Of a stretch of 55,232 bases of DNA, positions 1-55,232 are shown one piece after another. Position 1 is the first letter of the stretch, and each line of letters opens with the position of its first letter. A model generated the notes under the pieces. It saw nothing but the letters and a program-made list of their open reading frames with translations. It did no database searches and was not told the origin of the DNA. The position numbers and the translations under genes are program-made. The DNA comes from a virus, in the IMG/VR virus record IMGVR_UViG_3300011440_000024, positions 1-55,232 of that record; one strand, given 5' to 3'.

Positions 1-477
1 AAGATCGAAGTTTACGGACGTGCCTATAATTGGCAACCTTCCACGGATGAAGATAATCGCTACGCCGTCCAATTTATGAACGGTGGCTCCGTAGCCGCAG
101 TAATTTATCTCAGTCTCCTTCCTGGTGATAGACGGTTCTACGTGTTCAATGCAGATTTTGCAGCGAATCAAGTTTCAACTCTGGACTTCCCTGAAGATCA
201 GTGGGTACGGTTGGAATTTCATCTTGTCTGTCACGCTACTCTCGGAGAAATACATGCCAAGGTCTTTCTTGGCGACTCCACTACGCTCTACGATGAGGCT
301 CGTCTACAAAACACGAACACGTTGAGTCAAATCACCGTTTCACGATTCGGACAAGCTAACACTCGTATTGGGAACTTCTCGATGGATGACATTGAACTCA
401 ACGATATAGGCTGGCCGGGAGCGGCGATATCAGAGAAACAATCATTTTATGCATCACGTCGTAGAGCTTGGCGATAA
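1..477 (+). CDS. Lectin-like (ConA/LamG-type jelly-roll) virion protein, C-terminal part
   Basis: The reading frame is open from the first base, so the 5' end lies outside the window; 158 residues are visible. Alternating beta-strand-like segments ending in SMDDIELNDIG resemble the concanavalin-A-like lectin folds common in phage tail and capsid accessory proteins, where a final aspartate-rich strand is typical. The C-terminus is basic (YASRRRAWR). It is followed by a TAATG overlap with the next gene. The partial ORF at 55159-55232 looks like the N-terminus of the same kind of protein. Fold assignment is by pattern only; ligand and exact virion location are unknown. Confidence 0.6.
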   Translation, partial: KIEVYGRAYNWQPSTDEDNRYAVQFMNGGSVAAVIYLSLLPGDRRFYVFNADFAANQVSTLDFPEDQWVRLEFHLVCHATLGEIHAKVFLGDSTTLYDEARLQNTNTLSQITVSRFGQANTRIGNFSMDDIELNDIGWPGAAISEKQSFYASRRRAWR

Positions 478-728
478 TGGTTAAGATAATTTGCGAACAG
501 TATCGCGATGGTGTGAAAGACGATGCTGCGCCTCTTGTTATTCCTAAGTTGAAGAATGAGAAGCCAGAACAGACACTTGAACGTAAATTCAAAGGCGCCG
601 AAAAACGTGGATGGATTGTCGAATGGGTAAGCGACATCGAATTCCATGCTTGGAAATACTATACCGATGGTGATGGTACGCCAGAGCGACCTAACCGAAA
701 AGATCGCTTCTTTAAGGTTATTACATAA
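477..728 (+). CDS. Hypothetical protein, 83 aa
   Basis: ATG at 477 shares its A with the TAA of the preceding gene, which favours it over the in-frame TTG at 468. The protein is small, charged and soluble-looking, with two Trp-rich stretches (RGWIVEWVSD, FHAWKYYTDGDGTPERP). I recognise no family. Its position inside a series of virion accessory genes, coupled on both sides by TAATG overlaps, suggests a minor structural or assembly role. Confidence 0.7.
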   Translation: MVKIICEQYRDGVKDDAAPLVIPKLKNEKPEQTLERKFKGAEKRGWIVEWVSDIEFHAWKYYTDGDGTPERPNRKDRFFKVIT

Positions 729-1444
729 TGGCTGTTACCGACTTAGGCGATGAGGCGGTAACTCGTACTGATACTAGTGATCCGTACAACATGGCAGTAA
801 CTGTGCCGGCGAACTGTCGCGGCATAATTGTAGGACTAAGCCACGGTACATCTAGCACAGATCATGTTGTTTCAGTTGTTTTTGATGGTGTCACGTTTAC
901 TCGTGTTATTCGCGCTACGGATACTGTGACTGAGCCAGGCGATGCAATACTGTACTTCGGTGCGAAAATCGGTGGAACCTTCACTTCAGGTGCGGGTACT
1001 ATTGTTATTCAACTCGCCACAGGTACAACTGATGACATTCATATCAACGTTTGGTATCGTGGTAGTGATACTAGTGCTGATCTAGAAGTCATTGATTCTG
1101 AAGGTATCTCTGAAAACGCAGCTAACCCAACGGTAACACTCACGAAAGGTGGCCGTTCAGGATCGTGTGTCTGTCAGATGTATGGCGGTGGCGCTGCTCC
1201 GGGAGGTACACTTGCAACAGGCAATACACTAGACGGTAATGTTGACCATACCGCTTTTTATTCACAAGCGTGTCATGAAACAACTATTGATACTGCCGAT
1301 CATACAATAGGTTGGTCAACACTATCAACAGACGACTTAGCATTTGTCGCCTGTTGTGTAGCAGAAGTAGTTGCAGCTATACCGGGTTCAATTTATCAGA
1401 CAATACGTAGACGTTCTGGTGACCGTTTTCTTACTCGTAGATAA
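728..1444 (+). CDS. Putative beta-rich virion protein, 238 aa
   Basis: ATG at 728 overlaps the upstream stop (TAATG). The sequence is rich in Thr, Gly, Ser and Val with alternating strands and no transmembrane segment, typical of jelly-roll or Ig-like phage decoration/fibre domains. It contains patterns such as VVSVVFDGVTFTRV and GGAGTIVIQL-like strands, and ends in a very basic tail (RRRSGDRFLTRR), similar in style to the end of the first gene in the window. No named family is recognised; a capsid or tail surface role is inferred from composition and neighbours. Confidence 0.7.
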   Translation: MAVTDLGDEAVTRTDTSDPYNMAVTVPANCRGIIVGLSHGTSSTDHVVSVVFDGVTFTRVIRATDTVTEPGDAILYFGAKIGGTFTSGAGTIVIQLATGTTDDIHINVWYRGSDTSADLEVIDSEGISENAANPTVTLTKGGRSGSCVCQMYGGGAAPGGTLATGNTLDGNVDHTAFYSQACHETTIDTADHTIGWSTLSTDDLAFVACCVAEVVAAIPGSIYQTIRRRSGDRFLTRR

Positions 1445-1466
1445 TTCGTAGATACTAGGAGGTAAA

Positions 1467-1946
1467 ATGTCCAGGCTATATACTGTTGAGTTTGAGAATG
1501 TCACTATTACCAATGCAGGTGGCCCTGCCGATATCTTTGAACTTGATGCGGCTGCTGGTAAGCCGATTGAAGTAGTTGGCATGAAGCTCTACACAGTATC
1601 GGAACTTCAGGAAGCACAGGAAGAATGGATAAGGCTGCGATGGATTCGCGGTCATACAACTTCGGGTTCTACACCAAACTCTAGTCCTACGCCTGCTCCG
1701 GTTGCTGTTACAGATCAAGCTGCTGGATTTACTTGTGAAGTCTACAATACTACCGAAGCGTCAGCAGGTACGGCAGTTAACTTAGAATCTCTAGCTTTCA
1801 ATGTACGCGCTGGTTATGAATTCTTCTATCCCGAACTGATGGGGTCAAAAACTTCAGAAGCTAACCTACTAGTTCTACGTATGCTCTCAACTGTAGCTGA
1901 TGACGTTTCCATGACCGGAACTTTGTGGGTTCTTGAACAAGGTTAA
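1467..1946 (+). CDS. Putative virion structural protein, 159 aa
   Basis: A perfect AGGAGG lies seven bases before ATG 1467. The protein begins MSRLYTVEFENVTITNAGGP and continues with alternating polar/hydrophobic strands; a low-complexity turn (TTSGSTPNSSPTPAP) sits near the middle. It resembles small minor structural proteins annotated near tails of actinophages, but I cannot name a family. Genes on both sides are also beta-rich, which supports a virion role. Confidence 0.65.
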   Translation: MSRLYTVEFENVTITNAGGPADIFELDAAAGKPIEVVGMKLYTVSELQEAQEEWIRLRWIRGHTTSGSTPNSSPTPAPVAVTDQAAGFTCEVYNTTEASAGTAVNLESLAFNVRAGYEFFYPELMGSKTSEANLLVLRMLSTVADDVSMTGTLWVLEQG

Positions 1947-1949
1947 TAA

Positions 1950-3203
1950 GTGCCACGCTATCCTATCAGAGCTAGACAACGACCTCCCCGTAAGGGAATC
2001 TTTCGTTCCATCTTTACTATAGGTGGAGCATATGTTCCTCCTGTCGAATATGTAGATAGTGCTACAGTATATCTCGATCTACAACCAGCTAGTTCTGATG
2101 TTGCTGACTACATTGATAGTGCACAAGTTTATCTTGAATTAACAGCTAGTGGTTCTGATGTTCTAGAAGCTGTAGATAGTGCGGAGGTATATCTTGATCT
2201 TCAATCGTCCGGCGTTGATACAGCACAATTCGATGATGCTGCCACGGTCTATATGGACCTTACCGCCTCTGGCGTTGATATTGCTGAGTTTGTGGATTCT
2301 GCAACGGTGGGGTTACTTCTCACACCTTCGTCTGTCCAGAACTTCGATGCAGTAGATTCTTCTGAGATATATCTAGACCTACAACCTGAATCTACATTTG
2401 AAGAGCATACGACATTCGATGCGGCAGAAGTATATCTTGATCTTCAAGCATCAGGTGTTGATGAACTCACTCGGGAATATCTAGATACGGCGGAAATTTA
2501 TGTTGATCTACAACCAGACAGTTCCGACACAGCCGAATTTGTTGACTCAAGTAATGTGTATCTTGATCTTCAATCAAGTGGTTCCGATATCACAGAGTTT
2601 GCAGATGAAGCTACAGTGTACTTTGACCTTCAACCAACCAGTGACGATGTAGGAGAATTCGTAGATGCTGCTACTACGTATCTTGACATACAGCCTAGTG
2701 GCTCTGATGTTGGAGACTTTATTGATTCTGTTATCGTTCCTCTTGTTCTCTCTGCAAGTGGCGTAGACGAATATACACCTGCAAGTGGTGGCACAGAGTA
2801 TCTTGATTCAGCGGAGGTCTATCTTGACATACAACCTACTAGTGTTGATACAGCCGACTTCATTGATTCAGCAACCGTTGACCTCGACATATCCATCACG
2901 ACACAGGATATCGCGCAGTTCGATGATGCAGCTACAGTATTTTTGGGATTGGTACCTTCAACGACAGATGTAGCAGATTTTGTAGATACCAACCAAGTCT
3001 ATCTTATACTGACACCAACAGGTGTTGAAGAACTTTCATTTGCTTATAGTGATACAGCAATTGTCTATCTCGATCTGCAAGTCCTTGTATTTATTGCTCC
3101 AACGATGGACTTGCAAGTCCTTGGAATATCGCGCAGATGGGTTCTTCAGATTAACAGACGCTTTGAGGTAATAGGAGGGCCAGTTAAACAGTGGATATTT
3201 TAA
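1950..3203 (+). CDS. Tandem-repeat virion protein (DSAxVYLDLQP repeats), 417 aa
   Basis: GTG start at 1950, four bases after the previous stop. After a short basic N-terminus (PRYPIRARQRPPRKG) come about 17 tandem units of roughly 20 residues with consensus F-[VI]-D-[SA]-A-x-V-Y-L-D-L-Q-P-x-[SG]-x-D-x-A. The last ~35 residues do not repeat and end in Trp/Arg-rich strands (GISRRWVLQINRRFEV). Such acidic beta repeats fit an elongated, surface-exposed fibre or decoration protein (inference). A short paralog with one repeat lies at 54089-54373, and in both places the next gene is a small beta protein, so the pair is a duplicated cassette. Confidence 0.75.
   Translation: MPRYPIRARQRPPRKGIFRSIFTIGGAYVPPVEYVDSATVYLDLQPASSDVADYIDSAQVYLELTASGSDVLEAVDSAEVYLDLQSSGVDTAQFDDAATVYMDLTASGVDIAEFVDSATVGLLLTPSSVQNFDAVDSSEIYLDLQPESTFEEHTTFDAAEVYLDLQASGVDELTREYLDTAEIYVDLQPDSSDTAEFVDSSNVYLDLQSSGSDITEFADEATVYFDLQPTSDDVGEFVDAATTYLDIQPSGSDVGDFIDSVIVPLVLSASGVDEYTPASGGTEYLDSAEVYLDIQPTSVDTADFIDSATVDLDISITTQDIAQFDDAATVFLGLVPSTTDVADFVDTNQVYLILTPTGVEELSFAYSDTAIVYLDLQVLVFIAPTMDLQVLGISRRWVLQINRRFEVIGGPVKQWIF
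2043..3085 (+). repeat. ~17 tandem ~60-bp coding repeats
   Basis: Degenerate direct repeats encoding the DSAxVYLDLQP unit. The nucleotide copies have diverged considerably (different codons for the same residues), which points to old duplication kept under protein-level selection rather than a recent slippage expansion. Confidence 0.8.
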
Positions 3204-3499
3204 AGAAGAATACAGTTGAGCCTGTTCTTGTAAGTTTGCGAGATAGGCTTCAGAATATAACCGATCTATCTACAGTAACTACTCCACGATTCGATGTAAG
3301 AGATTCAGCCGACGTGCTTAAGATTACTAACGGTATTCCAACCTTTGATGCTGACCACCCTATGACAGCTATCTGTCTCATTGACACTAGTACCGGCGGT
3401 GGATGGGCTTCAGATGAATACCGGCTTTATTTCAAGTACACAGACGGTTCTTCTATGCCTATTCTATTTGCTGGAAAGTTTCGCGTCGAAGATGATTGA
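3191..3499 (+). CDS. Small beta protein, cassette partner of repeat protein, 102 aa
   Basis: GTG start at 3191 lies inside the end of the preceding gene, with GGAGGG about 11 bases upstream. The central part, FDVRDSADVLKITNG, and the end, YRLYFKYTDGSSMPILFAGKFRVED, match the protein at 54409-54726 (FDVMDSADAFKYGDG ... YRLFVWFVVGSETVRKGPFFFDV). Fold looks like a small Ig-like or SH3-like sandwich. The order repeat protein then this protein is conserved in both copies, suggesting that the two interact. The next gene starts 8 bases before its stop. Confidence 0.7.
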   Translation: MDILKKNTVEPVLVSLRDRLQNITDLSTVTTPRFDVRDSADVLKITNGIPTFDADHPMTAICLIDTSTGGGWASDEYRLYFKYTDGSSMPILFAGKFRVEDD

Positions 3500-4895
3500 C
3501 CCTGATAAGCGACGGTTCTTGTTCAAGAAGATTGGCTATGAACCTCATAGTCAGGAACAGTGGGATTGCCATGAATCGACAATGCGGTTCCGTATCTTAT
3601 GCTGTGGGCGCCGTTGGGGTAAAACGACATTCGGTGGAAATGAGCTAACCGTTGCAGCGATGGATCATACCGATCCTGGTTATTATTGGATCGTTGGGCC
3701 AAACTATGTTCAAGGAGAAAAAGAGTTCCGCATTCTTTATCACAACCTCGTCGTTAAGCTCAACCTTGGGTCTAAGATCAAAAAACAGTATAACGTTAAT
3801 CAAGGCCAAATGCGAATTGAAATGCCTTGGGGAACTATCATCGAGGTAAAGTCGGCAGATCGAAAAGATGGACTACTCGGTGAAGGTCTTAGAGGCGTTA
3901 TTATGGCTGAGGCTGCTAGGCATGATAAAGATACATGGGAGATGTTTGTACGACCGGCACTTTCTGATATTACAAAAGGTGAGCGCGGGTGGGCAATCTT
4001 TACATCAACGCCGAAGGGACATAACTGGTTCCAAGGTCTATGGTTGATGGGTCAAATTAGAAGCATCCATCCTGAATACGAATCATGGCGTCTTCCTTCA
4101 TGGGGTAACGAATTTGTTTATCCTGATGGCAGAGCTGATAGCGAAATTAAACTAATTGAACAGACAGTATCACCACAGTTCTTTGCACAGGAAATCGCTG
4201 CTGAGTTTACTTCGTTCGTTGGTCGAATCTACGATGAGTTCATTCCTAAGATTCACGTCCCAGAAAAAAGTATTCCATATAATCCAGCATGGAGAAACTA
4301 TTGGGTATTCGACTATGGTTTCGCTGATCCCTTCGTATGCTTAGATATTATGGTTGATCCTGAAGAGAACGTTTATATATGGAGAGAATATCAAGAGCGA
4401 TATAAAGCGACTTGGGATCATGCTCATATTCTACAGGAAAGACCCAATCCTGAAGGATTCCATGTTGATGCAATGTTTGGTGATCCTCGTGGTGCAGATC
4501 AAGCAGCTACCATTGCATTAGTTCTCGGACAAGTGTTTTCTGAAGACGTTGATCGTTCACAAGGATATGAAGCTGTTAGGCGTTGGATTAAAGTTCAGCC
4601 TAACGGTAAACCTAAATTCTTCATTGATAAAAGTTGTGTAGAACTCATCCGACAAATGGAAATGCTGCATTTGAAGGAAGCTAAGGACGGAAGAAACGCT
4701 CCAGAAGAACAGCACGATTATGACGATCACGGACCTGACGCAGTTAGATATTTCTTCAGTCAATACTTTGTGCTTGGTGCTGGTTCCCGCCTTAGCGACG
4801 TGTACTCTCCACTTGGTTTGACTGGTGAAGCATTAACGTACTTCCAGCAGCATACGCCATTTACGAAACAGACTATCGGCTTCGGTCAGAGGTAA
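3492..4895 (+). CDS. terL: Terminase large subunit
   Basis: 467-residue packaging ATPase/nuclease that cuts concatemers and drives DNA into the prohead through the portal. Visible motifs: Walker A CCGRRWGKTT near the N-terminus, a Walker-B-like VIMAEAARH followed by the coupling motif STPKG, then an RNase-H-like nuclease domain with VFDYGFADPF, MFGDPRGAD and HDHGPDAVRYF-type acidic clusters (here YDDHGPDAVRYF). ATG 3492 is preferred over an upstream in-frame ATG at 3381 because the extension is the antisense-like shadow of the preceding gene and the Walker A then sits at the usual distance. It is followed two bases later by the portal gene. Confidence 0.93.
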   Translation: MIDPDKRRFLFKKIGYEPHSQEQWDCHESTMRFRILCCGRRWGKTTFGGNELTVAAMDHTDPGYYWIVGPNYVQGEKEFRILYHNLVVKLNLGSKIKKQYNVNQGQMRIEMPWGTIIEVKSADRKDGLLGEGLRGVIMAEAARHDKDTWEMFVRPALSDITKGERGWAIFTSTPKGHNWFQGLWLMGQIRSIHPEYESWRLPSWGNEFVYPDGRADSEIKLIEQTVSPQFFAQEIAAEFTSFVGRIYDEFIPKIHVPEKSIPYNPAWRNYWVFDYGFADPFVCLDIMVDPEENVYIWREYQERYKATWDHAHILQERPNPEGFHVDAMFGDPRGADQAATIALVLGQVFSEDVDRSQGYEAVRRWIKVQPNGKPKFFIDKSCVELIRQMEMLHLKEAKDGRNAPEEQHDYDDHGPDAVRYFFSQYFVLGAGSRLSDVYSPLGLTGEALTYFQQHTPFTKQTIGFGQR

Positions 4896-4896
4896 T

Positions 4897-6339
4897 ATGG
4901 CAAAGAAGAAAGATAACCGAAACAAACGCAATCTAGTAACTCGTATCTTTCAAGCTGCTCCCGATCCGCGAAAACGGTCAACCGGCACTTCTCTAAATGC
5001 AAGGGGAGCGGTGCCTGTTGATAGTTCAGCCACTAGTGAATTAGGCTCATCGCGTGGTGGAGTTACAAGAGACATTGTTCCTGCATTGGGTCAGGGAGCG
5101 CAAGCAATTCGCATCTATGACCAAATGTCTAACTCTCTTGCTAGTGTCGATGTTTCGCTTCGTGCGGGTAAGATGCCTATTATGGGTGCAATGTTCTTTA
5201 TCGAATCATACGATGATTCACAAGAGAACATTGACATCAAACAGTTCGTTGAATACAATCTTCTTAGAGGAACGGCAGCACCATTTCTTCTCGTACTAGA
5301 AGATATCCTTCGTATGTACGAATACGGTTATACCGTATTCGAGAAGGTATATGAGAATAGAGAATGGGCGCCTAAACGTGGTGGAGCTAATCGTCGTAAG
5401 TACACAATGCTAAAGAAGCTAGCTCCACGTCCTACTCCTACTATCAAGAAGATTAACTACGACGACAATGGTGGTCCCCTTAGTATCGTGCAATCTGCTG
5501 TCGATAGGAATAACAAAGTTAAAGATGTTGAGCTGGATATCTCTAAGCTCATCGTATTCAGCTTTAATAAAAAGGGCGGCAATCTAGAAGGTAAGTCGAT
5601 CCTTCGTACTGCATATCAGCATTGGTACTACGTTGATAACCTTTACAAGATTGATGGTATTCAGAAGGAACGTCATGGTATGGGATTCCCTGTACTTGAA
5701 CTTCCTCCTGGATTTAAAGATGCTGACAAACTTGCAGCAGAGTTGCTAGTTCAGAACATTCGTACTAACGAGCATGGCGGAATGGTTCTACCTCCTGGCT
5801 TTAAATTCCATTTCGCAGAATTGCCAGGGCAACCTGTTAACGTGATGGAATCTATCGACCATCATAACGGGATGATTATGCTTAACGTTATGGTTCAGTT
5901 CCTTATGATGGGTATTCAAGGTAGCGGTAGTGGTGGTAGAGCAACTGCTGGATCGCATCAGGATATGTTCACGAAGTCACTACGCTATGTAGGAAATCTC
6001 ATCTGCGATTGGATGAACTACTATCTCATTCCACAATTGGTTGCATATAACTTTGAAACTGACAAGTTCCCACGATTGCAGATCAAAAATATCGGTGAAA
6101 CGAAAGACTTGCAACAGTGGGGATCAGCAGTTGCAAACCTTGCTGCACAGAATCTTATCACTCTTGATTTGGAGACAGAACAGTGGGTTCGTTCTATTCT
6201 CGATGCGCCACCTAAAATGGGAGGTAAGCAAACTCCTGAAGCTAATGCAGGTAACGCAAGCGAGAAGAAGGGAGATATTGAATCAGGTGTTGGTGATGGA
6301 GGTAATGCAGGAGTTCCTACTGATGATGCGGATACATAA
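4897..6339 (+). CDS. Portal protein (DUF935 / Mu gp29-like)
   Basis: 480 residues. The dodecameric portal forms the DNA gate at one capsid vertex and binds terminase and the head-tail connectors. The central section (LRMYEYGYTVFEKVYE, later KFPRLQIKNIGETKDLQQW) matches the DUF935/Mu gp29 style of portal. The N-terminus is very basic (AKKKDNRNKRN) and the C-terminus is glycine/acid-rich and probably disordered. It sits between the large terminase and the head protease, the standard order, and its TAA overlaps the next ATG. Confidence 0.88.
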   Translation: MAKKKDNRNKRNLVTRIFQAAPDPRKRSTGTSLNARGAVPVDSSATSELGSSRGGVTRDIVPALGQGAQAIRIYDQMSNSLASVDVSLRAGKMPIMGAMFFIESYDDSQENIDIKQFVEYNLLRGTAAPFLLVLEDILRMYEYGYTVFEKVYENREWAPKRGGANRRKYTMLKKLAPRPTPTIKKINYDDNGGPLSIVQSAVDRNNKVKDVELDISKLIVFSFNKKGGNLEGKSILRTAYQHWYYVDNLYKIDGIQKERHGMGFPVLELPPGFKDADKLAAELLVQNIRTNEHGGMVLPPGFKFHFAELPGQPVNVMESIDHHNGMIMLNVMVQFLMMGIQGSGSGGRATAGSHQDMFTKSLRYVGNLICDWMNYYLIPQLVAYNFETDKFPRLQIKNIGETKDLQQWGSAVANLAAQNLITLDLETEQWVRSILDAPPKMGGKQTPEANAGNASEKKGDIESGVGDGGNAGVPTDDADT

Positions 6340-8036
6340 TGAAAGACTATAGTAAAATCATCACAGGTATGACTTCTACTCCGTGGATGATTACGGAATC
6401 TGCCATGAAGATGATTTGTGAAATTGTGCAAGAGCATATTCATGGAAACGTATCGCAAGAAGATATCCGTATCAGGTATCAGGATTCTCGGCAGGAAAGG
6501 AAGGAACGTCATGCTACTAAGCAAGTTCGTGGACTTGGCGTTCTTGAACTAGCTGGACCCATCTTTCCTAAAGCGAATCTTATGACGGAACTGAGTGGAG
6601 CAACATCTATTGAACAGTTCCGTAGTGACTTTAGAGTAATGCTTGCAGATGAATCTGTTGATGCAATTCTTCTGGACATTGATAGTCCCGGTGGTCATTC
6701 ATCGCAGATTTCTGAAATGGCCGCAGAGATTCGACAGGCTAGAGAAATCAAGCCTATCTGGGCTATCGCAAATACATCAGCAACTTCTGCTGCATATTTT
6801 CTCGGTTCGGCAGCAGACAAGATGTTTGCTTCGCCTTCTTCATTCGTTGCAAACATCGGAACTATCATGGTAGTCAGAGACGATTCCAAACAGAATGAAA
6901 TGTTTGGCATCAAGGAAACTCCTATTGGTTCTAGTAAACTCAAGAAGGTAGGTTATGAGCCTCTTGATGCTGAAGGTGAAGCTTATCTTCAGAGCATTGT
7001 CGATGATACCAATGATGATTTCGTAACTGGCGTTGCTCTAGGTCGTAGAGTAAGTGAAGATACTGTTCGTAACGAATTTGGCGACGGTGCAGTTATGACA
7101 GCAAGACAAGGTTTAGAAGCTGGAGTAGTAGATGGTATTGCTACTTTTGACGAGGTTGTCTCTGAGCTTCTACATTCTACTTCTACCACACAGGGAGGTT
7201 CTATCGGTCGCGCGGAAAAAGTTGCTGCAAACGCTAACGTTAGTAATACAAACGTTAAGCAAACGGACGATATGGATAAAGCACATGGTGAGCCTGGTCC
7301 TACAGGTGAGCCAATTCCACGCGAACCGGCAGATAAAGATGATCCCGCTATTAAGGGAGGTTGGCGAGTTGATACACCACCGCCACCAGCAGGACAACAA
7401 CAGAGCAATCAAGGAGGGAAGGAGCTAATGGATAACGAACAGCTTGTTGCTCTCGCAACTGCACTCGGTGTAGAAATTGCCGAAGGTGATGATGAGGCAA
7501 CAGTGTACGCTAATGTACTTGAAGCTGCTGGCGATATTCAGCCTCTTCTGGTAGCAACATCAGAGGCAAGGGATTTCGCTAAGGACTATCCTGAGCAGGC
7601 TAATCGAATGCTTGAACTTGAAAGAGCGGATCGAGAAAGTCGTGCTATGCAGTTTGCAAAGCAGTTTGAAAGTGTACAGAAAGAAGTTAAGGTTGGAGAA
7701 GATACGAAGATTAAAACATTCGGTTACTCCGCTCTTATGACTTCTAAGATTGAGGAAGCTCATGTAAAGGTTGCAAGTCGTTCTTTCACCCATGATGATC
7801 TTTCCAATCTTCTTACGACAGCATTCGATAGCGTTGTAGATTTTGATGAGGACGGTTCTTCTAGGTCTGTTGAGCGTAAGCCAGTCGATGCTAATGCAAG
7901 TCGTCAGACTGTTCGACAGGAGTTTGCTAATCTCGTTAAGGAGATTCGTCAGGAAGATAATCTATCTCGTAGAGAAGCAATTGCGGAAGCTGCCAAGCGT
8001 GAGCCTGAGCTTGCTGCCGCATATGCGAGCAGGTAG
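6339..8036 (+). CDS. Head maturation protease (S49/SppA-like) fused to scaffold domain
   Basis: 565 residues. Residues ~65-290 form an S49 ClpP/SppA-like serine peptidase: ILLDIDSPGG (~110-119), TSATSAAYFLGSAAD with probable nucleophile Ser150, and SSKLKKVGYEPLD supplying the general-base lysine (~202). A Pro/Gly-rich linker (~310-360) leads to a helical C-terminal domain of about 200 residues typical of scaffolds. The protease is expected to process scaffold and prohead proteins during maturation. A strong internal ribosome site and in-frame ATG at 7428 would give the C-terminal domain separately, the lambda C/Nu3 arrangement. Confidence 0.88.
   Translation: MKDYSKIITGMTSTPWMITESAMKMICEIVQEHIHGNVSQEDIRIRYQDSRQERKERHATKQVRGLGVLELAGPIFPKANLMTELSGATSIEQFRSDFRVMLADESVDAILLDIDSPGGHSSQISEMAAEIRQAREIKPIWAIANTSATSAAYFLGSAADKMFASPSSFVANIGTIMVVRDDSKQNEMFGIKETPIGSSKLKKVGYEPLDAEGEAYLQSIVDDTNDDFVTGVALGRRVSEDTVRNEFGDGAVMTARQGLEAGVVDGIATFDEVVSELLHSTSTTQGGSIGRAEKVAANANVSNTNVKQTDDMDKAHGEPGPTGEPIPREPADKDDPAIKGGWRVDTPPPPAGQQQSNQGGKELMDNEQLVALATALGVEIAEGDDEATVYANVLEAAGDIQPLLVATSEARDFAKDYPEQANRMLELERADRESRAMQFAKQFESVQKEVKVGEDTKIKTFGYSALMTSKIEEAHVKVASRSFTHDDLSNLLTTAFDSVVDFDEDGSSRSVERKPVDANASRQTVRQEFANLVKEIRQEDNLSRREAIAEAAKREPELAAAYASR
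7428..8036 (+). CDS. Nested scaffold protein from internal start
   Basis: In frame with the protease gene. ATG 7428 is preceded by AAGGAGGGAAGGAGCTA, a near-perfect double Shine-Dalgarno, in the disordered linker. The 202-residue product (MDNEQLVALATALGVE...) is acidic and helix-rich, with coiled-coil-like EL/ER stretches, and ends in a basic helix typical of capsid-binding scaffold tails. Translation from this site would supply excess scaffold over protease, as known for lambda Nu3. The ribosome site is seen directly; use of it is inferred. Confidence 0.75.
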   Translation: MDNEQLVALATALGVEIAEGDDEATVYANVLEAAGDIQPLLVATSEARDFAKDYPEQANRMLELERADRESRAMQFAKQFESVQKEVKVGEDTKIKTFGYSALMTSKIEEAHVKVASRSFTHDDLSNLLTTAFDSVVDFDEDGSSRSVERKPVDANASRQTVRQEFANLVKEIRQEDNLSRREAIAEAAKREPELAAAYASR

Positions 8037-8056
8037 GAAAGGAGGATTAACGAATA

Positions 8057-8449
8057 ATGCCATCAGCAACTAGCAATCAGGTTGAGAGCAAAGGCTTTAA
8101 TGCTGCTGCTGCTATTACGAAGGGTCGTGCAGTTAAGTCAACAGGTAACCCTGAAGAAGTCACACCAGTAACAGCAGCAACTGATGTTGTTTTCGGTATT
8201 GCAGTATTTGATGTTTCTGCTGGTGAAATTGCAAGAGGAAAAGGCGCGACCGTTGTACTGATTGGTCAGGCAGTAATGGAAGCATCAGAAGCAATCAACG
8301 AAGGTCAGCTTATTTCGCCAACTGCTACTGGTACCGCACAGGTTGCTGCTGCTACCGAACGTGTAATTGGTGTAGCAATGGAAGCAGCTTCAGGTGCAGG
8401 TAAGTATTTCAAGATTCATCTTAGTCTACCTGGCACGATTCTGGCGTAG
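8057..8449 (+). CDS. Capsid decoration/stabilisation protein (DUF2190-like)
   Basis: 130 residues, Ala/Gly/Val-rich, with the pattern FNAAAAITKGRAVKSTG, VFGIAVFDVSAGE, GQLISPTATGTAQVA and RVIGVAMEAASGAG that is characteristic of DUF2190 small head proteins, which usually sit next to the capsid gene and trimerise on the shell surface. AGGAGG lies about 12 bases upstream of the ATG. It is flanked by the scaffold and major capsid genes. Confidence 0.78.
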   Translation: MPSATSNQVESKGFNAAAAITKGRAVKSTGNPEEVTPVTAATDVVFGIAVFDVSAGEIARGKGATVVLIGQAVMEASEAINEGQLISPTATGTAQVAAATERVIGVAMEAASGAGKYFKIHLSLPGTILA

Positions 8450-8467
8450 GAAGGGAGGGATATCTAA

Positions 8468-9475
8468 ATGCCAATGTACGATCCAGGCGCAATGTTCACC
8501 GACCCCATCCTTACGGATTTCTCGGTTGGTTATCAGTCGCCTCTATTCTATGGTCTACGAATGCTTCCCGAAACTCCGGTAAATACTGCATCAGGTATTT
8601 ATCGTGTATGGGATCGTTCTAACCGTGTCTACTTCCTCTCTCGTCGTGAACCTGGCACAGTTGCTAATGAGGTTCGTGGTGGGCGTTGGAGCACAGATAC
8701 GTTCAAGACAGTACAGCATGCACTTCAAGCTGCTGTTGCAGATGAAGAGGATATGGAGCTTCAGACACAGGGCGGTTATGCTAATCCCGCATTCGGTGGA
8801 GATTTTGATATTGACCCACACGAAGATGCTGCTGCTCTCGTATTCGATTCACTACAGCTAGAGCATGAGCTTACTGCTGCTGCACTACTTCGCAATACAG
8901 CAACATATCCTGCCGGTCATACTGTTACACTTCTTGCGGCAGATCAGTGGGATAACTATGCAGGTGCAACATCCAATCCGATTGACGTTCTTCGTGCTGC
9001 AATTTTGAAGATTGAATCGAAGATTGGTGTTAAACCCAACCGTCTCCTTATGAGCACGTTTGGACAGAACTGGCTAGAGAATCATCCTGATATGGTTGCA
9101 CGTTTCCAGAACTTCTCACTTACTGATCCAGAAGCCTTCCGTAAGCTAGTTGGTTTCGATGGTGAGCTTGTTCTCGTTCAGGATGACTGGTACAACGCGA
9201 ACGATATTCTGGAAGCTACAGAGTCACTTACTGCCATTTGGGGTAAGGATGTTATCCTTGCGTATGTTAATCCTCAGCTGACACTTCGTGATCTTTCGTT
9301 CGGTAAGACTTTCGCGCAGATTTGGCCAGATGGTTCAACACGACCTACTGACCGTTGGCGTGAAGAGAGTCGTATGTCTGACATGGTGAGAACACATTGG
9401 AAGTGGGACCTTAAGATTACTTCTTCCATTGCTGGTTATCTCATCAAGGACGCATTCGGCTCAACTGCTTGGTAA
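8468..9475 (+). CDS. Major capsid protein (HK97-fold)
   Basis: 335 residues, the main shell subunit. Position directly after protease/scaffold and decoration genes, length, and features such as the long helix region NPIDVLRAAILKIESKIGVKPNRLLMS, the strand-turn FGDGELVLVQDDWY-like segment (here FDGELVLVQDDWY) and the final W-K-W-D-L-K-I strand match HK97-like coat proteins of the type used by DUF935-portal phages. There is no long N-terminal delta domain, consistent with the separate scaffold. Strong SD (AGGGAGGG) upstream of ATG 8468. Confidence 0.88.
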   Translation: MPMYDPGAMFTDPILTDFSVGYQSPLFYGLRMLPETPVNTASGIYRVWDRSNRVYFLSRREPGTVANEVRGGRWSTDTFKTVQHALQAAVADEEDMELQTQGGYANPAFGGDFDIDPHEDAAALVFDSLQLEHELTAAALLRNTATYPAGHTVTLLAADQWDNYAGATSNPIDVLRAAILKIESKIGVKPNRLLMSTFGQNWLENHPDMVARFQNFSLTDPEAFRKLVGFDGELVLVQDDWYNANDILEATESLTAIWGKDVILAYVNPQLTLRDLSFGKTFAQIWPDGSTRPTDRWREESRMSDMVRTHWKWDLKITSSIAGYLIKDAFGSTAW

Positions 9476-9496
9476 ACAGGAGGATGGTAAATTACT

Positions 9497-9955
9497 ATGG
9501 CTAGACCACGTAAAAGGAGAACTGCGAAGAAGGGTGAATTCTTCGCATGGACTGATATTCATAACGGTGGTGAGACTAAAGAAGTTCGTGGTCGCAACAT
9601 CGTTGTTAATAGGAACATGGTTAAGCTTGGTGATCCTGTTAGTCAGTCTGATCTAGATGTAAGTGACGAAGAGTGGCAGGGACTTCTCGATGGAGGCTCT
9701 GTTCGTGATTATCCACTTCCAGATGGAATTGGTGAGAACGAATCTCCTAGTGCATATGTTGCAAGACTACAGGCAGAGCAGCAGGCACTCGATCCCGATA
9801 CTCTTCTTAAGATGAATGCTGCACTTCAGATCGCAGTTCCACAACCGACAGAAGATGCAGAAGTACATGATCCTTCCGGTGCCGAAGAAACTGCTAATAC
9901 AGCAGTTGCAGAAGGTACAGTAGGTACAGGCGAGGAAGGTGATCCAACAGCATAA
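9497..9955 (+). CDS. Putative head accessory protein, 152 aa
   Basis: Begins with a very basic segment (ARPRKRRTAKKGEF), then a short compact domain (VRGRNIVVNRNMVKLGDPV; EEWQGLLDGGSVRDYPLPDG) and an acidic, disordered C-terminus. The compact part looks like the small head-linked proteins found after the capsid gene in many siphoviruses. The gene overlaps the following connector gene by one base (TAATG). Exact function unknown. Confidence 0.65.
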   Translation: MARPRKRRTAKKGEFFAWTDIHNGGETKEVRGRNIVVNRNMVKLGDPVSQSDLDVSDEEWQGLLDGGSVRDYPLPDGIGENESPSAYVARLQAEQQALDPDTLLKMNAALQIAVPQPTEDAEVHDPSGAEETANTAVAEGTVGTGEEGDPTA

Positions 9956-10395
9956 TGGCTCTCATTGACGACAATGATATCAATAAGTTCCTCCCTGAAG
10001 ATAAACTCATTGCGGAGTCGGAACCTCTGTATGCAGAGATTCTAGAAGATATCGAGCGCGTCATTAGAGGCTGGCTTGCTGGTTATGTTGCTTCGGGAGT
10101 AATGGCTCTCTGGCTGACCCCTGGTACAACTCCTTCAACAATCAGAGCTATCGGGGGTCGGCTAGGTGCCGCATTTATCTACCGACGCAGATATTCTGAA
10201 GACTCACTAGATGATCCACAGTATGCACAGTTCCTATACAATGAAGCGATGACAATGCTCCAAAGAATCATTGATGGAAGTATGACACTAGATGAAGACC
10301 CAACTGATGTCGGTGGCGGATTAACTACGGATATGTTCTATCCCAATGATCCTAATACTCAGCCACCTAAATTCACAATGGACTCAGTGTTCTAA
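9955..10395 (+). CDS. Head-tail connector/adaptor protein
   Basis: 146 residues, mostly helical (ESEPLYAEILEDIERVIRGWLAGY ends a first helix bundle; FLYNEAMTMLQRIIDGS forms a late helix). Helical proteins of this length placed right after the capsid block correspond to the gp6/gp15-like adaptor ring that docks on the portal. The call rests on length, predicted fold and position rather than on a diagnostic motif. Confidence 0.65.
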   Translation: MALIDDNDINKFLPEDKLIAESEPLYAEILEDIERVIRGWLAGYVASGVMALWLTPGTTPSTIRAIGGRLGAAFIYRRRYSEDSLDDPQYAQFLYNEAMTMLQRIIDGSMTLDEDPTDVGGGLTTDMFYPNDPNTQPPKFTMDSVF

Positions 10396-11102
10396 TGGCA
10401 GTAACACGTTCAGGTGCGTTCATTGGTGCTTACGGTACTCAGGCTGCTGGTTCTATTACCTTTGAATGGGTGCCTGATCCTATTGTATTCAGTGAGAAGA
10501 TTCTGGACGTTAAAGACGCACTTGAAGATCGTACTATCCCTCTACTTCTCTCCAAAGGAATCATTCAAAGAGATATCGAATCTAACTTTGAAGGAGAACA
10601 TGATCCACAAGGACAACCGTGGAAACCTTGGACTAGTGGCTTTCAAACCGATTCCGATGGTAGACGTAGAAGGAAAGTATATGAAGACCCGGCAACGGGT
10701 GCAGTAACATCAGAGAGAGGTTATGCAGAGAATCTACCTGATGGACACAGCGGTAAGATTCTCAATTGGAGAGGTATCCTAAAAGAAGCAGCTACGAGTG
10801 ATGCGGCCTTTGTCCAAGTTTCGGGGCAGAGCGTTAATGACGACTCATTATTTTTCGATACAGGTGGACTTCCTCCATATTGGGAATGGCATCAAGAAGG
10901 TGTAGACTATCGTACTCCTGGTGGTGAACTACCTCAACGTAGATTCCTTGGTATGTCTGATGAAGCTGAACTTCAGATTCTTGAAGTGTTTGATGGTTGG
11001 TTCCAAGGTATTGTGGAAGCAGCTACATCGTCAAGAGGAAGAACTTTTGCTCGTTGGCGTGATCCATCTACAGGACGATTCACTAAGAATCCTAATGCGT
11101 AA
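10395..11102 (+). CDS. Virion morphogenesis / tail completion protein (Mu gpG-like)
   Basis: 235 residues. LLLSKGIIQRDIESNFEGEHDPQGQPWKPW closely follows the pattern of the phage virion-morphogenesis family (Mu gpG-like: helix, then NF..E..P.G..W..L). These neck proteins help close the head or join head and tail. Flanked by the adaptor and the tail-terminator candidate, the order expected for neck genes. ATG 10395 overlaps the previous stop by one base. Confidence 0.72.
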   Translation: MAVTRSGAFIGAYGTQAAGSITFEWVPDPIVFSEKILDVKDALEDRTIPLLLSKGIIQRDIESNFEGEHDPQGQPWKPWTSGFQTDSDGRRRRKVYEDPATGAVTSERGYAENLPDGHSGKILNWRGILKEAATSDAAFVQVSGQSVNDDSLFFDTGGLPPYWEWHQEGVDYRTPGGELPQRRFLGMSDEAELQILEVFDGWFQGIVEAATSSRGRTFARWRDPSTGRFTKNPNA

Positions 11103-11117
11103 GTATGACGTATACTA

Positions 11118-11591
11118 ATGCCACAGGACTATCACGATATCACACAGGTATTAGACTATCTCCATGATCGTATCGACAACAATAAAACCGCACTCTCACT
11201 TAAACATATTACCTATGGAGATGAACAGCTACTACCTGAATATCCCGCACTTGTTCTTACAGCCGAAAGACCAACAAGAACACGACAGCATGCAACTCGA
11301 CAATGGCACAGAGAGTTCTTCTGTGATATGTGGTTGTTCCATGCAAACCTCAGCCGAAGTCGAAGAGTAAGAACAAAAGAAGATATCCAAATGGCGAGGA
11401 AGTTAGAGAGATTCCTCAATGCAGATAGAACTCTTGATGGTCATATCATCTTTGGGTTCGTTACAGATTTACAGCCTATCGTGATTGGTCGAGTTACTTC
11501 AACAAAAGGTAATGCTGTTATTGCAACTCGGCTATCATGGCAAGGAGAGAATCGAGTGTTGTGGTCAGATGAAGAACAATGGAATTCATAG
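11118..11591 (+). CDS. Tail terminator-like protein, 157 aa
   Basis: Size and position (after the neck protein, before the tube protein) and the alpha/beta pattern YPALVLTAERPT ... FFCDMWLFHANLSRSRRVRTKEDIQMARKLERFL fit the gpU-like/minor capsid family that caps the tail tube. The DMWLFHANLS strand followed by a helix is typical of that fold. No catalytic motif is expected. Identification is by analogy. Confidence 0.58.
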   Translation: MPQDYHDITQVLDYLHDRIDNNKTALSLKHITYGDEQLLPEYPALVLTAERPTRTRQHATRQWHREFFCDMWLFHANLSRSRRVRTKEDIQMARKLERFLNADRTLDGHIIFGFVTDLQPIVIGRVTSTKGNAVIATRLSWQGENRVLWSDEEQWNS

Positions 11592-11607
11592 GAGGTAGGA
11601 GGGAGGA

Positions 11608-11910
11608 ATGACTCTAACTGTCGAAATCAAGCATCCTGCTTTTGAGGATGATGTAGATTTAGATGTTGCTGGTATTCTTGTAAAGAACAACAGTTCAGTA
11701 GAACTTACTGAAGATCAGGAGAGACTTCTTGTAGCAAGGCGACAGAAGCCTGCTAGAGAAACTCTTGAAGCAGCTACATTCGTTACAGTAAAAGGTACGT
11801 CTCTTCTTTCAAAGAAGGACATTGATGAGATTCTGCCTACCTTTGCTGATGCTGAATCAGTTGAGGAAACTACTAACGATGATGAGATTGTAGAAGGGAG
11901 TGAAGCCTAA
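11608..11910 (+). CDS. Hypothetical protein in tail module, 100 aa
   Basis: GGAGGGAGGA precedes ATG 11608. The protein starts with a beta segment (TLTVEIKHPAFEDDVDLDVAGILVKN) and ends in an acidic tail (ESVEETTNDDEIVEGSE). Proteins like this before the tube gene are frequent in actinophages and remain uncharacterised. Its stop overlaps the tube gene start by one base, so translation of the two is coupled. Confidence 0.65.
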   Translation: MTLTVEIKHPAFEDDVDLDVAGILVKNNSSVELTEDQERLLVARRQKPARETLEAATFVTVKGTSLLSKKDIDEILPTFADAESVEETTNDDEIVEGSEA

Positions 11911-12899
11911 TGCCAGCAGGTTTGGGCGGTGGTGGTAGTGTAGGACTTGCCTTTGAAACTACAATGGGCACCTACGTCGCACCTGCCGTCTATGTCCCCA
12001 TTCTCGATGAGGACTTTATTTATACGGAATCGAAATACTATTCGGAGCAGATTAGGCAACAGTCGATTGTCTCCGATGTAAAGTCATCGTACTATCATAT
12101 CGAGGGTCCAATTACTATGGAAGCCGATCCTCGATTCCTTCCATACTTCCTCTACGCATCACGTCACGCTATTACCAAAACTGGTGCAGGCCCATTTGAG
12201 TATAAGTTCGTTCCTTCTGCTGCTGGTAGTGCTAGTACAGCAGCATCGGGAGCGGTTCCTAGAACTCTGTCGATTACGATTGTTCGTAACGAAGTTGTAT
12301 TCGGTTATACCGGATGCGTCATGGGTAGCTTTGAATTTACAGTTGAGGAAGGTGTACTAAGAGTCACAATGGATGCTCTTGGTCTAGCTGAAGCTGTCCA
12401 GGCCAATCCCACAGAAACGTGGGTTGCATCCGATCTGCTTGGTGCCGATGCTCATAGAATCTATCTTGCTGCATCTGCTGCTACACCAACGTTTGGTGCC
12501 ATTGATGTTAACTTCAACGGATTTACATTCCGTGCTAATCACAATGCAGAAGCACAGAATAGAATTCACGCACAGCGTTCTGCTAGCTACATCAGTTATG
12601 GAATCACTGAAGCTGAGATTGAGTCGGAACTCGACTTCATTGATCGTACCGACTATGACAACATGGTCGCTAATACAACCAGGGCTATTAAGCTAGAGTC
12701 CACGAATGGAGGCGCAAACTTCGCTGCTGCAACTTCTGCCGTTCGTCTACAAGGTAACCGAGTTAGCTATGATGCATATGAGCCTAACCTAGAAGGAATG
12801 GGTGATCTCATTATGGCTGACTTCACAGGTCGTATTATCGGCGTTGCAGGTGGAGACGCATATCAGATCGAGGTTAAGTCTCCAACGAACGTTTCATAA
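11910..12899 (+). CDS. Major tail tube protein
   Basis: 329 residues of beta-rich sequence (GGGGSVGLAFETTMGTY, ITMEADPRFLPYFLYAS, GSFEFTVEEGVLRVTMDALG, FNGFTFRANHNAEAQ). The combination of a Gly-rich N-terminal loop, a domain resembling the tail-tube/XkdM fold and a position immediately before the frameshifted chaperone pair makes this the tube subunit. It is longer than minimal tube proteins, so an extra surface domain is likely within it. Confidence 0.75.
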   Translation: MPAGLGGGGSVGLAFETTMGTYVAPAVYVPILDEDFIYTESKYYSEQIRQQSIVSDVKSSYYHIEGPITMEADPRFLPYFLYASRHAITKTGAGPFEYKFVPSAAGSASTAASGAVPRTLSITIVRNEVVFGYTGCVMGSFEFTVEEGVLRVTMDALGLAEAVQANPTETWVASDLLGADAHRIYLAASAATPTFGAIDVNFNGFTFRANHNAEAQNRIHAQRSASYISYGITEAEIESELDFIDRTDYDNMVANTTRAIKLESTNGGANFAAATSAVRLQGNRVSYDAYEPNLEGMGDLIMADFTGRIIGVAGGDAYQIEVKSPTNVS

Positions 12900-12943
12900 T
12901 ACGCTTTTGTTCAAGCAAGACTACAGTTAGACAGGAGATAGAA

Positions 12944-13435
12944 ATGCCAAGAGCTACAATTGATACAGAAGAGACTTTCCGCTACGATCTTAAGACTCTT
13001 CCTGCCAATAATGGTGACATGGGTGGATACGTTATTCTGCGTCGTTTGACTTATCATCAGATGATGCAGCGTCGTGATATCGCTGCCAAGATTGGTTGGG
13101 AAGAACGTCGTGCTAGCAAAGGTAATAAAGGTAGTGGCAAAGAACAAGATACTATTAAGGCTATGATGGAAGTGATGAACGTAGCCACTATGGAGTATGA
13201 GTTCCGGCACAGTGTTGTTAGCCACAATCTTGAGAACGCTAGCGGTAGTCTCATCGACTTCACCAACCCCGAAACATATAAGAGTCTCGATCCTAGAATC
13301 GGTGCAGAGATCAATGGTTATATTGATGATCTGAACCAGGAGCTAAGTGATGACGAACTTGAAAATTTTCCAATTGCACCCAAGCCATCCTTTGGGGACG
13401 AGACGACGCTGATCTCTACTTCGGACGAGAGCTAG
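12944..13435 (+). CDS. Tail assembly chaperone, short form (gpG-like)
   Basis: 163-residue zero-frame product between the tube and tape-measure genes, the fixed position of lambda gpG. It is charged and mostly helical (YHQMMQRRDIAAKIGWEERRASKG; AEINGYIDDLNQELSDDELENF). Chaperones of this kind coat the tape measure before tube polymerisation and are absent from the virion. A canonical slippery heptamer occurs 66 bases before its stop. Confidence 0.82.
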   Translation: MPRATIDTEETFRYDLKTLPANNGDMGGYVILRRLTYHQMMQRRDIAAKIGWEERRASKGNKGSGKEQDTIKAMMEVMNVATMEYEFRHSVVSHNLENASGSLIDFTNPETYKSLDPRIGAEINGYIDDLNQELSDDELENFPIAPKPSFGDETTLISTSDES

Positions 13436-13641
13436 TTCTCAAATGCATCGACTGGTTGAGAATAGCTCGGTTGTGTAGCGAGCTTCATATTCCACCTAGA
13501 GGTGGTGGGCTATTAGATCAGCCAGCCCACGAAGTTGTGCTGCTTGAAAAAATCTATGAAGCTAGTGACAAGCATCAGAAGAGAACAGAAGAACGCGACG
13601 CAAACCGTAAGAAGAATCGTGAAAGGCACAAGCCAGAGTAA
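12944..13641 (+). CDS. Tail assembly chaperone, long form by -1 frameshift (gpGT-like)
   Basis: The -1 frame is open from 13363 to 13641 and has no convincing start of its own (only TTG 13456). Slippage on A AAT TTT (13363-13369) would join 142 zero-frame residues to 90 residues beginning SNCTQAILWGRDDADLYFGR, giving a 232-residue protein. The extension continues with a compact region (IARLCSELHIPPRGGG) and a highly basic helical end (RDANRKKNRERHKPE). This matches the gpG/gpGT logic in which the T domain recruits tube protein to the tape measure. Confidence 0.8.
13363..13369 (+). promoter_or_regulatory. Programmed -1 ribosomal slippery site A AAT TTT
   Basis: The heptamer has X XXY YYZ form with the zero-frame codons AAT TTT; after slippage the tRNAs re-pair on AAA TTT. 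The overlap of the two reading frames runs from 13363 to the zero-frame stop at 13435. No other heptamer in the overlap has the right phase. Confidence 0.8.
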
Positions 13642-13657
13642 TGGTGAATAGATAGCA

Positions 13658-16600
13658 ATGGCGCTACGATTCGGAGAAATGGTACTTATCATTCGGACGC
13701 AAGATTTTGCGTCTCGTAACCTTGATCGTGTTTCCGCGAACCTGGGTAAACTATCTAAGTTCCAAGAACTGAATCGTCGTAAGTCAACTCTTGATCTGCG
13801 TCAAAGTAGACTTCTCAGCCGTATGGATACTACACGGCAAGAGCTTAGAGGTCTGCAACAGAAACTCAATCTAGAACATGAACTCTCTCGCGTTATTTCC
13901 GATAGAGAGTTAGCATCAAAACGATTAGCTGGATTACAAGCTGCATCTGCTGGTAGTGGTACATTACGTGGTGCCGGAGGTAGATTCACAAGTGCGGCTC
14001 CACAATTAGCTAGTGCAAGTCAATTGTTATCCGGTCTAAAAAGTCGTGAAGCTGATCTGTTAAAACAGCATGAATCGCTGCTTAAATCCTTAGCAGCAAC
14101 TTCGCCTACTCTTGCAAAGATGGGAACTGCACAGGCGACAGCACACGTTAACAAACTAACTAACTCCCTCGGGTTAATGGGGCAAGAGTTACGAATTGTC
14201 CAATCCGATATTGCTCATGTTGACGATGCTCTCAATAGGGTACGTTGGGAGAAAGTACATAGAGCAGGACAAACCGTATCACGTCTCGGTAGAGTTATGC
14301 AGCTTACGGGACTAATCGCCGCAGGGTCATTTGTGGCCGCAGGTAACGCCGCTGCGAACTTTGGACAGTCCGTAACTCTTGCCGCAACTCAGACACGCGA
14401 TCTTAATGCACCGTTGTCACAGGTAGCAGAGCGATCCACAAAACTGCAAGATGCTATTCTTAGCCAGATGCAGAAGTTTCCCGGCTCTGCTGAAAGTATG
14501 TCTAACGCTGCCTATGAGATTTTCTCATCACTTGATCTCGCTGATAAAGGACGTATCAAGTTCTGGCGCGGTTTACAGATTTTGGAGAAAGCTAACAAGG
14601 TTGCTGTCGCAGGTGGTATTGATCTAGACGATGCTATCAAAGGTCTTATTATCACCTTGAACAACTTTGACCCTGACCTTAACAATGTTAATGAGACTCT
14701 TGATACCATGTTCGATATTGTTCGTTTCGGTAACATCCGAGTATCGGACTTCACTCAGCTTATTACTAGAGTTGCAGCTACAGCCAAAGGTGTAGGCCAT
14801 ACACTAGAAGACTTGGCTGCACCTATCGCAATGCTCACAAGAGTCCTACCATCCGAGCGAGTCGGAACAGGACTATTCAGACTTGAAGAAGTATTCGCTA
14901 ATAGAGACTTCCAGCAAGGTTTCAAACTTATCAGCAAGGCTAGAGTTGGAGAAGGTCTAGACTTCCGCAAGGCTGGTGGTGGACTTATTCCGTTCCAACA
15001 GATTCTTGAGGATATCGTAAAGGTCTTCCCTGAACTTGAAGACGGAAGAATGGACGTTGCCGAATTCCTGAAGATGGTATCGTCGGCAGGTAAAACTGCA
15101 AGAACAGGTAAACCATCAGAAGGGCAGCTATTCACATCACAGGCAAGAAACGTTCTACGTCCACTTGTTCAGGATATGGACCAAGTACGAGAAATTCAGG
15201 GTCTGATTGCTGGTAACCAAAACGAGTTTAATAGAGCCTTTGAAGCAATGGCACGAACGCCAGCAGTACAGTGGAAAATTTTCCTCAATCAAATGAAGGC
15301 TGTTGCGCTTGAAATTGGGCGCGACGCACTACCTGCACTACTCTACCTTGCTGGTGGCATTCAGCGATTGATTGAATGGTTCCGTAATCTTGATCCTCAG
15401 TTGAAATCTAACATCATTAAGATCGGTGTATTCGCATCAGTAGCAACTCTTATCGGTGGCATTCTACTTTCCGTTGTCGGCGGACTTGTCTCACTTGTGG
15501 GCGCTATTGCACTTGTAAGCGGTGGTCTAGGAACTGCCGGGGGTGCAGGATTACTCGGACGTATGGCGCTGTTGCTAACTCTGTTGCGGACGTTGAGCCT
15601 CATCGGTGTTGTCACTATTACTATTAAACTGCTTATGGACAAGACTGGACTCAGTGATTTTGTTGAAGGTGCAATGGACAAGTTGGAGAAGTTCAGTGAC
15701 AAACCAGGTATGCGAGGTTTGCATGGAGTCATATCCACACTGAATGCTATTGACGAAGCTCTCGGTCTTGCAGAAGAAGAACCAAAGAAGGGATTGTTCA
15801 ATCCTAACTTCAAGTTGAACATTCCAACTAAGGAACTAAAAGCGTTTGAGAAGCAGTATAAGAGAGCTAGAGAAGGTCCATCTATTCAGGAAGTTCTTGC
15901 AGGCGCAAAGAAAGAGACACTTAAGACTGTTGCCGATGAACTTGGAATGTCTCTAGATGAGATTCGTAAGCAATTCGGTGCAACAGGTGAAGAAGCTGGT
16001 GGCATGGGTGATGCTATTTCACAGGCTGCACAACAAGCTGAACAGTCAATTGACCAAGCTGCTAGCAACATGACTAATATCTGGAATCAGTTTAGAGACG
16101 AGAACGTTAGAACATTTGGAGAGTTGTTCAGCGGTCCATTCTTCCAGTCTGAAACATGGTCACTTGCTAAAGAGTGGGACGTTAAGCCTACTATGGCTGA
16201 AATCAACAAAGACCTTCGGATGCAGATTCAGAATTTCCGAAAGTACCGCAACACACTGAATGCGATTTCTCAGCGCAAAGGTGTCTCTGCTGAACTCATG
16301 GCAGAATTGCGACAACTTGGTCCTGACGCTCTTGACAAACTAGAGGTACTTCGGAAAGCTGCACCTAAACAGTTCAACGCATTCGTTACATTGTGGCGAA
16401 CTAAGCAGGTCGAGATTGAAAGAGCAACGAAGATTGACTTCAACAAGCAGCTTAAGCAATGGTTCTCTTATGGTAAGAACATTGCGAAGAACATCATCCT
16501 CGGTCTACAAAGTTCCGACGTTGAACTCGATGCGGCATTCAAGAGATACATCACTACTAAGTTCCCCGGCATTGTTGAAGAAGCTAAGAAACAGGCAAGA

Positions 16601-16801
16601 GCAGAATTCAATCGTCAGAGTGCCGGTGGTCAAGCTTCCGGCGGTAACAAGACAGGAACAACTACTACAAAGGTTAACTCAGATAACAATACCGTTACAA
16701 TTACCATTACACCCAAGAAAGGTGAATCTAGTAAAGAGGCAGCACGACGAGCAGCATGGGAATTTTCTCGTTCAAAAGGAAGCGCGAGAGATAGGGATTA
16801 A
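13658..16801 (+). CDS. Tape measure protein
   Basis: 1047 residues, the longest gene in the window, directly after the tail chaperones. It fixes tail length and usually leaves the tail with the DNA. Residues ~30-130 and ~700-900 are coiled-coil-like. A TP901-type core (NAAANFGQSVTLAATQTRDLNAPL ... SESM-like SNAAYEIFSSLDLADKGR ... LEEVFANRDFQQGFKLISKA) lies at ~230-520. Residues ~584-660 form a strongly hydrophobic block with two or three membrane-spanning candidates. At ~3 bases per 1.5 A of helix, this length predicts a tail of roughly 150 nm by the usual rule of thumb. Confidence 0.93.
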   Translation: MALRFGEMVLIIRTQDFASRNLDRVSANLGKLSKFQELNRRKSTLDLRQSRLLSRMDTTRQELRGLQQKLNLEHELSRVISDRELASKRLAGLQAASAGSGTLRGAGGRFTSAAPQLASASQLLSGLKSREADLLKQHESLLKSLAATSPTLAKMGTAQATAHVNKLTNSLGLMGQELRIVQSDIAHVDDALNRVRWEKVHRAGQTVSRLGRVMQLTGLIAAGSFVAAGNAAANFGQSVTLAATQTRDLNAPLSQVAERSTKLQDAILSQMQKFPGSAESMSNAAYEIFSSLDLADKGRIKFWRGLQILEKANKVAVAGGIDLDDAIKGLIITLNNFDPDLNNVNETLDTMFDIVRFGNIRVSDFTQLITRVAATAKGVGHTLEDLAAPIAMLTRVLPSERVGTGLFRLEEVFANRDFQQGFKLISKARVGEGLDFRKAGGGLIPFQQILEDIVKVFPELEDGRMDVAEFLKMVSSAGKTARTGKPSEGQLFTSQARNVLRPLVQDMDQVREIQGLIAGNQNEFNRAFEAMARTPAVQWKIFLNQMKAVALEIGRDALPALLYLAGGIQRLIEWFRNLDPQLKSNIIKIGVFASVATLIGGILLSVVGGLVSLVGAIALVSGGLGTAGGAGLLGRMALLLTLLRTLSLIGVVTITIKLLMDKTGLSDFVEGAMDKLEKFSDKPGMRGLHGVISTLNAIDEALGLAEEEPKKGLFNPNFKLNIPTKELKAFEKQYKRAREGPSIQEVLAGAKKETLKTVADELGMSLDEIRKQFGATGEEAGGMGDAISQAAQQAEQSIDQAASNMTNIWNQFRDENVRTFGELFSGPFFQSETWSLAKEWDVKPTMAEINKDLRMQIQNFRKYRNTLNAISQRKGVSAELMAELRQLGPDALDKLEVLRKAAPKQFNAFVTLWRTKQVEIERATKIDFNKQLKQWFSYGKNIAKNIILGLQSSDVELDAAFKRYITTKFPGIVEEAKKQARAEFNRQSAGGQASGGNKTGTTTTKVNSDNNTVTITITPKKGESSKEAARRAAWEFSRSKGSARDRD

Positions 16802-16803
16802 TT

Positions 16804-17319
16804 ATGTCGCTTACGCTTGTACAAATTAGACCTGTAACAGGTAGCAATGTAACAATCAATACTGTAGATGGTTCAGGTAATCATCTTTATCCATTGCATG
16901 ATTTTGAGCCTGAGACTGATCTACCTGATACTGTACTTAAGAAGATGCAAGATGCAGGTGTGTGGCCTACCTTTGCTTACCCAGGCGCGATGACTATTAT
17001 TGCGACAGGTGAAGTATTAGGTCTTGGCGCCAGTGATTCAGCTATCTCAATTGATGCGATGACAAAGAGAGAAGCATTGCACGATGCATGTTTACCCGCA
17101 CTTACTGTCCCAGGGACTACTTACACTTCTCGTAAACATGGAACTTTGCGAGTACGCTACGATCACTGGTCACAGGATGGAGACGTAGATTTCCATTGCA
17201 TCTTATGTCGTATTCCTCTAAAAGCTCTAATGCCGGGACGACATCAATATTTCATTAACTTCAAATGCTTCTTACCCTTCTTTGTGGGAGTTACTAACGG
17301 CGCTGTACTACTACCGTAA
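16804..17319 (+). CDS. Distal tail protein-like (Dit), 171 aa
   Basis: ATG 16804 follows the tape-measure stop by two bases. Beta-rich sequence with a late strand pair (HGTLRVRYDHWSQDGDVDFHCILCRIPLKALMPG) and hydrophobic end. The slot immediately downstream of the tape measure is normally held by the distal tail protein that forms the hub for tip proteins. No diagnostic motif is visible, so the call depends on gene order. Confidence 0.6.
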   Translation: MSLTLVQIRPVTGSNVTINTVDGSGNHLYPLHDFEPETDLPDTVLKKMQDAGVWPTFAYPGAMTIIATGEVLGLGASDSAISIDAMTKREALHDACLPALTVPGTTYTSRKHGTLRVRYDHWSQDGDVDFHCILCRIPLKALMPGRHQYFINFKCFLPFFVGVTNGAVLLP

Positions 17320-17337
17320 CAAGCACAACAGGAGATC

Positions 17338-18561
17338 ATGGCTTACCAATCAGGAGAATGGGTAATTGAGTTTCGTGAGAATACCGCCGCAGCGAGATTA
17401 ACCGCATGGGTGAAACCTCCGAGACTTAAATGGACCATCCGTAATTCCGAGAAGGGCGAGATGACTTGTGAGTTGCCCATCGGAATGGAAGAGTACGATG
17501 GTTCTCCTATGAGTAGAGACGGTATTGTCCCTTGGCATACCGATTGGTATTTGTATCGAGGCAACACTTTACGTGATGCAGGTATCGTTACATCTATCAA
17601 TCTAGCTGACGATAGAGATAGTGTTCTTGTTGCAGGAATGAACTGGCTTGGCTATCTAGAACATCGGACATATCCGTTCGATCCTGAACAGTATGTCAAT
17701 GACCATGATTGGGCAAGCTGGCCTAAAATTTGGGGCGAAGGTGCTTCCACAGGTGTTGATCTTAGAATCATTGTGGAGGATATCCTAGAAGCAATGATTG
17801 AGGCAACTATCAGTCAGGGAGCTTTCACGATTTCTGCCGCTTTCTTTACTCCCCCATTCATCCTTGCGAATCGTAACACTGGTCTTATGGGTAGATACAA
17901 AATTTTGCCTGGTGACGAGACAACTATTTTCGATCATATCAAGAAGCTATCTGAAAACTCTGACGGATTTGAATTTGACGTTCTGCCACAAAATCTTGAG
18001 TTTAGGATGTACGTTCCTAACCGAGATCAAGGTACACCAGTCTATCGTTTCACTAAGAACGAAAGACTCATTGCTCTGGATTGGACTAACGAAGGACCAC
18101 TGGCAACAGTGACAACTATTCTTGGTACAGGAAGTAGCATAAAGCGCGGAGTAATTCGTACAGACTTTGAGAGTGTGGTTCGTTATAGATGGACGGATCG
18201 TGTTGCTAACGTAGGGCAAGTTGCATCACAAGCTGCGTTGGAGAAAGCAGCACAAGGCGAACAATTTGAAGATCGCTTCCCTCGTAAGAAAGCTGGCTTT
18301 AAGATTCACGATCCTGAACTACTAACTCCGAATTTCTGGACTGGTGGTAGACCACGATCATTACTTGGCAATCGCGTTCGTGTTAATCACGACTTTTTCT
18401 TCCATAGAGTTAATGCTGATTACCGTATTCAAGTAATCAACGTTGAAGTAGACGAGCATGGAAATGAATCAGTTGACTTTGAACCCGAAATGATTAACAC
18501 ACCTGAAACAAATCCCGCTTTTGGTGGTGGCGGTGGCGGTGGAGGATTTGAGTCATCGTGA
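17338..18561 (+). CDS. Tail hub protein (Siphovirus ReqiPepy6 Gp37-like)
   Basis: 407 residues. The run W-V-K-P-P-R-L-K-W-T-I-R-N-S-E-K-G-E followed by MTCELPIGMEEYDG, LYRGNTLRDAGIVTSIN and VAGMNWLGYLEHRTYPFD fits the ReqiPepy6 Gp37-like family of actinophage tail proteins: a domain where each strand is followed by a G-x-x-x-G-I-V type element, as in Tal/gp27 hubs. These proteins close the tail tube and carry the receptor-binding apparatus. The C-terminus is a glycine string (about nine Gly) followed by FESS, probably a flexible linker. SD AGGAGA precedes the ATG. Confidence 0.78.
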   Translation: MAYQSGEWVIEFRENTAAARLTAWVKPPRLKWTIRNSEKGEMTCELPIGMEEYDGSPMSRDGIVPWHTDWYLYRGNTLRDAGIVTSINLADDRDSVLVAGMNWLGYLEHRTYPFDPEQYVNDHDWASWPKIWGEGASTGVDLRIIVEDILEAMIEATISQGAFTISAAFFTPPFILANRNTGLMGRYKILPGDETTIFDHIKKLSENSDGFEFDVLPQNLEFRMYVPNRDQGTPVYRFTKNERLIALDWTNEGPLATVTTILGTGSSIKRGVIRTDFESVVRYRWTDRVANVGQVASQAALEKAAQGEQFEDRFPRKKAGFKIHDPELLTPNFWTGGRPRSLLGNRVRVNHDFFFHRVNADYRIQVINVEVDEHGNESVDFEPEMINTPETNPAFGGGGGGGGFESS

Positions 18562-19196
18562 GCACTAGCAAACCTAAGAATATTCCACGCAAACGAAAAT
18601 TCGCTCCTGATCCTCCAACTCCTGAAACATATCTTTTGGAGCGTGTGGAATATCTTGAAAACGAAGTTCGATTGCTACGTCAAAATCTTCAGGTTCCTAC
18701 TGTTCATACATTTGATCGGTCGCAGTACATTGATGCAACGCAAGGTGAAATGTTTTGGGATCATAAGAACCAGCGTAGCTATGTATTCCATCACGATTAT
18801 TACAGACCTACGCAACCTCCTACTTATCATATCAAAGTTTTCCATGATGAGAAAGCTGTTACCGCTGGTGACGGGAAATTCAAATTTAAAATATCGAGAG
18901 ATATGGGTGGGTGGACACCGCCTGTCGGAGAACCATATCCTTCGTTCTATCTCTATGATGCAGAAGCCTATGTTACTACGGCTGGTTCTTGCACTATATC
19001 TCTTACCAATGATACTAAAGGCGTAGATATGTTGTCTAGTCCTTTGGTTATTACTTCTTTGAATGATACCGGAACAAGAGTTATTCATCCAACTAACAGT
19101 CTAGTTGATTGGGAAGATCATGTTTGGATCAATGTAGATTCTGCTGGCGGCATGGGTCTTGGTGTCATTCTAGTATTCAATCCGGTGCTTACCTGA
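18558..19196 (+). CDS. Minor tail/tip protein with N-terminal coiled coil, 212 aa
   Basis: GTG start overlapping the previous TGA (GTGA). After a basic proline-rich start, a heptad-like stretch (LLERVEYLENEVRLLRQNLQ, residues ~27-46) suggests a trimeric coiled coil. The C-terminal ~120 residues are beta-rich (KFKFKISRDMGGWTPP; SCTISLTNDTKGVDM; HVWINVDSAGGMGLGVILVF) and resemble fibre knob domains. Position after the hub fits a fibre or receptor-binding accessory protein. Confidence 0.65.
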   Translation: MSTSKPKNIPRKRKFAPDPPTPETYLLERVEYLENEVRLLRQNLQVPTVHTFDRSQYIDATQGEMFWDHKNQRSYVFHHDYYRPTQPPTYHIKVFHDEKAVTAGDGKFKFKISRDMGGWTPPVGEPYPSFYLYDAEAYVTTAGSCTISLTNDTKGVDMLSSPLVITSLNDTGTRVIHPTNSLVDWEDHVWINVDSAGGMGLGVILVFNPVLT

Positions 19197-19217
19197 AATT
19201 TGAAATAGTGAATTATA

Positions 19218-19862
19218 ATGGCTGATATTAGAGTTAGTCCTGCTGTAATTGACGATTTTGAAAGAGCCGACGAAAATCCAATTGCTTTGCCTTGGACAAA
19301 AAATTGGAGTGCCGGTGGTACGATAGCTTGCGAACTCTCTAGTGGCATTCTTCATAGTCCAGCTATCAACCCTGCAACATCAGGACAGAGTTTCTATTCC
19401 GCAGAATCTTATACTCAAGATGGTGGTTCAATTGTAGAAGCATGGGGTTTAGCATCTGGACAAATTCCACAAGCGGAAAGTACCCGTTTTGGCTTATGTG
19501 ATGATGCTGCCGGTATGAATGGTTACATCTGCCGTTGTGAGAATCCCGTTGGTGACAATCCTTGGACTATCCGCAAATATGTAAATGGTACAGCTAGTGA
19601 GATAGCACAAAATTCTAACTTTACTTTGCCCGAAGCAGGTGATTACTGTTTAATGCAGCTTACGGATACAGCAGTAAATTGCTATTACGCGCAGAACGGG
19701 GATACAGAGAATTGGACTCTAGTTGTATCAGCGGCAGACACAACATTTCGATCTAATCTCTTTCTACATTTTGGTGGTAATGGATCAAACCCAGGATGGG
19801 AAGCTGTAGGTGGGGGCAAAGAATTAGAACTGTCACAAATCTATCGTAGACCTGGTGAATAG
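19218..19862 (+). CDS. Lectin-like (ConA jelly-roll) tail protein, 214 aa
   Basis: Starts MADIRVSPAVIDDFERADENP; an opening V-[IL]-D-D-F-x-R-A motif is typical of ConA-like lectin/glucanase domains in actinophage tail proteins. Later strands (AESTRFGLCDDAAGMNGYIC, TENWTLVVSAADTTFRSN, LFLHFGGNGSNPGWEAVGGG) agree. It probably binds surface glycans during adsorption (inference). Last virion gene before the membrane/lysis group. Confidence 0.72.
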   Translation: MADIRVSPAVIDDFERADENPIALPWTKNWSAGGTIACELSSGILHSPAINPATSGQSFYSAESYTQDGGSIVEAWGLASGQIPQAESTRFGLCDDAAGMNGYICRCENPVGDNPWTIRKYVNGTASEIAQNSNFTLPEAGDYCLMQLTDTAVNCYYAQNGDTENWTLVVSAADTTFRSNLFLHFGGNGSNPGWEAVGGGKELELSQIYRRPGE

Positions 19863-19865
19863 TGT

Positions 19866-20084
19866 ATGCAGAATAGTACCGATCCCCTCCTACAATGGCT
19901 ATCTAATGCAGGAGCACTCGGTATTCTTGCCGCCGCCTGTGTTGCATTTCTTAAGGGATGGATTGTTCCACGAGCAACATATGAGCGCGCACTTGCCGAG
20001 AAGGATCGTGCGTTGGAACTTGTTTACAAACAAGCTGATGTTGCACAGAAAGCTCTGGAAGCCGCAGAGAAATTCAAGCCATGA
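19866..20084 (+). CDS. Holin-like single-TM protein, 72 aa
   Basis: One hydrophobic segment (ALGILAAACVAFLKGWIV, residues ~16-33) followed by a charged amphipathic helix (YERALAEKDRALELVYKQAD). This resembles short phage holin-like or spanin-like membrane proteins often found before lysins in actinophages. The next gene starts inside its stop codon (ATGA). A holin with one TM is possible, but another holin candidate lies at 22593. Confidence 0.62.
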   Translation: MQNSTDPLLQWLSNAGALGILAAACVAFLKGWIVPRATYERALAEKDRALELVYKQADVAQKALEAAEKFKP

Positions 20085-20254
20085 GAAATTGGGTGAAACG
20101 ATTACTTGGACGTGAGGGCAAAGAGAACTCAGTACGTATACAGGGGGAACTAGATGCTATGGAAGAAAAAGTTAAACGATACGAAATGCGCGTCGAACAT
20201 CTAAGACGTGAGAGAGCATTGTACGATCAGAGACGTAAGAGGATAGTCGAGTGA
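20081..20254 (+). CDS. Small basic coiled-coil protein, 57 aa
   Basis: ATG 20081 overlaps the preceding TGA and the gene ends inside the GTG of the next, so three genes form an overlapping chain. The product is almost all helical and strongly charged (RNWVKRLLGREGKENS ... EEKVKRYEMRVEHLRRERALYDQ). No membrane segment. It may pair with the cytoplasmic helix of the 72-residue membrane protein just upstream, but this is inference. Confidence 0.65.
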   Translation: MRNWVKRLLGREGKENSVRIQGELDAMEEKVKRYEMRVEHLRRERALYDQRRKRIVE

Positions 20255-20670
20255 TTGCCTTCCATAACTCTCTAATCGAAATCCCCGAATGGGGTACGAT
20301 TACTCTCATTGAAGTCCTGTGGTTGGCTTCGGGATTAATGGCACTCGCCTTCGCCTCTCTACGCATACGCCCATTGTGGATAGATTATGAACTTACCAAA
20401 CGTCTTGGTGATGCAGACTTGTATATTATCGCGCGAGGTTATTTACGCCGCGAAGCCCTCCGTATAGTGACAGCATTGGCTATTACATTCATCGGTGCCT
20501 ACTCCGTACTAACTAATCCTGCATTTTCTGGCCCTGCGAGAGTCAGCGTAGGAGGCTTACTTGTAACTGCAAGTCTGTTCGTCGTTTCCCTCATAGTCTC
20601 GATGAATAGTATTCTCGATTGGCATGACCGAGTTCGCACTATGGAGATAATTCGGAGGGGTATCAAATGA
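20251..20670 (+). CDS. Membrane protein with three TM segments, 139 aa
   Basis: GTG start overlapping the previous TGA (GTGA). Hydrophobic segments at about residues 17-37 (TITLIEVLWLASGLMALAF), 73-90 and 100-118 (VGGLLVTASLFVVSLIVSM), with positively charged loops. No family recognised. It lies inside the cluster of membrane genes before the endopeptidase, so a role in envelope remodelling or lysis timing is possible. Confidence 0.68.
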   Translation: MIAFHNSLIEIPEWGTITLIEVLWLASGLMALAFASLRIRPLWIDYELTKRLGDADLYIIARGYLRREALRIVTALAITFIGAYSVLTNPAFSGPARVSVGGLLVTASLFVVSLIVSMNSILDWHDRVRTMEIIRRGIK

Positions 20671-20864
20671 TGGACTTTATAGCTATAATCATTTTGATTG
20701 CAGTATTGATAGTAGTTTGGCGACAGATAGCAGAACAACTTAATAGTATCCATGTTCTTGTCAATTCTAATCTAGCCAAGGTGAGTGCTGATCTAGAAAT
20801 TGCTCTTGATCGTATTCGCATACTAGAAAAGATTTTGACGAATAAGAATACGGAAAATGAATAA
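20667..20864 (+). CDS. Small membrane-anchored coiled-coil protein, 65 aa
   Basis: Very hydrophobic N-terminal anchor (MMDFIAIIILIAVLIVVW) followed by a heptad-like helix (LNSIHVLVNSNLAKVSADLE...). Overlaps neighbours by four and eight bases. The topology N-terminal anchor plus helix resembles small phage o-spanin/i-spanin-like or holin accessory proteins, but no lipobox is present. Confidence 0.65.
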   Translation: MMDFIAIIILIAVLIVVWRQIAEQLNSIHVLVNSNLAKVSADLEIALDRIRILEKILTNKNTENE

Positions 20865-21450
20865 AGTTCTTATATGGGCAATTACAGTATGCTTCTTTGT
20901 GGTTGCAACCGCGCAGGGTATTAGTGCATATCGTCAGTGGCAGACAGAGCAAGATGTTGAAGTTGTTAACACGATTATTCGTACAGGAGTTTGCGCTGGA
21001 CGTGATCGTGAGGATTGTATCATTGCGCTAGAAAAGAGATTGAAGGGACAAAAAGGTAAACCAGGAGAAGTAGGTATTAGAGGTCCAAAAGGGCCGCAAG
21101 GTGTTCAGGGCGTTCAGGGCGTTCAGGGTGCTAAAGGTGCTAAAGGTAATACTGGCGCAAGAGGTAGAACGGGAGCAACTGGAGCAACAGGCAAACAAGG
21201 AATTGCAGGAGATACATTCACAAGGGAGGAACTATTAGAAGCGATCAGATTGTTCTGCCAAACTAATTCAGCAGTATGTCGAGGTGAGCAAGGGCCACCA
21301 GGTCCAAAAGGTGACAAGGGTGATTCCGGTGATAGTTCTCCACCTGGACCACCTGGGCCACCCGGAGAACCTGGGCCACCTTTACCACAACCACCACCAG
21401 CACCAAAGCCACCACCATGTAAGCCAAAGCCTAATAAACCATGTCCATAA
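20857..21450 (+). CDS. Membrane-anchored collagen-like protein, 197 aa
   Basis: An N-terminal hydrophobic segment (VLIWAITVCFFVVATAQG) is followed by a short helical region with two cysteines, then two Gly-X-Y collagen blocks (residues ~64-118 and ~146-175) separated by an EELLEAIRLFCQTNSAVC segment, and a proline-rich tail (PPLPQPPPAPKPPP). Gly-X-Y blocks form triple helices, usually in fibres; here the anchor and the location among lysis/membrane genes argue for an envelope protein rather than a virion fibre. Short DNA repeats (GTTCAGGGC three times) mark recent expansion of the first block. Confidence 0.72.
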   Translation: MNKVLIWAITVCFFVVATAQGISAYRQWQTEQDVEVVNTIIRTGVCAGRDREDCIIALEKRLKGQKGKPGEVGIRGPKGPQGVQGVQGVQGAKGAKGNTGARGRTGATGATGKQGIAGDTFTREELLEAIRLFCQTNSAVCRGEQGPPGPKGDKGDSGDSSPPGPPGPPGEPGPPLPQPPPAPKPPPCKPKPNKPCP

Positions 21451-21465
21451 TGACAGGAGATATAG

Positions 21466-21963
21466 ATGAGTGCATTTGATAATGTAGCAGCACGATTGAA
21501 AGAGCATCTACCATTTAAGAAAGATACAACCACGCCTATTACTGCATGGGCAGATCAAGCTAAAGCTCTCAATAAAATGGCTGCCGATGTTGATCGTCTA
21601 ATGGTGCGTGTTGGAAAACTTGAAGGTACTACACCAACACCTGAACCTACTCCAGAACCGGAACCTACACCCGTTGTTAAATATGCACCGCGAGCATATA
21701 ACTCCACACCTAGTGCAGATGCCAGATTCTGTATGCTAACCAAGTATGGTGTGGTAAAAGAAGGCAGCGGATACGTCGATAGCAAAGGTGTTCATTACGA
21801 CGAAGCTGGTCGTGATTTAGGTGGCAGGAGTAAAAATCAAGTGCCAGAGCTTAAAGGTGCCAACTCAATGGATGGTAGAGAACCATGTGATGAGTACGTT
21901 GGCCCTACAGGTAGAACTATCGGAGGAAGTGCAGGCTATCCGGCAGCTAGCTTTGAACAATGA
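21466..21963 (+). CDS. Hypothetical protein with Pro-Glu linker, 165 aa
   Basis: AGGAGA SD. An N-terminal helical part (ITAWADQAKALNKMAADVDRL) is followed by a T-P-E-P repeat linker (residues ~55-68) and a C-terminal domain with two cysteines (DARFCMLTKYGVV, GREPCDEYVG). The helical part resembles that of the next gene (MPKLNKLAADLKPDPKP), as if both share a targeting module before a linker and an effector domain. Overlaps the next gene by four bases. Function unknown; lysis-related by context. Confidence 0.6.
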   Translation: MSAFDNVAARLKEHLPFKKDTTTPITAWADQAKALNKMAADVDRLMVRVGKLEGTTPTPEPTPEPEPTPVVKYAPRAYNSTPSADARFCMLTKYGVVKEGSGYVDSKGVHYDEAGRDLGGRSKNQVPELKGANSMDGREPCDEYVGPTGRTIGGSAGYPAASFEQ

Positions 21964-22580
21964 ACGATCAACAACGTCTAACGCTATTGAATGCAGCAAT
22001 CAAAGAGCTTAAGCTCACGAAGGAGGGCTTTCCTAAAAAGCTAGTACCGGGTACGCATTGGGCTAATGCAATGCCTAAGCTCAATAAACTAGCTGCGGAT
22101 TTGAAGCCTGATCCTAAACCTGTTATACCTATTTTTGGGCCAGTATACAACGGTGGGGATTCATTACTTCATTACCAACTTACGCATGAAACTTCTAATA
22201 TTGATTACTACCCTGCATTTGATACAGCATTCTCTGAAGGGATGGCAATCCTTGCACCTGAACCTCTATTAGTTAGTCGCAGTTCTAGTTCCAAGCCAGG
22301 TCTAGCATTCTATGCTATTGGATCATGGAAACTAAAATACTGGTTCGGGCATCTTGATCGTACCCATGCCGCAGGTAAACGATTTAAGAAGGGAGAGCTT
22401 ATTGGAAGAGTATGTCATAACAATGTTGGCGGTGGACCTCATTGCCATATTGGAATAAATGTCGAAGAGTTGATGGGACGTAATCATCAGTTGAAATATG
22501 GTAAAAATGGTAATGGACCTAACTACACTTTCGGTTCGCCTAACATCGGTAAGCAAATAATCGAATTCTTGCAAACTTAG
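21960..22580 (+). CDS. Endolysin candidate: M23-like peptidase, 206 aa
   Basis: The C-terminal ~130 residues follow the LytM/M23 zinc-peptidase pattern: YPAFDTAFSEGMAILAPEP, then KYWFGHLDRTH, KGELIGRVCHN and GGGPHCHIGIN. The Asp ligand, the HL motif and the terminal H-x-H are present. The usual first metal ligand (H in H-x-G-x-D) appears to be Tyr in YPAFD, so activity is uncertain. A helical N-terminal part and Pro linker precede the domain. M23 enzymes cut peptidoglycan cross-bridges. It lies just upstream of the holin and after membrane genes. No signal peptide, so release would depend on the holin. Confidence 0.72.
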   Translation: MNDQQRLTLLNAAIKELKLTKEGFPKKLVPGTHWANAMPKLNKLAADLKPDPKPVIPIFGPVYNGGDSLLHYQLTHETSNIDYYPAFDTAFSEGMAILAPEPLLVSRSSSSKPGLAFYAIGSWKLKYWFGHLDRTHAAGKRFKKGELIGRVCHNNVGGGPHCHIGINVEELMGRNHQLKYGKNGNGPNYTFGSPNIGKQIIEFLQT

Positions 22581-22592
22581 GAGGAACGGCTA

Positions 22593-22853
22593 GTGAATCC
22601 CATTGTTAACAAGTGGCTCGATCTACTCGATAGAGTAGGATGGACAGCAGTTCAAGCTGCCGCAGCCGCAGGTATTGTTGTTCTATCAGGTACAGGAGTA
22701 GTTGAATGGAAAGGCGCACTTCTATTTGTTGCTACTGCAACGGCAATCGCAGTTCTTAAAGTTGTAGTAGGTCAGAATACAGGCACAGATGATACTGGAT
22801 CACTAATCGGTCAGCCTGTTATCGAACCCTCGCCTGTGGATGCGAACAAATGA
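22593..22853 (+). CDS. Holin (r1t-like), 86 aa
   Basis: GTG start 22593 with AGGAGG eight bases upstream. Residues begin NPIVNKWLDLLDRVGWTAVQAAAAAGIVVL: a W-x-x-x-L-D-R-x-G-W-T-A-x-Q opening and two hydrophobic segments (~18-36 and ~44-63) are typical of r1t-type phage holins in actinophages. The hydrophilic C-terminus (TGTDDTGSLIGQPVIEPS) is cytoplasmic in that family. Directly follows the endolysin. Confidence 0.78.
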   Translation: MNPIVNKWLDLLDRVGWTAVQAAAAAGIVVLSGTGVVEWKGALLFVATATAIAVLKVVVGQNTGTDDTGSLIGQPVIEPSPVDANK

Positions 22854-22948
22854 GCGGGGAACTTTATCATTTCTTAGTTGTAGTCAGTGTAATTGCAATT
22901 GCAGTAATGCTTTTCATTGCAATGATTTCGGACGACATTACATTTTAA
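22850..22948 (+). CDS. Tiny single-TM protein, 32 aa
   Basis: ATG at 22850 overlaps the holin stop (ATGA). The peptide has one transmembrane stretch (FLVVVSVIAIAVMLFIAMI) with short polar ends. It is the last gene of the rightward operon, 41 bases before the terminator hairpin. It could modulate the holin (antiholin-like), which is inferred from position only. Confidence 0.6.
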   Translation: MSGELYHFLVVVSVIAIAVMLFIAMISDDITF

Positions 22949-22989
22949 TAGTTTAAGCAACAACAAGGTTGCGCTCACCCGCGCAGCAT

Positions 22990-23040
22990 GGAGCCGGTAG
23001 CTAGTTTTTCTCCTGGGCTACTACCGGCTCCTATTTTATT
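22990..23040 (+). terminator. Rho-independent terminator of the rightward late operon
   Basis: Perfect 11-bp stem GGAGCCGGTAG (22990-23000) / CTACCGGCTCC (23021-23031) with a 20-base loop, followed by TATTTTATT. It separates the convergent rightward and leftward operons. The opposite strand lacks a T-run after the stem, so it is not an obvious leftward terminator, although the last leftward gene ends exactly at the stem edge (23031). Confidence 0.88.
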
Positions 23041-23201
23041 TCCTTAAGGCTTAGAAAGTACATAGGGTCTTTCCATTCAGTACTTCCAATAGGACGCATC
23101 CAAGCCCTGTAAACTCTTTCCTCTTCCTCGTTCATTTTGATAAACAATTTAGCATATTCAAAATCACCATCACGTTCATATTCGATTCTTGTCTCAATCA
23201 T
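23031..23201 (-). CDS. Hypothetical protein, 56 aa
   Basis: Leftward ORF starting MIETRIEYERDGDFEYAKLF with AGAGGA upstream of ATG 23201, ending at the edge of the terminator hairpin. The sequence is soluble and acidic with a C-terminal WKDPMYFLSLKEIK. No family recognised. It is the last gene of the leftward operon. Coding is supported by the SD and regular codon use rather than by homology. Confidence 0.6.
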   Translation of the reverse strand: MIETRIEYERDGDFEYAKLFIKMNEEEERVYRAWMRPIGSTEWKDPMYFLSLKEIK

Positions 23202-23215
23202 TTAATTCATCCTCT

Positions 23216-23419
23216 CTAAACAATCAAGCCTTCTCGGTATAGAATAGCAACTGCATGAGTTTTATTGTTGGCTTCTAGCTTCCTGAGAACCTTCTTAACG
23301 TGAGTCTGAACTGTCTCATAGCTGACATTTAAATATTGTCCTGCTTCTTCGTAAGTTCGACCATGTGCTATCCATTGCATAACTTCAATCTCACGTTCAG
23401 TAATCTTGTCACTTATCAA
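23216..23419 (-). CDS. LuxR/GerE-type HTH regulator, 67 aa
   Basis: Contains only the GerE helix-turn-helix: ITEREIEVMQWIAHGRTYEEA, then YLNVSYETVQTHVKKVLRKL. The L-T-x-R-E-x-E-V opening and the recognition helix VSxxTVxxHV are diagnostic. A TTG at 23419 with GAGG upstream is the only sensible start; it overlaps the resolvase stop by 11 bases. No receiver or ligand domain exists, so it would be a constitutive DNA-binding protein. A second stand-alone GerE protein is encoded at 54726-55049. Likely a late-gene or host-gene regulator. Confidence 0.82.
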   Translation of the reverse strand: MISDKITEREIEVMQWIAHGRTYEEAGQYLNVSYETVQTHVKKVLRKLEANNKTHAVAILYREGLIV

Positions 23420-23882
23420 GTTTAACCTCGTAGTTAGTAAATGGTGTAATCTTATGGATACCAAAGCCGTATTTGAATTGCCACCACTGTAGCATATGGC
23501 GCATTGCATCACGACCATGTTGTAAGCCTGGTACATAAACGCCAAATCTCTTGAGTTGATCGTCAGTCCAGTAACCCATTGCTTCTGACGGCATCTGAGC
23601 AAAGTATTTAATTCCCTCAGTCTGACAGAACAACTCAATTACTCCAATCAGACGAGTCGGTGTTAAGTCCAACCCTGGCCTAGCACGATTACGATAGTGA
23701 AACTTCTCGTATATCAGGTAAAAGTTCTTCTGCCAATGCTCATGCATAAACTTGAACAGTTCGCTCTCATTGAACTTTTGTTGTCCTGGCGTCAATACTA
23801 ATTTGTCACCATCGTACACTCCATGACAATAACCAGTTGTTCCACCAGGATCGAGAGATAGTATATGTTGCGTCTGTGCCAT
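23409..23882 (-). CDS. RuvC-like Holliday-junction resolvase, 157 aa
   Basis: RNase-H fold with ILSLDPGGTTGYC at the N-terminus (first catalytic Asp), FYLIYEKFHYR (Glu), and HGRDAMRHMLQWW near the C-terminus (final Asp), the arrangement of actinophage RuvC-like nucleases. It would cleave branched DNA before packaging or during recombination-dependent replication. Placed beside the DNA polymerase in the replication arm. ATG at 23882; the stop overlaps the GerE gene. Confidence 0.85.
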   Translation of the reverse strand: MAQTQHILSLDPGGTTGYCHGVYDGDKLVLTPGQQKFNESELFKFMHEHWQKNFYLIYEKFHYRNRARPGLDLTPTRLIGVIELFCQTEGIKYFAQMPSEAMGYWTDDQLKRFGVYVPGLQHGRDAMRHMLQWWQFKYGFGIHKITPFTNYEVKLDK

Positions 23883-24045
23883 ATCTATTGAATCTCTCCT
23901 AATCGGTTCCCCTGAGCCGGTGGGCTACCAGTCGCGGAACCCCCCGATTGTCTTCTAAATGAGTTCCTGAGCCGGAATCCTGAGCGATCGGATCGGGCGG
24001 CTACTTCTGCCTGTTCTGAGAAGTTGCGAATTTACATACTAGTCA
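23883..24045 (-). other. Structured, relatively GC-rich intergenic segment
   Basis: No ORF of interest. AATCGGTTCC pairs with GGAACC(cccc)GATT as an imperfect 10-bp helix enclosing an AGCC/GGCT hairpin, and the 9-mer CCTGAGCCGG occurs twice with nearby GATCGGATCGG. It lies between the polymerase and resolvase genes and stands out against its AT-richer neighbours. Could be a leader, a processing site or part of an origin; no evidence decides. Confidence 0.4.
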
Positions 24046-26481
24046 CTATATTGCTTCTCCCCATGATGGGCCGATTTGCATATCAGCTTTGAATGGTAGT
24101 TCCCAACCCAATGCATCTTTAGCTCTTGATTCCATAACCTGTTTACAGATCACTCCGTACTCATCGACGTAGTTATCTTCCACATCACCCAAGATGGAAT
24201 CGTGGACTGTGAGGACGATAACCGCCCTAGCTGAATCAATGTTATCTGCGATGATAATGGCAGATGTGAGTGTGAGGTCGTTAGCAGTTGTTTGAGGATA
24301 GAAGTTAATTCCCTCTCTATAGACCGCTGACTTATTGTAGTCCGTGAGAAGATGGAAACGTCGCTTCCGTCCAAATGGAGAAGTAAGTGTTCCCTTAGTG
24401 TGAATCTCTGTTTCGACAGCTTTTTCCCAGGTGCCAACACCAGTAAATGTTTTCCATACCCAGTCAATATACAGTTGTGCCTCCGACTCGGGGATATCAT
24501 GTTTCTCCTGGAATGTTGCTGCTGTCTGTCTAAAGAATACACCGAAGTTTACGTTCTTAGCAACGTCTCTATTATGCTTCGTGAAATCGGCACCATAAAA
24601 TCGTTCGGCACACTCGGAATGCAGGTCGCGTCCTTCTTGATAGATTGCCCATAGAAGAGGGTCGTGAGAAAATTCAGCAATGCAGCGAAGCTCTGCTTGC
24701 GAAAAGTCTGCATTGACAATACTTCTTCCGGGGCTAGCACGAAACAGAGTTCGGATATTAGGGATGCCCTCTTTTGGTCTTGTGATATTCTGAAGATTTG
24801 GCCTACGGCTTGATAGCCTCCCTGAGTTAGTTCCGAACAAGAGAAGGTCAGTATAAATTCTCCGTTCTTCGTCTGCTTCGGCATTGGCAATTAATCCAAT
24901 CAGATAGGTCGAAGCCTGTTTAGCGAGTTGCTGTGAACGATCATACAGTTCAACAAAACCTTTATAGTGTGCTTTTCTTTCTGCTAGATCAGGAGCTTCT
25001 TTAGCAGTAACCACATTACCCACACGCTCAGTAACAGTAGAACGTCTAACACTAAAACGATCAGCAAGAATTTCTTTTCTTGCCGAGTCATCGACACTGT
25101 TGTCTTTGTCGGGACGCTTTCGCATTTCATGGGTAATGCCCCAATCATCATAAAGGATAGCTGACATTTGTTTCGGAGAGTTAGGATTGAGTTCAGGCTT
25201 GTCAACCCATGTTCTCATCTTATCGGTTAGATCAACAAGTTCCGGCTTTACCTGAAATTCGTATAGATCAGCAGCACGATCCACGTCATAAGTGATACCG
25301 TGCAACTCAGCAGGAATAAGTAGATTATTAGTAGCTGGTATGAGAATCTCGTTGTAGAATCCCAGGACTCCATCAGCAGCGGCCATAGGATAATACAAGT
25401 CAAACAAAGACTTAGTGCCACCCACATCATTACCAGCATAAGTATAAAATTCATCATAATCTTCTACTACCCCTGTTTTCTTTGCTCTAGTAACAGCGGG
25501 AGGCGTGTAGTTGGGCCAACCGAATTCCTCCATGAGTAGATATTCAAGACCGTGAATTCCTATCGCGTCATCCCCACCCGATCTTTCATCCAACGCATAA
25601 GATAGGAGAATCGTGTCGTGATCGACTCTTGCTTTGATTCCATAGGTATGACGGAGGATTTTAGTATCGAACTTTCCATTGTGCCAGATAAAGCTATGAT
25701 GTTCTGATTCAAGTAAGGATCGTAAATGATCTCTAATGAAATTTTCGTCCTCAAACAATCCTTCACGCTCTCCGAGAACATAGGCGTGAGTTCCATCATA
25801 ACTGAATTGAATCGAAATAAGAGTCGCTCGGTGGGTGAGTCCTCCCCGAGATTCAATATCTGCCGCAATCTCTCCTGTCTTATTACTTCGTAGTTCGGCA
25901 ATGAGTTCGATTGCATCCTTCCTACTTTCGACAACTTCAATAGAAGGAAACGGAGCAGGTGGATTAGGATTAAACGCTCTCTTAAAGTCTTTCTTTAAGT
26001 TGGGGAAAACACTATCATCCCTGACGGCGAGTGCAGGATTATTGGTAGCAACAACTGTTCTGCCGTTTTGTTCGATACGATAACCTCGGTAACGATCAAT
26101 TGATCCTCGTCCACATATGAGATTAACTGCTTCCGATCCGGCGGCGATGACAAGACTAATACCGGATAGCTCTTTATGTAACCTTGGAGCGCACGCTTTA
26201 ATCGCAGCCGGCGGTACTTTGTTACCATCAGGTTCACATAGGACAACATTGGTAAGCATCACATCCTTACGAGTCAATCCATTACTCTTTAGAAGACTGT
26301 CGATAATGGCACGACTACCTTTAGGATTGGCAAATGGCTGCTTCGCCATAACATCATAACGTGCAGGTGATCGTGAAACTATGGCGGCTGTAGCCTGTGG
26401 CGGTTTTAGCGTGGGCGCATGCTTCTTCCGTTGAAGAGGACACTTCTCACATTCCGCTAATGGGTGCTTTCGCAAGGGCAT
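24046..26481 (-). CDS. DNA polymerase I (family A) with N-terminal family-4 UDG-like domain
   Basis: 811 residues. Residues 1-170 resemble family-4 uracil-DNA glycosylase: four cysteines C11, C14, C82, C97 (CX2C, CX14C) as for a 4Fe-4S cluster, plus RKDVMLTNVVLCEPDGNKVPP and VIAAGSEAV. The glycosylase motifs are altered (SRSPARYD in place of GEAPG-type, NNPAL in place of HP). Residues ~200-400 carry a 3'-5' exonuclease (D208-I-E210; WHNGKFDTK; YAGND). The polymerase domain has motif A with D592, O-helix R638/K642/F646 and motif C HDS 760-762. It replicates the phage genome; the UDG part may read or tether uracil-containing DNA. No 5' nuclease domain. Confidence 0.92.
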   Translation of the reverse strand: MPLRKHPLAECEKCPLQRKKHAPTLKPPQATAAIVSRSPARYDVMAKQPFANPKGSRAIIDSLLKSNGLTRKDVMLTNVVLCEPDGNKVPPAAIKACAPRLHKELSGISLVIAAGSEAVNLICGRGSIDRYRGYRIEQNGRTVVATNNPALAVRDDSVFPNLKKDFKRAFNPNPPAPFPSIEVVESRKDAIELIAELRSNKTGEIAADIESRGGLTHRATLISIQFSYDGTHAYVLGEREGLFEDENFIRDHLRSLLESEHHSFIWHNGKFDTKILRHTYGIKARVDHDTILLSYALDERSGGDDAIGIHGLEYLLMEEFGWPNYTPPAVTRAKKTGVVEDYDEFYTYAGNDVGGTKSLFDLYYPMAAADGVLGFYNEILIPATNNLLIPAELHGITYDVDRAADLYEFQVKPELVDLTDKMRTWVDKPELNPNSPKQMSAILYDDWGITHEMRKRPDKDNSVDDSARKEILADRFSVRRSTVTERVGNVVTAKEAPDLAERKAHYKGFVELYDRSQQLAKQASTYLIGLIANAEADEERRIYTDLLLFGTNSGRLSSRRPNLQNITRPKEGIPNIRTLFRASPGRSIVNADFSQAELRCIAEFSHDPLLWAIYQEGRDLHSECAERFYGADFTKHNRDVAKNVNFGVFFRQTAATFQEKHDIPESEAQLYIDWVWKTFTGVGTWEKAVETEIHTKGTLTSPFGRKRRFHLLTDYNKSAVYREGINFYPQTTANDLTLTSAIIIADNIDSARAVIVLTVHDSILGDVEDNYVDEYGVICKQVMESRAKDALGWELPFKADMQIGPSWGEAI

Positions 26482-26612
26482 TAGTATGGATCATACTCCC
26501 AATAACAAGGATCAACACTTCTAGTCTTACCACAGCGAGCACATCTTGCAACATAACCTGTTACTCCACGCTGCCACTTATGGAATCTTAATCTGCAAAG
26601 CAATTTACCCAT
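26481..26612 (-). CDS. Small zinc-ribbon-like protein, 43 aa
   Basis: Overlaps the polymerase start by one base (TAATG). Sequence begins GKLLCRLRFHKWQRG and contains YVARCARCGKTR, a C-x-x-C knuckle, with two more potential ligands (Cys6, Cys near the end). The 'C-R-x-x-x-x-H-x-W' plus C-x-x-C arrangement is common in small phage zinc-ribbon proteins. Likely nucleic-acid-linked, function unknown. Confidence 0.65.
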   Translation of the reverse strand: MGKLLCRLRFHKWQRGVTGYVARCARCGKTRSVDPCYWEYDPY

Positions 26613-26613
26613 G

Positions 26614-26784
26614 TTACCAAGCTCCTGTTAGTCCAATCAGAAACCAAACGACAGTAAATCCTACTGCAAGAGTAACAAGTAGATTACCCCAAAGACTACG
26701 ATTATCCCAAAACACGTACAATTCAGAAACTAGCAGCACACTGACAATGATTAGAATAGCTGACAGAGCAATGTTCTCAAACAT
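26614..26784 (-). CDS. Membrane protein with two TM segments, 56 aa
   Basis: ORF starting MFENIALSAILIIVSVLLV, a membrane segment, a short charged loop (YVFWDNRSLWG) and a second one (LLVTLAVGFTVVWFLIGL). ATG 26784 overlaps the upstream TGA (ATGA). One of several tiny membrane proteins on the early arm. No family recognised. Confidence 0.65.
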   Translation of the reverse strand: MFENIALSAILIIVSVLLVSELYVFWDNRSLWGNLLVTLAVGFTVVWFLIGLTGAW

Positions 26785-26972
26785 CAGTCCACAAACTCAA
26801 TAGGTACATCGGGGAACATACGCTTGGCTGCTCGTTCGGCATTCCACCTACGGGTGTAACCTTTACTAGTTGTCATAATCTGATTGTTACCAGCACGAAG
26901 CCTAACAAACCATTTATATCTACTGACAGTTCTAAAGAAAACTGCATCCGACTTGAAGATTTCAACTTTCAT
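26784..26972 (-). CDS. DUF1508/YegP-like small protein, 62 aa
   Basis: The order MKVEIFKSD ... YKWFVRLRAGNNQIMTTSKGY followed by a final helix with R-A-A-K-R matches the YegP/DUF1508 repeat (F-E-I-Y-K-D...W-R-L-K-A-x-N-G-x-x-I-x-x-S-x-G-Y). The family's biochemical role is unsettled. Overlaps MazG by four bases, linking it to the nucleotide-metabolism cluster. Confidence 0.7.
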   Translation of the reverse strand: MKVEIFKSDAVFFRTVSRYKWFVRLRAGNNQIMTTSKGYTRRWNAERAAKRMFPDVPIEFVD

Positions 26973-27289
26973 CGGTTATCTCCTGATCCTTTGAGGACGC
27001 CACGCTTCTTACGAGAACGTAATTTTTCGATGTTAGCAATTGCAATTTCATCTAGATCAAGTTCCCATTCTGAGGCAATTTGTGATACATACCATAGTAC
27101 ATCACCTAACTCTTTGAATAGAAGCTCAACAGTTGTATCACTAGGTTGATCTCCACGAATAAATTTCTTTACTACACCAGCAACTTCACCTGCTTCACTA
27201 GCAAGACCTAGTGCAGTATATTCCACACCTTCCTCAGATGGATAAACTGCCGTCTTTTGCGCTGCGCCTTGATACTCGTTAAAGTCCAC
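26969..27289 (-). CDS. MazG-like nucleotide pyrophosphohydrolase, 106 aa
   Basis: Contains the single-domain MazG signature: LGLASEAGEVAGVVKK (first E-x-x-E pair) and LLFKELGDVLWYVSQIA (E-x-x-D). These residues bind Mg2+ and hydrolyse (d)NTPs to monophosphates. Phage MazG proteins are thought to adjust nucleotide or ppGpp pools during infection. It sits next to a dNMP kinase whose end it overlaps by 11 bases, so the two are co-expressed. Confidence 0.85.
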   Translation of the reverse strand: MDFNEYQGAAQKTAVYPSEEGVEYTALGLASEAGEVAGVVKKFIRGDQPSDTTVELLFKELGDVLWYVSQIASEWELDLDEIAIANIEKLRSRKKRGVLKGSGDNR

Positions 27290-27857
27290 GAATCAACCCC
27301 TGATAGAGTTCCATTACGTCAATTTGCAAATCTTCGATAGTACCATTGTTGTTAATGTCAGCGTCGATAAGAATATTTGGTAATGGTTCTTCTGATACAT
27401 GACCATCTGATTCATAACCAGGTCTAGTTACCCTAACTATTGTACCACCTAAGTCTTGAATCTTTGCAGCTTCGTTCTGAAAGCGAACATCAGTAACTAC
27501 GATGTCATCTTCAACGATTGAATCTCGATATAGACCATCTTCCCATTGATCTACCCAAAAGTTTTTACCGAAAGTATTGCGTCCCATTTCAGTACCGAAT
27601 CGTTGTATAAACTCACGCCACGAATAATCGTATTGTGTCGTTCCTGATACTTCTAGAATAACATGACCTACAGTTTCGGCTACGTTATCGTTTCCTTTTA
27701 ATTTATCGTAAACTATCAAGTCTATATCGAAAAGATTACAGACAGCTTCTTTCAGTATATCAGCGAATGCACGTCGTTGGAACTCATACGTCTCTACTAG
27801 AAAGGCACCACAGGTATCCTTGCCGCTTTGCTTTACTCCTGTAAATCCAATAATCAT
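27279..27857 (-). CDS. Deoxynucleoside monophosphate kinase, 192 aa
   Basis: P-loop GFTGVKQSGKDT at the N-terminus, then FQRRAFADILKEAVCNLFDID as in T4 gp1-like dNMP kinases; a lid/Arg-rich region follows (IVVTDVRFQNEAAKIQDLGGTIVRV, with the conserved T-D-V-R-F-x-N-E). It phosphorylates dNMPs released from host DNA or made by the deaminase pathway, feeding dNTP synthesis. Usual family length. Confidence 0.87.
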   Translation of the reverse strand: MIIGFTGVKQSGKDTCGAFLVETYEFQRRAFADILKEAVCNLFDIDLIVYDKLKGNDNVAETVGHVILEVSGTTQYDYSWREFIQRFGTEMGRNTFGKNFWVDQWEDGLYRDSIVEDDIVVTDVRFQNEAAKIQDLGGTIVRVTRPGYESDGHVSEEPLPNILIDADINNNGTIEDLQIDVMELYQGLIRGL

Positions 27858-28054
27858 TTAGGATGCCCATTTGACATAGCTACTACCTTAGCTCTAAGTG
27901 CTGATGTTGTATTAGCATAACGTAATTCGGCTGACTCACGTTCAACTCGTACTGCTTGAACGTCATAACATGGAATGCATACTTGATTCGGATGTTCACC
28001 ATGTATCGGACAGTAGTAACAGAAGTCAAGTTCAGCTTCCATTTCCACGACCAT
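27854..28054 (-). CDS. Small zinc-binding protein, 66 aa
   Basis: CYYCPIHGEHPNQVCIPCYD gives a C-x-x-C-x-x-H ... C-x-x-C zinc site, followed by a helix. The start is uncertain: ATG 28054 or in-frame ATG 28042; neither has a strong SD, and both lie within the end of the upstream gene, so translation is probably coupled. Overlaps the kinase by four bases. Confidence 0.62.
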   Translation of the reverse strand: MVVEMEAELDFCYYCPIHGEHPNQVCIPCYDVQAVRVERESAELRYANTTSALRAKVVAMSNGHPK

Positions 28055-28493
28055 GATCTTTTGCCCAATTCGGTGCTTTAAGATTTCCGGCCTTTAGTGC
28101 TGCAATCTTCATCTGAGCAAGTTGTGGTTCAAGACTTTCTCTGATAGCTTCCATTGATGTCATAACGCACAACTTCAAATTTAGATTCATATTCTCTTCC
28201 GAGAAATCTCCGTCAAATCCACAGTTGATAAGAGCCTGAAGTTTGCATTGCATATAGAACAGTTCAGTACCAGTGAAAGTCATTTGATTTAGGGTAACAC
28301 CTAGAATATGCCACTTACCTTCTTCCTCTTTAATCTTTGCATCCCAACCCTCAACATCGAAGTCACTCTTCTTGTATTTATCTTCAGGCTTCTCGTCAGT
28401 CATAGCAGCTTCTTCAGCCATTAGATGTTCTTCGACTTCAGCATCCATATCCTTCTGTAACGCTGAATCCTGATCTGCGTATTGATCGCCCAT
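28032..28493 (-). CDS. Hypothetical replication-arm protein, 153 aa
   Basis: Acidic N-terminus (DMDAEVEEHLMAEEAAMTDE) followed by a folded region (WHILGVTLNQMTFTGTELFYMQCKLQALINCG ...). Not recognised. Its place in a tightly coupled set of replication and nucleotide genes (TAATG with the gene above) argues for an accessory role in DNA metabolism. Overlaps the downstream zinc protein by 23 bases. Confidence 0.65.
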   Translation of the reverse strand: MGDQYADQDSALQKDMDAEVEEHLMAEEAAMTDEKPEDKYKKSDFDVEGWDAKIKEEEGKWHILGVTLNQMTFTGTELFYMQCKLQALINCGFDGDFSEENMNLNLKLCVMTSMEAIRESLEPQLAQMKIAALKAGNLKAPNWAKDHGRGNGS

Positions 28494-28708
28494 TATGCAA
28501 TACCCCTAATCTTCCGTTCCAGAATAATACCGTGGTCTTTCATAATCTCCTCATTCGTTCGATACACTACTCGGTCACAGGTGATACAAATTTTGAAGTT
28601 CCTATCCTGTATGTCAGTTCTGTAAATACAGATATGACCTACATCTTCTTCCGGCATTGTATCTACTGTTTGATCTTTCAAGAACTGGTCTACCTCCCGA
28701 TTGGCCAA
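28493..28708 (-). CDS. Small CxxC protein, 71 aa
   Basis: Overlaps the end of the primase-helicase gene by 19 bases. Contains HICIYRTDIQDRNFKICITCDRVVY with a C-x-x-C knuckle and a further Cys upstream; may bind zinc or be redox-active. No family recognised. Coupled by TAATG to the gene below. Confidence 0.62.
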   Translation of the reverse strand: MANREVDQFLKDQTVDTMPEEDVGHICIYRTDIQDRNFKICITCDRVVYRTNEEIMKDHGIILERKIRGIA

Positions 28709-30900
28709 TACTTGTACCCCCTTCCCTTCTTCTCAGATCGGACCATCATACGGTCTTCAAGTGTACGTTGTATGATATCCATTACAGGTGCGGATAGATG
28801 ATGCCTTGCCATTATCTCACCACGCAAGATACCTGGGATACGTTCGACTGTTCGATACACGGCGTTCAGTCTAACTTCATCAGTTGATCTACCAGCGTGC
28901 TTAAGTAGGTCAACCATATGCTTACCCCACTTCTGAATAAAGAAGGTAGCCTCGATGATATCAGTTAGCTCAACAGTGATTTTACCGTCGTCCGTAGGTT
29001 CTTGTCGTGCTGCCGCAAACAAGGTAGCTAGCTTCAACATGGAGAATGCCATACGTTGAAACGTTGGTGCTGCTAGGTGTCTATCAGGAGAGTCATAAGC
29101 TGTATGAATTAGTTTCTGCTCAACCTCAACAAACTTCGCCCATGCATCATTAGTTAGCTGTGCTTCAATTTCACGCTCAATCTCCATCGTTCCAACTTCA
29201 AGTTCTACCTCTACAATGCCTTCCGAATAGGTGTTGTGCAGGTGATTAAACAATGCCTTCAATTCATTACGTTTGTCTACGTTCTGATTTCGTGGTGGGC
29301 CGGTTGGTCTTACTTTATCTAAGTCAGCATATCCTGTTACAACAAGGAAACGGGGAATGAATCCTGATGTAACAAACTGTTCAGATATCATACTGTATGA
29401 CTTCTCAAGAATACCACCGCCGAAGAAAATAAACACTGGCTCCTGAAGGATGATAGTCTCACGCTTCAACTGCTTAGGCCAATGTTTAGGTACATCGTAC
29501 ATCTTCGTGAACGTCTCATGTATACCTGCAAGATAATCTCGTTTGTGCATCATTTCAAACAAACCTGCTACCTCATCACGATAGAACACTGAAGTCATCT
29601 TCGGTCTACGAGATACTGCTGTTAAGATACCTTCAGGTGAACCATCAGATGCTACAATAATCTCAGGATCAATTTCGATCAAGAAATCCATAGCCATATC
29701 CATTGCTGTTGTCTTACGAGTTAGCGTCGTGTCACCAAGTATCAATCCCCACAAGTTAGGAATGATTTTACCCCACTCAACCTTAACGTGAAGTCCAGAG
29801 GCCATTAATGCAGATAACAACATCGCACAACTAATCTCATGGTACTCTTCAACTGCGTCAGTAGCTTGGCTAGCCCATGTTAGATAGTCGTGAATGATGG
29901 AGTTACCAACCTTGTTAGATTCTTTAGCGGTCAGCAGTTGCGGCATTTGTAACGGTGCTGTCTTCTCAAAGACGGTTAGCAGTTGCTTCTGTTGAACATC
30001 TGCTTTAAGAACATCCTTCCACAAATGAGAGACAGGGCGTCCATCACGCTTGTACTTATTACACTTGGAATTCAGAGCAACAGCGAAAACTTCTTCTGTG
30101 TTCATTCCTGATTCGACACAAATATTGATGAGTGCCCATAGATCGCTAGACCAATCGTCGCCTGGTTCCTCACCATATAGACGAGGAAAGCTAGTTGCTT
30201 GCAACTTGGTACGATACTCATAGATAACGAACTCAGGATTAGGAAGACCATCGAGACTAGGTACTTCAGGTCCACTTCCGTTATCTGTCTCTATCTCATA
30301 CACTACCTCTATTGCTTCAAACACACTAGGATTGAGTAGTGCAGCAAAGCTAGTAATCAGCTTTACTTCAGGAATACTCTGAAGCCCGTCGTACTTGTAA
30401 TTGATAGTGCCAGGTACACGTAAGAGTTGCGTTAGATCGTGCCCTGTCTTATCTGCACCTAAATCAGCATACTTGTATGCGATCCTCTTACTGTAATCTT
30501 CAGCTCTCTCAGGATCAAGTTTCTTATCGAGACGCCAGATAGCTTGGAATCTTCCAGGTGATGATTCAATGACGCATTGCGGAGGAATGTCCAGCTTATC
30601 AGGTGTGCAAGTATCTAGGTCAGCCCACACTAGATTCTGTGGGATGCAATTCTGCTTAAGCCTCTTAGGTGTGGATAGGACATTGATACCGAACCACACG
30701 TTATGTCCTTCACGCGCGTTGTCAATGAACTTCAGTAGCTTTACCTTTTCAGTAGGCCACTTGAAATAATGCTCATTGAATGTTTCACGCTTGTTAGGTC
30801 TTTGAGTACAGATACATACATACCCAATGTCGTCACTAAATAGGTAGTCAAAGAACTCCAGGCGAAGAGTCATTTCACTACCTACGTCAGTCATTGGCAT
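28690..30900 (-). CDS. Primase-helicase (RepB/AEP-like primase + DUF3987-type ATPase)
   Basis: 736 residues. N-terminal archaeo-eukaryotic-type primase pattern: VWADLD (acidic pair at 94/96), IESSPGRFQAIWRL (113-123) and KTGHDLTQLLRVPGTIN (151-167), as in RepB-like primases. From ~330 on, a DUF3987-type helicase: GLILGDTTLTRKTT (Walker A 389-398, with the R-K-T variant of that family), SVFYRDEVAGLF as Walker B, and a C-terminal winged-helix-like end. It would unwind the fork and lay primers for the polymerase. Start overlaps the deaminase stop (TAATG). Confidence 0.85.
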   Translation of the reverse strand: MPMTDVGSEMTLRLEFFDYLFSDDIGYVCICTQRPNKRETFNEHYFKWPTEKVKLLKFIDNAREGHNVWFGINVLSTPKRLKQNCIPQNLVWADLDTCTPDKLDIPPQCVIESSPGRFQAIWRLDKKLDPERAEDYSKRIAYKYADLGADKTGHDLTQLLRVPGTINYKYDGLQSIPEVKLITSFAALLNPSVFEAIEVVYEIETDNGSGPEVPSLDGLPNPEFVIYEYRTKLQATSFPRLYGEEPGDDWSSDLWALINICVESGMNTEEVFAVALNSKCNKYKRDGRPVSHLWKDVLKADVQQKQLLTVFEKTAPLQMPQLLTAKESNKVGNSIIHDYLTWASQATDAVEEYHEISCAMLLSALMASGLHVKVEWGKIIPNLWGLILGDTTLTRKTTAMDMAMDFLIEIDPEIIVASDGSPEGILTAVSRRPKMTSVFYRDEVAGLFEMMHKRDYLAGIHETFTKMYDVPKHWPKQLKRETIILQEPVFIFFGGGILEKSYSMISEQFVTSGFIPRFLVVTGYADLDKVRPTGPPRNQNVDKRNELKALFNHLHNTYSEGIVEVELEVGTMEIEREIEAQLTNDAWAKFVEVEQKLIHTAYDSPDRHLAAPTFQRMAFSMLKLATLFAAARQEPTDDGKITVELTDIIEATFFIQKWGKHMVDLLKHAGRSTDEVRLNAVYRTVERIPGILRGEIMARHHLSAPVMDIIQRTLEDRMMVRSEKKGRGYKYWPIGR

Positions 30901-31328
30901 TAGAATTGAGGAGAGTTGTAGACTTTGAAAGTTTCAAGATGATCCATTGCGTGAAACAACGAAAGATATTGAGGTATCGTAAATGGTGCTGTCGTGTAAT
31001 ACACTTCTTTTACACCAGCAGAAAAAAGAGCTATAGCACAATCTCTGCAAGGTTTTGCAAGCGTCACGTTTCCACTTTTGTTAGATACAGCAGCAATGTA
31101 GGCAATGGTATTCTCAAGACCAGTATTCCTGGCTCTAGCTATTGCATGAATTTCGGCATGAAGTGAATATAGTCTCCATTCCTTCATTTCAGGAACGTGT
31201 GCCCATCCGTTAGAAACGGTCTTGTTGTCCCTCGTCCTGATAACACAGCCCATTGCATACTTACCGCAGCGGCTACGCTTCGCAATCTTGATAGCTTCCT
31301 CAATCATGGGAATAGGTAAGGGTGCCAC
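30900..31328 (-). CDS. dCMP/cytidine deaminase, 142 aa
   Basis: Zinc deaminase signature: SLHAEIHAIA (His and catalytic Glu) and KPCRDCAIALF (two Cys). It converts dCMP to dUMP for dTMP synthesis, or acts on a related cytidine substrate. A GTG at 31328 opens the frame but lies inside a strong hairpin; ATG 31307 (MIEEAIKIAKRSR) is a good alternative and removes only seven residues. The gene lies between the primase and the SSB-like gene in the replication cluster. Confidence 0.83.
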   Translation of the reverse strand: MAPLPIPMIEEAIKIAKRSRCGKYAMGCVIRTRDNKTVSNGWAHVPEMKEWRLYSLHAEIHAIARARNTGLENTIAYIAAVSNKSGNVTLAKPCRDCAIALFSAGVKEVYYTTAPFTIPQYLSLFHAMDHLETFKVYNSPQF

Positions 31329-31347
31329 CGTTAGGTAGCACCCTTAC
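31316..31347 (-). promoter_or_regulatory. 10-bp perfect hairpin at deaminase start
   Basis: GTAAGGGTGC (31316-31325) pairs with GCACCCTTAC (31338-31347) across a 12-base loop that contains the stop codon of the upstream small ORF and the GTG of the deaminase. No T-run follows on either strand. It could hide the GTG start, act as an RNA processing site, or attenuate downstream genes. Confidence 0.6.
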
Positions 31348-31528
31348 GCATCCTTTCTTGGTTAGAAGCGTACCTGCTCAGAAACCGCCCGAGCATGTCG
31401 CCATAGAAGTCGCACATGGATTCCAGAAACCAGATCACGGACGCTGATCCGTACTGCCCTGATTTCCACTTACAGTACCGAGCCTGCTGTTGCTCTACTA
31501 CCAGTTGTTGCACCTGCTGGCTTAACAC
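31331..31528 (-). CDS. Questionable small protein, up to 65 aa
   Basis: Reading frame between the SSB-like gene and the deaminase. The first 20 codons overlap the upstream gene and look like shadow sequence (VQQLVVEQQQ), but the rest (WFLESMCDFYGDMLGRFLSRYA) looks protein-like. A shorter start at an internal GTG or ATG is possible; no clear SD. It fills an otherwise 140-base gap in a compact operon. Confidence 0.38.
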   Translation of the reverse strand: MLSQQVQQLVVEQQQARYCKWKSGQYGSASVIWFLESMCDFYGDMLGRFLSRYASNQERMRKGAT

Positions 31529-32006
31529 CCATAACAGGATTGTCGTACTCTTCGGTCACTTCGTTCATCTTCTTACCGACGACTACGACTAGCTCGTTAC
31601 CGACAATCTCATCCTTCTCGTCATTGAGATTGAACTTCTTATTGCTCAACTTCTCATCGGTAACACCTGCGGCACGAAGGAAGTTAACAAGCGCACCGTT
31701 TAGCTTCTTCTTCTTATCTGCATCGTGATCCTTCGGTGCGATCCAATACGTCTTGAAGAAACACTTGTTAGCCACCTTAATACCCTTACGCTCTGGCTCG
31801 TCAAGACTTACACGAAAACGAACATTGAGTCCTGGCGTGCCCTCGGGAAGTGCGCCACCTGCGTTACCAACGTAAGACCAGTCAGCATCGTCAACAGTAC
31901 AATTGTACGAACCGGACGGTGCTGCTTCAAAACCACCTTGTCCTACTGAATCGTCATAATCGGTAAGATCAACGATACCTTCAAAGTCTACCATTGAATC
32001 GCTCAT
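31470..32006 (-). CDS. DUF669-like / ssDNA-binding candidate, 178 aa
   Basis: Layout of DUF669: after an acidic start, FEAAPSGSYNCTVDDADW, then LNVRFRVSLDEPERKGIKVANKCFFKTYW, a helix (LNGALVNFLRAAGV) and a strand pair (GNELVVVVGKKMNEV). This family, usually beside a Sak4-type ATPase as here, is thought to serve as a single-strand DNA-binding partner. The Ala/Gly/Thr-rich end (GATTGSRATAGSVL) is disordered. Overlaps the ATPase gene by four bases. Confidence 0.68.
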   Translation of the reverse strand: MSDSMVDFEGIVDLTDYDDSVGQGGFEAAPSGSYNCTVDDADWSYVGNAGGALPEGTPGLNVRFRVSLDEPERKGIKVANKCFFKTYWIAPKDHDADKKKKLNGALVNFLRAAGVTDEKLSNKKFNLNDEKDEIVGNELVVVVGKKMNEVTEEYDNPVMGVKPAGATTGSRATAGSVL

Positions 32007-32782
32007 GCTGCTTTCCTCTCTTCATCTTGTACGGTTTGTCGTTTAACCCATAGATCGGGAATCGTAACATCTACTTCTACGTTTGCGAAACCACAGTTAC
32101 GTTGTTTTGCTGCAACACGATCTGTCTTGATAAACTGAATACTTCTTACTATGGTATCCCCATCTACCTCCGCTTTCATATAACCAACGAAGTCTAGGAA
32201 CCCTGGAATTTGCTTACGCAGTTTCCCCGATAGCATCGGATAATACTGAATCTTACCTAGTGAGTCTTGCACGTCTGCTACATGAGACGTTAGAATCACG
32301 TTGCAAGGTAGATCACGAAGCATACGAACAACACGACGCATATGGGCACCACTCTTACCATATGCATACTGGTCGGGTACATCTTCGTCCAGACGGGGAT
32401 TGTTCTCTGCTCGTTCTCGCATGATATATGCAATATCAAGACTTGCAAATTCCGAGAACGTATCAATGCCGATGGTCTTGTAGTGTAGGTTACCTTTGCT
32501 GTCGATACTGTCATACAACATGGTGATGTTGTCGATCATTTCATCATAGCTACGAATAGGCTTAACATCAATGTCAGGCTTATTCTTTAGAGTTTCGATT
32601 CCACCATCAATGTCAAAAATTAGCAATGGTGAAGTCATGGGATGATCTTGCGCTGTACCTAATAGGTGTGTCTTACCTGCTCCGTATTCTGCAAAGAGCA
32701 TACCATTCAACCACTTGGTAATCTCCGTCGGAGACTGGACACCCAACTTCTCTCTAATTGGAATAGTTGCGGTCTGTGCCAT
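32003..32782 (-). CDS. RecA-like ATPase (Sak4 / AAA_24 type), 259 aa
   Basis: Walker A AEYGAGKTHLLG (residues ~31-42), Walker B KTIGIDTFSEFA, sensor region CNVILTSHVADVQD. Sak4-like proteins are single-strand annealing recombinases that work with an SSB, here probably the DUF669-like neighbour. ATG 32782 is preferred over GTG 32788 because AGGGGG lies at the right distance and the GTG overlaps the SD. Supports recombination-dependent replication together with the Cas4-like nuclease and RuvC. Confidence 0.83.
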   Translation of the reverse strand: MAQTATIPIREKLGVQSPTEITKWLNGMLFAEYGAGKTHLLGTAQDHPMTSPLLIFDIDGGIETLKNKPDIDVKPIRSYDEMIDNITMLYDSIDSKGNLHYKTIGIDTFSEFASLDIAYIMRERAENNPRLDEDVPDQYAYGKSGAHMRRVVRMLRDLPCNVILTSHVADVQDSLGKIQYYPMLSGKLRKQIPGFLDFVGYMKAEVDGDTIVRSIQFIKTDRVAAKQRNCGFANVEVDVTIPDLWVKRQTVQDEERKAA

Positions 32783-32784
32783 AA

Positions 32785-32979
32785 TCACCCCCTCTCACTA
32801 CCGTAGTTTAAAATGATATCAGGATATCTATGGAGAGGACAAGAATCAGGTTTGCCGTCGTTACAAGGACAATTAGTTTCAAAGCAATCATTACACAATC
32901 CCCAATTTACAATTAAATCTTCAATCGGAACACCTACTCGGCACCGTTCGCAAGGTAGTATCGTTCTAGTTAGTTCCAT
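32785..32979 (-). CDS. Small zinc-finger protein, 64 aa
   Basis: LPCERCRVGVPIEDLIVNWGLCNDCFETNCPCNDGKPDSCPLH contains C-x-x-C, C-x-x-C and C-x-C plus C-P-L-H, enough for one or two zinc ions. ATG 32979 overlaps the stop of a tiny upstream gene (TAATG) and is preferred over an in-frame GTG at 33009. Unknown function, presumably nucleic-acid or protein binding. Confidence 0.65.
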   Translation of the reverse strand: MELTRTILPCERCRVGVPIEDLIVNWGLCNDCFETNCPCNDGKPDSCPLHRYPDIILNYGSERG

Positions 32980-33065
32980 TACCGATTGAAGAACGTACCG
33001 TAAACCCACAACAGTAAAAAGAAAAGCATAAGAAGACCTGCTAGAAATTCAGCTATCAGAATCAT
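32979..33065 (-). CDS. Tiny single-TM protein, 28 aa
   Basis: ORF reading MILIAEFLAGLLMLFFLLLW followed by VYGTFFNR. It overlaps the neighbouring genes at both ends (its start lies within the end of the upstream gene, its stop in the ATG of the zinc protein). The peptide is one membrane helix with a basic end. Similar mini membrane peptides occur at 49220 and 22850. Confidence 0.5.
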   Translation of the reverse strand: MILIAEFLAGLLMLFFLLLWVYGTFFNR

Positions 33066-33225
33066 TTGGAACGTCCCCATAATGGTATTCAGGGAAGTAG
33101 TATCCTTTACAGAAATCGCAATAGATCATACCTTCTGTACTCACCTTCTCATACTCGGGCGTAAAGTCTTTAGTCTCTTCTTCTAGTTCTTCTTCAGTTA
33201 GAACTTCAAACGCAAACTCAACCAT
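33049..33225 (-). CDS. Small protein with FEVLTEEEL N-terminus, 58 aa
   Basis: Begins VEFAFEVLTEEELEEETKDF, a member of the recurring acidic N-terminal motif seen in six early proteins, and ends with GMIYCDFCKGYYFPEYHYGD, a C-x-x-C knuckle that may bind zinc. Starts inside the end of the upstream gene. Function unknown; the shared N-terminus suggests a common partner. Confidence 0.65.
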   Translation of the reverse strand: MVEFAFEVLTEEELEEETKDFTPEYEKVSTEGMIYCDFCKGYYFPEYHYGDVPNDSDS

Positions 33226-33379
33226 TCTCTAACATCTTTTTGATTACTTGAAGAACATGAGTACCACAGCACAAAACTCCATTGACAGTGTATTTAGCAA
33301 CTGAATTGCAGTATCCATATTTCTCATCACGATGTATACACTTCACGAAACCTTGATATTTGGCAATGTCAACGATCAC
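33218..33379 (-). CDS. Small Cys-rich protein, 53 aa
   Basis: GTG 33379 has GAGG six bases upstream and overlaps the nuclease stop by 11 bases. Sequence: IVDIAKYQGFVKCIHRDEKYG ... YCNSVAKYTVNGVLCCGTHVLQVIKKML; four Cys and two His could form a zinc site. No family recognised. Part of a chain of overlapping small genes (33.0-33.4 kb). Confidence 0.6.
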   Translation of the reverse strand: MIVDIAKYQGFVKCIHRDEKYGYCNSVAKYTVNGVLCCGTHVLQVIKKMLENG

Positions 33380-34625
33380 GATTAACCTCGTAACCATCTT
33401 CTAGCATTCCTTGCCAATCTGAACCATCATCCTTAGCGATACATGGTACGCGGAACGCGCAGTTAAGACAACTCTTAGCGCCAGTTGGGTTAGGATAAAT
33501 CTTCAGGTCAACGTCCAACATTTCTGCTGCCATCATCCTGATATGATTACCTGCGTTCTCTATCTCTGCATCATTTCGGAACACCACATCGCGCTGCACA
33601 AATAGATCGTCGCCCTGACGCACGAGATAGTCGTAGTAGGATTGTGCGCGCTCATCGTCTTCATACCAAAGTTCAAGACCATGCTCTCTAATGGATTGCA
33701 TGAATAGTTCAGCAGTTGTCCCTTCATTCTGTCTATCTACTGACAAGAAACCACTCTTTAACACTGTGGGCGGTTTAGGATAGTTCTTCTTCATCGCGTT
33801 AACGATGATACGATCTACTTCATGCGCGTACCAAGGTAGATCATAAGTCTTAGCTTCCTCTTTCGTTGCCCACAAATAATTCGTGAACTGCTCATCCTTC
33901 TCGTTCTTCAAGAAGTAATCTTCATCTATCCTTGCCGCTGTCTTGTAGTCCATAACTCCGAATTTATCTCGGTCTGGATACCAAGCTATTTGATCTCTTT
34001 TTCCTCTGGCGTGGACTTCAATCGACTGTCCATAATTCGGAGAATCTTCACGTCGATCAATCGCCTCAAATCCGAGGGGGATAGAGTAAGTGCTTTCGAC
34101 GGCAACGACTTCAAAGTCATCCTTTCGTTCAGCGTACTCTTTATAGAACGTGAGCATACCAACACCAAGTGCTTTATGCTCCATAAATTCTTCTTCAATA
34201 GGATCAGGCAGAATATCTCTTAGTCCTGCAATCTCCCATTTAAATACTTCACCCTTATTTCCAGTTCCTTCTACCTCAATTAGACGAGGATGAATGTCGT
34301 AAGTAAGATTCAACCACTCTTCACCTACGATACCACCTTCCCATTGATAGTTAAACCAAGTGAGGAAGGTTTCAACAGGATCACGTCGAAGCATCGGATC
34401 ATAATACTTCTCCAATGCATAGTGAATACCAGTACCAAACCAAAGTGGAAAACTAACACCGTAAATATCAACACGGTGTCTTAGGTTAGTTCTAGTAGGT
34501 GATGACCAATCCCAATATCTACGACAGCGGCGATAGTTACCGAGGTCGGATGTATGAATTGGTATAATGTCCCACTTCGACGGAATCTCCGGTTGACGAA
34601 GCTGGACTTCTACACTCGTAGACAT
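33369..34625 (-). CDS. Cas4/RecB-like PD-(D/E)XK nuclease with Fe-S cluster cysteines, 418 aa
   Basis: Four cysteines (C34 in NYRRCRRYW and C386, C389, C395 in CLNCAFRVPC) are placed as in Cas4/AddB iron-sulphur nucleases. The catalytic core shows VHARGKRDQIAWY and FGVMDYKTAA (G-x-x-D ... D-x-K), and a late QxxxY-type helix (AQSYYDYLVRQGDD). It should resect or cleave DNA 5'-3', working with the Sak4-like ATPase next door. A strong promoter with extended -10 lies 56 bases upstream of its ATG. Confidence 0.85.
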   Translation of the reverse strand: MSTSVEVQLRQPEIPSKWDIIPIHTSDLGNYRRCRRYWDWSSPTRTNLRHRVDIYGVSFPLWFGTGIHYALEKYYDPMLRRDPVETFLTWFNYQWEGGIVGEEWLNLTYDIHPRLIEVEGTGNKGEVFKWEIAGLRDILPDPIEEEFMEHKALGVGMLTFYKEYAERKDDFEVVAVESTYSIPLGFEAIDRREDSPNYGQSIEVHARGKRDQIAWYPDRDKFGVMDYKTAARIDEDYFLKNEKDEQFTNYLWATKEEAKTYDLPWYAHEVDRIIVNAMKKNYPKPPTVLKSGFLSVDRQNEGTTAELFMQSIREHGLELWYEDDERAQSYYDYLVRQGDDLFVQRDVVFRNDAEIENAGNHIRMMAAEMLDVDLKIYPNPTGAKSCLNCAFRVPCIAKDDGSDWQGMLEDGYEVNRDR

Positions 34626-34680
34626 ACTACACTACCCCCGTTTCTGCTCAAAGTCTCTAAATGGACTTTCGAGCCTAGCC

Positions 34681-34709
34681 ACCCTATCACATCTGCTCTT
34701 AAAAGTCAA
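34681..34709 (-). promoter_or_regulatory. Leftward sigma70-type promoter with extended -10
   Basis: Reading leftward: TTGACT (34709-34704), 17-base spacer, TAGGGT (34686-34681), with TGA immediately before the -10 (TGATAGGGT). It lies in the 92-base gap between the zinc/HTH protein gene and the Cas4-like nuclease gene, so it would drive the replication cluster from 34.6 kb leftward. Confidence 0.75.
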
Positions 34710-34717
34710 GCACACTT

Positions 34718-35380
34718 CTACGTTTTTGTTTTAGCAACTTCCCCATGATATAGCTTTAAACTGTTTGGGAAGTATTCTATTCTAATTTCGTTCCAACGTT
34801 TCTCAGTGATCTGCTTCAATCTGTATCTATTGCGCCAACGTTCGTAACAACCGCCACAGCCGCGAGTAATGTTTGTCCGTGGAGTTCCACACTTATTACA
34901 TTTATCTAATCCACGTCCGTTGCGGCGTTCTGTCTGCCAGCGTATTCGTTCATCGGTACTGTATTCATTTTTTCGATGTATTGAAATAAGTTCAAGCATC
35001 ACTTTACGAAGACTATTCTTCTGGACATACTTACGTGTAGAACTTACGAAGACTTGCCGAATCTGATACAGAGATAGACCAGTACGAATAGATAGCTCTG
35101 TCATGCCAATACGGTTAACTGCTTCATTATAGTACGGACGTGCAATCCTGATATCAACGTAACCATGATGAGAGCCAGGCTTGGCACTTTTAACTTTATC
35201 CCAAGCATAACATAATCGACACCATGAAGTCAACTTACCAGTACGACGAACGTAATAGTATTTCTCTGTAGCAGGCAACCATTCAGGTTGTTCATGTGCT
35301 GAACCTGAACAGAGCTTATTCCATACACCGTCAATTAAATGGTAACGTCCTGATTTTAATTGTTGTTCGGAAGGAACCAC
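34718..35380 (-). CDS. HTH and zinc-finger DNA-binding protein, 220 aa
   Basis: Middle part NRIGMTELSIRTGLSLYQIRQVF reads as a helix-turn-helix. C-x-x-C knuckles flank it: WCRLCYAWDK before, and DKCNKCGTPRTNITRGCGGCYERW after, the latter a four-cysteine zinc ribbon. The ends are strongly basic. It could be an early transcription regulator or a homing-endonuclease-like remnant lacking a visible H-N-H triad. It starts 12 bases before a run of small genes and is followed by the nuclease promoter. Confidence 0.7.
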   Translation of the reverse strand: MVPSEQQLKSGRYHLIDGVWNKLCSGSAHEQPEWLPATEKYYYVRRTGKLTSWCRLCYAWDKVKSAKPGSHHGYVDIRIARPYYNEAVNRIGMTELSIRTGLSLYQIRQVFVSSTRKYVQKNSLRKVMLELISIHRKNEYSTDERIRWQTERRNGRGLDKCNKCGTPRTNITRGCGGCYERWRNRYRLKQITEKRWNEIRIEYFPNSLKLYHGEVAKTKT

Positions 35381-35392
35381 GATGTAAAAGGA

Positions 35393-35605
35393 TCATTCCT
35401 CGTTCTCGTAGCGTAACCGTCGTACTGAATCTAGTTGCGCTTCCGTCCAAGGTTCGGGAAGTTGGCAGGTGCAAACTTCGTCCGACTCGCAAGCCTCATA
35501 CTTACAACTACCCATGATTGATACGAGCGTACCGTGTAATTCACCGTGAGGTAATTGTTGTTTAGTTCCTAGGGAAACCGTAGTTGCCCCTCTCTTAAGT
35601 GCCAT
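35393..35605 (-). CDS. Hypothetical Cys-rich protein, 70 aa
   Basis: AGGGGG lies upstream of two adjacent ATGs; the second (35605) has the better spacing. SCKYEACESDEVCTCQLPEPW carries four cysteines in 14 residues, followed by a short helix (TEAQLDSVRRLRYENE). Could coordinate a metal. No family recognised. Confidence 0.62.
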   Translation of the reverse strand: MALKRGATTVSLGTKQQLPHGELHGTLVSIMGSCKYEACESDEVCTCQLPEPWTEAQLDSVRRLRYENEE

Positions 35606-35620
35606 CATTCCCCCTAAACT

Positions 35621-37192
35621 TCATTGACTATCGCCATTCTCATCAACGTCCTTCTTACCGAACACTTGTGTAAACCATTTACCTTTCATGTCAAGAAGAT
35701 TCTTGATCCTACCATCAATGCTATTGATCGCATCAATGTAGATGACTTCAGGAATACCAGTTTGACCAGGGCGATACACTCTACCTACTGCCTGCATCAT
35801 GTTTTTAGGCGACCAGTCCCTATCTAGGAAGATAAGATACTGAGCGCAGGCTAGGTTAATACTCTCTCCACCTAGTTGCAAGGTACTCATCAATACCTTA
35901 TGTTCCTTCTTCGGGAAGGTGTCATGCCACATTCTATAACGCTCTTCCTCATTCAACTTAACTTCAAGATGCAAGTAAGGTACATCAGCTTTCTCTAGTC
36001 TTTTCTCCAACAGAAGCAGCGGTCCTTTGAATGATGAGAACACTACGATCTGACGTTTAATTTCATCGTCCCATCTAATCTCATCAATCAGTTCCATCAC
36101 CTTATCTAGCTTGGACGATGGTTCCTCTAGTTCAATCTCCAACTTCATACGTTCAGCAACTTCATCATAGTGAGTAGCCACAACTTTAGGAGTAGCCACA
36201 CTAATCTGACGGAGACGATTCAATGCAGAAAGAACATTAGGCGAAGTGATCGGAACACCCTGTTGATCTAGAGTATACAGTTCATGCTTAATCTCATCGA
36301 ACATCTTTCTCTGTACTGGACCGAGTGTGACTGTATGTGTATTGAATACAGGTTCACCAATCGTAGGATGTACGTTACTCATAAAGAACCGTGGCCCAAG
36401 AGATTGCTGAAGTCTGATAAGATCATCCAACTTCTCGGGTTTGATACCTAGCACGATGGATGTACCAGCTTGATCGTCAACATACTCTTCACAGTATTCT
36501 CTACGGAATCCCCAATAGCTAGGCCATGCAACAGGATCGAGAAAGTGAAGCAAAGACCACATTTCATCTGGCCTATTGACAAATCCTGTTCCTGTCATAA
36601 TATGCCTGTTATCACCACGAACTCTCTTGATCTGTCGAGTCCATTTGGTATCAGGATTCTTTAGCTTGTGAGCTTCGTCACATACAATGTTGGTCCACTT
36701 GACTTGCTTGCAATACTTTGCATTAATTGATAGCCGAGCCTTCTTCTCCTTGTCACCCTTTTCGACACGCGGGGAGAAGACCTCATAATGTGCCAGAAAG
36801 ACAATATGCTCACCCTCTCTTTTAATGTCAGTGATCTTCTGTGAAATCTCTAGATCACCAATCCTTCGCGTACACTTCTCAACACCCACGTTGTAAACGG
36901 TGGCATTGATCTTAGCTTTCGGCAACGCATCGAAGTATGTACCCTTACCTGCCTTCGATGTAATGATGAGAGTTACCGGAGTTACACCTGTTTCTTTCTT
37001 CTGTCTCTTCGCACGCTCTTGCAATAGCCATAGTGCTGTGGTTGTCTTGTAACAACCCATTTCAGACCAGTCAGCAGAATACTCAGGATGCTCAGGATGG
37101 TCAAGCATATCCTTGATAGCTTTATCCTGCCATTCCGTTGACTCATAGTATTCGGTAACTATGTCTAGTGGTTCATAGATTAGGTCAGTCAT
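35621..37192 (-). CDS. SNF2-family DEAD/DEAH helicase/translocase, 523 aa
   Basis: Motif I WSEMGCYKTTTAL, motif II VCDEAHKLKN, motif III HIMTGTGFVNRPDEMWSLL, motif V LGGESINLACAQ and motif VI MMQAVGRVYRPGQ are all present, giving a complete SNF2 core. Phage SNF2 proteins remodel or translocate on dsDNA during replication. ATG 37192 has GGGAGGATAAC directly upstream and is preferred to the in-frame start 11 codons earlier, which lies in the NADAR gene. The N-terminus MTDLIYEPLD carries the motif shared with five other early proteins. Confidence 0.9.
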   Translation of the reverse strand: MTDLIYEPLDIVTEYYESTEWQDKAIKDMLDHPEHPEYSADWSEMGCYKTTTALWLLQERAKRQKKETGVTPVTLIITSKAGKGTYFDALPKAKINATVYNVGVEKCTRRIGDLEISQKITDIKREGEHIVFLAHYEVFSPRVEKGDKEKKARLSINAKYCKQVKWTNIVCDEAHKLKNPDTKWTRQIKRVRGDNRHIMTGTGFVNRPDEMWSLLHFLDPVAWPSYWGFRREYCEEYVDDQAGTSIVLGIKPEKLDDLIRLQQSLGPRFFMSNVHPTIGEPVFNTHTVTLGPVQRKMFDEIKHELYTLDQQGVPITSPNVLSALNRLRQISVATPKVVATHYDEVAERMKLEIELEEPSSKLDKVMELIDEIRWDDEIKRQIVVFSSFKGPLLLLEKRLEKADVPYLHLEVKLNEEERYRMWHDTFPKKEHKVLMSTLQLGGESINLACAQYLIFLDRDWSPKNMMQAVGRVYRPGQTGIPEVIYIDAINSIDGRIKNLLDMKGKWFTQVFGKKDVDENGDSQ

Positions 37193-37193
37193 G

Positions 37194-37691
37194 TTATCCT
37201 CCCTTCTTGAGTTCTGACCGTACAACCATTAGCAATCTACCTAGATGATTCTCGCCAACCCAGGTGACATTACCATCACCATCAGTAACAGGTGAACAAC
37301 CCCAATATCTATCGTTCCATGAATTACCTTCGATAAGTTCTGCATCACCCGTTGCTTTAAGTAACCTACCAAAACTAGGAAGAGCAAACTTATATCGCAA
37401 ACCTGCCAACATCACGTCGTTCTTCACTTCTTCCCAATCGGTACGAAGGATTGTATTCTTACCGAGAGTCTTAGCATGACGACAGGTTCTAGCTTTAGAG
37501 ATTGTAACTGCATCTGTGAATCTAATAGCTTTGCTAGCCTGAAAGTAATGCTCAACAGTAGGAAACTTAAGTGAGTACTCATCTTCTGTATTAACAATTT
37601 CCACACCATAAGGTGCAGCTTGAAATAGGCTGCTACTAAAGTTTGAGAGAAACTTATATGCCCCTCGGAATGAGGTTATTTGTTGCGACAT
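37194..37691 (-). CDS. NADAR-domain protein (YbiA-like ADP-ribose N-glycosidase candidate), 165 aa
   Basis: All NADAR landmarks are present in order: FRGAYKFLSNF, KFPTVEHYFQASKA, RHAKTLGKNTILRTDWEEVKNDVM, LLKATGDAELIEGNSWNDRYWG, GENHLGRLLMVVR. Family members remove ADP-ribose from guanine in DNA or act on related N-ribosyl compounds, and partner with DarT-type toxins in bacteria. In a phage this could reverse host ADP-ribosylating defence or process an NAD-derived signal (inference). Followed by the SNF2 gene with two bases between. Confidence 0.85.
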   Translation of the reverse strand: MSQQITSFRGAYKFLSNFSSSLFQAAPYGVEIVNTEDEYSLKFPTVEHYFQASKAIRFTDAVTISKARTCRHAKTLGKNTILRTDWEEVKNDVMLAGLRYKFALPSFGRLLKATGDAELIEGNSWNDRYWGCSPVTDGDGNVTWVGENHLGRLLMVVRSELKKGG

Positions 37692-37701
37692 GCTACCCCC
37701 T

Positions 37702-38145
37702 TTATTTCAATGCTTGATTAATAGCACGATTAGGTGCCATGCCTCCATTAAGGAGCCGACGGTATTTATTACGAGCTTGCTTACACTTCAAGGTAATGGA
37801 ACAAAATAGTGATTCACCGGGAGTGCCACCCTTTATCGGACCTCCACAAACAACACACAAAGGTCTAACTGCATCAGCTACCATTACCCGCGCTTTGTTG
37901 AAACTCATGCCGGACAACATAAGGAACTCTATTACATCACCGTACTTCTTAAGCCACCGTTCCTCTTTGCAAGACCAGCATAACTTTCGTTGTGATTGTG
38001 GTGGTACTTCTATGCCACAGTCAATGCATAGTCCATTGCTTTTAGTACAAGCAACACACCAGCCACTCGATTCAACGAGTTTGCTAAGATCGCCACAACT
38101 AGGGCAAACATCTTCCTCTAGTGTATAATCTAAGCAGGCACTCAA
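37702..38145 (-). CDS. Multi-zinc-finger protein, 147 aa
   Basis: Five C-x-x-C units: DVCPSCGDL, WCVACTKSN, LCIDCGIEVP, LCWSCKEERW, LCVVCGGPI plus a late FCSITLKC. The second half is basic (CKQARNKYRRLLNGG). Looks like several zinc ribbons in tandem, a nucleic-acid-binding protein related in style to phage HNH-like or recombination endonuclease VII proteins but without their catalytic residues. The only start is a TTG at 38145 without a good SD; translation initiation is therefore uncertain. Confidence 0.7.
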   Translation of the reverse strand: MSACLDYTLEEDVCPSCGDLSKLVESSGWCVACTKSNGLCIDCGIEVPPQSQRKLCWSCKEERWLKKYGDVIEFLMLSGMSFNKARVMVADAVRPLCVVCGGPIKGGTPGESLFCSITLKCKQARNKYRRLLNGGMAPNRAINQALK

Positions 38146-38258
38146 CTACTAGGTCAGGGATACTCTAGGCATTTCAGGTAGCCGATATAATCGGGCCTGA
38201 CTATCCAATAGGCATCGTCACCGTATTACCCTCGTTACCTGATGCTACGACCTTAACA
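38146..38258 (-). other. Structured non-coding segment beside tRNA-like element
   Basis: No ORF. Contains CCGAT/ATCGG and a GTCAGG/CCTGAC helix enclosing it, and a GCATC/GATGC helix closing AGGTAACGAGGGTAATAC-like sequence. Together with the following element this makes about 240 bases of structured, non-coding DNA between the zinc-finger gene and a 24-residue ORF. Confidence 0.45.
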
Positions 38259-38384
38259 TGGGGGAGGGAATCGAACCCTATTATCCGTGGAGAACTTTGT
38301 GGCTTTCGCCTAACCACGCAAATACAACGGCCACTACTAACATATGCAGAGCTTAAGTACATATGCTTTCATTCCGTTCCCCCA
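38259..38384 (-). ncRNA. tRNA/tmRNA-like structured RNA element (126 nt)
   Basis: Read leftward, the ends TGGGGGA (38384-38378) and TCCCCCA (38265-38259) form a perfect 7-bp acceptor-like helix, and GGG-TTCGATT-CCC (38278-38266) abuts it as a T-arm with the invariant TTCRA loop. Between them lie a CATATG/CATATG helix and a CCGT..GTGG/CCAC..ACGG double stem with a GGCGAAAGCC tetraloop hairpin. The T stem is short, no D-arm or anticodon arm can be drawn, no CCA follows and it is far shorter than tmRNA, so it is neither a normal tRNA nor a normal tmRNA. Confidence 0.5.
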
Positions 38385-38402
38385 AGCTGTTGTTACTTCA
38401 GT

Positions 38403-38477
38403 TTACGCACCATCTTCTCCATCACCACTACCACCATCATCGGGTGCTGGCTCAGTAGGCTCATCTTCCCAACGCAT
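38403..38477 (-). CDS. Tiny acidic protein, 24 aa
   Basis: ATG 38477 shares a base with the upstream TAA, and GGAGGGGAGG lies six bases before it, a very strong SD for so small an ORF. The product MRWEDEPTEPAPDDGG... is acidic, Gly/Asp-rich and surely unstructured. May be a genuine micro-protein or a leader peptide controlling the structured RNA that follows. Confidence 0.5.
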   Translation of the reverse strand: MRWEDEPTEPAPDDGGSGDGEDGA

Positions 38478-38719
38478 TATAACCTCCCCTCCAATGCATA
38501 GTAGAGTCTTGATTTAGCAACTACATCTAATGCATCTGAGATATCTACTGTGCGCGGTAAGTTGTTCTGCCTACTTTGTATTCCCGAATCGGATTCATTT
38601 TCTTGCCATATTCTGTGATCGGATTCGGCTTTACCCACTGAGCTTGTGCTGTCGATGCTGTCATCAACACTACTAGTACGATCATCGCTAGAACGATCGT
38701 TGTAATTCTCATTGCTCAC
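38477..38719 (-). CDS. Hypothetical Ser/Asp-rich protein, 80 aa
   Basis: Low-complexity N-terminal half (DRSSDDRTSSVDDSIDSTSSV) and a short helical end (ISDALDVVAKSRLYYALEGRL). Not recognised. It follows the secreted muralytic protein gene by 12 bases in the same operon. Confidence 0.58.
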   Translation of the reverse strand: MSNENYNDRSSDDRTSSVDDSIDSTSSVGKAESDHRIWQENESDSGIQSRQNNLPRTVDISDALDVVAKSRLYYALEGRL

Positions 38720-38731
38720 TTCATCCCCTTA

Positions 38732-39361
38732 TTAATATGGTTTGCAAGACCAGGGCGACCAATCTTTCCCTGATGCTACAAAGTATTCATACGCTGCTAC
38801 TGCTTGTTCGAGCGGCGTGTTACCATGTCCATATGTTGAACGTGCGAAGTTGCCCATCTGGAACATACCTAGATACTGTCCATTGTGTGCCCGGACACTA
38901 TAACTTGACCCTGATTCACAACGAGATACAGCAAGTGCCTGATCGCAGTAAGCTCCAAAGACGTGACAAATTGCCTCTCGTGGGTCTTGTAACTCAACGT
39001 ATGTTCTGAACGTATCATCTGCACGACCTGCCCACTTCTTTCCATTGAACTTAAGATAATGGCAACCGTGTGTTCTACGTTCTGCGTAACTTGTTCGTGT
39101 GCGGGGAACTAAAATCTTTTCTTGCCAACTCCATGTAGCAGTTCTTTTGGTACTAATATACTTCCTAGCACGATTGAGATTGCAAGTCTGCTTGTGACTA
39201 GACTTACTAAGCACTCTTGCATTTCTCTCTACAGCATTATCGTACTTACTTATGAGTACCGACTTGCTCTCCTGCGGTACTTGCTGTTGGCTAGTTGCCA
39301 CTGTTGCACCAACTAATACAAACGCAACAGTTATGGCTAGTATGGCAGCAACTCCCTTCAG
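38732..39361 (-). CDS. Secreted transglycosylase/Rpf-like muralytic protein, 209 aa (CTG start)
   Basis: The C-terminal ~90 residues (EAICHVFGAYCDQALAVSRC then ESGSSYSVRAHNGQYLGMF and QMGNFARSTYGHG) follow the lysozyme-like/resuscitation-factor fold, with the catalytic Glu in RCESG. The annotatable GTG at 39301 lacks an SD. In-frame upstream codons encode MKGVAAILAITVAFVLVGAT, a clear signal peptide, starting from CTG 39361, eight bases after a perfect AGGAGG; an in-frame TAG just upstream excludes any longer start. The protein would be exported and cut cell-wall glycan, perhaps for superinfection control or release. It lies apart from the late lysis genes. Confidence 0.75.
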   Translation of the reverse strand: MKGVAAILAITVAFVLVGATVATSQQQVPQESKSVLISKYDNAVERNARVLSKSSHKQTCNLNRARKYISTKRTATWSWQEKILVPRTRTSYAERRTHGCHYLKFNGKKWAGRADDTFRTYVELQDPREAICHVFGAYCDQALAVSRCESGSSYSVRAHNGQYLGMFQMGNFARSTYGHGNTPLEQAVAAYEYFVASGKDWSPWSCKPY

Positions 39362-39545
39362 GACTTGTACCTCCTAGTAGATTACAGAATTGTGCCTCCT
39401 AATCCCCTTCGGTTGTAACTCGGCACCCAAGCCTTACCAACGCTAGTGTGATTTGCAACCATCACTAGTGGACTAGGTAATACGATGACCTCTGCAAAAG
39501 TCTCGTACCCTCTGGGGTCATTACGTTGCAGCGCACCCCATATAT

Positions 39546-39632
39546 TGTGGAGTTAACGGAGGGGGGTCATATTGTGGTTATTAACCTATGCGTTGGGAAG
39601 CGCAACAATATGAACGGGGCGTTAACTCCACA
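39546..39632. repeat. Composite inverted repeat (13 bp + 9 bp)
   Basis: TGTGGAGTTAACG (39546-39558) pairs perfectly with CGTTAACTCCACA (39620-39632), and inside it TCATATTGT (39567-39575) with ACAATATGA (39605-39613). The unpaired stretches between the two helices are G-rich (GAGGGGGG and ACGGGG). The innermost part can form GGTTA/TTAACC or TGCG/CGCA hairpins. Confidence 0.8.
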
Positions 39633-39703
39633 CTTAAGCTACTACGAATAGTAGCAATCTTTATACCTGCTTAGATTATCAAAGTACGGAAGTGCAGAAT
39701 AAT

Positions 39704-39761
39704 GAGAATGGAGAAGCTACTAAGTTACGGCTTGTGCGGTAACTGTTCACTTCTCCATCTC
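39704..39761. repeat. Composite inverted repeat (12 bp + 6 bp)
   Basis: GAGAATGGAGAAG (39704-39716) pairs with CTTCTCCATCTC (39750-39761) with one bulged A, and AGTTAC (39723-39728) with GTAACT (39739-39744) inside. Lies about 35 bases downstream of the predicted leftward transcript start. Confidence 0.78.
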
Positions 39762-39796
39762 AGAGTAACTACGTGGGGGTAGCAACTCATTGCTGG

Positions 39797-39825
39797 ACAC
39801 TAGCAGAAAACTACTGTTGTGTCAA
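39797..39825 (-). promoter_or_regulatory. Leftward promoter in front of the structured RNA
   Basis: TTGACA (39825-39820), 17-base spacer, TAGTGT (39802-39797), with TGC before the -10 (extended -10). It overlaps the 3' end of a doubtful small ORF. Same layout as the promoters at 34.7 and 43.4 kb. Confidence 0.7.
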
Positions 39826-40002
39826 GCCCCCAACTGCACTATCTGATAGTTCTTCCATACTTAGGAGAATCCCGAAGTTGGCATAAATTAGCCAGATAAA
39901 CATATGGTCAACGAAGTCCTGCTCACTTAGGAAGTAAGCAGTAAATTCAATTGGCATATGATACTTGACATTCCAACTGTTGTATGTATGGAAGTTCTCC
40001 AT
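39811..40002 (-). CDS. Doubtful small protein, ~63 aa
   Basis: Open frame that can start at ATG 40002 (MENFHTYNSWNVKYH...) or at ATG 40014 or 40038; none has a Shine-Dalgarno. The amino-acid content (TAYFLSEQDFVDHMFIWLIYANFG) looks protein-like. All three starts lie in the arms or loop of the 14-bp inverted repeat, so if real, translation is controlled by that structure. Confidence 0.38.
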   Translation of the reverse strand: MENFHTYNSWNVKYHMPIEFTAYFLSEQDFVDHMFIWLIYANFGILLSMEELSDSAVGGLTQQ

Positions 40003-40052
40003 ACTAAACGTCATCATATTGAAGGGTGTACTTCTCATATGACGTTTAGTAT
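40001..40052. repeat. 14-bp perfect inverted repeat
   Basis: ATACTAAACGTCAT (40001-40014) and ATGACGTTTAGTAT (40039-40052), with an inner GAAG/CTTC helix and a GGTGTA loop. A second small hairpin (GTTAC/GTAAC inside GGGG/CCCC) follows at about 40057-40085. Lies between a tag-motif gene at 40105 and the doubtful small ORF. Confidence 0.8.
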
Positions 40053-40104
40053 AGAGGGGGCAGCTACGTTACTGGTAACTACCCCACTCCATACAGTTAC
40101 TTAC

Positions 40105-40398
40105 TTAACCTGTAACCGCCTGATTGACGATATACACGTTACCCTTCTTGCTGGACACCTTAAGCTGCTTGAACTCTTCAGGCGCATCGTCAGCCTTACG
40201 AGCATTCTCAAATCCCGTCTTGACTGTAGATGCCTTACGTCCCTCAAAGTGTCCCTTATCCGTAGGAATCCTAGCTGCACGAACTCCGTTATCAACGATC
40301 TGCTGAAGGATAGACTTATACTCACCCTTCGACCTAACGGAACTAAGTGCCTCACCAATCTCTTCATCACTAAGCGGCTCGAACATTAGATCAGTCAT
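40105..40398 (-). CDS. Early protein with FEPLSDEE N-terminus (RSKGEY family), 97 aa
   Basis: ATG 40398 has AGGAGAG at the right distance and is preferred over an earlier in-frame ATG. MTDLMFEPLSDEEI is followed by SSVRSKGEYKSILQQIVDNG, IPTDKGHFEGRKASTVKTGF and a C-terminal LKVSSKKGNVYIVNQ. The protein at 47777-48100 has the same order (FEPITDEQEI, SGRSAKGETALFL, GKSTDSLYATLHG, RVKKDDDTFLRIV), so they are distant paralogs, probably small alpha/beta DNA-binding proteins. Function unknown. Confidence 0.75.
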   Translation of the reverse strand: MTDLMFEPLSDEEIGEALSSVRSKGEYKSILQQIVDNGVRAARIPTDKGHFEGRKASTVKTGFENARKADDAPEEFKQLKVSSKKGNVYIVNQAVTG

Positions 40399-40449
40399 AT
40401 TCTCTCCTGTGGTTTGTGTGTTTTGTGTATTACGTGGTCTTGCCATAAT

Positions 40450-40917
40450 TTATGTGCTACCCCCTTTCTCCTTCTCTAGTCTTACTAGACGTTCTTCGTG
40501 ATTTACTACAACTGCTTTGATATCTAATCCCTTTAACCTCCCTTCTAGATTAGTAATCCTTTGCTCTAACTCATCGAGAGGAATCGTAGCAGGTTTCGCA
40601 CCACCTGTCAAGGTCTTATCACCTTTGACATAGCGTGCGTCGTATGCGTCCTCAGTGGGAGCACCATGCAGGCGATACCGTGTAGGTCTGCCGCGTGCCC
40701 CTCTGTCGATGAGTTCTATGCAACCAAGTTCCTTAAGAGCATTGAATAATACAGTATAGTGAGCCATAGATATACCAAGTGAATGGAATGTAGTAACTAC
40801 CTTACCTTCGTATGTCGTGGTACTCTTGGCACCTTTCTTCTTGATGACAGTAGACTCTTTCTCCATAGCTTCGTATAGCTGGAGGAGATAGCTAAACTTT
40901 CTAGCTTCAGGTGGCAT
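40450..40917 (-). CDS. Winged-helix regulator with C-terminal coiled coil, 155 aa
   Basis: Residues ~45-85, ISMAHYTVLFNALKELGCIE then LIDRGARGRPTRYRL, read as a winged helix (recognition helix, then the R-G-R-P-T wing). The last 45 residues form a coiled coil (LDELEQRITNLEGRLKGLDI), likely for dimerisation. Probable phage transcription regulator of the early arm. Overlaps the preceding gene by 11 bases. Confidence 0.72.
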   Translation of the reverse strand: MPPEARKFSYLLQLYEAMEKESTVIKKKGAKSTTTYEGKVVTTFHSLGISMAHYTVLFNALKELGCIELIDRGARGRPTRYRLHGAPTEDAYDARYVKGDKTLTGGAKPATIPLDELEQRITNLEGRLKGLDIKAVVVNHEERLVRLEKEKGGST

Positions 40918-41290
40918 TAGTAGTTCCCGATGCTACATCAGAAGAAAATGTCAATGGTGGTTGCTCCTTATCTCGACATTCAATGTCTGCTTCAGCTATG
41001 TAGCAATCACGACATACAGTGTATGGATGAATTAGATAAGTCATACGGTTCGGATACTTCTGAGTACGCCAATGCTTTGCATCCTCAGAAGATTCACAAA
41101 CCAACTGTTGTACTTCATCGTGCATTGGAACAGTACAAAAACCCATGACATGAGGAAGTCTGAACCATCCTGTCTGTGTCCTATCTGTATCATCATACTT
41201 GTTCTTCTTACCTCTAGTTGACGGAGCAGCAGTAAGTTCCTTCTTCAACTCATCTTCAGTAATTTCCTCAAAGGCAAAAGGCTCAGTCAT
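40907..41290 (-). CDS. Tag-motif protein with Cys/His cluster, 127 aa
   Basis: Start MTEPFAFEEITEDELKKEL at ATG 41290 (earlier GTG/ATG possible) shows the recurrent acidic N-terminal motif. The rest contains GFCTVPMHDEVQQLVC and HPYTVCRDCY, a Cys/His spacing compatible with a zinc site. Ser/Thr-rich end. No family recognised. Confidence 0.65.
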   Translation of the reverse strand: MTEPFAFEEITEDELKKELTAAPSTRGKKNKYDDTDRTQTGWFRLPHVMGFCTVPMHDEVQQLVCESSEDAKHWRTQKYPNRMTYLIHPYTVCRDCYIAEADIECRDKEQPPLTFSSDVASGTTNAT

Positions 41291-41495
41291 GGTCATCAGC
41301 ACAAGGATAGATTGTCACTTCAATTTTTAGAGGACTCCCCAAATCTCTCCATTGTCTGTATGTCATAGGAACAGATGTATCCATTGATGATGGAACATGA
41401 TTAGGTTGTCTAAATACGACTTCATCATCAACAACGTTGAAACTATAGATTGGTAGTTCAAAGATTACCTTACTAATGATATCCGAATCAGCCAT
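41283..41495 (-). CDS. Hypothetical protein, 70 aa
   Basis: Beta-rich small protein (KVIFELPIYSFNVVDDEVVF ... SPLKIEVTIYPC) with a central YRQW helix. Coupled to the upstream gene by a one-base overlap and to the downstream gene by eight bases. Not recognised. Confidence 0.6.
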   Translation of the reverse strand: MADSDIISKVIFELPIYSFNVVDDEVVFRQPNHVPSSMDTSVPMTYRQWRDLGSPLKIEVTIYPCADDHD

Positions 41496-42016
41496 TAGTT
41501 GACCACCTTCTCACGGAACCTAGACTCCAAGATTTCACGGTTGATTACTACTGTTTGATCTAGTATCGTTACGCTACCCTCCGGCAAGGATAGTCCTTTC
41601 TCAATCTTATCCTTCAAGTCTTTAGTCGCACGTTCTTTTATTCTCAATTGCTCCAGACGGGCAGCTTCTCTATCACGACGCTCAATCTCTAGCTTCTCCA
41701 TCTGACGGAGTTGCTCACCATACAAGTGCTCGCGCTCCTGTTCATACCGATCCCAAAAGTCAATGACTACATATGCGTCAATCCAAATTTCTTCTGTCTC
41801 AGTTTCATGCGTAACAGTTTTACCATAGCGGTAGTCATAACTTTCAGCAGGTACTTCAACGAGTAGCTGACCTGTCATACTTTTATTCTGCCACCGTTTA
41901 ACTTTACGCTTGTCGAGAACTAATCCTTTCCTTGCGTGCATAGGATAAGGACCGCCCCGACTACGCTGATTGACGAATGCAATCTCTTCGTCAATATCTA
42001 TTGCGTTATAGTTCAC
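41495..42016 (-). CDS. Hypothetical protein with central coiled coil, 173 aa
   Basis: A folded N-terminal half with strands (GQLLVEVPAESYDYRYG; EEIWIDAYVVIDFW) leads to a long charged helix (EQLRQMEKLEIERRDREAAR...) and a short end (VTILDQTVVINREILESRF). Could be a scaffold or regulator that oligomerises by the helix. Not recognised. Confidence 0.62.
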   Translation of the reverse strand: MNYNAIDIDEEIAFVNQRSRGGPYPMHARKGLVLDKRKVKRWQNKSMTGQLLVEVPAESYDYRYGKTVTHETETEEIWIDAYVVIDFWDRYEQEREHLYGEQLRQMEKLEIERRDREAARLEQLRIKERATKDLKDKIEKGLSLPEGSVTILDQTVVINREILESRFREKVVN

Positions 42017-42028
42017 TATATCACCTTC

Positions 42029-42292
42029 TCACAAATGCTTGTCGTGATCGCCTTCAAAGTCGTATTGTTCTAGCTCTTGATAACTAAACCAACCGCAAGG
42101 TGCGAAGTTATCTGTAACTTTAACGAACACCTTACCTTGATCGTCATGGTATCTAAGTCGATACATGCGACCATCAAGTGTTATTGAAACATCTCGCTTT
42201 GCGACGGCTGCTTTTAGTTCTAGAACATTGATAGGACTCAGCCAATCCTTACCATCTAGATTGGTGTAATCAAAATCACTCTGTTGTTTCAT
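42029..42292 (-). CDS. Hypothetical protein, 87 aa
   Basis: ATG 42292 is chosen because AGGTGA stands five bases upstream. Sequence MKQQSDFDYTNLDGKDWLSP, then VLELKAAVAKRDVSITLDGR and YRLRYHDDQGKVFVKVTDN; looks like a small alpha/beta fold. Stop lies 12 bases before the next start. Unknown. Confidence 0.6.
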   Translation of the reverse strand: MKQQSDFDYTNLDGKDWLSPINVLELKAAVAKRDVSITLDGRMYRLRYHDDQGKVFVKVTDNFAPCGWFSYQELEQYDFEGDHDKHL

Positions 42293-42296
42293 ACTA

Positions 42297-42470
42297 TCAC
42301 CTGTTAACAATAATGTTGGCAGCTTTAAACAGCGTCTCGATGTTCTTCAAAGAATCTTCAATGCTATACCCAATACGTTTGGTTGCTTCATCTTCTTTCA
42401 TCTTCTCAACTAACTTAAATCCCTGACGTTGTACTGCTTGATGATTTCGTAGGCCGATATCTTTATACAT
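42297..42470 (-). CDS. Small helical protein, 57 aa
   Basis: ATG 42470 directly follows the TAG of the gene above (TAGATG). All-helical, charged sequence: YKDIGLRNHQAVQRQGFKLV, KRIGYSIEDSLKNIETLFKA. Unknown function. Confidence 0.6.
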   Translation of the reverse strand: MYKDIGLRNHQAVQRQGFKLVEKMKEDEATKRIGYSIEDSLKNIETLFKAANIIVNR

Positions 42471-42734
42471 CTAATAGATACCCAATTGTTGGGCTTGGCG
42501 AGCTAGACGATTAACTAGTTTCTTCTGACGATTCTTCTCTTGCGTTTCAATGTCAACTGTGGCGGTTCTCGGACGCAACTCTGTTACATCATCAAGTGAT
42601 ACCTCTAGTACCTCACGATCTTTACACTTGACCTGTATGAACACAGTGTTCGATTTAGTGCGGTTGAGTACATCAATCCTAGTACCACCGCTGTAACTAC
42701 CAACAGTTCTAGTAAGTACATAGCTACTCTCCAT
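42471..42734 (-). CDS. Small SH3-like/basic protein, 87 aa
   Basis: N-terminal beta barrel-like part (YVLTRTVGSYSGGTRIDVLN, FIQVKCKDREVLEVSLDDV) and a basic helical C-terminus (EKNRQKKLVNRLARQAQQ). The combination suggests nucleic-acid binding. TAATG overlap with the gene above. Confidence 0.6.
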   Translation of the reverse strand: MESSYVLTRTVGSYSGGTRIDVLNRTKSNTVFIQVKCKDREVLEVSLDDVTELRPRTATVDIETQEKNRQKKLVNRLARQAQQLGIY

Positions 42735-42877
42735 TATACTTTCTTCACCTCAATCTTTCTAATATGTGGTTGCTTCAGGTTTGTAACTAGGAACTCTAGA
42801 AGCTGATAACCTGGAACTCTTGTTATTTCAGATCGCTTACCATGACGATGAAAGAAAACTCTACAGTCATAAATCAT
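42734..42877 (-). CDS. Small basic protein, 47 aa
   Basis: Lies exactly between two overlapping neighbours: ATG 42877 overlaps the SLOG-gene stop (ATGA), its TAA overlaps the next ATG. IYDCRVFFHRHGKRSEITRV is a beta-turn-beta with a basic tail (QPHIRKIEVKKV). Unknown. Confidence 0.58.
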   Translation of the reverse strand: MIYDCRVFFHRHGKRSEITRVPGYQLLEFLVTNLKQPHIRKIEVKKV

Positions 42878-43302
42878 GCAATACAACTCCCATCAGGCCA
42901 AATTATAATGGTATGTTTCTTCTTCCTATCTCTACTGAATCTAACGCACGACCATGTACCCTGTCCTCTTGCGGGTTCAGGTTCAACAAACTCTTTAGGA
43001 GTAGCTATCATAATGTCTACCCCTCTCACAATAACTTCGTTCCTCTTTAATGGAGGCTTACGAGGTAGAGTACGATCCGACTTAAAGTTACCAGTGTACT
43101 CAATCAGGGTAGACGGATGAGCTACAGTAATGTAGTGAATGTTATCCGCTATCTGTGCGGCCTGTTCATCAGCACCTATACAGTTACCATGATGGAATTC
43201 TTCTGCATTATTGTGCGCCCGGTAGTATGAGAGCAAAGATGCAAGAGTACGCTTCTGCTCATAACTCATACCTTCACGAGTTCCGGTAAATCCGATCTTC
43301 AA
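42874..43302 (-). CDS. SLOG/DprA-like Rossmann protein, 142 aa
   Basis: MKIGFTGTREGMSYEQKRTL, HHGNCIGADEQAAQIAD and YITVAHPSTLIEYTG match small SLOG proteins of the YpsA/DUF1273 and DprA-related group, which bind nucleotides or NAD-like ligands through G-x-R and G-A-D motifs. In phages these proteins are common but untested. It lies first behind a strong leftward promoter, so it is probably highly expressed early. Confidence 0.75.
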   Translation of the reverse strand: MKIGFTGTREGMSYEQKRTLASLLSYYRAHNNAEEFHHGNCIGADEQAAQIADNIHYITVAHPSTLIEYTGNFKSDRTLPRKPPLKRNEVIVRGVDIMIATPKEFVEPEPARGQGTWSCVRFSRDRKKKHTIIIWPDGSCIA

Positions 43303-43349
43303 CGGCTACCCCCTGTAGATACTGAAGTCTTTAGAACAGATTACATTCC

Positions 43350-43378
43350 ATCCTAGCACAAATCGCAGCGTAAGTCAA
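43350..43378 (-). promoter_or_regulatory. Leftward promoter with extended -10
   Basis: TTGACT (43378-43373), 17-base spacer, TAGGAT (43355-43350), TGC directly before the -10. The gap between genes here is 84 bases, among the longest in this stretch, and transcription would start about 35 bases upstream of the SLOG gene. Confidence 0.78.
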
Positions 43379-43386
43379 GGGTGTAC

Positions 43387-43674
43387 TTAACTTTGTTCGC
43401 TTTCCCATAGTTCAGAGAACGGGTACAAATCTGTATCAGGAGAACATGCATCAAGAAACTTAATTGGATCAAAGCGTTCATTGTCCTTTAGGAAATGCCT
43501 AGCGAATGACATAGCCAGGTCCGTTAGTGTAGCATTGTGTGCTAGTTGTATTACTGCACTCATGTTACCGGGATAATCCCGAGTAGTGTCATACTCTTCG
43601 CGCAATCTCTTAGCTACGAAGTTATAGTGTAGCTTATGGAATTTAGGTGATGGTTTTGATTTATCAATCATCAT
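43387..43674 (-). CDS. Hypothetical protein, 95 aa
   Basis: ATG 43674 overlaps the upstream TGA (ATGA). Basic N-terminal region (MMIDKSKPSPKFHKLHYNFV) and helical end with FARHFLKDNERFDPIKFLDA. Not recognised. Ends 9 bases before the -35 box of the SLOG promoter. Confidence 0.6.
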   Translation of the reverse strand: MMIDKSKPSPKFHKLHYNFVAKRLREEYDTTRDYPGNMSAVIQLAHNATLTDLAMSFARHFLKDNERFDPIKFLDACSPDTDLYPFSELWESEQS

Positions 43675-43895
43675 GCACCAACTCCTTGAACATAGTGCCA
43701 CTCACGATCCTTAACGTATGCTGTTACTGAAATACCAGCAGACATAGGATACACGGTGAATTCCATTGGAGATAGCATTGCTCCGAAAGGTAGCTTTGCG
43801 AGCATGGCTGAAGCTACCATTTCAGGACTAGTACCTGTAACTTTTTTCCCTTCAATGATTCCAAAATACAATTCTTGTTTAATCCGCTCCGGCAT
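43671..43895 (-). CDS. Hypothetical protein, 74 aa
   Basis: AGGGAA precedes ATG 43895. Sequence contains VTGTSPEMVASAMLAKLPFG and a beta end (VTAYVKDREWHYVQG). No family recognised. Overlaps a tiny zinc-type ORF upstream by 17 bases. Confidence 0.6.
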   Translation of the reverse strand: MPERIKQELYFGIIEGKKVTGTSPEMVASAMLAKLPFGAMLSPMEFTVYPMSAGISVTAYVKDREWHYVQGVGA

Positions 43896-44049
43896 CTTGT
43901 TCCCTATCGTGAGTTGATTTACGATTTATTGCTTGTGCCCATGTTTTTTGAACCCCGGAAAGACGACCACATATAGAACAGTAAACGCTGTACCCTTGAC
44001 GCAATCCATTGAACTTGATTGTAACCTTATGCTTAGGCTGCGTAACCAA
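43879..44049 (-). CDS. Small CxxC protein, 56 aa (TTG start)
   Basis: Frame open between two accepted genes. TTG 44049 has GGGTGA six bases upstream and overlaps the upstream stop by 17 bases. VTQPKHKVTIKFNGLRQGYS is followed by VYCSICGRLSGV, a C-x-x-C knuckle, and a basic helix. Start codon choice uncertain. Confidence 0.5.
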   Translation of the reverse strand: MVTQPKHKVTIKFNGLRQGYSVYCSICGRLSGVQKTWAQAINRKSTHDREQDAGAD

Positions 44050-44419
44050 AGATGTTCACCCTAACCTCTCTATTCTGTAGGTAGGTTGGTAGATCATGTA
44101 CGTCACGCGGTAGCTGTACTATACGCGGGTTCTTATTGTTCCTAGCATAGTACCACGGTAGACCAAGTGCAATAAAGATTCTATTCATACCTTTCTGATC
44201 TGACTTGGAACCATGACCTATATCAACGTGTTGTACGTTCCGTACTGGAATCGGTAGCCACGGTTGTCTGCTTTTAATTTTGAACTGTAGCATCTGAGTC
44301 CAGTGATGATTTACATTTACTATTAGTTGGTCTTCATCCAACCAGCAGTAACTATTCCAGTTGTGTGCCCGAAGTGTAGATTGTGGTGTCCTGTTATGTA
44401 GTATATCTTCAAGTCTCAT
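44033..44419 (-). CDS. Hypothetical protein, 128 aa
   Basis: Starts either at ATG 44419 (after the upstream TGA) or six codons earlier. Contains WNSYCWLDEDQLIVNVNHHW, LPIPVRNVQHVDIGHG and NRIFIALGLPWYY, with many aromatic and His residues. Could be an enzyme with histidines as ligands, but no motif is certain. Confidence 0.6.
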   Translation of the reverse strand: MRLEDILHNRTPQSTLRAHNWNSYCWLDEDQLIVNVNHHWTQMLQFKIKSRQPWLPIPVRNVQHVDIGHGSKSDQKGMNRIFIALGLPWYYARNNKNPRIVQLPRDVHDLPTYLQNREVRVNIFGYAA

Positions 44420-44423
44420 CGTA

Positions 44424-44720
44424 TCATGCGTCCTCATTTCCGAACATACAATCGTTGTATTTCATTTCACCATCTTCGGTACGCCAATCAATAACGATAT
44501 CCTCACCATCATCTGTAGATATATCTGCCCTCCAATCATAGATGGATTGAAAGTCTCCTGAAATCATACAAACGTGGTTGTCGATAGACTCACGAGTGAT
44601 CTTACCATTACCATCTCTAAGATCATCAGGTCTGACAGTATAATCCATAGCTGCTGTAATAGCAGGCATCCAAATCTTTCCGACAACCTGTATAACAGAC
44701 GCTACTGTTGTATATCTCAT
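44424..44720 (-). CDS. Hypothetical protein, 98 aa
   Basis: N-terminal helix (TTVASVIQVVGKIWMPAITA) and strands with an acidic end (DDGEDIVIDWRTEDGEMKYN). Overlaps the membrane-protein gene upstream by four bases. Not recognised. Confidence 0.6.
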   Translation of the reverse strand: MRYTTVASVIQVVGKIWMPAITAAMDYTVRPDDLRDGNGKITRESIDNHVCMISGDFQSIYDWRADISTDDGEDIVIDWRTEDGEMKYNDCMFGNEDA

Positions 44721-44881
44721 TCGTCAAGCTCCTTCACTAGTTCATATGTATCTAGACTGATAAGCCAGAAGGCAAAGGTGAAGAAGCTAATAGCTAGCGC
44801 ACTTATGTAATCACCTCTAGCTACAGCAAACCAGGCAGTTACATTACCTGCTATCCAAATAGCTATTCCAGTATAGATCAT
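44717..44881 (-). CDS. Membrane protein with two TM segments, 54 aa
   Basis: MIYTGIAIWIAGNVTAWFAV, a short polar turn (ARGDYI), then SALAISFFTFAFWLIS, a classic hairpin, with an acidic end. Its ATG is three bases from the upstream stop. Unknown function; small membrane hairpins in phage early regions can act on host energetics or exclusion. Confidence 0.6.
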   Translation of the reverse strand: MIYTGIAIWIAGNVTAWFAVARGDYISALAISFFTFAFWLISLDTYELVKELDE

Positions 44882-44884
44882 TAA

Positions 44885-45121
44885 TCAGTCACCTCTACTA
44901 ATTTCATCGCAGATATAATTGCCTGCCAGTTGGTAAAAGTCACTCTCGGTTAGGGCATCGTAAGTATAGAGTCCATGCTTCAGTGGCACTCTAATTCTAT
45001 GCTGGTTCTTAGGTAGTTTCCAAGTCTTAACTTCACCATTAACCTTCCATCTTTTGCCTCGTACATCAATCAAGATATCACCAGGTTTCAACTGTTTAGC
45101 TTCGTGAAGTGTTAGCATCAT
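44885..45121 (-). CDS. Small KOW/SH3-like protein, 78 aa
   Basis: LKPGDILIDVRGKRWKVNGE resembles a KOW-type beta barrel opening (KxGDxVxDxxGxxWxVxG), then KLPKNQHRIRVPLKHGLYT. May bind RNA or ribosomes. ATG 45121 overlaps the upstream TGA. Confidence 0.62.
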   Translation of the reverse strand: MMLTLHEAKQLKPGDILIDVRGKRWKVNGEVKTWKLPKNQHRIRVPLKHGLYTYDALTESDFYQLAGNYICDEISRGD

Positions 45122-45354
45122 TTCTCCTTATCTACTGGTGCAGTTGCTACTCTGTCCCAATGATATGCTCTTGCAATGAACTGATACATTTCATCGTCCT
45201 GATTACTAGTCTCGTCCATTGACTGCGCCAAGTCCTCAGCTAGATGTTCTACTTGAAGAGGAAGATCAGGCTCAAACTCTTGAACGTATCTATATAGTGT
45301 AGTTAGCAAGAGTCTTGAATCTACATCTGTCCATTCACTCTTCGGTGTATCCAT
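45118..45354 (-). CDS. Hypothetical helical protein, 78 aa
   Basis: Acidic, helical protein (LLLTTLYRYVQEFEPDLPLQ, VEHLAEDLAQSMDETSNQDD). No family recognised. Overlaps both neighbours. Confidence 0.58.
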   Translation of the reverse strand: MDTPKSEWTDVDSRLLLTTLYRYVQEFEPDLPLQVEHLAEDLAQSMDETSNQDDEMYQFIARAYHWDRVATAPVDKEK

Positions 45355-45559
45355 CGAACCATCCTTCTTTAGTATCGTGAGTGTCCTCTCTTGAACAGTG
45401 TGCTTGTGCTTCTTCCAATGTCAATCCATCTAGGACAGTATAGCTATCCTTATCTGGGTCACGAAAGAAACGAACAATTTTATACAGCTTACCTGGGTCT
45501 TCATCAACCCAATCGGGTTCAGCACCCAATTCACCTACGCTATAGGTATCATCAGTCAT
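45335..45559 (-). CDS. Hypothetical acidic protein, 74 aa
   Basis: ATG 45559 (MTDDTYSVGELGAEPDWV) overlaps the upstream stop and has GATGGA at the right distance. Contains LYKIVRFFRDPDKDSYTVLD followed by LTLEEAQAHCSREDTHDTKE, a small alpha/beta arrangement seen in several phage proteins with the E-A-Q-x-H-C motif. Unknown. Confidence 0.6.
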   Translation of the reverse strand: MTDDTYSVGELGAEPDWVDEDPGKLYKIVRFFRDPDKDSYTVLDGLTLEEAQAHCSREDTHDTKEGWFDGYTEE

Positions 45560-45734
45560 TAGCATTCCATCTTTCAATGTGTGCTTTCAACTCAGCATTC
45601 TTTTCATGCGACATATATCCAGTGATCTCGAAGTACCACATACTATCCATGTTCCAAAGCATTTGGTATTGGTAACCTCTACGTTCACAGAAGTTCATAG
45701 CTTCGTGTATCTCTAGCCTACGTCTGATGTTCAT
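45552..45734 (-). CDS. Hypothetical protein, 60 aa
   Basis: MNIRRRLEIHEAMNFCERRG, then YQYQMLWNMDSMWYFEITGY and a helical end. Small and aromatic-rich. Coupled to both neighbours by overlaps. Unknown. Confidence 0.58.
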   Translation of the reverse strand: MNIRRRLEIHEAMNFCERRGYQYQMLWNMDSMWYFEITGYMSHEKNAELKAHIERWNAND

Positions 45735-45964
45735 GTACTTATCCGTCCATCAGGTGCAATTCCACCATAGACTGATTGCCCAGAAGGTACGTGTTCACTA
45801 CGAAATGCAAGGTACCCTTCAGGAAGATCAAACGGATTTGCTAGCGTAACATGAATCTTATGCTTGTTACAGACTAGACCCTTAATTGCAGATAGCTGTT
45901 CAGTTGACATCTCCTTTAGAGCAGCATCGTTAATACGAAGTTCACTAACTCCATCAGTCTCCAT
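45731..45964 (-). CDS. Hypothetical protein, paralog of the 48298 gene, 77 aa
   Basis: MSTEQLSAIKGLV begins the conserved part; the end YLAFRSEHVPSGQSVYGGIA followed by PDGRIST matches VLVDNPSGMEYFSINPDG-T-Y-T in the gene at 48298-48504. Both have a helix (TTEQ/STEQ) then two or three strands. Unknown function. Confidence 0.62.
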   Translation of the reverse strand: METDGVSELRINDAALKEMSTEQLSAIKGLVCNKHKIHVTLANPFDLPEGYLAFRSEHVPSGQSVYGGIAPDGRIST

Positions 45965-46233
45965 TAACTACTTACCTCCTCTCTTTCATAGACATCAATT
46001 CGATCACCGGAATAACCTAGGATTGATCGCCAAGTATAGTTAGGTCTATCATCTGATGTACTTACGATTTCAAATTGGACTACCCATCTACGCCGGCGTG
46101 TCATAAATCCAGGTTCAGTTTCATTAGCATCACCTGTTGCTCTAGCTCTGATGATTTGTGTAGGATAACGAGTACCATCCCTCAACTGAAACTCTTCACC
46201 CTTCTTGAGATTGCGTATCAATTTGCTTTTCAT
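45964..46233 (-). CDS. Hypothetical basic protein, 89 aa
   Basis: LKKGEEFQLRDGTRYPTQII then MTRRRRWVVQFEIVSTSDD: a small beta barrel-like protein with a basic stretch (TRRRRW), followed by YSGDRIDVYEREEV. May bind nucleic acid. Start ATG 46233 overlaps the upstream stop by one base. Confidence 0.6.
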   Translation of the reverse strand: MKSKLIRNLKKGEEFQLRDGTRYPTQIIRARATGDANETEPGFMTRRRRWVVQFEIVSTSDDRPNYTWRSILGYSGDRIDVYEREEVSS

Positions 46234-46466
46234 TACTTGTACCAGGGTGAATTCTTAGCGGCGGTGATACCTTCTTCAAAGGCCACCACAGCTAGTCTTT
46301 GTTCAGGATCGCTCAACCAACTAAGACCGGCGCAATCTTTGATAATCTCATACAGTTGCTCATGCTCATAATCAGAAGGGTTTAGACCTCCACCAACTGC
46401 ATAATCAAGTCTGATTTGATTTGCAACTGTGATGATATCGTAGAGAGTACGTCTTCTAGCTCTCAT
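46233..46466 (-). CDS. Hypothetical helical protein, 77 aa
   Basis: Basic N-terminus (MRARRRTLYDIITVANQIRL) and helices (YEHEQLYEIIKDCAG; LAVVAFEEGITAAKN). All-helical by eye. Unknown. Confidence 0.6.
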   Translation of the reverse strand: MRARRRTLYDIITVANQIRLDYAVGGGLNPSDYEHEQLYEIIKDCAGLSWLSDPEQRLAVVAFEEGITAAKNSPWYK

Positions 46467-46623
46467 CTACTTCATCCTCCCATTCATCATCGTAATGCGG
46501 GTCATAATCATCATCGAATCTATCTGGATCGTACTCAGGTTCCGTATCTTGATGCTTACCTTCTTCCTGCCACCAAATCATTGCTGCTTCTTCATTGTGG
46601 TGTGAGTAGTCTGCAAGTGCCAT
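46456..46623 (-). CDS. Highly acidic small protein, 55 aa
   Basis: More than a third of the residues are Asp or Glu: after MALADYSHHNEEAAMIWWQE the protein continues with EPEYDPDRFDDDYDPHYDDE and ends EWEDEVDES. Such charge can mimic DNA phosphate (as in Ocr or ArdA-like anti-restriction proteins), although the sequence itself is unlike them. ATG 46623 overlaps the TAA of the gene above; overlaps the next gene by 11 bases. Confidence 0.6.
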   Translation of the reverse strand: MALADYSHHNEEAAMIWWQEEGKHQDTEPEYDPDRFDDDYDPHYDDEWEDEVDES

Positions 46624-46817
46624 TATGCCTGCTTAACTGTGGTATGCAAGGTGATACCACTACCACGATGATTCATGTTCCAATACTTATCTCGCATTTC
46701 CTGTTCTAGATTGACGATTACATCGGCAGAAGGATGCGTGTCCGCACAACTGAATGATTCTGTGTAGCTATGACTCTTATCATCATAGCCAATCTTAATC
46801 GTAACTACGCTAGCCAT
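46623..46817 (-). CDS. Hypothetical protein, 64 aa
   Basis: Beta/alpha/beta pattern: SVVTIKIGYDDKSHSYTESF, SADVIVNLEQEMRDKYW, GSGITLHTTVKQA. Possibly a small single-domain binding protein. Overlaps the metallopeptidase gene by one base. Confidence 0.6.
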   Translation of the reverse strand: MASVVTIKIGYDDKSHSYTESFSCADTHPSADVIVNLEQEMRDKYWNMNHRGSGITLHTTVKQA

Positions 46818-47335
46818 TATCTATCCCTACCTCCTTTGCACAGTAGATGATTTGTGTTACGTTCGGCGGCTATCTTGTTAGCCTCAATCTCCATGAGATT
46901 ACCTTCGTAAGTGCGACCCCATTCACCATCCGTTTTCTTGTATTCATACTCATGGAACAGATTGATTGACTGTCCAGTTTTCTCAGCAAATCTCTCTGCT
47001 TGCATACAGTGGACTAACTCATGCCATAGAGTTTCACTGGCACTAGACGCTTTCTTATAACGCTGGTTTATCGTTACCCTGTGCCAAGTCTGTCTACTGT
47101 AATGAGTACCTCCAGACCAATTCTTCTTTACTTTCTCACCCTCATCATTGCACTTGTACGCATAGCTAGACATAAACCTGATTCGTACAGGTAGCTTGAT
47201 GCCGAGATAATCTATAGCTGCAAGGATTGCTTCCTCATCTAAACTCCATCCCGCTGCTGCGTCAGTAGGTGGTAGTTGTAGTCTTAAGTGGTCAGCTAAT
47301 TCCTTATCATCTAATGGTTCAAAGTATGACTCCAT
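46817..47335 (-). CDS. Zinc metallopeptidase-like protein (HExxH), 172 aa
   Basis: ETLWHELVHCMQAERF contains a perfect H-E-x-x-H zincin motif in a helix, and a following YEGNLMEIEANKIA could provide the third ligand (Glu) as in gluzincins or SprT/ImmA-like small peptidases. The N-terminus MESYFEPLDDKELADHL belongs to the shared early-protein motif. Length is short for a secreted protease and no signal peptide is present, so it would act inside the host, e.g. on a repressor or host defence protein (inference). Confidence 0.75.
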   Translation of the reverse strand: MESYFEPLDDKELADHLRLQLPPTDAAAGWSLDEEAILAAIDYLGIKLPVRIRFMSSYAYKCNDEGEKVKKNWSGGTHYSRQTWHRVTINQRYKKASSASETLWHELVHCMQAERFAEKTGQSINLFHEYEYKKTDGEWGRTYEGNLMEIEANKIAAERNTNHLLCKGGRDR

Positions 47336-47344
47336 CTTACTTAC

Positions 47345-47551
47345 CTATGGTCGTGGAGGATCGTGGGTATCAGTTTCGTAGTCTTTGTCAATCCGAATTA
47401 TTTCAAAGAAGTTAGGCCAGTTTTCAGCGTTGTTCTTTGCTAGAACGTCGATGGTAAGAGACTCTGCTTCTCTGAAGTTAGTGCAACTCCAAAACATAGT
47501 CCATCTATTACCATCTTCCTTAGTTCTGATGGTTACTTCAAAGTTGTGCAT
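47345..47551 (-). CDS. Hypothetical protein, 68 aa
   Basis: An in-frame ATG at 47608 exists, but AGGAGGT stands nine bases before ATG 47551, so the shorter form (MHNFEVTIRTKEDGNRWTMF) is preferred. Beta strands followed by SLTIDVLAKNNAENWPNFFE and an acidic end. The 168 bases above 47608 hold no gene and no convincing promoter. Confidence 0.6.
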   Translation of the reverse strand: MHNFEVTIRTKEDGNRWTMFWSCTNFREAESLTIDVLAKNNAENWPNFFEIIRIDKDYETDTHDPPRP

Positions 47552-47776
47552 ATGGTCTTTACCTCCTTTCCAAATTGTTCTAAGTGGTATGTCAAATTCA
47601 AGTTGCATAATAACAACGGAAGCTAGCTACAGTGACCGATTGACGAGGGATTGCTTTAGGCATAAAACTTACAGTGTGACAATGCCAAGTTACTAGCGAA
47701 TGCCTGTCTGCTTAGTCGTATGCACCCTTCAATTGTCAATTCAAAATCAGTTTATAACTAGCCTCCATTCTTACTA

Positions 47777-48100
47777 CTACAGCTTGACGATGCGAAGAAA
47801 GGTATCGTCGTCCTTCTTAACTCGGACGAGCCTCCATTCAGTGTTCAAATTCTGCTTCTTCAAAACACCATGCAAAGTTGCATAGAGACTATCCGTAGAC
47901 TTGCCGAAGAACTTAGTACCCTCACGCTCATTAAGAGGGACGATGAATGCCGGAGTATCTGGATTCTTCTTCATGTACTCAGCATATGCCGAAGTAAGAC
48001 CATTGAGAAAAAGTGCTGTCTCACCCTTAGCACTACGACCTGAAAGAGTATCCTGAATTTCCTGTTCATCGGTAATCGGCTCAAACATAAGTGCGCTCAT
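47777..48100 (-). CDS. Early protein with FEPITDEQ N-terminus (RSKGEY family), 107 aa
   Basis: ATG 48100 follows AGGAGGG by five bases; an in-frame ATG 25 codons earlier (48175) also has an SD (AAAGGAG), so two forms may be made. Paralog of the protein at 40105-40398: both show S-x-R-S-x-K-G-E near residue 25, a G-K-[SK]-x-x-S helix and a final basic strand pair. A 19-bp inverted repeat lies directly upstream of the longer start. Confidence 0.72.
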   Translation of the reverse strand: MSALMFEPITDEQEIQDTLSGRSAKGETALFLNGLTSAYAEYMKKNPDTPAFIVPLNEREGTKFFGKSTDSLYATLHGVLKKQNLNTEWRLVRVKKDDDTFLRIVKL

Positions 48101-48198
48101 TTCAACCCTCCTTTCTGTTTCTGCGCGGTCGGTGTAAGTATGCTCCATTCGGAGCAACTTTGATACATCAGCCATTGATTTATCTTACTCCTTTCCAA

Positions 48199-48300
48199 TA
48201 GACTGAATTAGCCGTAGCGTAGGATTCGCCAGTTGCCATACACCTAGAATCATAATATAGCGAGCGCAGCTAGTACCTGATCTACGGCTAATTCAGTCTA
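48199..48300. repeat. 19-bp perfect inverted repeat with 64-base loop
   Basis: TAGACTGAATTAGCCGTAG (48199-48217) is repeated in reverse complement at 48282-48300. Reading leftward, the first arm begins exactly with the TAG stop of the gene at 48298 and the second arm ends 18 bases before the long-form ATG region of the next gene, just upstream of its SD. No T-run follows, so it is not a standard terminator; an RNase III-type processing site is the closest known analogy. Confidence 0.85.
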
Positions 48301-48504
48301 CCGATTGGTTGTATAAGTCCCATCTGGATTTATGCTGAAGTATTCCATACCTGAAGGATTGTCAACCAGTACATAATATCCTGTTACCTCAGTGTTATCA
48401 GCACAATCACTTGTGAACTCTACTCCTGAAAGTGCATCCAAAGACAATGCTGCTAGTCTCTGAATTTGCTCAGTCGTCAGATACATCTGTCCTTTGCCTT
48501 GCAT
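48298..48504 (-). CDS. Hypothetical protein, paralog of the 45731 gene, 68 aa
   Basis: ATG 48504 lies nine bases after AAGGAG and is preferred over a GTG (48513) that would be too close. YLTTEQIQRLAALSLDALSG, then TGYYVLVDNPSGMEYFSINP ending PDGTYTTNR. Its TAG stop is the first codon of the 19-bp inverted repeat. Confidence 0.62.
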   Translation of the reverse strand: MQGKGQMYLTTEQIQRLAALSLDALSGVEFTSDCADNTEVTGYYVLVDNPSGMEYFSINPDGTYTTNR

Positions 48505-48559
48505 CTTCTTCACGCTCCTTACTCGACTAAGTAGAGAGTACCATCTTTCGCTCGTTGTG

Positions 48560-48760
48560 TCAAGTGCGTACTGCTGTAAGTTGAAGGTCTGTCAACCAGG
48601 GGTGCCGATACAATTGTGATGCTTCGTACCTATCTTTGCACTCAATCCTATATTGACCATTCTCGTTTACGATAACGATTTCTGATTTGTCTGTGTCAGG
48701 ATTCCAGAATAGTTCTACAATTGAATCCTGCCAGACTCTAGAAGAAAGGGTCTGTAGCAT
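48560..48760 (-). CDS. Hypothetical protein, 66 aa
   Basis: VELFWNPDTDKSEIVIVNEN, GQYRIECKDRYEASQLYRHP: a small three-strand/one-helix protein. No family recognised. Confidence 0.58.
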   Translation of the reverse strand: MLQTLSSRVWQDSIVELFWNPDTDKSEIVIVNENGQYRIECKDRYEASQLYRHPWLTDLQLTAVRT

Positions 48761-48769
48761 TGGTTATCA

Positions 48770-49000
48770 CTAGTCCATTCTACGATCATAGTTCTTGAAG
48801 GTAGCATACATCGTGAAATCTACATCGTCCAATGTTGCTAGAAGGTCTTGTCTAAGACTTTCGTGGAGGCGTCTCTCTTCCTCCCATATCGAAAGTATCT
48901 TAGGTGCGAGTCTTGCAACCGCGATTACTTCGTCAGTACCTTTGCAACGTCCAAAGTCTACTGATTCGTACAGATCGGTCGCGGATCGCAAAGTTATCAT
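48770..49000 (-). CDS. Hypothetical helical protein, 76 aa
   Basis: ATG 49000 with GGGAG seven bases upstream is preferred over TTG 49003. Contains DEVIAVARLAPKILSIWEEE and RRLHESLRQDLLATLDDVDF. Mostly helical; unknown. Confidence 0.6.
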   Translation of the reverse strand: MITLRSATDLYESVDFGRCKGTDEVIAVARLAPKILSIWEEERRLHESLRQDLLATLDDVDFTMYATFKNYDRRMD

Positions 49001-49219
49001 CAAATCACTCCCATATGTGAGATATACGACAATTACGACAATAGATGATTGGGCTTTTCTGTAAATCTACGAATATCTAGAATTATCACTTTTTATCTAT
49101 ACATACTTAGTAGTAGTAGGTAGTAGTTACTAGTAGTAATTAGTTCACTGAATTTAGTGCGAGTGTTTACAAGGATGCATAGAAAAGTGGTACTGACCAC
49201 TCATGGATATTCGCGATTT
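49001..49219 (-). other. AT-rich intergenic region with TAG repeats and weak terminator
   Basis: No credible ORF. Contains a TAGTAG-rich stretch (about 49110-49140), and a 6-bp hairpin AGTGGT/ACCACT (49186-49201) followed leftward by TTTT, a weak terminator for the 23-residue gene. The TAG tract and AT-rich flank (ATCTATACATACTTAG) could hold regulatory sites. Confidence 0.4.
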
Positions 49220-49291
49220 CTAAAAGAGCGTTACAATGTACATTAGCGCGAGGAAACCAGCTACGCTAAACAGGATATTTCCGATTGTCAT
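49220..49291 (-). CDS. Tiny single-TM protein, 23 aa
   Basis: ORF MTIGNILFSVAGFLALMYIV ending TLF, one membrane helix and nothing more. It starts three bases after the stop of the upstream gene with a weak GTGAG in front. Size alone makes coding uncertain, but similar micro-proteins occur at 32979 and 22850. Confidence 0.42.
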   Translation of the reverse strand: MTIGNILFSVAGFLALMYIVTLF

Positions 49292-49293
49292 TG

Positions 49294-49566
49294 TTATCTC
49301 ACTTTCGCATGGTTGATTTCTAGAATGGCTGCGTAATCTACTAGGGTGGTATACGGTCGTCCGGCTGCTATCACTACGTCAGGGATGGATGCTATTTCAC
49401 GCTCTGCATGAACGTGTTCAATACAACGAAACTCTACTTTGACGCCACCGGATGGAGGATCATTACGATAACTAACGATTCCATACTCGGCGCAACCGGA
49501 GTGGTTGCATTGGCGTAGTCTCTTATACTCGCCTATATTCTTGCACTTGTACTTGGCTCGCTTCAT
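49294..49566 (-). CDS. Zinc-binding protein, 90 aa
   Basis: Two adjacent ATGs (49569, 49566) follow AAAGG. The frame continues upstream to a GTG inside the 20-bp hairpin loop but that part is the repeat itself. Sequence: MKRAKYKCKNIGEYKRLRQC then NHSGCAEYGIVSYR and KVEFRCIEHVHAERE; C-x(n)-C-x3-C and C-x-x-H-x-H suggest one zinc ion. Unknown function. Confidence 0.62.
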   Translation of the reverse strand: MKRAKYKCKNIGEYKRLRQCNHSGCAEYGIVSYRNDPPSGGVKVEFRCIEHVHAEREIASIPDVVIAAGRPYTTLVDYAAILEINHAKVR

Positions 49567-49582
49567 CATTACCTTTCTGGCG

Positions 49583-49660
49583 TAGGGATAACTAAGCCTA
49601 GTGCAGTATGCCCGTGTTGACTCTATTGAATCCACGGTGGACTAGGCTTAGTTATCCCTA
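49583..49660. repeat. 20-bp perfect inverted repeat with 38-base loop
   Basis: TAGGGATAACTAAGCCTAGT (49583-49602) is repeated in reverse complement at 49641-49660; the loop has an inner CCGTG/CACGG helix. Leftward, the first arm begins with the TAG stop of the gene at 49658 and the second arm ends 14 bases before the next ATG, just before its SD. Same design as the repeat at 48199-48300: both arms start TAG, share AAyTAaGCC-like sequence and end TAG. Confidence 0.87.
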
Positions 49661-49852
49661 GTCCTTGAACCTGAGCCTTGCACCTCTTGCGAGTGCGGCG
49701 TCGCGCATTGAGGCTGTATCATCGAGGGTAAGTTTCACACTTCGTTCTCTAGGTGTAGTCGGCTGCTTATATCGGCTTGATTGCCACCGGCGAGATACTC
49801 TCACCGCTCCCGCGTATGGGATCATACCGTCGCGATCATATTGATGTCTCAT
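49658..49852 (-). CDS. Small basic protein, first gene of leftward arm, 64 aa
   Basis: AAGGAG stands seven bases before ATG 49852. Rich in Arg/Lys (VRVSRRWQSSRYKQPTTPRE; ALARGARLRFKD). As the first leftward gene behind a promoter it is probably expressed at once and may bind nucleic acid or host RNA polymerase (inference). Its TAG stop opens the 20-bp inverted repeat. Confidence 0.6.
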   Translation of the reverse strand: MRHQYDRDGMIPYAGAVRVSRRWQSSRYKQPTTPRERSVKLTLDDTASMRDAALARGARLRFKD

Positions 49853-49888
49853 AGCTACTCTCCTTTATCGACTTCTTTCTCATACCCA

Positions 49889-49918
49889 ACACTAGGTACT
49901 CTAATCGACGAATCGCAA
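49889..49918 (-). promoter_or_regulatory. Candidate leftward early promoter
   Basis: TTGCGA (49918-49913), 18-base spacer, TAGTGT (49894-49889). The -10 is identical to the promoter at 39.8 kb; the -35 is weaker. It is the only plausible source of transcription for the first leftward genes. Confidence 0.5.
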
Positions 49919-49964
49919 ATAATGGGCGACCGTTTCCTAATATCTCCAAGAGTGATTTTTGGTT

Positions 49965-49993
49965 TTTACAATTACGCTACTTATACGTAATGT
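49965..49993 (+). promoter_or_regulatory. Candidate rightward promoter
   Basis: TTTACA (49965-49970), 17-base spacer, TAATGT (49988-49993), giving a start near 50000 and a leader of about 27 bases containing a CCCG/CGGG hairpin. Faces away from the leftward promoter at 49.9 kb and would feed the rightward genes. Confidence 0.55.
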
Positions 49994-50026
49994 GCATCAC
50001 GCCCGGTACTCGGGTACGATCTCACC

Positions 50027-50425
50027 ATGAGCGAAAAAGCGAAAGACCCCAATAACGATGCAGAACCACTTTTCGAGTCGATTGACCTTTCAGCAGAAGT
50101 CGCAGAAGATGAATCGCTGAAAGCATATCGTCTCGCATTGCAACAAGAATGGGAAGAAAAGACCAATCCTAGTAATGCACGTGAAGCCGCTAAAATTGCT
50201 AAAGAGCAGATTAGAAAGGATGCTCCCCATTACCTTGCAAATATGCGAGGTCTAGCAATGGGTGCAATTTCAGAGAGTGTTAAATACCAGGCTAATAAGT
50301 ATCTGCTCGATGCTGTTCTATTGCCTGGTGGCGCAGGAGCTAAGGATACTCTTAGTGAACTACTCGAAGAACTCGATGATGCAAGCAACAGCCAAAGTAA
50401 AGATAAAGACCCCACAAATTCATAG
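50027..50425 (+). CDS. Small terminase subunit candidate, 132 aa
   Basis: Helical protein with TNPSNAREAAKIAKEQIRKD, APHYLANMRGLAMGAISESV and YQANKYLLDAVLLPG; the helix followed by R-x-x-A-x-x-x-L-L-D-type end resembles small terminase oligomerisation regions of actinophages. First rightward gene of the late arm, the normal place for the small subunit, but separated from terL by many accessory genes. The ATG has no clear SD. An alternative is a simple helical accessory protein. Confidence 0.48.
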   Translation: MSEKAKDPNNDAEPLFESIDLSAEVAEDESLKAYRLALQQEWEEKTNPSNAREAAKIAKEQIRKDAPHYLANMRGLAMGAISESVKYQANKYLLDAVLLPGGAGAKDTLSELLEELDDASNSQSKDKDPTNS

Positions 50426-50442
50426 ATAGCTAGGAGCAATTA

Positions 50443-50838
50443 ATGCCCAGATTGCATTTAGTAGTTGGTCCCGTTGGTATCGGTCCTACCAATAACTTCA
50501 CCTTTGATATGACACGACCAGCTAGGCATTGTGGCATTTGCGGAGACAGCTTCCAACCTTGGCTTGCTCGCACAGACGAGTATTTAACCGACGGTGAAGT
50601 TCAGCTAGCCGTCCAAATTGAGATTGAAGAGTGGAGGCGTAATCATCGCAAAAAGCATACTGAGGCTGAACAAAAAGCACTAACAGATTCAGGTAATATG
50701 ATGACACCTGAAGCTGCACTAAGATTGATCCCTCTAGGAATCTATCCTATTGGCGATATGCTTGTAGATGAGGATATTGCTCAGGCAGGACGAGAAGCAC
50801 CTAGAGGACCTTTTAATGACGTTCCGGATTTTCTATAA
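50443..50838 (+). CDS. Zinc-finger-type protein, 131 aa
   Basis: HCGICGDSFQPW carries C-x-x-C and EEWRRNHRKKH provides H-x4-H about 40 residues later, so a C2H2 site is possible. The C-terminus (RLIPLGIYPIGDMLVDEDIA) is hydrophobic then acidic. AGGAG precedes ATG 50443. Neighbours suggest a virion-linked or packaging accessory role. Confidence 0.6.
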   Translation: MPRLHLVVGPVGIGPTNNFTFDMTRPARHCGICGDSFQPWLARTDEYLTDGEVQLAVQIEIEEWRRNHRKKHTEAEQKALTDSGNMMTPEAALRLIPLGIYPIGDMLVDEDIAQAGREAPRGPFNDVPDFL

Positions 50839-50873
50839 CAGTTGTAATCACAAGATTACTAAGGAGGGCTGCA

Positions 50874-51338
50874 TTGTTTTACGAAGTGGTGTATGAGACA
50901 GGAGTTAACTCTATTATGCAAGTCGATAGCGAAGAGGAAGCTCTCAACGCAATCGCAGAACAACATCGACGTGCAAAAGTAGGAGAACTAGCAGGACCGC
51001 AGGGAGGGCCAGCAACAAGAGTAGTTAAGGCTTTCAAGTATTCACAGCATCCTAATGAGTGGAACCCTGGCGATACTCTTACCAAGGATGAACTTAAGAA
51101 AACTCTACCTAAGCTCATTGATGCGTTGAGTGATGAAAACGGCGTCGTACCTGTGGGGGTCTTGGCAGTAGAGGTACGCGGTTTAACTCATCCAATGCTA
51201 AATGCGTCAGAAGTACATGGATCGAACTTCCGTATGGAAGAAGAGGGTGTAGTTACTAGTGGCGACATTGAAGTTAAGGCCGACGAACTTCAAGCTGCTA
51301 AACAGCCGCCTAAGCGAACTGACGAGCTAGGACAGTAG
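50874..51338 (+). CDS. Putative virion-linked protein, 154 aa (TTG start)
   Basis: TTG 50874 is preceded by AAGGAGGGC, a strong SD that fixes the start. A small N-terminal alpha/beta part (FYEVVYETGVNSIMQVDSEE, EEALNAIAEQHRRAKVGEL) with V-V-K-A-x-K-Y-S-x-H-P resembles small head proteins of actinophages that follow the terminase region. Gln/Lys-rich end. Function unknown. Confidence 0.62.
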   Translation: MFYEVVYETGVNSIMQVDSEEEALNAIAEQHRRAKVGELAGPQGGPATRVVKAFKYSQHPNEWNPGDTLTKDELKKTLPKLIDALSDENGVVPVGVLAVEVRGLTHPMLNASEVHGSNFRMEEEGVVTSGDIEVKADELQAAKQPPKRTDELGQ

Positions 51339-51347
51339 AGGAATTAT

Positions 51348-51842
51348 ATGGCAACTATCGTATTTCAGCCAATGTCACAATTGGTTACCGATTTTGTTCT
51401 CGGTAACTCAGGAACGGAAACGCCTCCAGCATCATGGACAATGGGACTAAGTACAACTGTAGTTGGTTCAGGTTCAAACATGATGCGAAACAGTGTTTGG
51501 TCTGTAACAATTTCAGGATCAAACGTTAATGAGATCGGTTCGGGTACGGCAAACGGTTATGCACGTCAGACAATTGCACGAACTATCGCACAGGGTGGAA
51601 TTGACTGGGGAACGTCAACGTTCGATAACACGTTCTCTACAGGTGGTCAATCTACTTCTGCCGATCAGGTAACCTTTACATTCTCAGGAGCACCATCACC
51701 TAACGGTGCAAACTCTTGGGCACTTACACAAGGTTCTACAATTAACGCCGGCGATCTATTCTTTGCTGCTGACACGGCAGCTCTAAGAACATTCGCAACA
51801 GGCGATACTGAAAAAGTAGTGGCAACACTCAAGGCAGGTTAG
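51348..51842 (+). CDS. Beta-rich virion accessory protein, 164 aa
   Basis: Sequence such as MATIVFQPMSQLVTDFVLGN, WTMGLSTTVVGSGSNMMRNS and NTFSTGGQSTSADQVTFTFS, low in charge and high in Ser/Thr/Gly, is typical of phage decoration or fibre proteins. It closely resembles the phage structural proteins with the G-L-S-T-x-x-V pattern found near capsid genes. No TM or signal peptide. Confidence 0.65.
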   Translation: MATIVFQPMSQLVTDFVLGNSGTETPPASWTMGLSTTVVGSGSNMMRNSVWSVTISGSNVNEIGSGTANGYARQTIARTIAQGGIDWGTSTFDNTFSTGGQSTSADQVTFTFSGAPSPNGANSWALTQGSTINAGDLFFAADTAALRTFATGDTEKVVATLKAG

Positions 51843-51846
51843 TTAA

Positions 51847-52038
51847 ATGGCAAATTTCGATTTCTTTAGTACAGGGTCATATACAGGATCAGGAACTAAT
51901 CCATTTCATTGGGGTAATAGTTATGATTACAATACGCCGATTAGACAGGTTGATAAACCTCTATCACGTAAGCAAGTCCAACAAGAGAACCTACAAACGA
52001 TCCGTCAACGTGAAGTAATGAAGAGGGGTCGTAAGTAA
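51847..52038 (+). CDS. Hypothetical Gly/Asn/Tyr-rich protein, 63 aa
   Basis: Aromatic, low-complexity N-terminus (FDFFSTGSYTGSGTNPFHWG) and a basic Gln-rich helix (SRKQVQQENLQTIRQREVMK). TAATG overlap with the next gene. Could link structural proteins. Unknown. Confidence 0.6.
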   Translation: MANFDFFSTGSYTGSGTNPFHWGNSYDYNTPIRQVDKPLSRKQVQQENLQTIRQREVMKRGRK

Positions 52039-52589
52039 TGGCACATGGCCCATTTAAGCAGATTATTGATGGTTCAATCCTTTCGGACAACCTTGCAGAT
52101 ATTGCACCGACTGCGGAAGCTGCACTATGGCCTGTTGCCGATTATTCTGGTATTGGGCCAAACGTACTAAGATCAGGACAAATTCTCCATGTGAAGGCAT
52201 GGGGAGTAATGGATACGCCTGCTGCTTCACAGGGCAACATTACTATTACACCTAGATGGGGAACTACTACAGGTGGTGTTACTCTAGGAGCATCGGCTGC
52301 TACCGCACTTGCAGCATCGGCAACCAATCAACCTTGGCGTCTTGAATACACGCTGATGGTTCGTAAGGTTGGTCTGTCAGGACTCAATACAAAAGTAGTT
52401 GGCAATGGTTTCTTCGTTGGTGCAGTTGCACTAATTGCAGCATCCACAGGTAATACCATTGTGTTCGGCTCAACAGCAGAAGCGTCTATTGATGCTCATT
52501 CTGCTGGTGGTATCTTTATGGGTGTTACCGTTGGTATCTCCACTGACCTTATCACGGTCATGGGAGTTATCATGGAAACGTGGAACTAA
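52038..52589 (+). CDS. Beta-rich virion protein, 183 aa
   Basis: NITITPRWGTTTGGVTLGAS, WRLEYTLMVRKVGLSGLNTK and GFFVGAVALIAASTG indicate a jelly-roll. It resembles trimeric receptor-binding or head-fibre domains in which each strand pair ends in G-x-T. Located in a run of similar proteins. Name not assignable. Confidence 0.65.
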   Translation: MAHGPFKQIIDGSILSDNLADIAPTAEAALWPVADYSGIGPNVLRSGQILHVKAWGVMDTPAASQGNITITPRWGTTTGGVTLGASAATALAASATNQPWRLEYTLMVRKVGLSGLNTKVVGNGFFVGAVALIAASTGNTIVFGSTAEASIDAHSAGGIFMGVTVGISTDLITVMGVIMETWN

Positions 52590-52603
52590 GGCTAAGGTAG
52601 AGT

Positions 52604-53104
52604 ATGAGTGGTGGATTGCATGGTGTTTCATTCGTAAAGGATGGACTGTTTTCTGCCTATGCAGTTATTCAGGATGAGAAATCGAGTGGTACTGGCGGTG
52701 GAACATTTACTTCAGGGGCGTGGCAGACTCGTGATTTGAATACAGAACATTTCGATCCTTTTGATCTTGTAACCATTGCATCTAACAGGTTTACAATACA
52801 GGCCGGACGCTATTTTATTAAAGCTAAAGCTCCTGCTTGGAATGTTAACTCTCATGTAGCCAAATTATTTAACTTTACAGATACGGTTGATGTAGAGATA
52901 GGTAGTGTTCAACAGGCTACTGCAAGTGCAAACTCAGCACAGACTTACTCAGAAGTATTAGCTAGAATTGATATCTCAACAGCCAAAGCATACGAAATTC
53001 GTCATCAATGTGATACTACTAAAACAAATGATGGCTTTGGTGTCTCAATGGCTATAGGCGCAGTAGAGATTTACACTGTTATTGAGATATGGAAAGAAGC
53101 ATAA
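52604..53104 (+). CDS. C1q/TNF-like trimeric jelly-roll protein, 166 aa
   Basis: SSGTGGGTFTSGAWQTRDLN, then FDPFDLVTIASNRFTIQAGR-YFIKAKAPAWN and a late AIGAVEIYTVIEIWKEA strand. The order (Gly/Thr-rich loop, W-x-x-R-x-L-N, the F-x-L-x-A-G-x-Y strand) is that of C1q-like fibre-tip domains, common in phage head fibres. Probably surface-exposed and ligand-binding. Confidence 0.7.
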   Translation: MSGGLHGVSFVKDGLFSAYAVIQDEKSSGTGGGTFTSGAWQTRDLNTEHFDPFDLVTIASNRFTIQAGRYFIKAKAPAWNVNSHVAKLFNFTDTVDVEIGSVQQATASANSAQTYSEVLARIDISTAKAYEIRHQCDTTKTNDGFGVSMAIGAVEIYTVIEIWKEA

Positions 53105-53136
53105 AATGCCACAGAACAAACGGTTGCTAAGATACT

Positions 53137-53583
53137 ATGCCTGCTGAGTCACAATACTCATACGAACCATCTGCTCGTAAGATCGACTACGTAGAAAAAA
53201 CATCCGATACTACAATTTCTGCAACTAGCGCTGCAACTGCTGATACTTGTATTACTAGTAGTCCAATTGTTTACCCCGGCGGTATGGAAATTTGCATTGA
53301 AATATATTCTCCTTCGCTCGTTCCTTCCGGGAGCAACAGCGCCGACCTTATTGTAACCTTATGGGAAGATTCTACCGATCTAGGAATCATTGGTCAGACT
53401 GGTACAACGGCTGCATCACCGCCGTCATTTTCAAGCATGTTTGCTCGTATGTTTCGGACTCCATCTGCGGGTTCACATACTTATATTGTTAAAGCGTGGC
53501 GTACTGTAGGTAATGGGACTTTCTCTGGTGGAACTGGTGGAGCAGGATATATAGCTGCCTATATGAGAATTACGAAAGCATAG
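53137..53583 (+). CDS. Beta-rich virion protein, 148 aa
   Basis: KTSDTTISATSAATADTCIT, GMEICIEIYSPSLVP and SAGSHTYIVKAWRTVGNGTF are strand-rich with a jelly-roll look. A 13-codon ORF (53106-53147) overlaps its start and may couple translation to the gene before. No family named. Confidence 0.62.
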   Translation: MPAESQYSYEPSARKIDYVEKTSDTTISATSAATADTCITSSPIVYPGGMEICIEIYSPSLVPSGSNSADLIVTLWEDSTDLGIIGQTGTTAASPPSFSSMFARMFRTPSAGSHTYIVKAWRTVGNGTFSGGTGGAGYIAAYMRITKA

Positions 53584-53593
53584 TAGGTCACTA

Positions 53594-54058
53594 ATGCCAG
53601 GACATTCATATGTAGACCCAAGCGGTTGGACAGATCGAATTATTCGTACTGCCGATAAAACAATATCAGCGTCTACTACTCTTGTTGACGACGGTGTACT
53701 TCAACTACCTGTTCAAGCTAGTGCAGCTTATTTTGTTCGACTTCTTCTAACTGTATCTGCTGCAAACTCAACACCGGATATTAAATATACATTTGTAGTT
53801 GCAGCGGGAACATTTGAGGGAGATTTACTCATCAATCGACGTGATACGGCTGGAGCACTTGTAGCCATAGGCATTATTGAAATGAGCGTTACGTCAATTC
53901 ATGGTCTTGGAAATGTAAAACGCTTGATTCATGCTCAGGGTACTTTTAGAGGAGATACCGATACTTTACTAAAACTACAATGGGCACAAAATGCTTCTGA
54001 TGCTGGCGTAACTACAGTTCATGCCGGATCAGAATTGGCAATTAAGAGGATGGGTTAA
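53594..54058 (+). CDS. Beta-rich virion protein, 154 aa
   Basis: RTADKTISASTTLVDDGVLQ then VRLLLTVSAANSTPDIKYTF and SVTSIHGLGNVKRLIHAQGT: an alternating-strand protein very similar in plan to its neighbour (both open with a D-K-T-I-S-A motif: SDTTISATS and ADKTISAST), suggesting ancient duplication. Fibre-type or decoration role by analogy. Confidence 0.65.
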   Translation: MPGHSYVDPSGWTDRIIRTADKTISASTTLVDDGVLQLPVQASAAYFVRLLLTVSAANSTPDIKYTFVVAAGTFEGDLLINRRDTAGALVAIGIIEMSVTSIHGLGNVKRLIHAQGTFRGDTDTLLKLQWAQNASDAGVTTVHAGSELAIKRMG

Positions 54059-54088
54059 ATGTCACAAGCAGGTTTTGGTAGATAGAAG

Positions 54089-54373
54089 ATGCCTAGTGAA
54101 CTCGGCCCTATTGGGCCAACTATTCCCTGGAACCCAGGTTCAGAATATCTTACTGTTCTTTCGCCTGCTATTCCTGGCTTCGTTGACTCGGCAGAAGTCT
54201 ACCTCAAGCTTACAATAACAGGTAGTGACATATATGATCCAGGCTGTCTAATTATTGGTGAAGGTGAAGCACAACTACGATGGTTCGCAGGCGATCAACA
54301 ATTACGTTGGCTAGGTTATGATGCTAATGCTAGATGGGAAGCAGCTTTAAGATTAGGAACAGGTCAATGCTGA
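54089..54373 (+). CDS. Short paralog of the tandem-repeat protein, 94 aa
   Basis: Contains one unit FVDSAEVYLKLTITGSD that matches the 17-copy repeat of the gene at 1950, then a distinct end (GEGEAQLRWFAGDQQLRWLG) rich in Trp/Arg as in the end of the long protein. An 8-codon ORF (54059-54085) precedes it. Followed by the paralog of the 3191 gene. Confidence 0.65.
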   Translation: MPSELGPIGPTIPWNPGSEYLTVLSPAIPGFVDSAEVYLKLTITGSDIYDPGCLIIGEGEAQLRWFAGDQQLRWLGYDANARWEAALRLGTGQC

Positions 54374-54408
54374 TGTTACTAACTACAAATATGACGAGTA
54401 GGTGATCT

Positions 54409-54726
54409 ATGCCAATCGGTGTAGTATCGCAAGGTACGAAAGAGAACTTTCAGGTAATCATTACTGATCGGGAAGGTTCTATTACAACACTGGCATCTTC
54501 TGTTCCTAAATTTGATGTTATGGATTCAGCCGATGCATTTAAATACGGTGATGGAACCTATGCAAATGCACAAGCAGCTACAGCACTTGTCATGGTTATC
54601 AATTGCCTAGTAGATACCAACTTCGGTGGTATATGGGCAGAAGGTGAATATCGCTTATTTGTATGGTTCGTGGTAGGTTCAGAAACTGTACGGAAAGGTC
54701 CATTCTTTTTTGACGTAGTTGAATAA
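54409..54726 (+). CDS. Paralog of the 3191 small beta protein, 105 aa
   Basis: AGGTGA precedes ATG 54409. KFDVMDSADAFKYGDGTYAN and GIWAEGEYRLFVWFVVGSET match the protein at 3191-3499 in the same order and spacing. Its TAA overlaps the ATG of the following LuxR-type gene. Confidence 0.7.
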   Translation: MPIGVVSQGTKENFQVIITDREGSITTLASSVPKFDVMDSADAFKYGDGTYANAQAATALVMVINCLVDTNFGGIWAEGEYRLFVWFVVGSETVRKGPFFFDVVE

Positions 54727-55049
54727 TGCCTAGAGGAATCCAAATTTCTTCTGGTATTGGGCCTACCGGAAATCTATCGGAGAGAGAATGGCACGTTCTA
54801 GATTTGATGGCCTTGGGTCTCACCAATACAGAAATCGCAAAGATGTTACATCTATCGCAAGAGACAATCAAATCTCACGTGAAACACATTCTCTTCAAAT
54901 TGAACGTTCGGAACAGGACATATGCAGTAAGTCTCGCATGGGAGAGAGGTTATGTTACAACCCATTCACAAAATCGTACGAGAGTCCTTTTCGATCAATT
55001 TCATCAGAAGTCCGTAACAGAGCAAAAGAGACCACAGGAAGGTCGATAG
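54726..55049 (+). CDS. LuxR/GerE-type HTH regulator, 107 aa
   Basis: LSEREWHVLDLMALGLTNTE followed by IAKMLHLSQETIKSHVKHIL is a complete GerE helix-turn-helix without a sensor domain, the counterpart of the 67-residue protein at 23216. The C-terminal ~35 residues are basic and unrelated. ATG 54726 overlaps the preceding stop. Probably regulates late phage or host genes; being inside the fibre-gene run it may be expressed late. Confidence 0.8.
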   Translation: MPRGIQISSGIGPTGNLSEREWHVLDLMALGLTNTEIAKMLHLSQETIKSHVKHILFKLNVRNRTYAVSLAWERGYVTTHSQNRTRVLFDQFHQKSVTEQKRPQEGR

Positions 55050-55072
55050 AAGAAAGTTATGAAGATTTCCTA

Positions 55073-55159
55073 ATGGCACTATACGATTCAAGTACGCGTC
55101 CGCCGAAAGTACCATTTGGACTTGGTAAACAACGAATGCGTCAATTTAAAGTTCTGTAA
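55073..55159 (+). CDS. Possible small basic protein, 28 aa or longer
   Basis: MALYDSSTRPPKVPFGLGKQ and RMRQFKVL, ending with a TAATG overlap with the last ORF. The same frame upstream (GRSIEESYEDFL) also looks coding and lacks a normal start, so the protein may begin at a non-standard codon or be joined to the LuxR-type gene by a frameshift. Kept at low confidence. Confidence 0.38.
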   Translation: MALYDSSTRPPKVPFGLGKQRMRQFKVL

Positions 55160-55232
55160 TGATCCTCAGAAACAACTTTGAGACAGGTCTTGCCGACGAG
55201 ACAGCGATAACGGTCGCTAACTCTGATGATGG
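55159..55232 (+). CDS. Lectin-like virion protein, N-terminal part
   Basis: ATG 55159 overlaps the previous TAA. The 24 visible residues, MILRNNFETGLADETAITVA, then NSDD, are a typical start of ConA/heparin-lyase-like jelly-roll proteins (L-R-N-x-F-E-x-G). The window ends in this gene. The ORF at 1-477 would be a fitting C-terminus, but a direct join is out of frame by one base. Confidence 0.6.
   Translation, partial: MILRNNFETGLADETAITVANSDD

Follow-up and report, generated by a model that had tools for sequence, protein, structure and literature searches.

The window analysed here, the whole 55,232-nt stretch of IMG/VR virus record IMGVR_UViG_3300011440_000024, carries on its minus strand a small conserved open reading frame (ORF), a promoter, a structured non-coding tract and the gene of a secreted, lysozyme-like protein, referred to as the wall gene. 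The tract runs into AGGAGG and then into this gene. The coordinates of all features are outlined in Table 1. The Pfam SLT_3 match of the wall protein is weak and lies below the cutoff. CTG at 39361 is the probable start codon, since the signal peptide is whole only from that codon. In many relatives AUU, AUC, AUA or CUG is likewise found at Shine-Dalgarno spacing of the wall gene, an observation for which the control was too noisy to yield a number. ORF callers limited to ATG, GTG and TTG would mis-start such genes.

The surroundings show further features. An 18-bp inverted repeat (39997-40056) surrounds the start of the small ORF and is largely retained in the relatives L004 and L006. Two overlapping ORFs in different frames, 38477-38719 and 38545-38712, both have counterparts in L004; these lie upstream of the muralytic gene there, whereas they lie downstream of it in the window. 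At 24049-26481 the window encodes a DNA polymerase A with an N-terminal uracil-DNA-glycosylase superfamily domain (Pfam UDG, DNA_pol_A).

Table 1. Features of the leader locus in the window.
Feature	Position	Strand	Basis
Small conserved ORF directly upstream, its end overlapping the -35 box	39811..40038	minus	
Promoter TTGACA-N17-TAGTGT with TG extended -10, TTGACACAACAGTAGTTTTCTGCTAGTGT	39825-39797	minus	Sequence; counterpart at the same place in relatives
Structured non-coding RNA, leader of the secreted muralytic gene	39362..39791	minus	No coding frame; z -5.3; arrangement common to relatives
5' hairpin GAGUUGCUAC-CCCCAC-GUAGUUACUC, C-rich loop 39773-39778	39763..39788	minus	Stem covaries across the family
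Hairpin 2, 14 bp, GAGAUGGAGAAG with CUUCUCCAUUCUC	39704..39761	minus	Fold; alignment shows compensatory changes relative to L006 and L004
Conserved segment UUUGAUAAUCUAAGCAGGU	39665..39683	minus	Near-invariant among window, L006 and L004; mostly unpaired in the centroid model
Hairpin 3, GCUACUAUUCGUAGUAGC	39638..39655	minus	Fold and sequence
13-bp helix UGUGGAGUUAACG/CGUUAACUCCACA around a further helix and an unpaired ACCCCCCU stretch	39546..39632	minus	Fold
Conserved 3' motif UGUAAUCUA-CU-AGGAGG, the Shine-Dalgarno region of the wall gene	39370..39386	minus	Relatives show a similar sequence ahead of the gene
Secreted lysozyme-like (SLT-type) protein, probable CUG start 39361-39359	38732..39361	minus	Signal peptide in frame; weak Pfam SLT_3 match

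A structured tract without coding sequence

A sequence-only reading of the window had claimed a strong promoter with an extended -10 element, followed by some 430 nt that lack coding signal and form several long helices. The minus strand does carry this promoter, and one of the same kind stands at the equivalent place in L056, L035, L059, L062, L063, L054 and other relatives. The minus strand of the window has six promoters of the type TTGA[CA]-TGNTANNNT, the plus strand none. The 5' end of the RNA is predicted at about 39790. All six frames are interrupted by 7-11 stops each across 39362-39795, which bears out the absence of a coding signal. The tract is also, as had been proposed, the largest gap between likely genes in the window, measuring 510 bp up to the nearest GTG and about 450 bp once the signal peptide of the wall gene is allowed for.

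The folding energy of the 434-nt tract corresponds to z-scores of -5.3 (minus strand) and -5.9 (plus strand), and no shuffled sequence reached so low a value. Thirty-five other minus-strand segments of 434 nt from the same genome gave a mean z of -0.44 (sd 1.4); the sole sampled segment with a lower z than the tract was one overlapping it. The long helices could be located as the 13-bp helix and the 14-bp hairpin 2. In the 13-bp helix, 39546-39558 pairs with 39620-39632, and its counterparts are GUGGAGUUAAUG/CAUUAACUCCAC in L006 and GUGGGGUUAG/CUAACCCCAC in L004. The outer pair of the 5' hairpin is G-C in the window and C-G in L004. The folded model of the window contains one C-rich hairpin loop, that of the 5' hairpin, in addition to the unpaired ACCCCCCU stretch. 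The pattern TGTAA[AT]C[TG]A, which describes the conserved 3' motif, has its only copy in the window there.

A leader family in uncultured phages

Relatives were collected with three queries: the protein encoded at 40105-40446 yielded three viral contigs, the wall gene twenty loci and an alignment of the neighbouring helicase 66 loci. Gene limits in these relatives derive from ORF tiling, not from curated annotation, and several leader ends were placed by hand. Among cultured phages, the nearest helicases share about 25% identity and come mostly from Gordonia, Rhodococcus and related phages. No relative was found among the genome contigs searched with the helicase profile, and blastn against phages and plasmids gave no match. 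Judging by the kind of phage, the source samples are presumably mostly soil. Exact-pattern searches with conserved pieces of the tract matched only in the three close phages, and a pattern combining the promoter with CCTCCCTTGG gave real matches only in this phage family; the matches in L120, L122 and L123 were judged to be due to chance because the promoter lies within coding sequence.

Three close records were available, of which L002/L005 is nearly identical to the window while L003/L006 and L004 are diverged. Both diverged records retain the promoter, the 5' hairpin, hairpin 2, the segment UUUGAUAAUCUAAGCAGG and the long helix, the latter with paired changes. Coding sequence at this place in related phages would have spoken against an RNA, and none was found over the first ~280-430 nt; L004 has two small ORFs within a longer gap at the place of the tract. 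L006 and L004 carry a second, highly conserved structured domain of 150 nt (element B) directly before the muralytic gene (L006:4826-4976, L004:2275-2424). The two copies are 84% identical (blastn) and differ mostly by compensatory changes, including four compensatory pairs. Neither the window nor Rfam contains element B, and a covariance model built on it found no member beyond L006 and L004.

Via the helicase, 30 further IMG/VR phages were found in which a promoter of this type, at the equivalent place, is followed by a structured leader and a gene for a secreted wall-acting protein, which makes 31 with the window. The downstream proteins are of several kinds, lysozyme-like or other; that of L113 is RlpA-like as read by eye. 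Leader lengths range from about 80 to 690 nt in the 30 further phages, and the sequences are very different. Apart from the 81-nt leader of L071 (z -1.6), all leaders of the 31 phages have z-scores from -2.7 to -13 (the value for L113 was computed over a 600-nt stretch that includes the wall gene).

Most leaders open with a hairpin a few bases from the predicted start. Across the family its stem bases covary, while the C-rich loop stays UCCCUU or similar (CCCCAC in the window). A covariation score of 0.947 was obtained, compared to 0.28 for shuffled hairpins (0/500); this count covers 10 of 14 hairpins because the MAFFT alignment of all 14 was shifted by one column. A scripted, gap-free whole-arm permutation on 14 hairpins found 98 of 112 pairs formed against 53.9 expected (0/5000). 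The stem changes seen across relatives maintain pairing. No 5' hairpin of this kind follows the remaining copies of the promoter, mostly intragenic, in the window and its relatives. In 20 of 37 phages the motif CUCCC lies no more than 45 nt from the predicted start; it was seen in 1.6% of background windows and at 3 of 88 other promoter copies. A binomial p-value serves only as a guide for this count, since the phages are related.

The tract is non-coding and structured, has a conserved, covarying hairpin and occupies a fixed place, and the leaders make up an element that is conserved in this uncultured phage family yet changes fast. The earlier proposal of a so far undescribed phage RNA or a long leader of the muralytic gene is supported by what the homologues share, namely the promoter, the covarying 5' hairpin, the structured leader and the same kind of gene.

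Possible roles of the leader RNA

The leader family is new to Rfam: at gathering and at relaxed thresholds nothing credible was found for the tract, and no known riboswitch matched in the window. The sequence-only reading had mentioned GOLLD and ROOL as precedents, seeing no proof of identity, and rightly so. Their Rfam models gave no gathering-threshold match in the window or in 17 relatives and none in the window region at E-values up to 10, so that identity with either was rejected. Like the leader, GOLLD and ROOL are large, structured RNAs of phages with no known function; however, the leader is shorter and less conserved, and GOLLD and ROOL often lie near tRNA islands, whereas the window has neither tRNA nor tmRNA genes (ARAGORN). 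Some relatives carry tRNAs elsewhere in their loci, and Rfam identifies phage tmRNA genes near the same locus at L068:7582-7917 and L115:8753-9049.

In its predicted behaviour, the leader would come closest to a transcript of mycobacteriophages L5 and D29, the Pleft RNA. Pleft is a strong early promoter giving an abundant RNA of ~500 nt with no conserved reading frame; most transcripts are processed and stop short of the next gene, and their function is unknown (PMC5712189). Pleft is located at the right genome end, in contrast to the leader before the wall-enzyme gene, and a blastn search of 38700-40450 against the phage collection revealed no match.

Long helices and the C-rich 5' part do not behave alike. 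One clade of seven phages lacks both the wall gene and the long structured leader; six of the seven keep CUCCC after the promoter (L076 was omitted from the CUCCC count, as its promoter match is a different copy). Because this clade lost the helices and kept CUCCC, the long helices appear to accompany the wall gene, whereas the C-rich 5' part appears independent of it. On the helicase tree, one event accounts for the joint loss of wall gene and long leader, and hence the association is suggestive only. The CUCCC-bearing 5' part, as judged by its retention, very probably has a role that is not tied to the wall gene. U-rich tails after long helices were found in 18 of the 31 leaders compared to 5.8 expected by position, i.e. 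three times more commonly, which suggests that they are terminators. L078, L082 and L065 have clear terminator-like ends before the wall gene. This enrichment and these three ends favour a partly terminating leader.

We consider it about an even chance that the tract gives an early leader RNA, stable and in part terminating, which keeps a weakly started secreted enzyme in check. A strong early-type promoter would make the structured RNA, the stable 5' hairpin with its C-rich loop would shield the 5' end, and the long helices would halt much of the transcription ahead of the wall gene. Scant read-through and a weak start codon, CUG here, would then hold the enzyme low or late. We infer transcription, termination, low enzyme yield and the purpose of the RNA. 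This reading is favoured by the low z-scores of nearly all leaders, the covarying hairpin and its absence after other promoter copies, the U-rich tails, the secreted wall-acting products encoded downstream, the lack of long structured leaders in the clade devoid of the wall gene, and a somewhat lower accessibility of the wall-gene Shine-Dalgarno sequence. Several observations argue against this reading: a convincing U-tract terminator is missing from the leader of the window itself, leader length and fold differ widely among phages, the association of wall gene and long leader rests on one change in the tree, and CUCCC persists in the clade that lacks the wall gene.

The last point and others would also fit a mainly separate, stable small RNA acting in trans, whose C-rich loop would bind ribosome-binding sites rich in G on messages of the host or the phage, in the manner of the actinobacterial 6C/B11 RNA, with the wall gene as a low-level passenger. 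The loop is retained while the stem covaries, CUCCC is far more frequent near the start than in the background or at other promoter copies, and several leaders, such as those of L078, L082 and L065, have terminator-like ends. The loops of B11, a hairpin with C-rich loops as in the leader, were shown to bind ribosome-binding sites (PMC10470900). B11 has two C-rich loops; the leaders usually have one clear 5' C-rich hairpin and much longer extra helices, and the folded model of the window has the unpaired ACCCCCCU stretch besides its C-rich loop. Against a trans-acting RNA, the window loop is CCCCAC and not CUCCC, the RNA always stands before the same operon, and no 6C/B11 match was obtained with the Rfam covariance models, all families having been searched. 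We regard a trans-acting RNA, the main rival of the leader reading, as possible, though doubtful. Somewhat more speculative is its fuller form, in which an early small RNA of the phage family would use the C-rich 5' loop on ribosome-binding sites to redirect translation during infection, the wall enzyme riding on read-through.

Alternatively, the leader may be an element for processing, stability or protein binding of the operon messenger, without any regulatory switch. A 5' hairpin is a known stabilizer of bacterial messengers (PMC3997798), and structured 5' leaders and stabilizers likewise carry their hairpin where the transcript ends, ahead of a single gene; the hairpin is also present where the wall gene is absent. 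Yet the leader differs from these in its much greater length, its fixed place in a whole phage family and its conserved loop sequence, and neither this loop nor the restriction of long helices to wall-gene phages would be explained, which makes this reading unlikely. A translational lock, in which the C-rich loop would pair over a long range with the wall-gene Shine-Dalgarno sequence, is very improbable: the two are complementary by sequence and the Shine-Dalgarno of wall genes is slightly less accessible than that of other genes (0.31 vs 0.43, p 0.012), but ensemble folds of 19 leaders do not support the pairing, the 5' hairpin pairing substantially with the Shine-Dalgarno in one only, L095.

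Regarding the favoured partly terminating leader and its rivals alike, abundant non-coding early phage RNAs were already known from L5 and D29, but their function was not. With more than 30 related leaders, a conserved loop and an attached enzyme gene, the question of function becomes testable by reporter and loop-mutant work. Further long intergenic hairpins were seen in two relatives (L101:2500-3240, L115:8300-9320), where they share the flanks GTAGTTGAAT ... ATTGAACTACG or a close variant.
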